Shown one piece after another: positions 1 through 32,765 of a stretch of DNA of 32,765 nt (its first letter is position 1; every line of letters begins with the position of its first letter). The translations under genes were made by a program, and so were the position numbers. The stretch is taken from the NCBI GenBank assembly GCA_001820215.1, contig MHOW01000006.1, positions 14,274 to 47,038 of the forward strand. The letters are read 5' to 3'. The DNA comes from Candidatus Staskawiczbacteria bacterium RIFCSPLOWO2_01_FULL_33_13 (GTDB lineage Bacteria; Patescibacteriota; Minisyncoccia; Minisyncoccales; Staskawiczbacteraceae). A model generated the notes under the pieces. That model did not search any database. It saw only the letters and a program-made list of their open reading frames with translations, and had not been told where the DNA came from.

Positions 1-641
1 AATAATATTTTCTCGTATAAAAAAGAAAATACATCATTGCTATGATTTTTTGTAATTAATTCTGTTTTAGGAAAATCCATAATAGAATATACGCCTTCCT
101 TCATTAAATAATTTTTATAGTTAAAATCTTCAAGCGTTATGGGAGTTTTTAGTTTTCCTGTAATTTTTATAGTATCTAAATAGTAATATTCTGGATAAGG
201 ACTTAAAGTAACTAATACCACACTCTCAAACTCATTAATTTTTACCCAGTTAAATTGTTCCGCTGAAGACGGAACATTGCCTATGGCAAATTTAACCGGG
301 TGAACTTTTAATTTTTGCATCTTATCTCTAACATCAGGTTCTTCAATAATATTGCCAATTAGGGTAATTTTTTCTGGGGTATCAATTAATTTGCTTAGTG
401 TATTATGCAAAACATTAAATTCAGAAATTTGCAGCCTTGCGCTTCCTAATATTAAAAATAGCATGCAAAATCCAATTAGCGCATAATAATTTTTATGGAA
501 AAAAATAGAAATAAAAATAGCCAAAGCTCCGAGTATTAAAAAACCCCACAAAAAAATGTGGGGAATTTTAATTAATGAAGCTAATAATATTCCTGCAATA
601 AAAGAAATGCAAAGATAAAAAAGAGTTTTAGACGAAGTCAT
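1..641 (-). CDS. comEC: ComEC/Rec2-family competence protein, N-terminal part (runs off window edge)
   Basis: Manual reverse-strand translation MTSSKTLFYLCISFIAGILLASLIKIPHIFLWGFLILGALAIFISIFFHKNYYALIGFCMLFLILGSARLQIS...; N-terminal TM segments followed by a DUF4131-like domain; no stop before the edge. Confidence 0.7.
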   Translation of the reverse strand, partial: MTSSKTLFYLCISFIAGILLASLIKIPHIFLWGFLILGALAIFISIFFHKNYYALIGFCMLFLILGSARLQISEFNVLHNTLSKLIDTPEKITLIGNIIEEPDVRDKMQKLKVHPVKFAIGNVPSSAEQFNWVKINEFESVVLVTLSPYPEYYYLDTIKITGKLKTPITLEDFNYKNYLMKEGVYSIMDFPKTELITKNHSNDVFSFLYEKIL

Positions 642-652
642 TATTAATAAAA

Positions 653-1234
653 TTACAAATTCTTTTTTAGGTCTTCAATCTCTTTAATCAATTTTTCCTT
701 TTTTTCTATTATTTTATCTTCTTTACCCAAGAATTCGTAAAATCTTTTACCTAACGATGCTTTAAATTTACCAAATGTAATCCAACTTAATAATTTTTCT
801 GCTGGAATTACTATTCCCAACATACCGTCGTCCATAAAACCCATTAACCCCTCCCCCGAACCAAAACCAGATTCTTCTCTCAATAAATTCAATTCTTCTT
901 CTAAAGATTTTAATTCCAACTCTTTTTCTTCTCTTTTTTGCTTCGCTCGATCAATAGATAATTGTTTTTCTTTTTTTATATCATTCTCACCCTCAAGTTT
1001 CGAATTCGACTCTCTTTTTACAGGAGTAATTTGATCATCAAATATTCTAATCCTTTTTTGCAATTCTTCTATTTGATATGCTATTGATTCAGGACTTTCT
1101 CTTTTTAATCCCTTTATTTTTGCTAATTTTTCTTCATATAGTTTTTGTGCGTCTGGATTACGAAATTTAAGTTTATTTTCAATTTCTGGGGGATCCTGCT
1201 CAGATCCTGGTTCCCTTGAGTAAATTGCTGACAT
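653..1234 (-). CDS. hypothetical protein, Lys/Glu-rich coiled coil
   Basis: 193-aa ORF, same strand as neighbours, long charged helices. Confidence 0.7.
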   Translation of the reverse strand: MSAIYSREPGSEQDPPEIENKLKFRNPDAQKLYEEKLAKIKGLKRESPESIAYQIEELQKRIRIFDDQITPVKRESNSKLEGENDIKKEKQLSIDRAKQKREEKELELKSLEEELNLLREESGFGSGEGLMGFMDDGMLGIVIPAEKLLSWITFGKFKASLGKRFYEFLGKEDKIIEKKEKLIKEIEDLKKNL

Positions 1235-1262
1235 AAGTTTTAATTATTTATTTTTTGTCGCT

Positions 1263-1886
1263 TTATTTTTTTGATTTTCGCCTAGCACTCATATCTATTT
1301 TTGTTTCTAAGAGTTCTCCTTGTTTAAGTTCTTCTTGCCTATGTCGCTCTTTTTCAAGTTCCCATTTATGCTTTTTTTCAAATCCTCTTTGAATTCTCTC
1401 AAAAGCCTCTTTTTTTCTATCTAATTCCCCCTTAATTTCTAATTCAATTTTTTGAAGATGTTTTACTATATATTCTGTATTAAGTCCGTATTTTTTAGTT
1501 TCTTCTTTTAAATTAATAATCAGTTTTTCAAAATTTTCTTCCCCCAATCTTTTCATTAGACTATTTTTAAATTGATTTAATAAATAAATCTTTTCATTAT
1601 ACTCACCTCCTATATTTTCTAAAGTCATTAAAGAATATTTAGTTTCTTCTTTTGCCTCTATCCCCATTAGTAGTTTTTTTAAAATTTCTATATATGTCAT
1701 CCCTAAATTTAACCCCTTACGAAGAAAATCCGGTGTATATTTATCGGGGGCTTTTGACCATGAATATTCCCCTGTGTTTGCATCCCATAGACGCGCTTCC
1801 AATAGCCACTCATTTCCCCTAAGGATATCATCGGGATAGTTAAGATCATCCCCATGTTCTTTTTCATTTGTATTATTTTCTGTCAT
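1263..1886 (-). CDS. hypothetical protein, charged/helical
   Basis: 207-aa ORF, short gaps to neighbours. Confidence 0.7.
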   Translation of the reverse strand: MTENNTNEKEHGDDLNYPDDILRGNEWLLEARLWDANTGEYSWSKAPDKYTPDFLRKGLNLGMTYIEILKKLLMGIEAKEETKYSLMTLENIGGEYNEKIYLLNQFKNSLMKRLGEENFEKLIINLKEETKKYGLNTEYIVKHLQKIELEIKGELDRKKEAFERIQRGFEKKHKWELEKERHRQEELKQGELLETKIDMSARRKSKK

Positions 1887-1892
1887 AATAAC

Positions 1893-2252
1893 TTATTTTT
1901 GATTTTCAATAAATGTCTTTACTGTTAATTTCACACTTCTCACCATTGCTCCATTTTTACTTTTTTTTCCAATAAAAACATAGTCAGCTTTAAGATCATA
2001 GCTAACAAAAATCCAACCTTCTTCTTCTAATATTTCACTCTTTCTTTCAAGCCTTAATGGTGTTTTTTTACTTCTATTTTTATTCCCCTTCTTTCCGTTA
2101 CCGTCGCTAGGTGCTTCTTTGTAAAATACTACTTTATCACTTTCTCTATTAAATTTTACAGAATCGCCCAATCTAAATTTATCTAAAAAAGAGATGATTT
2201 CTTCTTCCCCCGAAGATTCGTAACCTTCTCCTATCTCAATTTTTTTTGACAT
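1893..2252 (-). CDS. hypothetical protein
   Basis: ORF track starts at 2282 with GTG; the internal ATG (MSKKIEIGEG...) at 2252 is more plausible because the extension runs into the palindrome. Confidence 0.65.
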   Translation of the reverse strand: MSKKIEIGEGYESSGEEEIISFLDKFRLGDSVKFNRESDKVVFYKEAPSDGNGKKGNKNRSKKTPLRLERKSEILEEEGWIFVSYDLKADYVFIGKKSKNGAMVRSVKLTVKTFIENQK

Positions 2253-2275
2253 GTTTTTATTAAATTTTAAACAAT

Positions 2276-2335
2276 AATACACAACTACCGTAAATTACAA
2301 AATGGACATTTTGTAATTTACGGTAGTTGTGTATT
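2276..2335. repeat. perfect 29-bp inverted repeat, 2-nt loop
   Basis: AATACACAACTACCGTAAATTACAAAATG-GA-CATTTTGTAATTTACGGTAGTTGTGTATT; 1 nt downstream of the ftsZ stop. Confidence 0.97.
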
Positions 2336-2336
2336 C

Positions 2337-3257
2337 TTAAAACTTAGTGGCAATTACGGTAATTTTTATTTCTCCCTTTTTTAAGGTAGCATCTTTTACT
2401 GCCCCAAAAATTATCTGCGCCCCAGGATCAACATTTTCTGTAATAACTTTAGCTGCAGCTTTTATTTCATTTAAAGATATATCATTTCCCGATGCATTAA
2501 ACAAAATTCCTCTTGACCCTTTAATTGAAAAATCCAGTAAAGGCGAACTAATTGCTTTTGTTGCGGCTTCAACAGCCCGGTTTTCTCCTTCTGCTTTTCC
2601 GGTGCCAAATAAAGCCTGACCAGAATTTTTCATCACAGAAACCACAGAAGCAAAATCAACATTTATAATCCCTGGAGTTAAAATTAAATCTGTTATTCCT
2701 TGCACTGCTTGGCGCAATACATCATCGCAAATTTCAAACGCATTAGAAACTGTTGTTGTTTCATCAATGATTTTTAATAAATTATCATTAGAAATTATCA
2801 ACAAAGAATCAACCTTGCCTTTTAAATTTTCTATAGCTTTTTTTGAAATCTGTTGTCGTTGTTCGCCCTCAAAAGAAAAGGGGGTAGTAACTACCGCGAC
2901 AGTTAAAATTCCCAAACTTTTTGCAATATCCGAAATTATTGGCGCCGCCCCCGATCCAGTGCCTCCTCCAAGCCCGCAGGTGATAAATACCATATCTGAA
3001 CCCATCAATGCTTCTTTTATTTCTTCTTTATTCTCTTCTGCGGCTAATTTACCCAAAGAAGTATCCATTCCAGCACCCAAACCTTTGGTAATATTTTTAC
3101 CAATTAAAATTTTTTTTGGCACTTTGCAAAAATGCAAAGCCTGGGCATCAGTATTTATTGCTACCAGCTCCACATCTTTTGTATTAAATTTTGCTATCCG
3201 AGAAACAGTATTAGAGCCCGATCCCCCCACTCCCAAAACTTTAATTTTAGAATTCAT
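2337..3257 (-). CDS. ftsZ: cell division protein FtsZ (short; no C-terminal tail)
   Basis: Tubulin signature GGGTGSGAAP, NTDAQAL, TTPFSFEG; ends at KITVIATKF. Confidence 0.97.
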   Translation of the reverse strand: MNSKIKVLGVGGSGSNTVSRIAKFNTKDVELVAINTDAQALHFCKVPKKILIGKNITKGLGAGMDTSLGKLAAEENKEEIKEALMGSDMVFITCGLGGGTGSGAAPIISDIAKSLGILTVAVVTTPFSFEGEQRQQISKKAIENLKGKVDSLLIISNDNLLKIIDETTTVSNAFEICDDVLRQAVQGITDLILTPGIINVDFASVVSVMKNSGQALFGTGKAEGENRAVEAATKAISSPLLDFSIKGSRGILFNASGNDISLNEIKAAAKVITENVDPGAQIIFGAVKDATLKKGEIKITVIATKF

Positions 3258-3269
3258 AACAGCTGATTT

Positions 3270-4511
3270 TTATGGAATAAAAACCCTAAACATCCTTTTA
3301 AAATTGAAATTGAACTTTTTTATAAATTCCCAAGGCAGAGACATTATGCCATCCTTTTGTGAATTATCAAAGTCAGAGCTTCCCAAAATAAGCCCTGTAA
3401 CCGTAGCTAGCGCAGGATCTTTTTCAAGCCCTAAAATACCCCTTGGAATTCCTATTTGACAAGGAAGCTTTAAATGCTGTTTAGCTAAATCTTTTATTCC
3501 AGGTAATTTTGCTCCACCACCAGTCAAAACAACACCTCCTGGCAACAATTCTTGGCGACCGATTTTTTTAAGTTCCTTTTGCATTAACTCAAAAATTTCA
3601 GAAACTCTCGGCTCTATAATATCAACCAACGATTTTTTAGTAAAAGACACAGAATACGATTTATCAATAGCTTCTATTTTCTTTTTTGATTGGTCTTTAT
3701 TTTCTTTCCCACTTTTAACATAACTGCAAGAGCCGTATTGTTTTTTGATATCTTCAGCAATAGCTACCTCTGTTTTAAGGCCGATTGCAATATCATTTGT
3801 AATATTTGCAGAACCTAATGGGAAAATAGCCAGATGAATTAAGTCCCCCTCTTCAAAAACCGCCAAGCTAGTAGTTGCAGAACCTATGTCTATTAGCGCC
3901 ACTCCTATCTCTTTTTGTTGAGGAGTAATAACTGCCTTGCTAGCAGCCAGTGGAGAAGGAATAATATCATCAATTTGTAATTTTGAGTTTAAAACCGCCT
4001 GTGTTAAATTGATAAAATAAGATTGAAAATAACAAAGCAGTATCACTTTTGCTTCAAGCCTTACGCCTACCAAACCCAAGGGCTGCTTTATTCCTTTTTG
4101 GTCATCAATAATAAATTCATTGGGAAACACATCTAATATTTCTTCGTTAAGGGGTATATTTATGGCCCTTGTTGCCTGCAAAACCCTTTCAATGTCTTCT
4201 TCTGAAATAATATGATCTGCCCTTGATACAGAAATTAATCCGTCAGAAGGAGCAACATAAAGATGGCTTCCGCCAATGTTTACAAAAACTGAATTAATTT
4301 TTATATCGTAATCTCTTTCTACTCCGGATATTAGTGATTGTACATTTTTTGAAGTTTCTTCAACATTTACTACCGCACCTCTTCTTAAACCAAAAGAAGG
4401 CATTTGAGAATATGCTAAAACCTCCCATTCTGCACCTTTTTTTTGGGCAACTAAAAGCTTTATGGTATTTGTACCAATATCCAACCCTGTAACAATTTGA
4501 GGTTTAGCCAT
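3270..4511 (-). CDS. ftsA: cell division protein FtsA
   Basis: GLDIGTNTIKLLVA, actin-like ATPase motifs (ALIDIGSATTSLAVF, VVLTGGGAKLPG); C-terminal amphipathic segment FIKKFNFNFKRMFRVF. Confidence 0.95.
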   Translation of the reverse strand: MAKPQIVTGLDIGTNTIKLLVAQKKGAEWEVLAYSQMPSFGLRRGAVVNVEETSKNVQSLISGVERDYDIKINSVFVNIGGSHLYVAPSDGLISVSRADHIISEEDIERVLQATRAINIPLNEEILDVFPNEFIIDDQKGIKQPLGLVGVRLEAKVILLCYFQSYFINLTQAVLNSKLQIDDIIPSPLAASKAVITPQQKEIGVALIDIGSATTSLAVFEEGDLIHLAIFPLGSANITNDIAIGLKTEVAIAEDIKKQYGSCSYVKSGKENKDQSKKKIEAIDKSYSVSFTKKSLVDIIEPRVSEIFELMQKELKKIGRQELLPGGVVLTGGGAKLPGIKDLAKQHLKLPCQIGIPRGILGLEKDPALATVTGLILGSSDFDNSQKDGIMSLPWEFIKKFNFNFKRMFRVFIP

Positions 4512-4530
4512 TAAATGATTTTAACTTGAA

Positions 4531-4947
4531 TTAATATGTAATTTTGGAAAAATAATATTCTTGTTTTTCTTCCATTATCTGTTCATCTTTTTTCGATCTT
4601 TCATGGTCATATCCTAATACATGCAAAATGCCGTGTAGTAAAATTTTGGACAATTCTTTTTTCAATGATAACTTAGAAGATTTTGCATTTTCCCTTACCA
4701 CAGAAGGGCAAATAATAACTTCTGAATATTCTTCTTTAAAATGAGAAACTCTCTCAAATGCGAGCACATCAGTTGGTTTATCTTTCTTTCTATATTTTTT
4801 ATTAAGTTTTTGTATTTCTTGGGGACTCACAAAAGCAATGGATACATTCTCCTTCTCTCTATTTTCGCTTTTTAAAACTTTTTTTGCAACCCCTACAAAA
4901 AACTTTTTATCCACAATAAAATTTGTTAGATTATTTATTTCCACCAT
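4531..4947 (-). CDS. ybeY: endoribonuclease YbeY (16S rRNA maturation)
   Basis: HGILHVLGYDHE zinc motif. ORF track start 5028 lies in a repeat; MVEINNLTNF... at 4947 is the likely start. Confidence 0.93.
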   Translation of the reverse strand: MVEINNLTNFIVDKKFFVGVAKKVLKSENREKENVSIAFVSPQEIQKLNKKYRKKDKPTDVLAFERVSHFKEEYSEVIICPSVVRENAKSSKLSLKKELSKILLHGILHVLGYDHERSKKDEQIMEEKQEYYFSKITY

Positions 4948-4953
4948 CTTATT

Positions 4954-5126
4954 ACTGTGACTTACGAAATGCTCAAATAAAAGAAGAGTTTCTGGTCTTT
5001 TCTTCAAATTTGGATTGAAAATTCGCAATAATTATTTTATGTAGTAAACTACATAAAATAATTCTATCAAATTTTCACTTTACAAATTTGAAAAAAATAC
5101 CTAGAAAGCATTTCGTAATTCACAGT
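4954..5126. repeat. about 173-bp near-palindromic intergenic element, copy A
   Basis: Ends ACTGTGACTTACGAAATGCT / AGCATTTCGTAATTCACAGT; core ATTATTTTATGTAGT-AA-ACTACATAAAATAAT. Confidence 0.93.
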
Positions 5127-5156
5127 TATTATTTTACATCATTTTTAAAATAACAC

Positions 5157-5182
5157 AAAAGCGGGCTTCTTATCCCGCTTTT
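5157..5182 (-). terminator. candidate intrinsic terminator
   Basis: AAAAGCGGG-cttcttat-CCCGCTTTT hairpin downstream of the minus-strand CDS ending at 5220. Confidence 0.7.
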
Positions 5183-5219
5183 GTAACATATATTTTACAA
5201 TCTTACTTTAACGGCTAAT

Positions 5220-5882
5220 CTACAAAAGATTACTAGACTTTATCGTTTTTAAATCTTCATATATAAAATATCCAAAAATAACGCACAAAGGATTTATTAA
5301 TAAAAAATTAAGTATATCTCCAAAAAAGGGAATAAGAGAAACTAATGCAGAAAAGATACAAATCAGCAAAAATCGTAGAAATACTGGCCACCAATATCCT
5401 TTCACAAGTTCCTTGCTCTGCAAAAGCGCCTTTTTACCTTTTGTCCCTTCAAAAATAAATGCGTAATTTGAAAAAACAAACCAAGTAGCAAAAATAATAC
5501 CAGGAATAATAAAAAGTATTAATCCGCCAATAATACATAAAAAACTTAATAATGAAATTAAAAACACGGGGAATATATTGCCTGATGCTTTTGCAAATAA
5601 TCTTTTTATCCTTTCTATATAGTTTTTTTCAGATACCCCCTCTTTGGTTTCTTTTATCACATAGAAAAAAGCAATGTAAGTTAAAAAATTGAGTACAAAA
5701 ATTATTAAAAATAAAATCCAAGATACTAACGAAAGAGATTCTTCTATTTCTAGAAGATAAGCAATTAATATTGGAATATATCCAATAAGCGCAACTCCTA
5801 ATAAAATCTTGATATTATTTTTATAAAAATCAAAACTTTTTTTAAATAAATCCGAAATTGATATTAATTTTTTATTATTCAT
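5220..5882 (-). CDS. multi-pass membrane protein
   Basis: 220 aa with several hydrophobic segments. Confidence 0.8.
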   Translation of the reverse strand: MNNKKLISISDLFKKSFDFYKNNIKILLGVALIGYIPILIAYLLEIEESLSLVSWILFLIIFVLNFLTYIAFFYVIKETKEGVSEKNYIERIKRLFAKASGNIFPVFLISLLSFLCIIGGLILFIIPGIIFATWFVFSNYAFIFEGTKGKKALLQSKELVKGYWWPVFLRFLLICIFSALVSLIPFFGDILNFLLINPLCVIFGYFIYEDLKTIKSSNLL

Positions 5883-5886
5883 AAGA

Positions 5887-6402
5887 TTATAACAATTCTT
5901 TTATTATTTTGCTTATTTCTGAATTATCTGCTTTTCCTTTTACCTTTGGCATTAATTCTGCCATTATTTTTCCTATGACTTGCCCTGAGCGCCCCGAAGG
6001 GTCTTTTAATTCCTTAGCCCCTGTAGTATCTATTGCTTCTTTAATAAGTTTTATAAGCTCATCATTTGATAATTGTTGAGGCAAATATTTTTGTAAAATT
6101 TCTATCTCTTTTTTTTCTTGATCTGCTAATTCCTGCCTATTGCCTTTTTGATATAAACTTATTGCATCTTTTCTTTTTTTAATTTCAGAGGAAATTACAT
6201 CTATGATTTGATCATCGGATAATTCTGATTTTTTGACTAAATCTTCCTCGTTTAAACCAGGGTTTTCTTTTGAAGCTTTATATCTTTTTTCTTTCTCTTT
6301 TACATTTATGGTTGACAATGCCATACGCAAAACACCCAAAGAAAATTGATTTTTGGATTTTAAAAACTCGTTGCTATCGTTTTGGATTTGCTGCTTTAAC
6401 AT
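5887..6402 (-). CDS. yqeY: GatB/YqeY domain-containing protein
   Basis: KEKEKRYK, IDVISSEIKKRKDAISLYQKGNRQELADQEKKEIEILQKYLPQQLS, IMAELMPKVKGKAD. Confidence 0.93.
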   Translation of the reverse strand: MLKQQIQNDSNEFLKSKNQFSLGVLRMALSTINVKEKEKRYKASKENPGLNEEDLVKKSELSDDQIIDVISSEIKKRKDAISLYQKGNRQELADQEKKEIEILQKYLPQQLSNDELIKLIKEAIDTTGAKELKDPSGRSGQVIGKIMAELMPKVKGKADNSEISKIIKELL

Positions 6403-6458
6403 GAATATTAAATATTACAAATCTTATGCTAATCCCAAAAACAAATCACAGATTTAAG

Positions 6459-6637
6459 TTACTTTGAATTACGAAACTCCCATTTTTTAAAAGAATTTCG
6501 GGGTCTTTTATCCAAATTTGGGCTATAAATTCGCTATAATTTTTAAACTTATGCATGGCTAAGTTTAAAAATTCTATCAAATTTCTATCTCCAAATTTTA
6601 ATAAAATACCTCCGAGGAGTTTCGTAATTCAAAGTAA
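6459..6637. repeat. about 179-bp near-palindromic intergenic element, copy C (diverged core)
   Basis: Ends TTACTTTGAATTACGAAACTCC / GGAGTTTCGTAATTCAAAGTAA; core AATTTTTAAACTTA-tgcatggc-TAAGTTTAAAAATT. Confidence 0.9.
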
Positions 6638-6638
6638 G

Positions 6639-6860
6639 TTATGCTTTTGGCTTTTCCAGTTTTTCAGCAATTCTTTTTTTGGCCCTCAATTCAACTTTTC
6701 TTAAAGCTGATTTCTTTTTTGCCAAAACTGATTTCGCTTTTTTGCGGAATTGCTTGCTTCTTACCTGTAATAAAATTCCGCTCTGGCGCACTACTTTAGT
6801 AAAACGATGTACTAAATTTTGAGAACTTTCTCTCTCTTTTTTTTGAACTTCTAATGGCAT
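6639..6860 (-). CDS. rpsU: 30S ribosomal protein bS21
   Basis: MPLEVQKKERESSQNLVHRFTKVVRQSGILLQVRSKQFRKK...; ATG at 6860 preferred over ORF track 6884. Confidence 0.85.
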   Translation of the reverse strand: MPLEVQKKERESSQNLVHRFTKVVRQSGILLQVRSKQFRKKAKSVLAKKKSALRKVELRAKKRIAEKLEKPKA

Positions 6861-6863
6861 AAG

Positions 6864-6997
6864 TTGTGAAATCCCAAATCCCAAATACTAAATCCCAAAC
6901 AAATTCAAAACTCAAATATTGAAATTCAAAATATGTTTTAGATTTTAGATTTTGGTAATTTGGATTTATTTAGAATTTAGTGCTTTAAATTTTGAAT
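6864..6997. repeat. AT-rich AAATCCCAAA-type intergenic repeat
   Basis: GAAATCCCAAATCCCAAATACTAAATCCCAAACAAATTCAAAA...; a related reverse-orientation sequence lies at 11262-11352. Confidence 0.75.
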
Positions 6998-6999
6998 TT

Positions 7000-8286
7000 C
7001 TAAGATTTAACCTTAGCTTTCATTTCTTCTACGACCTTGTCAAGTTTTATTTCTTCTTGAACTCCAGTTTCCATATTTCTTAAAGTAATGAAATTTTCTA
7101 ATGCTTCTTTTTGCCCAAAAATCAAAACCCATTTTACCCCCATCTTATTGGCAGAATTTAACTGTGACCTAAGTGAATCTTTTGAAAAAGATTCTGCAAC
7201 TGGAATTTTTGATGCCCGAAATTCTTCAAAAAGCTTTAAACTTTTTCTTTTTGCTAATTGGCCTAATTGCGCCAAAAATATCATGGGTTTTTCATCTTTT
7301 TTATCTGGTTTAACTTCTCTTAATTTCATCAAGTTCATAATCCTATCAATTCCGCCCGCAGCACCGCACGCAGGCGTATCTCTTCCACCCAGCACTTTTA
7401 ACAAGCCGTCGTATCTGCCTCCACCCACTAAAGCGCCTTGAATTGCCCCAGTTTCAGATTTTTCAACAATTTCAAAAACAGTTTTTGTGTAATAATCTAA
7501 GCCTCTTACTAAATAAGGATTTAACACATATGGCAATTCCAACTCGTCTAAAAATTCCAATACCTGTTTAAAATGCGCGTGGCAAGCTTCACATAAGTGA
7601 TCAATAATTTGCGGAGCGCCCGATCTTATTCTCTGACACTTTTCTTCTTTGCAATCTAAGATTCTTAAAGGATTTTCTTTCAACCTTCGCTGACAATCAG
7701 AACATAACGAAGATTTTCTTGACTTAAAATAATTTGTCAAAATCTTTTTAAAATGCGATCTGCATTCTTGGTCTCCAATACTATTTACTTCAATATTTAA
7801 ATTTTTAAAAGATAAATCTTTTAAAATATCATAGCTCATTTGTATAATCTGCCCATCTATAGAGGCACTTCTATCTCCTATTGCCTCTATATCAAATTGT
7901 AATAGCTGCCTGTATCTACCTGCCTGTGGCCTTTCATAACGAAAACATGGGCCTAGGGTCCATAATTTTACTGGCTGAGGCATATTATACATTCCGTTTT
8001 CAATATAACTTCTTGCAATTCCCGGGGTAAACTCAGGCCTTAGCGCCACCAAATCTCCCCCTTTTGTTCTAAATGAATACATTTCCTTTTGCACAATATC
8101 AGTGGTAGCCCCGGTGCCTTTTGAAAACACTTCAGCGCTTTCTAAAATAGGGGTATCTATTCTTTTGAAATCATAATAATTAGTAATGCTTTCAACAGAT
8201 TTTTGCACTTTTTTAAAATACACCTGTTCTTGTGGCAAAATATCACGCATTCCAGTTAAAGTTTGTAATCTTAATTTTTTATCCAT
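7000..8286 (-). CDS. hisS: histidyl-tRNA synthetase
   Basis: GMRDILPQEQ, ALRPEFTPGIAR, GPCFRYERPQAGRYRQLLQFDIEAIG, RGLDYYTKTVFEI. Confidence 0.97.
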   Translation of the reverse strand: MDKKLRLQTLTGMRDILPQEQVYFKKVQKSVESITNYYDFKRIDTPILESAEVFSKGTGATTDIVQKEMYSFRTKGGDLVALRPEFTPGIARSYIENGMYNMPQPVKLWTLGPCFRYERPQAGRYRQLLQFDIEAIGDRSASIDGQIIQMSYDILKDLSFKNLNIEVNSIGDQECRSHFKKILTNYFKSRKSSLCSDCQRRLKENPLRILDCKEEKCQRIRSGAPQIIDHLCEACHAHFKQVLEFLDELELPYVLNPYLVRGLDYYTKTVFEIVEKSETGAIQGALVGGGRYDGLLKVLGGRDTPACGAAGGIDRIMNLMKLREVKPDKKDEKPMIFLAQLGQLAKRKSLKLFEEFRASKIPVAESFSKDSLRSQLNSANKMGVKWVLIFGQKEALENFITLRNMETGVQEEIKLDKVVEEMKAKVKS

Positions 8287-8297
8287 TAATTTACTTT

Positions 8298-8472
8298 AAC
8301 CTTGAATTACGAAATGCCCCATGTAAAGGCAAGTTTCAGGTCTTTTCTCTAAATCTGGGTTGAAAATTCGCAATAATTATTTTATGTAGTAAACTACATA
8401 AAATAATTCTATCAAATTTTCACCTTCCAGATTTAGAGAAAATCCCAAGAAAGCATTTCGTAATTCAAGGTT
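8298..8472. repeat. about 175-bp near-palindromic intergenic element, copy B
   Basis: Perfect ends AACCTTGAATTACGAAATGC / GCATTTCGTAATTCAAGGTT; same core as copy A; followed by a TTTAATTCAAGG duplication. Confidence 0.95.
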
Positions 8473-8483
8473 TAATTCAAGGT

Positions 8484-9095
8484 TTAATAATTTGGTGAAT
8501 TTATAAACGATACACTTGTAATGGGAAAAAGCCTTATCGCAGCTTTTCCAATAATATCTTCTTTAGGCAAAATTCCCCATTTTCTTGAATCGTAAGAAAA
8601 TTGCCTATTGTCTCCCAAGACAAAATATTGAGAATCTTTTAAAGTAATATACACATTACCATCGGTCATTAAATCTTCTGGCAAATAACTTGTTTCATCC
8701 AACACTATCTTTTCTCCATTTTTACTAATTGTCACTTTCCCATTTTTAATTTCTACCACTTCACCCGGAAGACCAATAATCCTTTTTATAAAGCGCTGTG
8801 TATTATCAAGCGGATAATTTAGTACTACCACATCGCCCCTATTAGGTTCTTTAAATCTATAAGAGATTTCGTCAATAATTAAATAATTCCCTGATTGTAA
8901 ATTTGGAACCATAGAATCTCCCTTTACAATGAATGGCTGAAATAAAAAATAACGAATAGGCAATACAATAACCGCCGCAATAATCACTATTTTTAAAAAT
9001 TCCCAAACAAACGACAGCAATCCCTTTGAAAAACCCTTTTTGGATTCATTTTGGTCATTTTTTGTACTATTAGTATTGATGGTTTCTTCTTCCAT
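8484..9095 (-). CDS. lepB: signal peptidase I
   Basis: VKGDSMVPNLQSGNYLIIDE, RGDVVVL, FIKRIIGLPGE, VLGDNRQFSYDSRKWG. Confidence 0.95.
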   Translation of the reverse strand: MEEETINTNSTKNDQNESKKGFSKGLLSFVWEFLKIVIIAAVIVLPIRYFLFQPFIVKGDSMVPNLQSGNYLIIDEISYRFKEPNRGDVVVLNYPLDNTQRFIKRIIGLPGEVVEIKNGKVTISKNGEKIVLDETSYLPEDLMTDGNVYITLKDSQYFVLGDNRQFSYDSRKWGILPKEDIIGKAAIRLFPITSVSFINSPNY

Positions 9096-9265
9096 ATTAG
9101 CAAATCTAACACATTTTTTTATTTAATGCAACGCACATCCACACCTAATTCCACTAAGCTTAACAAACAATCAAAAAAAATAATGTTTTTAAAAATAGTG
9201 AAAATTAATAGAATAAAACCCATCCCCACTCTATTAAAAACCCAAAAAAATGATAAGATAAAATC

Positions 9266-9871
9266 ATGATTATAATAACAGGACTAGGAAATCCAGGTGA
9301 AAAATTTAAACACACAAGACATAATGCAGGCTTTATGGCGCTGGATTTTTTTGCCTGCCTGCGCAGGCAGGCAAAAAAAAATGAATTCCCTGAATTTATA
9401 TTTTCTAAAAAATATAATTCTTTTATTTCTGAAAACACTTTAAACGACAATAAAATTATTCTGTTAAAACCTCAAACCTTCATGAACGAATCCGGCACCG
9501 CAGTAAAAAAGGTAATTACCCACTACAAGCTACCCACTAAAAACTTAGTAGTAGTACAGGACGACATAGATTTGCCTCTTGGAAAAATAAAGTTTTCTAA
9601 AGATTCGGGGGCGGGGGGTCACAAAGGTGTGGATTCAATTATTAATAACTTAGGCAAAAAAGATTTTATAAGATTAAAGATTGGAATTTGCCCCGTTATG
9701 CCAGAAGGCACAAAAAAACCAAAAAGCGTTGAAAAATTCGTAATTCAAAAATTTACCCCACAAGAAAAAGAAATTATCAATAATATTATAGAAGAATCCA
9801 CAAACGCCCTTAATTATTTAATTGAAAACGGTATTGAAAAAACCATGAATGAGTTTAATAATAAAAAATAA
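9266..9871 (+). CDS. pth: peptidyl-tRNA hydrolase with in-frame palindrome
   Basis: IIITGLGNPGEKFKHTRHNAGFMALD, KPQTFMNESGTAV, DDIDLPLGKIKF, GAGGHKGVDSI. Confidence 0.95.
   Translation: MIIITGLGNPGEKFKHTRHNAGFMALDFFACLRRQAKKNEFPEFIFSKKYNSFISENTLNDNKIILLKPQTFMNESGTAVKKVITHYKLPTKNLVVVQDDIDLPLGKIKFSKDSGAGGHKGVDSIINNLGKKDFIRLKIGICPVMPEGTKKPKSVEKFVIQKFTPQEKEIINNIIEESTNALNYLIENGIEKTMNEFNNKK
9346..9379. repeat. palindrome within pth
   Basis: TTTTTTTGCCTGCCTGC|GCAGGCAGGCAAAAAAA, translated as part of FFACLRRQAKK. Confidence 0.95.
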
Positions 9872-9889
9872 ATATTAAAATTAAAATTT

Positions 9890-11251
9890 ATGAATCAAAA
9901 CAAAAGAGAAAAAGATCCTTCCTTGTATGAGCCCCCAAATAATAGTGTATTAAAAAGGGGAATGGAGTCTTTTAAGCGTGCCCAGCTTGCCACAAGTCAA
10001 GAGAAACCTTCTAATAGAGAAACAGAAGCTGTAGTAGAAACCCCAAAAGGACACGATATTGTGTTCAAAGACATTGAAAATATTAAGAAAGATCTTGAAG
10101 ATTCTTACGCAAAACCAGAACAAGAAAGAGAAAGAGCAAGACAACCAAATGAATTACCTGAAAAATTGGAATATAAAAAGGGTGGCACCAAAGAAGCAAA
10201 AGGCAAAAAAATAATACCCGTTATAGTTAGTCTGTTATCTGGTTTGGGATTATTGGGAGGAATAGGAGCAACACGATCCGTTGGGCAGGAAGCTAGCGGC
10301 AAAACAACCGCCGAAAAAGGATTAGGAGAATCAGAGTTATCTAGGGAGGTTGACAGAAGAATGAAGGCTGTTGAATCTTTTTTACAAATGAAGGGGCAAA
10401 AAGAAGCTTTACAGAGGATATCGGGCTTAATTAATTTCAGGGGAAGAGAAGTTGATGAAGGGCACATGAAGGAATTTATTAAGGAGGGAATTAAATCTGA
10501 AAATATTGCAAGAATCTTTGATTCTTATAATTGGCTTTCTATAATTTATGCAGAAAATTCCCAAGCTAACACAGCCATAGGGTATGATGTGCAGTGTGTA
10601 CTTGATAATGCCAGGGGAATTTCTGAAGAAGACAGAAAACAAGCCCTGAAAGTTATTGGCCAAGCCCAAGAAAATAACAAGCAAGAGAAAAATCAAGATC
10701 AAAGGAAGCGTCTTAATACAATATTGAGAAAAGCACAAGAAATGGGCGCAAGATCAGATTTATTATTTAAAAGAGGATTGAAAGAAGAAAGTGATAGACT
10801 ATATAAGGAGGCTCGTAATTTAATGGAACCGATTATGTTTGCAATGGATCGGGATGGCGATCTTGATTTAAAAGGTGAGGTTGCAATTAATAATCTTCCA
10901 GACGATCTTAAAAGGGTGGTAGGGGAAGTTCCTCTTTTTAGATTTGATAAAGATGTACAAAAACTTAGGGGGGGACTTCCGTGGCGCGACAATTTTGAAA
11001 CTTTATTAGAAGATGAAATGATAAGGAGAAAAGCTAAAACTAGCTCTGGAAATAGATTGTTGAAATACACAGGAGAAGAGTATAAAAGACGAAGCGAAGA
11101 ATATCAGAAATGGTCTAAAGAATTAGACAGAAGATGGGAATCTGAAAAAGCTGAACGACTACGGAGAATAAGACTAGGGCCAAATTATAATCGGATACAA
11201 GAAGAAAATTATCGAAACACAAGAGAATTTCGACTCAAAAACGATAATTAA
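9890..11251 (+). CDS. hypothetical protein, one TM/Gly-rich segment and long charged helices
   Basis: 453-aa ORF; IIPVIVSLLSGLGLLGGIGA hydrophobic stretch. Confidence 0.8.
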   Translation: MNQNKREKDPSLYEPPNNSVLKRGMESFKRAQLATSQEKPSNRETEAVVETPKGHDIVFKDIENIKKDLEDSYAKPEQERERARQPNELPEKLEYKKGGTKEAKGKKIIPVIVSLLSGLGLLGGIGATRSVGQEASGKTTAEKGLGESELSREVDRRMKAVESFLQMKGQKEALQRISGLINFRGREVDEGHMKEFIKEGIKSENIARIFDSYNWLSIIYAENSQANTAIGYDVQCVLDNARGISEEDRKQALKVIGQAQENNKQEKNQDQRKRLNTILRKAQEMGARSDLLFKRGLKEESDRLYKEARNLMEPIMFAMDRDGDLDLKGEVAINNLPDDLKRVVGEVPLFRFDKDVQKLRGGLPWRDNFETLLEDEMIRRKAKTSSGNRLLKYTGEEYKRRSEEYQKWSKELDRRWESEKAERLRRIRLGPNYNRIQEENYRNTREFRLKNDN

Positions 11252-11261
11252 TATTGATATC

Positions 11262-11352
11262 AAAATTCCAATTTTTAAGTTTTGAATAAATTAAAAATGT
11301 TTTTGGGTTTTGAATTTTTAAATTTGGATTTGTTTGGGATTTAGGATTTTAT
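11262..11352. repeat. AT-rich AAATCCCAAA-type intergenic repeat, reverse orientation
   Basis: TTTTTGGGTTTTGAATTTTTAAATTTGGATTTGTTTGGGATTTAGGATTTTA, reverse-complement similar to 6864-6997. Confidence 0.7.
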
Positions 11353-11381
11353 GAAAATTTTATGTAACATTCAAAAATTAA

Positions 11382-13370
11382 ATGGCTCAGGATAAAAGTT
11401 TAAATAAACTTTTAATTGTATCAATTACCCCCTACTTTTTAGAGAAGCAGGTTTTTTGGTTTGATGAAAACTTAGATGAAATTTTACAATCAACTAAAAC
11501 TCAATCATTTTTTCAAGACAATACAATATTTTTAAAAAAGGGTCAAAGCCACAATCTTTCTGGCTTATTAAGAAAGCTGGACGAAATGGGCTATGAAAGA
11601 GTTTTTACCATACAAGCACCGGGGGAATTTTCACAAAAAGGAGGAGTTATTGATATTTTCCCTATTAACACAAATCAAGCTATGCGCCTGGATTTTTTAG
11701 GAAATAATATTGAAAATATACAACCGCTAAATATTAAAGTTGAAAACGAACAAAACGCAAAAGATATTTTAAAGAAAAAATTAAAATCCCAAAAATTATT
11801 TTCTGACTTAAAAAATATAAAACCGGATGATTATTTAGTACATTTAGATCATGGTGTAGCAAAATTTTCCGGAATGGAAAAAATAAAAGACCATGAATAT
11901 TATGTATTAGAATACGCCCAAAATGACAAACTCTTCGTACCATTGGGATTAGAAAGAAAGCTTTCACGGTATGTAGGATTTTCTAATCCTGTTGTTTCAA
12001 GACTTGGCTCGGCATTGTGGCAAAATACAAAAAGAAAAATAAAAGAAGATGTGGAAAAACTAGCCAAAGAACTTTTAGATCTTTATGCTAAAAAAGAAAA
12101 TATTACAAGAAGCTCCTATATAAATGACAACGAACTAGAAAATGAATTAACCACCTCGTTTTTATACCAAGAAACTCCTGACCAAATTCAGGCTATTGAA
12201 GATATAAAAAATGACTTAGCCAAAGACAAGCCAATGGACAGGATAGTATGCGGAGATGTGGGTTTTGGAAAAACAGAAGTGGCAATAAGAACGGCTTTTT
12301 TGGCGGGCATCAACAACCGCCAAACCGCAATAATTTGCCCAACCACCATATTGGCAAACCAGCATTTTAATAATTTTAAAAAACGGTTTGGCGCGTTACC
12401 TTTTAACATTTCTCTCATTTCAAGGCTGCAAACAAAAAAAGAGCAAAAAAAAATTATTAAAGAGGTAAAAGAAGGCAATATTGATATTTTGATAGGAACC
12501 CATAGAATTTTGTCAGCCGATATAGAATTTAAAAATTTACAACTTTTAATTATTGATGATGAACAAAGATTTGGCGTAAAACAAAAAGAAAAATTAAGAC
12601 AAAAAAATCCTTCATTGGATATTTTAAGTTTGTCGGCAACCCCAATTCCAAGAACCATTTATTTGGCGCTTTCCTCTTTTAAAAATATCAGCTTGATGCA
12701 AACTCCACCCCAAGGCAGAAGCGCAATCAACACAAACATTTTACCCTACAATAAAAAAATAATACAACAAGCTATTCATTTTGAATTACAACGAAATGGC
12801 CAAGTGTATTTTTTGCACAATAAAATACAAACTATTGAAAAAACAAAAAGCGATTTAGAAAAACTTGTTCCGGAGGCTACAATTTCTTATATACACGGCA
12901 GAATGGATGAAAAAGAATTGATAAAAATAATGGATGATTTTTCTGGCTACGCCAGATCTCGCGAAGCGAGAGAAAAAAATAGAATTGATGTGTTGGTTGC
13001 AACTACCATTATTGAAAATGGCATAGATTTGCCCAATGTAAATACCATTATCATAGAAGATGCTTCGCGCCTTGGACTTTCCCAGGCATACCAAATAAAA
13101 GGAAGAGTGGGAAGATCCCACATTAAAAGCTTTGCCTATCTTTTTTATCCAAAAAATATCACTCCCCTGGCACGCGCAAGATTAAAAGCTTTGGAAAACG
13201 CAAACGAACTTGGTTCGGGATACGCGATTGCAATGAAAGATATGGAAATTCGAGGAGCAGGAAATATTTTAGGTAAAGAACAATCGGGAAGCATAAATAA
13301 AATTGGCTTAAACCTTTATTGCCAAATATTATCAGACGCAGTTGAAAAGATGAGAATTGTTAGTTTATAA
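11382..13370 (+). CDS. mfd: transcription-repair coupling factor Mfd, strongly shortened
   Basis: GEFSQKGGVIDIFP, LVHLDHGVAKFSGM (RID), CGDVGFGKTEVAIRTAF, SATPIPRTIYLAL, TTIIENGIDLPNVNTIIIEDA, QIKGRVGRSHIKSFAYLF, MEIRGAGNILGKEQSG. Confidence 0.93.
   Translation: MAQDKSLNKLLIVSITPYFLEKQVFWFDENLDEILQSTKTQSFFQDNTIFLKKGQSHNLSGLLRKLDEMGYERVFTIQAPGEFSQKGGVIDIFPINTNQAMRLDFLGNNIENIQPLNIKVENEQNAKDILKKKLKSQKLFSDLKNIKPDDYLVHLDHGVAKFSGMEKIKDHEYYVLEYAQNDKLFVPLGLERKLSRYVGFSNPVVSRLGSALWQNTKRKIKEDVEKLAKELLDLYAKKENITRSSYINDNELENELTTSFLYQETPDQIQAIEDIKNDLAKDKPMDRIVCGDVGFGKTEVAIRTAFLAGINNRQTAIICPTTILANQHFNNFKKRFGALPFNISLISRLQTKKEQKKIIKEVKEGNIDILIGTHRILSADIEFKNLQLLIIDDEQRFGVKQKEKLRQKNPSLDILSLSATPIPRTIYLALSSFKNISLMQTPPQGRSAINTNILPYNKKIIQQAIHFELQRNGQVYFLHNKIQTIEKTKSDLEKLVPEATISYIHGRMDEKELIKIMDDFSGYARSREAREKNRIDVLVATTIIENGIDLPNVNTIIIEDASRLGLSQAYQIKGRVGRSHIKSFAYLFYPKNITPLARARLKALENANELGSGYAIAMKDMEIRGAGNILGKEQSGSINKIGLNLYCQILSDAVEKMRIVSL
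12942..12971. repeat. double-hairpin insertion in mfd
   Basis: TCTGGC-TAC-GCCAGA followed by TCTCGC-GAA-GCGAGA, in frame (SGYARSREAR). Confidence 0.9.
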
Positions 13371-13461
13371 GTTTAAATTAACTGATATAATTAAAATGCT
13401 ATAAAGGTCGTAAAAAAATAACATTTTTAATATTAAGTTTTAGTAATTTAAAATTAAATAT

Positions 13462-13728
13462 ATGGCCAAAGCAAAAAAAGAAGGAAAACTAATCGGCAAA
13501 ATTTCTCATTATTTTTCAGATATTAAAGTGGCAGTTATTAAGCTTTCTGGAGTACTTGTGCAAAAAGACGAGATAAGGATTATTGGTGGAGAAAATACGG
13601 ATTTTAATCAAAGGGTTGCCTCAATGCAAATTGACCACAAAGAAGTAAAAAAAGCAAAAAAAGGAGATTCTGTGGGTTTAAAAGTTTCAGAAAAAGTCAG
13701 AGAAGGTTATAAGGTATATAAATCTTGA
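13462..13728 (+). CDS. small EF-Tu domain 2-like beta-barrel protein (translation elongation factor-like)
   Basis: GKISHYFSDIKVAVIKLSGVLVQKDEIRIIG...VASMQIDHKEVKKAKKGDSVGLKVSEKVREGYKVYK. Confidence 0.75.
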   Translation: MAKAKKEGKLIGKISHYFSDIKVAVIKLSGVLVQKDEIRIIGGENTDFNQRVASMQIDHKEVKKAKKGDSVGLKVSEKVREGYKVYKS

Positions 13729-13771
13729 ATTACAGAATGCACCATTAAAAGTAAATAATTATTTAAAATTC

Positions 13772-14428
13772 ATGCTTAAAACTATACCCAAGTTAATCAA
13801 TAAAATAATAAAGGTTTTAATAGTAAGTGATTTTTTCCTCAATTTGGGATGGGGCCTAATGGGGCCTGTTTTCGCTATTTTTATTGTTCAAAATATTACT
13901 ATTGGAAGCATTTCTGAAGCAGCTAAAATTGCGGGGTTTGCTTCATTATTTTTTTGGATAACGAGATCAATACTACAAATACCAATTGGATACTATCTGG
14001 ATAAAAATCATGGAGAGAAGGATGATTATTGGTTTATGGTAGTAGGTACTTTTATGATGGCTTTCGTTCCATTGGGTTATATTTTTTCTCGTCAACCATG
14101 GCATATTTATTTATTACAAATCTTTTATGCAATTGCTGCTGCGATCACTGTTGCCCCATATTCAGCGATATTTACAAGACATATTGATAAAGGGAAAGAA
14201 GCAATGGCATGGAGCACATGGAGTACATTTATAGGCATTGGTGCAGGTCTTGCCGGCGGAATAGGTGGTATTGTTGCGTCAAGTATTGGTTTTACATCCG
14301 TTTTTGTTTTCGTAAGTGTTTTCACAATACTATCAGGATTTCTATTATTAATTATTAAAGATGATATCTCTATTAAAAACAAAAGCATTATAAGGATACC
14401 CCTAGAGAGAACAATTATAAAGCAATAA
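13772..14428 (+). CDS. MFS-like membrane protein, half-size
   Basis: 218 aa, about 6 TM segments; FFLNLGWGLMGPVFAIFI, IPIGYYLDK. Confidence 0.75.
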   Translation: MLKTIPKLINKIIKVLIVSDFFLNLGWGLMGPVFAIFIVQNITIGSISEAAKIAGFASLFFWITRSILQIPIGYYLDKNHGEKDDYWFMVVGTFMMAFVPLGYIFSRQPWHIYLLQIFYAIAAAITVAPYSAIFTRHIDKGKEAMAWSTWSTFIGIGAGLAGGIGGIVASSIGFTSVFVFVSVFTILSGFLLLIIKDDISIKNKSIIRIPLERTIIKQ

Positions 14429-16194
14429 TGAAAAACCAAGAAATAGCTAAAATTTTTTATGAAATAGCAAGATTTTTACAGATAGATAAAGTTGCATTCA
14501 AGCCATATGCTTACGAGCGCGCAGCTGTTTCTTTGGAAGCAATAAAAGATGATGTGGCCCAAATATACATTAAAGGAGGAAGAAAAATGCTTGAAGAAAT
14601 TGAAGGAATTGGCAAAGCCATGTCCGACCACATAGAAGAATATTTAAAAACAGGAAAAATAAAATTGTACGAGGAATTTAAGAAAAAATTGCCTGTTCAA
14701 ATGGACGAGCTAGTAAAAGTTGAGGGGCTGGGACCCCGCAAAGTAAAAGTTCTTTACCAAGAATTGGGTATTAAAAATATAAAAGATTTAGAAAAAGCGG
14801 TAAAAAAACATACTATAGCCCCCTTATTTGGATTTGGTGAAAAAACAGAAAAAAATATTATGCAGGGTTTGGAATTTTTAAAACAAAGCAAGGGTAGATC
14901 TTTAATTTCAGACATAAAACCTGTGGCAATGGAGGTGTATAAAAAACTAGAAAATTTAAAAGAGGTGCAAAAAATAAGTTTAGCAGGTTCTTTAAGGAGA
15001 GGCAAAGAAACTATTGGTGATGTAGATTTTTTGGTGGTTTCCCGCCCAGATAAAAAATATGGGCGAGGCTCGCCCCGCGAGGCGGCAAAAAACACCCAGA
15101 AGATAATGGATTTTTTTGTTGCTTTGCCAGGTGTGAAAAAAATTTGGGGTAAAGGAGGCACCAAAGCTTCGGTGCATATGGCAGACGGCTTTGATATGGA
15201 TTTACGAATAGTGCCCGAAAAAAGCTATGGAGCGGCCCTACAGTATTTTACAGGTTCTCAGGCCCACAATATTGCCACAAGAAAAATCGCTATTGATAAA
15301 GGCTTAAAATTAAGCGAGTATGGATTATTTAAAGGAAGTAAAATAATTGCTGGAAAAACTGAGGAAGAAGTATATAGGGCGCTGGGCTTACCCTATATAG
15401 CGCCAGAATTGCGGGAAGATCAAGGAGAAATTGATACAGCATTAAAAAATACGCTGCCAGATTTGGTAGAGTTAAAAGATATTAAGGGAGACTTGCATTG
15501 CCATTCCAATTGGAATGGCGGAGAAAATTCAATTGAAGTGATGGCAAGGTCCGCTATGGATTTGGGGTATGAATATATTGGTATATCAGATCATACAAAA
15601 TTTTTAAAAATTGAAAACGGCTTAGATGAAAAAAAACTGCTAAAACAAAAAGAAGCAATTAAAAAAATAAATGAAAACTATAAAAAGAAGGGAATTAAAT
15701 TTAGGGTTTTGCATGGATGCGAGGCAAATATATTAAACGACGGTTCAATTGATATTAAAGATGAAGTGTTAGCCCAACTTGATTATGTGATTGCGGGGGT
15801 ACATTCAACTTTAAAAATGGAAAAAGGGGAATTAATGGAACGAATTGAAAAAGCGATGAAAAACCCAAATGTGGATATTTTTGCCCATCCAACCGGAAGA
15901 ATTGTGGGCCAAAGAGATGAGTATCAAATTGATTTTGACAAAATATTACAAATAGCAAAAAATACCGGTACTATTTTAGAAATTAATTCATCTTCCAGAT
16001 TAGACTTGCGTGATTTATATATAAGAAGAGCAAAAGCCGAAGGCGTAAAAATGATCATTAATACCGATTCACACAAAAAAGAACAGTTATTACTTATGGA
16101 ATACGGGGCAATGCAAGCACGAAGAGGTTGGGCAGAAAAAAACGATATTATAAATACTTTGCCGGCAGAAGAGTTATTAAAATCTTTAAAATAA
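14428..16194 (+). CDS. polX: DNA polymerase/3'-5' exonuclease PolX (pol beta-like plus PHP domain)
   Basis: HhH motifs, SLAGSLRRGKETIGDVDFLV, GAALQYFTGSQAHN, PHP GDLHCHSNWNGGENSIE. Confidence 0.95.
   Translation: MKNQEIAKIFYEIARFLQIDKVAFKPYAYERAAVSLEAIKDDVAQIYIKGGRKMLEEIEGIGKAMSDHIEEYLKTGKIKLYEEFKKKLPVQMDELVKVEGLGPRKVKVLYQELGIKNIKDLEKAVKKHTIAPLFGFGEKTEKNIMQGLEFLKQSKGRSLISDIKPVAMEVYKKLENLKEVQKISLAGSLRRGKETIGDVDFLVVSRPDKKYGRGSPREAAKNTQKIMDFFVALPGVKKIWGKGGTKASVHMADGFDMDLRIVPEKSYGAALQYFTGSQAHNIATRKIAIDKGLKLSEYGLFKGSKIIAGKTEEEVYRALGLPYIAPELREDQGEIDTALKNTLPDLVELKDIKGDLHCHSNWNGGENSIEVMARSAMDLGYEYIGISDHTKFLKIENGLDEKKLLKQKEAIKKINENYKKKGIKFRVLHGCEANILNDGSIDIKDEVLAQLDYVIAGVHSTLKMEKGELMERIEKAMKNPNVDIFAHPTGRIVGQRDEYQIDFDKILQIAKNTGTILEINSSSRLDLRDLYIRRAKAEGVKMIINTDSHKKEQLLLMEYGAMQARRGWAEKNDIINTLPAEELLKSLK
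15061..15085. repeat. double-hairpin insertion in polX
   Basis: GGGCGA-GGC-TCGCCC then (C)CGC-GAG-GCG(G), in frame (GRGSPREAA). Confidence 0.85.
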
Positions 16195-16195
16195 T

Positions 16196-16915
16196 ATGGC
16201 AAAAAGAACTGAACGAGAAGCTGCTGATATATTGTTATCAGCAGAGCAAAAAGAAGTTGGAGCACGAGAATATATTAATTCTCACTGGGTGGAATCATGG
16301 AATGATAAGGGATATCTTATTGAGCACTCCGATGAGAGTAATAGATACTCTATAGTGATTGTTGGGGAAAATCACCTTATGGAAGAAGAATGGCAAAAAC
16401 AGGCAGAGCTTATAAAAATCGTAAAGCCAGAATATGTGTTACACGAGTGGCTTGGTCCATTGGTGTATGATCCTGAAACAAAGACATTTGAGGGGGCAAC
16501 TAAAGATCATGAAAACTATGCTACCGATGAAATAAGAATAAAGTCTAAAATCGGACCTTATGGGTTACCTGCTGAACTCTATGACTTAGCCCAAGAGCTG
16601 AAATTTGAAATTGTAGGGTGTGATTTGTCTCAAAAAGAATTACGGGAATTAGAGGGGCGAGTTGGCGCAGAAGAGCGAGGAATAAAAAAAGAGGGAATCT
16701 ATATGCCCGGAACCGATCAACAAGTGGTGCGTATTAGAGATGAGAGGATGGTCAAAAAAATAATAGAATATCAAAATAAGGCGACAAGACCAATCGTTGT
16801 AATTGTCGGTTGGGGTCACGGAACCGGCATTCATGATCAGCAATTATTACAGCAGAAAGGAGCTTTGGGATACATATATGTAAATCAAGGTATTAAAAAT
16901 ACAGAAAAAAAATAA
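16196..16915 (+). CDS. ChaN/EreA/TraB-like superfamily protein (tentative)
   Basis: IVIVGENHLMEEEWQKQ... and IVVIVGWGHGTGIHDQQLLQ resemble the GExH and GxGH motifs of that superfamily. Confidence 0.5.
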   Translation: MAKRTEREAADILLSAEQKEVGAREYINSHWVESWNDKGYLIEHSDESNRYSIVIVGENHLMEEEWQKQAELIKIVKPEYVLHEWLGPLVYDPETKTFEGATKDHENYATDEIRIKSKIGPYGLPAELYDLAQELKFEIVGCDLSQKELRELEGRVGAEERGIKKEGIYMPGTDQQVVRIRDERMVKKIIEYQNKATRPIVVIVGWGHGTGIHDQQLLQQKGALGYIYVNQGIKNTEKK

Positions 16916-16919
16916 ACTC

Positions 16920-17381
16920 ATGCCCAAAGAAAAATCAGCAGGAGCAATAATATATTTAATGAAAAATAATGTGCCTCATTATTTGCTTTTGCATTATCCT
17001 TCGGGCCACTGGGAATTTGCTAAAGGACACATTGAAGAGGGCGAAAAAACTGAAGAAACTGCCAAAAGAGAAATAGAAGAAGAAACTGGAATTAAAAATA
17101 TAAAACTGATTCCTGGTTTTAAAGAATATTCAAAATATTTTTTTAAAAAAAGTTATGATTTAGAAGGCGAAGCAAAAAAATTGGCACCATGGGTTTTTAA
17201 ATTAGTGATATTTTATTTAGCAGAAACTGATACAGAAAATGTAAAAATTTCTGATGAACATAAAGGTTTTTTATGGTTACCATTTACAGAAGCAATAAAA
17301 AAATTAACATTTAAAAATGCAAAAGAATTACTCAAAAAGGCTGATGACTTCGTTTCAAAAAAGAGTGTACGAGGTAGTTAA
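16920..17381 (+). CDS. Nudix hydrolase
   Basis: Nudix box GHIEEGEKTEETAKREIEEETGI. Confidence 0.92.
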   Translation: MPKEKSAGAIIYLMKNNVPHYLLLHYPSGHWEFAKGHIEEGEKTEETAKREIEEETGIKNIKLIPGFKEYSKYFFKKSYDLEGEAKKLAPWVFKLVIFYLAETDTENVKISDEHKGFLWLPFTEAIKKLTFKNAKELLKKADDFVSKKSVRGS

Positions 17382-17595
17382 AAAAATTCCAAGGGGGAAA
17401 GTATTAACTTACAAAGAAATTGCCCAAAAAATTGGCAGCCCAAATTCTGCTCGCGCAGTAGGAAGTGCTTTAAATAAAAATTATAACTCCAAAATTCCTT
17501 GCCATAGAGTAATAAGAAGTGATGGAAAAATAGGAAAATATAATAGAGGTAGCAAAAAGAAAATTAATTTATTAAAAAAAGAAGGCGCTTTTTAG
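17344..17595 (+). CDS. MGMT-like DNA-binding domain protein (Ogt C-terminal domain only)
   Basis: VYEVVKKIPRGKVLTYKEIAQKIGSPNSARAVGSALNKN...IPCHRVIRSDGKIGKY; PCHR retained. Internal ATG at 17344 preferred; overlaps the Nudix 3' end. Confidence 0.9.
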   Translation: MTSFQKRVYEVVKKIPRGKVLTYKEIAQKIGSPNSARAVGSALNKNYNSKIPCHRVIRSDGKIGKYNRGSKKKINLLKKEGAF

Positions 17596-17652
17596 TAAAA
17601 TCTTATTGCCAATTTTTAAAATTGGATATATGATAATGGTATTACAATTAAG

Positions 17653-17696
17653 CTTTGAATTATAAAATATTTTCTTGATATTTTAGTGATTCAAAG
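17653..17696. repeat. short imperfect palindrome resembling the ends of the 175-bp element
   Basis: CTTTGAATTATAAAATAT...ATATTTTAGTGATTCAAAG. Confidence 0.7.
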
Positions 17697-17705
17697 GTAA
17701 ATACT

Positions 17706-17825
17706 ATGACGAAAAACAATATGCGATTATTTTTATTATCAACTCTTTTCTTTCTTGTCTCTGTTTTGTTTATTCAAACAAGTGAGCCAGGAAGCATTAT
17801 TGCAATAATGATGCAGGCATCTTAA
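17706..17825 (+). CDS. small hydrophobic 39-aa protein
   Basis: MTKNNMRLFLLSTLFFLVSVLFIQTSEPGSIIAIMMQAS; AAAGG 8 nt before ATG; strong terminator 17 nt downstream. Confidence 0.5.
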   Translation: MTKNNMRLFLLSTLFFLVSVLFIQTSEPGSIIAIMMQAS

Positions 17826-17842
17826 TTATATTGCCCTACAAC

Positions 17843-17876
17843 AAAAAAACCGCATATTTTGATATGCGGTTTTTTT
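17843..17876. terminator. bidirectional intrinsic terminator
   Basis: AAAAAAACCGCATAT-tttg-ATATGCGGTTTTTTT between convergent genes. Confidence 0.93.
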
Positions 17877-17888
17877 GTTTATTTAAAG

Positions 17889-18239
17889 TTATTTAGATTT
17901 AACCTCTTCTACTATTTTTTCAAAAATTGCAGGATATTTCTCAATAAGTTGCGATAAAATTTTCCTATCAATTTCAATATTTTTTTTCTTTAATCCATTT
18001 ATAAATCTACTATAATTGATCCCCAATTTTCTTGCAGCTTCATTAATTTGCAACTGCCATAGTTGCCTAAAATCCCTTTTTTTAACTTTTCTGTCTCTAT
18101 ATGCATAAGTCCAGGCATGCCTTAATGCATCTTTTGCCAATTTATATTTTGACTTTCTTCCATATTTAAAACCCTTAGCGTTTTTTAATAAATGCTTCCT
18201 ATGTTTATGCGCCGATGCTCCTTTTTTAACTCTTGTCAT
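17889..18239 (-). CDS. rplT: 50S ribosomal protein bL20
   Basis: MTRVKKGASAHKHRKHLLKNAKGFKYGRKSKYKLAKDALRHAWTYAYRDRK. Confidence 0.97.
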   Translation of the reverse strand: MTRVKKGASAHKHRKHLLKNAKGFKYGRKSKYKLAKDALRHAWTYAYRDRKVKKRDFRQLWQLQINEAARKLGINYSRFINGLKKKNIEIDRKILSQLIEKYPAIFEKIVEEVKSK

Positions 18240-18260
18240 GGTTATCTATTTATTTTATTC

Positions 18261-18449
18261 TTAAATCTGTAAAAATCTTTTTATTCTTTTAGTTTCAGAT
18301 TTTGATATCTGTACCCATTTTCGTCCCTTTCTTTTAGCTTCGCCTGTTTTCTTAGACCTGTAATGATTTTGGCCCGAAAGACGCCTGAGAAGCTTCCCAG
18401 ATTTTGTTATCTTAAATCTTTTTGTTAGGGCTTTTTTTGTTTTATTCAT
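18261..18449 (-). CDS. rpmI: 50S ribosomal protein bL35
   Basis: KTKKALTKRFKITKSGKLLRRLSGQNHYRSKKTGEAKR; infC-rpmI-rplT order. Confidence 0.95.
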   Translation of the reverse strand: MNKTKKALTKRFKITKSGKLLRRLSGQNHYRSKKTGEAKRKGRKWVQISKSETKRIKRFLQI

Positions 18450-18458
18450 ATCAAATGT

Positions 18459-18630
18459 GAGAAATTAGAAAATAGTAAATAGAAAATATGCAAAGCATAT
18501 TTTCGGCACTCGCTTGGAATTATAAATTATAAATTTCGATTTACAATTTATTATTCCTTCACTCGCTTGAAAATAGAATACGACTGTTGCGTAAAATTCT
18601 ACTTTCTAATTTCTACTTTCTATTTTCTAG
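18459..18630. repeat. TTTCTA-type inverted repeat filling the infC-rpmI gap
   Basis: GAAATTAGAAAATAGTAAATAGAAAAT versus ATTCTACTTTCTAATTTCTACTTTCTATTTTC; nested GGAATTATAAATT/AATTTATTATTCC; ACTCGCTTG direct repeats. Confidence 0.75.
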
Positions 18631-19156
18631 AAATAATCATCGTAAATCCCTTGGGTTCACGCTTTAATTCCCTTTCAGTTTTAATTGGTATTAATTTATC
18701 AGTATTTTCTAAAAAAAATAACACCTTCTTTTTTGCTAGCTCTCCCATTGCTTTCTCTCTGCCTTTTAAAAACATACTTACTTTAACCTTATTTCCATCT
18801 TTTAAAAACTTTTCGGCCTGAGAGCTTTTTACCTCAATATCATGAGGCGAAATATTAAATCCAATTCTTATTTCTTTTAATTCTGTTTTTGTTTTTATGT
18901 GTATTTTCTTTTCTTTCTTTTTTAAAGAATAAAGATATTTTCCATAATTACCTATTCTGCAAACCGGCGGTTCAACTTTTTCTGTAACTTGAATTAAATC
19001 CAAAGATTTAGATTTTGCTAAATCAATAGCCGAAAAAATATTCATAACACCAAGCTGCGCTCCAGTTTCATCTATTACCCTTACCTCCTTTGCCCTTATA
19101 AAATTGTTTACTGGTATTTTTTCGATGGTTTTTTTAAATAAATTTTTATTTATAAT
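18620..19156 (-). CDS. infC: translation initiation factor IF-3 (probable non-ATG start)
   Basis: ORF track starts at internal ATG 19045; conserved N-terminus IPVNNFIRAKEVRVIDETGAQLGVM is upstream in frame; stop TAA directly precedes ATT at 19156. Confidence 0.9.
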   Translation of the reverse strand: MINKNLFKKTIEKIPVNNFIRAKEVRVIDETGAQLGVMNIFSAIDLAKSKSLDLIQVTEKVEPPVCRIGNYGKYLYSLKKKEKKIHIKTKTELKEIRIGFNISPHDIEVKSSQAEKFLKDGNKVKVSMFLKGREKAMGELAKKKVLFFLENTDKLIPIKTERELKREPKGFTMIISRK

Positions 19157-19161
19157 TTATT

Positions 19162-19332
19162 ACTTTGAATTATGAAATGCTTTCTAGGTATTTTTTTCAA
19201 ATTTTAGAATGAAAATTTGATAGAATTATTTTATGTAGTTTACTACATAAAATAATTATTGCGAGTTTTCAACTAAAATTTGGAAAAAAGACCAGAAACT
19301 TGATTTCCAAAGGGCATTTTGTAATTCAAAGT
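19162..19332. repeat. about 171-bp near-palindromic intergenic element, copy D (inverted relative to A-C)
   Basis: ACTTTGAATTATGAAATGC / GCATTTTGTAATTCAAAGT; TGATAGAATTATTTTATGTAGTTTACTACATAAAATAATTATTGCG is the exact reverse complement of the copy A core. Confidence 0.92.
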
Positions 19333-19337
19333 TATTG

Positions 19338-19687
19338 TGGAGATGGAGGAGTTGAATCCTCGTCTGAAAAGTCATTAAAAACAATTCTACAAGCTTATTT
19401 ACCTTTAATTTCAGATATTAAATAAAAGATAAATAAAATTTTAATACCTTAGCTTTAATGTATTTTAATAATTATTCTAAAGCTAAAATAATCATCTATC
19501 CTGATTGTATAACACCCTTGATCTGCTTATCAGGAATCAACAGTAAGGATGAACACTAAGCGTATGCTAGTGCTGGTTGCTTATTTGAAAAATTAGCAAT
19601 TATGTTTTTTTCTCAAAGTTTTATGAGATTTGAGAATACTCAGCTTGCCTTGTTTTTAAAGAGCCAATCATCGAAACTTTCATCCCC
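19338..19687 (-). ncRNA. ssrA: tmRNA (transfer-messenger RNA)
   Basis: 5' GGGGATGAAAGTTTCGATGATTGGCTC pairs with 3' CATCTCCA; T-arm GAGGATTCAACTCCTC; tag ORF 19597-19556 ANFSNKQPALAYA* ending in a CACTA..TAGTG stem; adjacent to smpB. Confidence 0.93.
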
Positions 19688-20129
19688 GCGAATTTAACTC
19701 TCTTCGAATTTGTCTTTCCACATCCCGCTTTTTAATCTTCTCTTTTTTATCAAACTTCTTTTTTCCTTTTGCTAACCCAAACGCGAGTTTTATCCTACCA
19801 TTTTGCTCATAAATTTTCAAGGGTATTAGCGAAAATCCTCTCTCGTTTACCTTGCCCATAAGGTAATCTATCTCTTTTTTGTTTAAAAGGAGTTTTCTTG
19901 ATTGTTCGGGATTATAGTCTTCTGGCGCATTTTTAGGTTGATATGCGGGAATTTTAGCTCCTATTAAATATGGCTCTGTATTTCTTATCACTACATACGA
20001 ACCAGATAAATTAATATGGCCTGCTTTAATAGACTTTACCTCTTGGCCTTGCAAAACTAAACCTGCCTCATAGCTATCAATGATTTCGTAGTCATATAGT
20101 GCTTTGTTATTTTCAGAATATATTTTCAT
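19680..20129 (-). CDS. smpB: SsrA-binding protein SmpB
   Basis: YDYEIIDSYEAGLVLQGQEVKSIKAGHINLSGSYV, LIPLKIY, KLAFGLAKGKKKFDKKEKIKKRD. Confidence 0.97.
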   Translation of the reverse strand: MKIYSENNKALYDYEIIDSYEAGLVLQGQEVKSIKAGHINLSGSYVVIRNTEPYLIGAKIPAYQPKNAPEDYNPEQSRKLLLNKKEIDYLMGKVNERGFSLIPLKIYEQNGRIKLAFGLAKGKKKFDKKEKIKKRDVERQIRRELNSRG

Positions 20130-20202
20130 TAATTGATATTACCCATATATTAGTTATTTGTAAATTATCAAAAAAAGATTTAGAATCAAGCCATATTGTG
20201 TT

Positions 20203-20697
20203 ATGGAAAGAATAAAAGATATAGAAAATAAAGAGGTGGTTTCATGGGAAGCATTAGAAATAATATCAATGCGTTTTTTGTCTTTTTTGTCTTTTATTGA
20301 TAAAAATAGTACAAAAAAGTTAATTAAAGAGGAGACAAAATATTTTAATAAATCCAACCGCAAACTTTTTTTAGAATTAAGTCAGAATTTTGTAATTACT
20401 GCCACTTTGGTACAAGTGGCATTGTTTAAAGAACCAAACAATATAATAAAACTATCGCAAAGTGAGAAAAACGCAAATGCATCTATTGATAATATAATAG
20501 GAATTATTGATTTTGAATCATCAAGTCCCGACGAAGTTTTTCCTCTGTACGAAGACAAAAAGCATAAATTAGCGGGAGGTCATGAATTATCGGATAAGTA
20601 TTATTTATTGCGTAGATTGTGTAAAAGTTTGAACGAATTGATGAGGGAAATGCCAATACTTAAAGATCCCCCCAGACCAAAAAACGATCTTAACTAA
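20203..20697 (+). CDS. hypothetical protein, possible paralogue of next gene
   Basis: 164-aa ORF. Confidence 0.7.
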   Translation: MERIKDIENKEVVSWEALEIISMRFLSFLSFIDKNSTKKLIKEETKYFNKSNRKLFLELSQNFVITATLVQVALFKEPNNIIKLSQSEKNANASIDNIIGIIDFESSSPDEVFPLYEDKKHKLAGGHELSDKYYLLRRLCKSLNELMREMPILKDPPRPKNDLN

Positions 20698-20708
20698 ATA
20701 TATTATAT

Positions 20709-21167
20709 ATGGAAAAAGGAGAAATTAGTTTTAACCCAGAAGACAAAAGAAATCCCTCTTGGTCAGAACTAAGTATAATTTCAATAAATCTTTTAAGATT
20801 CTTGGATTCCATCATAAAAGAGTCTAAATTTGATAATGAAACACATAAAGACTTTTTGAAAATAAATAGACAGTTTCGTGCAATTGGCTTTCCAATGAGG
20901 ACAAAATTAATAACGGAATTATCTATAAATCCTAGCGAACCAGAAGATAGAGTGCAAAGACTAGTGGCAATTAATTCCATTCTTGAATTTGTAGATTTTG
21001 TGGATAATGAATTATCAAATAATGGCTCATCATATTTCGATCTAGAGGATTTGGATGATTATCTTTCTATGGATAAAATGGATTTCCTGAAATTATGGTA
21101 TAAGCGCTTAGAAGAACAAACTGATATAATAAAAAACTGTGCTAAACAAGAGGCTGAATCTAATTAA
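20709..21167 (+). CDS. hypothetical protein, possible paralogue of previous gene
   Basis: 152-aa ORF; shared SWxxLxIISxxxLxFLxxI pattern. Confidence 0.7.
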   Translation: MEKGEISFNPEDKRNPSWSELSIISINLLRFLDSIIKESKFDNETHKDFLKINRQFRAIGFPMRTKLITELSINPSEPEDRVQRLVAINSILEFVDFVDNELSNNGSSYFDLEDLDDYLSMDKMDFLKLWYKRLEEQTDIIKNCAKQEAESN

Positions 21168-21216
21168 TATAAAATGATTGCAAAAATCTTTTTTGCAACT
21201 GTCTATAATGTATCTT

Positions 21217-21245
21217 GCCCTAATATTTAATATCTAGGGCTTTTT
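21217..21245 (+). terminator. candidate intrinsic terminator
   Basis: GCCCTA-atatttaatatc-TAGGGC followed by TTTTT. Confidence 0.75.
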
Positions 21246-21308
21246 GTTACTTTATTTTGTTTTAAGGGCTTTAAATTATGCAATAAATAAGCTAAACTAA
21301 AACCCAAC

Positions 21309-21986
21309 ATGCAAAAAGAAAACATTATTATTTCATTAGGAGGCTCGCTAGTTGCCCCAGGCGAAATAGATGTAGTATTTTTGAAAAATTTTAAAAAATC
21401 TTTAAAAAAATACATTGACCTTAAGCGGTTTTTTATTTTTGTCGGCGGAGGAAAAATTTGCCGAAATTACCAAAAAGCACTTTTGGATTTTGGGGCAGAT
21501 AATAAAGAAAGGGACTTAATAGGGATTGATGTATCAAGATTAAATGCAAAAGTGGTACAACAAGTTTTTTACGATATTGCATTTTCTGAATTGATTACAA
21601 ACCCAACAAAAAATATAAGCACAAAAAAAGATATTGTGGTGGCTGGAGGTTGGAAACCTGGCTGGTCAACTGATTATTGTTCTGTAATACTCGCCAAAAA
21701 TATGGGCATTAAGACAATTATTAATGTAACAAATATTGATTATGTGTACGATAAGGATCCGGATAAATTCAAGACTGCAAAAGCATTTAAAAAGATACTT
21801 TGGAAAGATTTTAGGAAAATAGTGGGAAATAAATGGAGTCCTGGTTTATCTGTGCCATTTGATCCAAGAGCTTCAAAAATGGCAGAAATTTTAAAGATAA
21901 AGGTAATCATAGTTAATGGAAAACACCTAGAAAGATTAGAACATTTTTTAAATAATAAACCATTTTTGGGTACAACTATTCAATGA
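21309..21986 (+). CDS. pyrH: UMP kinase, archaeal-like amino acid kinase family
   Basis: IIISLGGSLVAPGEID, VGGGKICRNYQ, NVTNIDYVYDKDP, VPFDPRASKMAE. Confidence 0.85.
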   Translation: MQKENIIISLGGSLVAPGEIDVVFLKNFKKSLKKYIDLKRFFIFVGGGKICRNYQKALLDFGADNKERDLIGIDVSRLNAKVVQQVFYDIAFSELITNPTKNISTKKDIVVAGGWKPGWSTDYCSVILAKNMGIKTIINVTNIDYVYDKDPDKFKTAKAFKKILWKDFRKIVGNKWSPGLSVPFDPRASKMAEILKIKVIIVNGKHLERLEHFLNNKPFLGTTIQ

Positions 21987-23659
21987 ATATAAAAGAGGAA
22001 ATAAGAAAATTAATTGAGAAAGCAATAAAAAGTTTTGGTTCATATGATGGACCTGTTTTAGTTGAGACTCCAAAAGAAAAAACACACGGGGATTATTCAA
22101 CTAATATTGCTCTTGCTTTAGCTAAAAAGTTAAACAAAAACCCAATTGAAGTTGCTGGTGGGTTGGTTAAGGAGTTAAGTTCCAAAGTTCTCAAGAATAT
22201 TGGAATAGAAAAGGTTGAAGTTGCGGGCCCTGGGTTTATTAATTTTTATTTATCAAAGAAATTTTTTGTTGAAAATTTAAAAAAAATTAATAAAAATTTC
22301 GGTAAAAATAGTAATCTTAAAGATCAAAAAGTAATCGTTGAATATACTGATCCAAATCCATTTAAAGAATTTCATATTGGCCACTTAATGAGTAATTCAA
22401 TTGGGGAATCTATTTCAAGAATTTTTGAATTTCAGGGCGCAAAAGTAAAGCGAGCAAATTACCAAGGCGATGTAGGACTTCATGTGGCAAAAGCAATTTG
22501 GGGTAAAATGCAAAACCAAAACCAAGCCTGGCAAAATGCTTATGTATTTGGTTCAGAAAAATATGAAATAAACGAAACTGCAAAAAAAGAAATTACTGAA
22601 TTGAATAAAAAAATATTTGAAAGATCTGATAAAAATATCAATGCATTATATGATAAAGGAAAAAAAGAAAGCTTAGAATATTTTGAAAAAATTTATAAAA
22701 CGCTTGGTACTAAGTTTGATTATTATTTTTTTGAAAGTGCGGTTGCTGATTTTGGTAAAAAAATAGTTGAAAATGGTTTGAAAAGTGGGATTTTTGAAAA
22801 AGGTGAAAAAGGAGCTACTATTTTTAAAGGCGAAAAGACTGGCTTACACACTAGGGTTTTTATCAATTCAGAAGGATTGCCAACTTATGAAGCAAAAGAA
22901 TTGGGATTAGCGCATATTAAATACAAAAAATATGGATATAACCAATCAGTAATTATTACTGGTAATGAAATAAATGAGTATTTCAAAGTATTACTATCTG
23001 CAATGTTGCAAATTTTTCCTGAATTAGCAGAAAAAACAAAACATATTGGCCACGGAATGATGCGTTTATCCGAGGGCAAAATGTCTTCAAGGACTGGCAA
23101 AATTATCACTTTTGAATTTTTACTAAATAAAGTTGAAGAATTAGTAAAAGAAAAAATTAAAGACAGGGATTTATCAGATTTAGAAAAAAAAGAAATTACA
23201 GAAAAAGTTGCCATTGGAGCTTTAAAATATTCAATTTTAAAACAATCAATTGGAAGTGATATTATTTATGATTTTGAAAAATCAATTTCTTTTGAGGGTG
23301 ACTCTGGTCCATATTTACAGTATTCTTATGCAAGAGCGCAGTCGGTTTTAAAAAAAGCAAAAGCAGAAAAAATTAAAGCGTCGCTTAAAAATATACCAAA
23401 CGAAATCAGTAAATTGGAAAAAGATATGATTTATTTTCCAGAAATTGTTGAAAAATCTGGAAAAGAATATGAGCCCCATGTCATCACTTTATACCTTACA
23501 GAATTAGCAAGGGAATTTAACAATTATTATGCAAATAATAAAATTGTTGACAAAAATGATGATTTTTCATCATATAAAGTTGCAATAACGGAAGCTTTTT
23601 CAATTATCATGAAAAATAGCCTGTGGTTGCTTGGAATTCAAGCGCCAGAAAAAATGTGA
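21983..23659 (+). CDS. argS: arginyl-tRNA synthetase
   Basis: EYTDPNPFKEFHIGHLMSNSIGESISR, YQGDVGLHVAK, LSEGKMSSRTGKIITF; 4-nt overlap with pyrH. Confidence 0.96.
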   Translation: MNIKEEIRKLIEKAIKSFGSYDGPVLVETPKEKTHGDYSTNIALALAKKLNKNPIEVAGGLVKELSSKVLKNIGIEKVEVAGPGFINFYLSKKFFVENLKKINKNFGKNSNLKDQKVIVEYTDPNPFKEFHIGHLMSNSIGESISRIFEFQGAKVKRANYQGDVGLHVAKAIWGKMQNQNQAWQNAYVFGSEKYEINETAKKEITELNKKIFERSDKNINALYDKGKKESLEYFEKIYKTLGTKFDYYFFESAVADFGKKIVENGLKSGIFEKGEKGATIFKGEKTGLHTRVFINSEGLPTYEAKELGLAHIKYKKYGYNQSVIITGNEINEYFKVLLSAMLQIFPELAEKTKHIGHGMMRLSEGKMSSRTGKIITFEFLLNKVEELVKEKIKDRDLSDLEKKEITEKVAIGALKYSILKQSIGSDIIYDFEKSISFEGDSGPYLQYSYARAQSVLKKAKAEKIKASLKNIPNEISKLEKDMIYFPEIVEKSGKEYEPHVITLYLTELAREFNNYYANNKIVDKNDDFSSYKVAITEAFSIIMKNSLWLLGIQAPEKM

Positions 23660-23669
23660 TTATAATTAT

Positions 23670-24764
23670 ATGGAAAAATTAAAACAAACTGAAAATATAA
23701 GTGAGCAATTTTTTTTGAAAATAGAAAAACTAATAAATCTGTGGGAGAGATTTAAAGAAACTGACGAAGGAAAAGAAGCTCTTAATGAAGCCTTGGTTGA
23801 ATTTTTAAATTCAGAAAAATCTGACGCCGAACTTTTAAGAATCCTTGGGGCAAGAATAAGAGACGAGAGAAAGGGTACAAAAATTAAATTAGTGGGAACT
23901 GTTGAGATAAGTAATGTGTGTAGAGTAAATTGTTTATACTGTTCTATGCGAAGAGACAATTTATCAAAAGATAAAATTCAGAGAATAAGTAAGCATGATT
24001 TAGTGGCAAGTATAAAGAATGCATTACTGTCAGGTTGTACGGAAGTTTTTGTACAAAGTGGCGAAGATCCTCAGATTGTAGATGTTTTAATAGAAGCTTT
24101 AAACGAGTTAAAGGAAGAATTAGGAGGGGTAAAAATTGTAACAAATTTAGGAGATTTAGATTCTAAACAATACTTGAAACTAAAAAACGCAGGTGTGACG
24201 CAGTATGTTTCAAATTTTGAAACTTCAAATATTCCAATGCATGAAAGGTTAAGAGAGCATTCTTTTTCGAAAAGGGTTTCTGCAATGAAAGGCGCTCAAG
24301 CAGTTGGCATGGATCTTGGCTCGGGTTTTATTATTGGTTTTGATGGACAAACAAACCAAGATATTGCAAATGACCTTTGTTTTGTCAATAAAATGAATGT
24401 CAGAAATATGACTAGTGTCACTTGCTTTACTCCCAGCGAAGAAACTCCACTTGCACACGAGAAAGTCGGCGATGTTGAAAAAACTTTAAATGTAATTGCG
24501 CTACTTAGAATTTTGTATCCAGATTTTGATATTCCAATTCCCCCAAATTCAAACAGTGAAAAATTAAATTATAATTCCCCCTTATCAGGTATGACCTTGG
24601 CATATCAAGCCGGTGCCAATACTGTTTATGAAAATTTCACGCCAGAATCAGTTAAATCTGGCTACGGGATTTATAATATTGCAAACAAAAGACCCGTGGT
24701 AACGAAAGGCTCTATAGATAGACTAATTGAAGAAACAGATCGTAATCTTCTAGTGAATAATTAA
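23670..24764 (+). CDS. radical SAM protein, HydE/PylB/BioB-like
   Basis: VEISNVCRVNCLYCSMRRDN (CX3CX2C), EVFVQSGEDPQIVDVL, GFIIGFDGQTNQDI, TPSEETPLAHEKVGDVEKTLNVIALLRILYP. ATG at 23670 preferred. Confidence 0.88.
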   Translation: MEKLKQTENISEQFFLKIEKLINLWERFKETDEGKEALNEALVEFLNSEKSDAELLRILGARIRDERKGTKIKLVGTVEISNVCRVNCLYCSMRRDNLSKDKIQRISKHDLVASIKNALLSGCTEVFVQSGEDPQIVDVLIEALNELKEELGGVKIVTNLGDLDSKQYLKLKNAGVTQYVSNFETSNIPMHERLREHSFSKRVSAMKGAQAVGMDLGSGFIIGFDGQTNQDIANDLCFVNKMNVRNMTSVTCFTPSEETPLAHEKVGDVEKTLNVIALLRILYPDFDIPIPPNSNSEKLNYNSPLSGMTLAYQAGANTVYENFTPESVKSGYGIYNIANKRPVVTKGSIDRLIEETDRNLLVNN

Positions 24765-24832
24765 TTTTTGGTAATAAATACCAAAATAACTTTATTGTTG
24801 TTTTTTTGCTTTCTAATTTCTTCTCCATAAAA

Positions 24833-25411
24833 ATGAAATTAAACAATAAATATTACCTACTACGCCATGGCGAAGCAGTGTCTAATGTTAAAAAAATTTG
24901 CTCTTCATGGCCAGAACAGTTTGAAAACCCCCTTACGAAGCGCGGTATTAAAATGATAGAAGAATCTCTGCAAAAACTTATAGATAAAAAAGTTGATATG
25001 ATTTTTTCTTCTGATCTTTTACGAACAAAACAAACTGCCAAAATTGTCGGAAAACAATTGAATTTAGAACCAAAATTTGATACAAGGTTAAGAGAAATTC
25101 AATTTGGATCTTTCAATAACCGATCAATAGAAGATTTTGAAAAATATTTTGAAAATGAAGAAGAACGAATGCGGGGAAAAACACCCGATGGGGAAAATTA
25201 TATACAGGTATTAGATCGTGTATATAATTTTTTTGGGGAAATTGATGCATTATATAGTGGCAAAACTATTTTGATTGTAAGTCATCAAGCGCCACTCTTA
25301 CTCTTATATGGCAAAGTGAAGGGTTGTTCTATTCTAGAGAGTATAGAAAAAATAGAAACAGTTTTTACGGAAAAAAGAATTCAAAAAGGAGAATTAGTAG
25401 AATTAAATTAA
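24833..25411 (+). CDS. histidine phosphatase family protein
   Basis: YYLLRHGEAVSN, SSDLLRTKQTAKIVG, LREIQFGSFNNR, ILIVSHQAPLLLL. Confidence 0.92.
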   Translation: MKLNNKYYLLRHGEAVSNVKKICSSWPEQFENPLTKRGIKMIEESLQKLIDKKVDMIFSSDLLRTKQTAKIVGKQLNLEPKFDTRLREIQFGSFNNRSIEDFEKYFENEEERMRGKTPDGENYIQVLDRVYNFFGEIDALYSGKTILIVSHQAPLLLLYGKVKGCSILESIEKIETVFTEKRIQKGELVELN

Positions 25412-25415
25412 CAGT

Positions 25416-26432
25416 ATGATTTCTTTAAAGGAAGATCAAATATTAAAATCCATTATTGTGGCTTCTGAGAATGATCCAAATAAACCGGAGTTTCCCTCAG
25501 ATGATCCAAAATTTCCAGCAACACCAACATATAAAATTGAAGTGCCTGGTTTTTTAAATGTATGGATTAAAGATGAGAGTCAAAACCCAACAGGCACCCA
25601 TAAAGATAGAATGGCGTGGGAAATAATTGTTACCTATAGAGATATTTTATTGACAAATAAAAATGGACAGGCAAAAACAAAATTACCCCAAATGTCTATT
25701 ATTTCTTCTGGTTCAGCGGCGCTTGCTATACAAACACAGCTAAAAAAATATGGTTTGCCAAACTTGAAAGTATTAATGGATTATAATGCTAATTTGGAAA
25801 TAATAAAAAAATTAGAAGAAATTGGATGTAAAGTATATAAAACAGACTTAATCAAAAAACCACTAGATTATAGAGCAATTCTTCAATTAACCAATAATCT
25901 TAATGGTTTTGACATAACCTCTAATGAAGCATTGGATCCTACCAACCGTTTTTATGACTGGTTAAGTTATGAAATAATAAATAATTCGCCAGACTATTGT
26001 TTTATTCCTTTTGGGACAGGAAATTTATATGAAAATATTTTAAATATAAATAAAAAAGAAATTACTACAAATAATCATGACCCAAGATTTAGTGGAAATG
26101 TTGAAAATTTAAAAGAGTGCAATTTTCTAGGAATTACCACTAATAATCCTAAATCTATAGCAGATAAGTTATATTCTCCACATTTACCGTTTGTTCGTTA
26201 TGACGAACAATGGATAAAAATGTATCGTTATGCTGGTTATTGTGGGAAAAAATCAAATGTATATTTACTAAAGGAAAAATTTTTACAGTCAGCGATGAAA
26301 ATTGCAGAAAATCAAAAAATTAGTTGTGAACCTTCAGGAATTGTAGGACTTGCATTAATGTTGCAAATGAGAAATACTCTTCCAAAAGATAAGAAAATGT
26401 TAATTATCAACACGGGTAAATCTAAATTTTAA
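25416..26432 (+). CDS. fold-type II PLP-dependent enzyme, threonine synthase-like
   Basis: VWIKDESQNPTGTHKDRMAWEI (PLP Lys), ISSGSAALAIQTQLKKYGLPNLKVLM, IPFGTGNLYENI, CEPSGIVGLALML. Confidence 0.82.
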   Translation: MISLKEDQILKSIIVASENDPNKPEFPSDDPKFPATPTYKIEVPGFLNVWIKDESQNPTGTHKDRMAWEIIVTYRDILLTNKNGQAKTKLPQMSIISSGSAALAIQTQLKKYGLPNLKVLMDYNANLEIIKKLEEIGCKVYKTDLIKKPLDYRAILQLTNNLNGFDITSNEALDPTNRFYDWLSYEIINNSPDYCFIPFGTGNLYENILNINKKEITTNNHDPRFSGNVENLKECNFLGITTNNPKSIADKLYSPHLPFVRYDEQWIKMYRYAGYCGKKSNVYLLKEKFLQSAMKIAENQKISCEPSGIVGLALMLQMRNTLPKDKKMLIINTGKSKF

Positions 26433-26436
26433 ATAG

Positions 26437-29379
26437 ATGGCATATAATTTTCCAGAAGAAGAAAAAGGAATTCTCAAGTTTTGGGAGGATAACAAAATTT
26501 TTGAGAAATTGCGACAAAAAAATAAAGGTAAAAAACCTTGGTCGTTTTTAGATGGACCAATTACCGCCAACAACCCAATGGGCGTACACCATGCATGGGG
26601 CAGAACTTATAAAGATTTATTCCAACGATATTTTGCTATGAAAGGCTTTGATCAAAGATATCAAAACGGATTTGATTGCCAAGGGCTTCATGTTGAGGTT
26701 GAGGTTGAAAAGGAATTGGGCTTTAAAAACAAAAAAGATATTGAGGCTTATGGTATTGGCGCGTTTATTGAAAAGTGCAAAGAACGGGTAAGAAAATATT
26801 CTGCCATACAAACCTTGCAATCCGTAAGATTGGGCCAATGGATGGATTGGGAAAATTCTTATTTTACAATGTCTGATGAAAATAATTATACAATTTGGCA
26901 CTTTTTAAAAAAATGCCACCAAAAGGGCTACTTATATAAAGGAAGGGATTCTGTACCATGGTGCCCACGATGTGGAACTGCTATAAGTCAGCACGAAATT
27001 TTAACAGAAGAATATAAAGAAATTGTGCACGATTCGGTATATTTTGGCCTGCCCTTAATTAATAAAAAAGATGAAAATCTTTTAGTATGGACTACTACCC
27101 CATGGACGCTTCCGGCTAATATAGCAGTCGCGGTTGATGAAAAAATTGATTATACGCTTGTTGAAAATGAACAAGGTAAATTTTGGATAGCTAAAGATTT
27201 AGTTGAAAAAATTTTTAAAGAAAAATTTAAAATTTTAAAAACCGTAAAAGGAAAAAATTTAGTGGGATTAAAATATTCATTTGCTTTTAATGACTTGCCA
27301 AGAGTAAAAGAGGTGGCTCAAAAAAATCCTACTACATTTCATACAATCATTTCAACTGATGACAGAATTATGCCCATTAACACCGAAGATGGAACTGGCC
27401 TTGTGCATACTGCCGTTTCAGCTGGCCAAGAAGATTTTCAATTAGGTAAAAAATTAGGATTACCTTTAATAGAAGTTATAGGCGAGGATGCAAGTTATTT
27501 GGAAGGCTTGGGTGAATTTTCAGGGCAAAATGCTAAGAAAAATCCAAAGATAATCCTTGATTATCTAACACGGAAGGATGCGGAAATTGACACGGAAAAA
27601 CGCGGAAACTGGGTGTTTAAAATTTTGCCTTATAAACACAAATACCCCACTTGTTGGAGATGTAAAACCGAATTAGTTTGGCGTGTAGTTGATGAGTGGT
27701 ATATTTCCATGGATAAGCTGCGAAAACCCCTAGAGAATATTGTTAAAGAGATTAATTGGATTCCGGCTTTTGGAAAAGAAAGAGAATTGGATTGGATAAA
27801 AAATATGCACGACTGGTTGATTTCCAAAAAAAGGTATTGGGGGCTAACACTTCCTATTTATGAATGTGAATGTGGCCATTTTGAAGTTATTGGTAGTAAA
27901 GAAGAATTAAAGAAACGAGCCATTGAAGGCTGGGAGCAATTTGATGGGAACTCTCCCCATAGGCCATGGGTGGATGCCGTCAAAATAAAATGTAAAAAAT
28001 GTAAAAAAACTGTTGATAGAATTAAGGATGTGGGAAGCCCTTGGCTAGACGCGGGCATTGTGCCCTTTTCAACTATCCAGTATTTTTCTGATAAGAAGTA
28101 TTGGAAAAAATGGTTTCCGGTGGATTTGATTTCCGAATCTTTCCCCGGGCAATTTAAAAATTGGTTTTATTCTTTATTGGTTATGTCAGCAGTACTAGAA
28201 GAAACAGCACCTATGAAGACGATTTTTGGATATGCTTCGGTCAGGGACGAAAAAGGTGAAGAAATGCACAAGTCCAAGGGAAACGCCATTTGGTTTGACG
28301 AGGCAGTAGAAAAAATTGGTGCTGATCCGATTCGTTGGTTTTATATGAGATCAAATCCAGCAGAAAATGTAAACTTTGGCTATCTTTTGATAGACGAAAT
28401 AAAAAGGAAATTATTGACTCTACAAAATGTATATACATTTTTTACCACCTATGTTGATAAAAAAGATTATCCAATTGATGTAAAACTTACATCAGAAAAT
28501 ATTTTAGATAAGTGGATTATTTCAAAGCTGGGCCACCTTATTTTACTAGTAGAATTTAACTTGGACAAATATGGCGTAGCAAAAAGCACGCTGGCAATAG
28601 AAGATTTTTTTATTAATGATTTATCAATTTGGTACTTAAGAAGATCAAGAAAAAGATTTCATCCTTCAGTTGATGCTAAAGAGCAAGCTAAAAGAAAAGA
28701 GGCTATAGAAACCTTGTATTATGTACTATTAAATATTGCAAAAATTATTGCTCCGATAATGCCCTTTTTTGCTGAACAAATGTACCAAAGTTTAAAAACA
28801 GAGAAAATGCCAGAATCAATTCACTTGTGTGATTGGCCAAAAACAAAAATAATTAATACTGATTTAGAGCTTGAGCAAAAAATGGATGAAGTAAGAAATA
28901 TTGTAGCACTTGCCCTAGCTGACCGTTCGGCCAAAGCAATTAAAATAAGGCAACCTTTGGCAAAATTATCAATAAAAAATAAAAAATCTAAAATTAAAGG
29001 CAATGAAGAATTAATAAATCTTATAAAAGACGAATTAAATGTGAAAGAAATAGTATTTAATGATAAAATAAAAGAAGATATAGAGCTGGATATTAATATT
29101 ACAGAAGAATTAAAAGAAGAAGGAATAGTGAGAGATATAATAAGATTTGTCCAAGATATGCGAAAAGAAGCGGAGCTGAAGCCAAGTGATGAAATTTTAA
29201 TTAGTTTTTCTGGATCGCAAAAAATCATTAAAATCGTGGAAAATAAAAAAGATTTGATTTTAAAAGATATTAAGGCAAAAATGCTTTCAAACGAAAAAGA
29301 AATTAATGGAAAATTCTTAGAAAAAGAATTTTCGGTCGATATTGAAAAATCATTAATTAAAATTCACCTGGTCAAATAA
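26437..29379 (+). CDS. ileS: isoleucyl-tRNA synthetase
   Basis: DGPITANNPMGVHHAWGRTYKD, FDCQGLHVEVEVEKELG, WTTTPWTLPANIAVAV, MHKSKGNAIWFDEAV, anticodon-binding domain. Confidence 0.95.
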   Translation: MAYNFPEEEKGILKFWEDNKIFEKLRQKNKGKKPWSFLDGPITANNPMGVHHAWGRTYKDLFQRYFAMKGFDQRYQNGFDCQGLHVEVEVEKELGFKNKKDIEAYGIGAFIEKCKERVRKYSAIQTLQSVRLGQWMDWENSYFTMSDENNYTIWHFLKKCHQKGYLYKGRDSVPWCPRCGTAISQHEILTEEYKEIVHDSVYFGLPLINKKDENLLVWTTTPWTLPANIAVAVDEKIDYTLVENEQGKFWIAKDLVEKIFKEKFKILKTVKGKNLVGLKYSFAFNDLPRVKEVAQKNPTTFHTIISTDDRIMPINTEDGTGLVHTAVSAGQEDFQLGKKLGLPLIEVIGEDASYLEGLGEFSGQNAKKNPKIILDYLTRKDAEIDTEKRGNWVFKILPYKHKYPTCWRCKTELVWRVVDEWYISMDKLRKPLENIVKEINWIPAFGKERELDWIKNMHDWLISKKRYWGLTLPIYECECGHFEVIGSKEELKKRAIEGWEQFDGNSPHRPWVDAVKIKCKKCKKTVDRIKDVGSPWLDAGIVPFSTIQYFSDKKYWKKWFPVDLISESFPGQFKNWFYSLLVMSAVLEETAPMKTIFGYASVRDEKGEEMHKSKGNAIWFDEAVEKIGADPIRWFYMRSNPAENVNFGYLLIDEIKRKLLTLQNVYTFFTTYVDKKDYPIDVKLTSENILDKWIISKLGHLILLVEFNLDKYGVAKSTLAIEDFFINDLSIWYLRRSRKRFHPSVDAKEQAKRKEAIETLYYVLLNIAKIIAPIMPFFAEQMYQSLKTEKMPESIHLCDWPKTKIINTDLELEQKMDEVRNIVALALADRSAKAIKIRQPLAKLSIKNKKSKIKGNEELINLIKDELNVKEIVFNDKIKEDIELDINITEELKEEGIVRDIIRFVQDMRKEAELKPSDEILISFSGSQKIIKIVENKKDLILKDIKAKMLSNEKEINGKFLEKEFSVDIEKSLIKIHLVK
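27568..27611. repeat. two tandem 22-bp units inside ileS
   Basis: ACACGGAAGGATGCGGAAATTG / ACACGGAAAAACGCGGAAACTG (18/22 identical). Confidence 0.9.
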
Positions 29380-29436
29380 ATTATTTTATAATTTAATTTC
29401 GCCTTGCGAAATTATTTGACCGGGTAAAAAATAACT

Positions 29437-29838
29437 ATGTCAATATTTGGTAATCCAAAAAACAACATACCAGCTAATGATAAATCTAAAAAAACAAACC
29501 CTAATAAATCGGCTTTTGAAAAATACGGACACCAAGGAGGTGTTCCTATAGGAAAATTTTATGAAATAGCTAAAGGCCAACAAGATAAAACAGTTGGCCA
29601 TGGCAGGCATTCTATTCCTTATAAGCCTGGCCAAAAAGAACAATTTATTAAAAGCGTCTTACCTACACAAAAAGTTGGTATTAAAGTTGAAGAAAGAGAA
29701 GTGGAAAATGAAATTAAAAGACTCAAGAGTCTCTACAATACACCTTTAATAAAAAAGGGTAATTTATACGATAGATCATTAATCGATGATAAAATATTCG
29801 TTCTAGAACAAACCCTTAAAAAACTTCGATCAAAATAA
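29437..29838 (+). CDS. hypothetical protein
   Basis: 133-aa ORF in the plus-strand run, followed by recO. Confidence 0.7.
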   Translation: MSIFGNPKNNIPANDKSKKTNPNKSAFEKYGHQGGVPIGKFYEIAKGQQDKTVGHGRHSIPYKPGQKEQFIKSVLPTQKVGIKVEEREVENEIKRLKSLYNTPLIKKGNLYDRSLIDDKIFVLEQTLKKLRSK

Positions 29839-29847
29839 CCATACAGC

Positions 29848-30564
29848 ATGTCTGTAAAGTACAAAACAGAAGCACTTGTTTTTAAAAAAGAAGACTGGTC
29901 GGAAGCGGACAGAATTTTTTCAATTTTTACCTATGATTTTGGCAAAGTACAAGTTATAGGTAAAGCAATAAGAAAAATCACTTCAAAATTGAGGGGCGGT
30001 TTAGAGATTTTTTCTTTTTGTGAAATTGAATTCATACAGGGTAAAAATAGGAAAATTCTAACTGATGCTGTGTTTCTAGATAAATTTAAAAGTATACCGC
30101 AAATTCCAGAAAAACTGGCGGTTGCTTATAAAATTTCGGATATTTTAGATAATTTTATCAAGGGTGAAGAAAACGACGAAAAAATCTGGGGTTTATTGGT
30201 TGATATTTTTGAAAAATTAGATACTCATTTTTCAAAAAATTTTAATTATCAATTAATTTATTTTTATTTTTTTTGGAATTTTATATCAACCTTAGGCCAT
30301 TGTCCAGAACTTTCAAAGTGTGCTGCATGCCAACAAAAACTTAACCCCAATGATTTATATTTTTCTAATAAAGAAGGGGGTGTTATTTGTCGTAATTGCT
30401 ATATTGCCAATACGAATGCAATTAAAATAACATCCGACGCAGTAAAAATTTTAAGATTAATTTTACAAAAAGATTGGGAGGTTTTGTTGAAATTAAAAAT
30501 AGAAACTTCCTGCCAAAAAGATTTAGAAGAAATTTTAAAAAATTATTATGATTATTTTATTTAA
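29848..30564 (+). CDS. recO: DNA repair protein RecO
   Basis: YKTEALVFKKEDWSEADRIFSIFTYDFGKVQVIGKAIRK, CAACQQKLNP...CRNCY. Confidence 0.93.
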   Translation: MSVKYKTEALVFKKEDWSEADRIFSIFTYDFGKVQVIGKAIRKITSKLRGGLEIFSFCEIEFIQGKNRKILTDAVFLDKFKSIPQIPEKLAVAYKISDILDNFIKGEENDEKIWGLLVDIFEKLDTHFSKNFNYQLIYFYFFWNFISTLGHCPELSKCAACQQKLNPNDLYFSNKEGGVICRNCYIANTNAIKITSDAVKILRLILQKDWEVLLKLKIETSCQKDLEEILKNYYDYFI

Positions 30565-30567
30565 ATT

Positions 30568-31737
30568 ATGAAAATTTTTAAAAATAGACTTATAGGTATT
30601 ACTTTCTTACTGCTGTCTGCGCTTTTTTTGCGTTTTTATTTAGTAAATTTTTTAGAAGAAAGTAATTTTTTGTGGTTAAGAATTACTGATGTTATTTTAA
30701 TAATCGGCATTGGAGCTTTTGTATTAAAAGAAATAGCTGAAATTATAGAAGAAACAACAGAAGTTTTAAGCAAAAGAACTAAAATCGCCAGTGGCTTATT
30801 ACAGTCTTTAGGCACTGCTTTCCCTGATATGGTTTTAGGTATTGTTGCTGCCGTAATAAGCTTAAGTTTAATAAAAGAAGACTACGCCTTAGCAATAAAT
30901 TTTGCTATTATTGCTGCAGCCACCACTTTTGGCTCTAATATTTATAATATTGCCCATGCCATATTGTGTGTTTTCAGGCAAAATGTCTCAAATGAAAAAG
31001 GAGTTCCCGTGTTAATGTTGCCAGGAATAAAAAAAATGGGCGTGGTAACTCCAATAAAAAATCATCAAGTAAAGCCATCTTTGAAGGAAATAGATACATC
31101 TTTGGACATTCTTAATGCGTTAACAATATTGACTGCAATAGTTGCTATATCTATGGTAATTTTTGGTCAAGTGAAAAATCCTGTATCAACTATATCGGGA
31201 GAACTTTACCAACTTATAAGACCCGTGGGCTTTATTATTTTGGCTTTATGTCTTCTAATAATGTATTATTTTAGAAAAACAAAAAGAGGTCATATCTTAG
31301 TAGGAGAAATACAATCAGAAGAAACTTATTACCAAAAAAAACCCACATGGCTCATACTTTCATATTTAGCTATTTCTGGAATTGCCATATTATTTGCTGC
31401 AGAAAGCATGATTAGGGCAGTCGAAAATTTTGCCACTATCACAAGAACTCCTTTTGTTGTAGTTGGCGTGTTGGCGGGAATCATAGGTTGCATAGGAGAA
31501 ATGATTGTGGTGCACAATTTTACCGTAAACCCAAAAGGCAGGATTGGAGATGCGTTAGTTGGCGTGGGAATGGATAATATTGTAACCACTATGGGGGCCT
31601 CAATAGTTGCAGTAATGGGTGGTATTTTTTTGGGAGGCAATTCTTTAATTCTTATTTTCGTTTTAATTCTTACCTTAAATACGATATTAATATGGCAAAT
31701 TTCAAAATTAAAAAATTATTTTTTAAATCAAGCTTAA
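30568..31737 (+). CDS. CaCA-type (sodium/calcium exchanger-like) membrane protein
   Basis: SLGTAFPDMVLGIVAA, AAATTFGSNIYNIAHA; second half GIIGCIGEMIVVH...GVGMDNIVTTMGASIVAVMGG. Confidence 0.75.
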   Translation: MKIFKNRLIGITFLLLSALFLRFYLVNFLEESNFLWLRITDVILIIGIGAFVLKEIAEIIEETTEVLSKRTKIASGLLQSLGTAFPDMVLGIVAAVISLSLIKEDYALAINFAIIAAATTFGSNIYNIAHAILCVFRQNVSNEKGVPVLMLPGIKKMGVVTPIKNHQVKPSLKEIDTSLDILNALTILTAIVAISMVIFGQVKNPVSTISGELYQLIRPVGFIILALCLLIMYYFRKTKRGHILVGEIQSEETYYQKKPTWLILSYLAISGIAILFAAESMIRAVENFATITRTPFVVVGVLAGIIGCIGEMIVVHNFTVNPKGRIGDALVGVGMDNIVTTMGASIVAVMGGIFLGGNSLILIFVLILTLNTILIWQISKLKNYFLNQA

Positions 31738-31747
31738 TCAAAATAAA

Positions 31748-32765
31748 ATGAGTAAAATAAAAAAAATCAATAAGAATATTTTTATCGTTTCAGGGATTCT
31801 CATTATTGTAGTTGGTTTTATCGGCTTTTGGTATTACAGAGATAGGATTTTTTCAAAAGAAATTTTAAAGCTAGAAATTCTAGGGCAAGAGCAAGCTAAA
31901 ATGGGAGAAGAAATTGAATACACGGTTAAATATAAAAACAATGGGAATTTTGTTTTAGAAAATCCAAAACTTACCTTTGAACTTCCAGATAATTCTTTAA
32001 CCGAAGATGACAAAACAAGACTTACTCAAAATCTAAAAGATATTTATCCTGGGGGTGAAGATTTTGTTAAATTTAAAGCAAGACTATTAGGCAAAGAAGG
32101 AGATTTAAAAGTAGCTCGTGCATGGCTATCGTATACACCTAAAAATTTATCAGCCCGCTATGAAAGTGACACCACTTTTACCACTAAAATTGATGTGGTA
32201 CCAATAACTCTTACGCTTGATTTATCTTCAAAAATAGAAAAAGGCAAAGAATTTTCTTATGTCATTAATTATTTTTCAAATGTAGATTATCCACTAGAAA
32301 ATTTAAGTATCAAAATTGATCCTGCCGATGGATTTAATTTTAAATCATCAATTCCATCCTCACTTGATAACACAGAATGGAAACTAGATACTCTTTTAAA
32401 ATCACAGGGGGGCAGAATCAATATTAGCGGAGTTATTTTAGGAAATCAGCAAAATAATTTAAAACTATCAGTAAAGCTTGGGATGTGGCGTGCTGGCAGT
32501 TTTATTATTATCAAAGAAACTACGCAAGAAGTTGAAATCATACAACCCCTTTTATTTATATCCCAGCAAGTTAATGGTTTTTCTGACTATGTGGCCTCTC
32601 CAGGGGAAAGTCTGCGTTATGAAGTTTTTTTAAGAAACTTAGGAACAACCCCAATTGAAAATCTATTTGTCACCTATAGACTAGATAACAACGCATTTGA
32701 TATATCAACACTATCTAGCCAAAATGGACAAGTAAGGCCGAATGATAATTTAATTATTTTTGACT
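31748..32765 (+). CDS. membrane-anchored surface protein with repeated beta domains (partial at window end)
   Basis: Manual translation MSKIKKINKNIFIVSGILIIVVGFIGFWYYRDRIF...EEIEYTVKYKNNGNFVLENPKLTFELP...; N-terminal TM then DUF11-like modules; open at window edge. Confidence 0.8.
   Translation, partial: MSKIKKINKNIFIVSGILIIVVGFIGFWYYRDRIFSKEILKLEILGQEQAKMGEEIEYTVKYKNNGNFVLENPKLTFELPDNSLTEDDKTRLTQNLKDIYPGGEDFVKFKARLLGKEGDLKVARAWLSYTPKNLSARYESDTTFTTKIDVVPITLTLDLSSKIEKGKEFSYVINYFSNVDYPLENLSIKIDPADGFNFKSSIPSSLDNTEWKLDTLLKSQGGRINISGVILGNQQNNLKLSVKLGMWRAGSFIIIKETTQEVEIIQPLLFISQQVNGFSDYVASPGESLRYEVFLRNLGTTPIENLFVTYRLDNNAFDISTLSSQNGQVRPNDNLIIFD

Follow-up and report, generated by a model that had tools for sequence, protein, structure and literature searches.

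Palindromic elements of Rickettsia (RPE) are reportedly the subject of Ogata et al. 2000, and the double-hairpin elements (DHE) of Allomyces mitochondria reportedly that of Paquin et al. 2000. RPE are palindromic repeats of 105-146 bp that lie in-frame in conserved protein genes, where they are tolerated, without a known transposase, and protein-coding palindromic repeats of Wolbachia are cited alongside them (PMC2229807). The repetitive hairpin elements (RHE) of sponges have copies that differ by complementary substitutions and are believed to be mobile (PMC2800124). REPINs are doublets of REP sequences able to fold as two hairpins (PMC3116915), and the mitochondria of Nematomorpha contain perfect inverted repeats of up to 284 bp in coding sequence, both arms of which encode conserved protein (PMC6649704).

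The locus described here lies in the family-X DNA polymerase gene (polX) of Candidatus Staskawiczbacteria bacterium RIFCSPLOWO2_01_FULL_33_13 (genome G000, 697,532 bp, 33% GC in sampled stretches), whose named near relatives are Candidatus Staskawiczbacteria (Patescibacteria). The window, that is, the whole stretch of DNA analysed, comprises 32,765 nt (contig C6, positions 14274-47038). Its relevant features, in window coordinates, are as follows.

11382-13370, plus strand: mfd-like gene that hosts the second element, with helicase, RID and UvrB-interaction domains.
12942-12971, plus strand: 30-nt double hairpin within mfd, TCTGGC-tac-GCCAGA TCTCGC-gaa-GCGAGA, unrelated to the one in polX.
14428-16194, plus strand: polX, intact open reading frame (ORF) for a bacterial family-X DNA polymerase with a PHP domain, host gene of the first element.
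15042-15086 (15041-15085 is equivalent), plus strand: double-hairpin element of 45 nt, CCGCCCAGATAAAAAATATGGGCGAGGCTCGCCCCGCGAGGCGGC, recognised by its match to the family pattern and by a 15-aa gap in relatives.
15043-15065, plus strand: hairpin 1, CGCCCA (15043-15048), tip GATAAAAAATA and TGGGCG (15060-15065), from folding and from covariation at the equivalent positions of 69 copies.
15061-15074, plus strand: invariant core or linker GGGCGAGGCTCGCC, the search key, matched 46 times among the order's 147 genomes and 0 times by the control.
15069-15084, plus strand: hairpin 2, family clamp CGCC (15071-15074), tip CCGCGA and GGCG (15081-15084), from the family plan, covariation and folding.

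The polX product has Pfam palm, thumb, HhH and PHP domains, its closest solved structure is 3au2 (E=5e-128), and the catalytic residues D198, D200 and D258 are invariant across the alignment. When 15042-15086 was removed in silico, GTGGTTTC was joined to AAAAAAC and the translation became VVSKNTQKIMDFF (VVS/KNTQKIMDFF, with the slash at the junction), where the relatives read VVSKNPKKVMDFF. In the first aligned set, the loop had no insert in all but two of the 29 other genomes, and the two exceptions (G008 and G013) carried different inserts in the same loop. A wider PolX set gave, among the matches listed, mostly an empty loop again and two more insert-bearing loci (L121 and L119). In the AlphaFold model the insert falls in a loop of low confidence (pLDDT<50 at 211-213) leading from the strand at 198-205 to the helix at 216-231. 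The 45-nt segment is evidently an insertion, and its two placements are equivalent because a C stands at both ends.

As single-stranded DNA, the polX element folds into two hairpins with one mismatch in hairpin 1 (-14.6 kcal/mol, z=-3.15); in this copy, hairpin 2 has an alternative pairing of CTCGC (15069-15073) with GCGAG (15077-15081). The first-pass annotation had placed two hairpins at 15061-15085. By both the fold score and the core count the feature exceeds chance, and the sequences concerned, GGGCGAGGCTCGCCC and CGCGAGGCG, are indeed present on the plus strand at 15061-15083, reading GRGSPREA. Their extent and parsing had to be revised: the element spans 15042-15086, the 5ʹ arm CCGCCC (15042-15047) had been overlooked, and GGGCGA-GGC-TCGCC, taken for a hairpin, is in fact the conserved stretch that links the two hairpins. 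The same annotation had proposed a comparison of orthologues for insertion/absence polymorphism, which was found for both genes, and for exact boundaries and any target duplication; the comparison set the boundaries of the 45 nt in polX and revealed no clear target-site duplication at the element boundaries, where the ambiguity is limited to a single C at most.

The polX element belongs to a dispersed family with the plan C-CCGCC, tip 1, GGGCGAGGCTCGCC, tip 2, GGCGGC, comparison of which rests on species-level metagenome-assembled genomes. The core occurred in 28 of the 147 genomes of the order, with no match for the reversed control. The full-length pattern, CCGCCN{1,28}GGGCGAGGCTCGCCN{3,30}GGCGGC, gave 69 non-overlapping copies of 30-63 nt in 33 of 384 genomes of the class (reversed control 0) and was carried by 7 of 380 genomes sampled phylum-wide, all these counts being lower bounds with the core matched exactly. 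Only one full copy was present in the source genome, and copies of the family may have arrived by gene exchange. Flanking positions favoured T C ^ A, with C at -1 in 65, T at -2 in 42 and A at +1 in 32 of 68 copies; the C at -1 may be part of the element, part of the target or a 1-nt duplication. Phage carriage was considered as a vector and dropped, the full pattern being found on 2 viral contigs in the whole of IMG/VR, with no sign of a phage vector.

Among the 69 copies the tips vary widely and their letters still pair. Watson-Crick pairing exceeded that of shuffled partners at pairs 2-5 of hairpin 1 and pairs 1-5 of hairpin 2 (p<=0.0005 to 0.0015, with shuffles that ignore the kinship of copies); pair 1 of hairpin 1 is almost invariably C-G, and the covariation covers nine variable pairs. 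Both hairpins are maintained through compensatory change. Copy length was a multiple of 3 in 55 of 69 copies (p=3e-15), 50 of 72 copies lay inside ORFs of at least 200 aa by a crude ORF criterion, and copies used five of the six frames and both orientations. A bias towards multiples of 3 combined with the use of five frames therefore indicates an element acting at the DNA level and filtered by reading-frame selection. Comparison of homologues revealed element-shaped gaps in other ORFs, including L270 and L271, which from inspection of their sequences we take to be ATP synthase beta-like and TrmD-like, respectively. Adjacent double hairpins numbered 6 in 262 kb of the source genome versus 0 in Markov-shuffled sequence. 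On contig C6 of the source genome, 13 of 54 well-supported in-frame inserts of conserved genes, drawn from sampled stretches, contained a GC-rich hairpin, compared to 2.0% of matched control segments (p=1e-9), one of the 13 being an antisense shadow of the polX insert.

The polX loop has been entered repeatedly. At the very nucleotide used in the source genome (TC^AAAAAAC), the G008 gene carries a different double hairpin of 30 nt, CTCGCC-aga-GGCGAG TTCGCC-ttc-GGCGAA, whose removal gives VVSKNSEKVMD. In Patescibacteria CR_Bin_053 (L121), the polX family is represented by a copy of 33 nt, which lies 9 nt beyond that site and whose removal gives VISKNPKKIMD; G013 and L119 have palindromic inserts of other kinds within the loop. 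In the tree of PolX and Mfd, G006, which has no insert in its PolX, is placed together with G008 (support 96), and the source genome lies outside the remaining genus members; the insertions in G008 and the source genome are therefore independent, and common ancestry of the two was ruled out. From the tree and the alignments, the loop was evidently struck independently at least three times (source genome, G008 and CR_Bin_053), twice at the same nucleotide. The simplest account would be a permissive loop together with a target preference.

The mfd element, TCTGGCnnnGCCAGATCTCGCnnnGCGAGA (TCTGGC-nnn-GCCAGA-TCTCGC-nnn-GCGAGA), had 11 exact copies with variable loops, spread over 5 of 247 genomes from the order (0 for the control), and a fold score of z=-4.14 as single-stranded DNA. 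Its removal gives MDDF/EKNRIDVLV, and no other aligned Mfd had it among the matches listed. In G008, the mfd open frame (L188) is broken by one in-frame TAA. The first-pass annotation had joined the polX and mfd elements in one coding-compatible palindromic family on account of a shared Arg-Glu-Ala frame. Such elements do exist, but these two are not copies of one; because their cores and lengths differ, they are best assigned to two different families. Both do read Arg-Glu-Ala, which is incidental because CGC-GAR-GCG simply encodes it, and is uninformative on descent, the polX family being read in five frames. The predicted enrichment of CGCGARGCG did not materialise, with 3 occurrences in the 697,532-bp genome versus 5 for the reversed control, and the motif was dropped as a family marker. 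A second-order Markov model gave 0.2 expected versus 3 observed in 262 kb, an excess that arises because all three copies sit in double hairpins (mfd, polX and contig C24 near 22820), which represent three different sequence families.

Other repeats were observed in the source genome. A third type, with an outer stem ACCCGGTTAAAT...ATTTAACCGGGT around two inner hairpins that vary from copy to copy, occurs in ORFs at window 244-301, at G000:C6:77307-77375 (a gene presumably resembling holA) and on C24 near 22820. A palindrome with a 15-bp stem, TTTTTTTGCCTGCCT-GCGC-AGGCAGGCAAAAAAA, lies in-frame within the peptidyl-tRNA hydrolase gene (window 9346-9379), and a CCCTTCG...CTCAGGG-type element lies within a YqeY-like gene (window 5983-6001); about 95 copies of the latter family were counted across 12 of the 13 genus members, against 0 for the control. 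A repeat-like, non-palindromic insert (CACGGAAAAACGCGGAAAC) was seen in a class I tRNA synthetase gene of the I/L/M/V type by Pfam (window 27577-27603), with a similar repeat at C6:122556. Window 4958-5127 and 8303-8472 form a 170-nt copy pair of 86% identity that contains the palindrome ATTTTATGTAGTaaACTACATAAAAT, with a partial third copy at 19192-19274.

We consider it likely that the polX insert belongs to a palindromic element of Patescibacteria that is short (30-63 nt), non-autonomous and built of two GC-clamped hairpins side by side. Such an element would spread in DNA, and genes would tolerate it where the frame is kept and the loop is permissive. Fixed ends, a fixed linker and spread across unrelated genes together require copying from a template, and tips that change yet stay paired require a process that recognises the folded strand. 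A single-strand route would fit both. The element would move as a folded single strand, probably by means of an enzyme supplied in trans or by copying at the replication fork, and would weakly prefer TC^AA targets; copies that damage proteins would afterwards be purged by selection, and the effect on the host is presumed to be neutral to slightly harmful.

Alternatively, the palindromes could arise in place, without transposition, by template switching (fold-back synthesis) on replicating single-stranded DNA, with cores shared through common templates or gene exchange. Tips that vary among copies and still pair perfectly or almost so would be expected from such a process, as would the absence of target duplication. 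Three TrmD-like copies also speak for it: L271, L356 and L358 have a near-identical 30-nt insert at the same site in three genomes of two families, in which the 5ʹ arm CGCCCTGAA...TTC is conserved host sequence (RPE[IV]F) and the insert opens with the complement, AGGGCG. The host-derived arm, which simple cut-and-paste would not account for, hints at fold-back synthesis. However, a common template is needed for an identical 14-nt core and fixed outer ends (CCGCC/GGCGGC) to recur across 33 genomes and in many genes unrelated to one another, and the conserved C at -1 and the weak target bias also count against the alternative, which we regard as unlikely. A further, rather speculative idea, to which we give slightly less credence, is that the double-hairpin elements of Patescibacteria copy structure and not exact sequence, the tips being rewritten at or after insertion by fold-back synthesis or a putative single-strand transposase, so that the folded shape would be the replicating unit.

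It is also doubtful, and a little more so, that the element is a REPIN moved by the Y1 tyrosine transposase known as RAYT. Besides the two-hairpin fold of REPINs, the abundance of Y1 genes favours this reading: they were present in 8 of 10 carrier genomes, many with private flanking palindromes. However, none of the 17 Y1 loci in the 8 carrier genomes was flanked by a polX-family element, G085 has 6 core copies and no Y1 match, and copies lie chiefly within ORFs and not in extragenic positions. Among the 17, the inner core, GCGAGGCTCGC, occurs only at L288, roughly 480 nt beyond the palindromes that flank its Y1 gene. The source genome has a RAYT-like Y1 gene of its own (G000:C6:77891-78709; L285, L293), with the palindrome CGACGCCCGACGTCG on both sides and in-frame inside its ORF. 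All 3 copies of this REP lie in or beside that gene, and it therefore offers no explanation for the polX insert. Four dispersed copies of CGACGCCCGACGTCG were observed in G009. Y1 genes of other Patescibacteria (L278, L279, L281, L284, L287-L290) each have a distinct flanking palindrome, such as CACAGGTCCGACCTGTG and CGGAGTCCCGGACTCCG, in a REPIN/RAYT-like arrangement.

A regulatory or structural mRNA element, acting for example in stability or pausing and retained for the benefit of the host, would suit stable, covarying hairpins, but is very improbable for a family found in unrelated genes and in either orientation to the reading frame, patchy across genomes and with orthologous sites empty in nearly all relatives. 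An ordinary lineage-specific loop extension with palindromes by chance has practically nothing to commend it: loop length does vary naturally in some relatives (L148, L151, L153 and L155), but removal of the insert restores the conserved sequence exactly, and the existence of a dispersed family, with controls of 0, refutes it.

In the open-access literature, which was the scope of the search, we found no earlier description of palindromic inserts in Patescibacteria, and the literal sequence CTTCGACAAGCTCAGG appeared in no paper. With related copies in many other genes across the phylum, the double hairpin looks like an undescribed type of coding-tolerated selfish DNA. Although Patescibacteria have small, streamlined genomes, their core genes (among them repair, tRNA-related and ATP-synthase-like genes) harbour palindromic mini-elements of several families. 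The protein-coding selfish palindromes of Rickettsia and Wolbachia thereby gain a counterpart in a phylum that is large and not related to them. The dozens of copies, whose boundaries are nearly exact, whose sites are empty in relatives and whose tips covary, offer a clean test set on which an old question, the spread of coding palindromes without a transposase, becomes directly testable. For annotation, caution is advised: short lineage-specific inserts in such proteins are often mobile-element debris and not functional loops.

Compared with known systems, the polX family shares with RPE its in-frame insertion within conserved protein-coding genes (PolX and other ORFs), but differs in its length, its two hairpins on a fixed linker, its phylum and its use of five frames; by size it falls outside RPE as these are described (PMC2229807). 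With REPIN/RAYT (PMC3116915) it has in common short non-autonomous palindromic pairs, folding into a two-hairpin clover and carrier genomes that also have Y1 transposases. It is nevertheless no member of that system, being unlinked to any tested Y1 gene and not predominantly extragenic, and having one fixed linker with variable tips in place of the two conserved REPs of extragenic REPINs. Like the coding palindromes of Nematomorpha, it maintains inverted repeats within coding sequence, but there both arms encode conserved protein sequence, whereas the polX palindrome is an extra insert. Mitochondrial DHE and RHE, compared here by description, likewise have two adjacent hairpins with covarying stems; they are organellar and mostly intergenic, whereas the polX family is bacterial, lies mostly in ORFs and keeps the frame. 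In function, the polX element thus appears to resemble RPE and the mitochondrial double-hairpin elements most, while differing from them in size, sequence and host.
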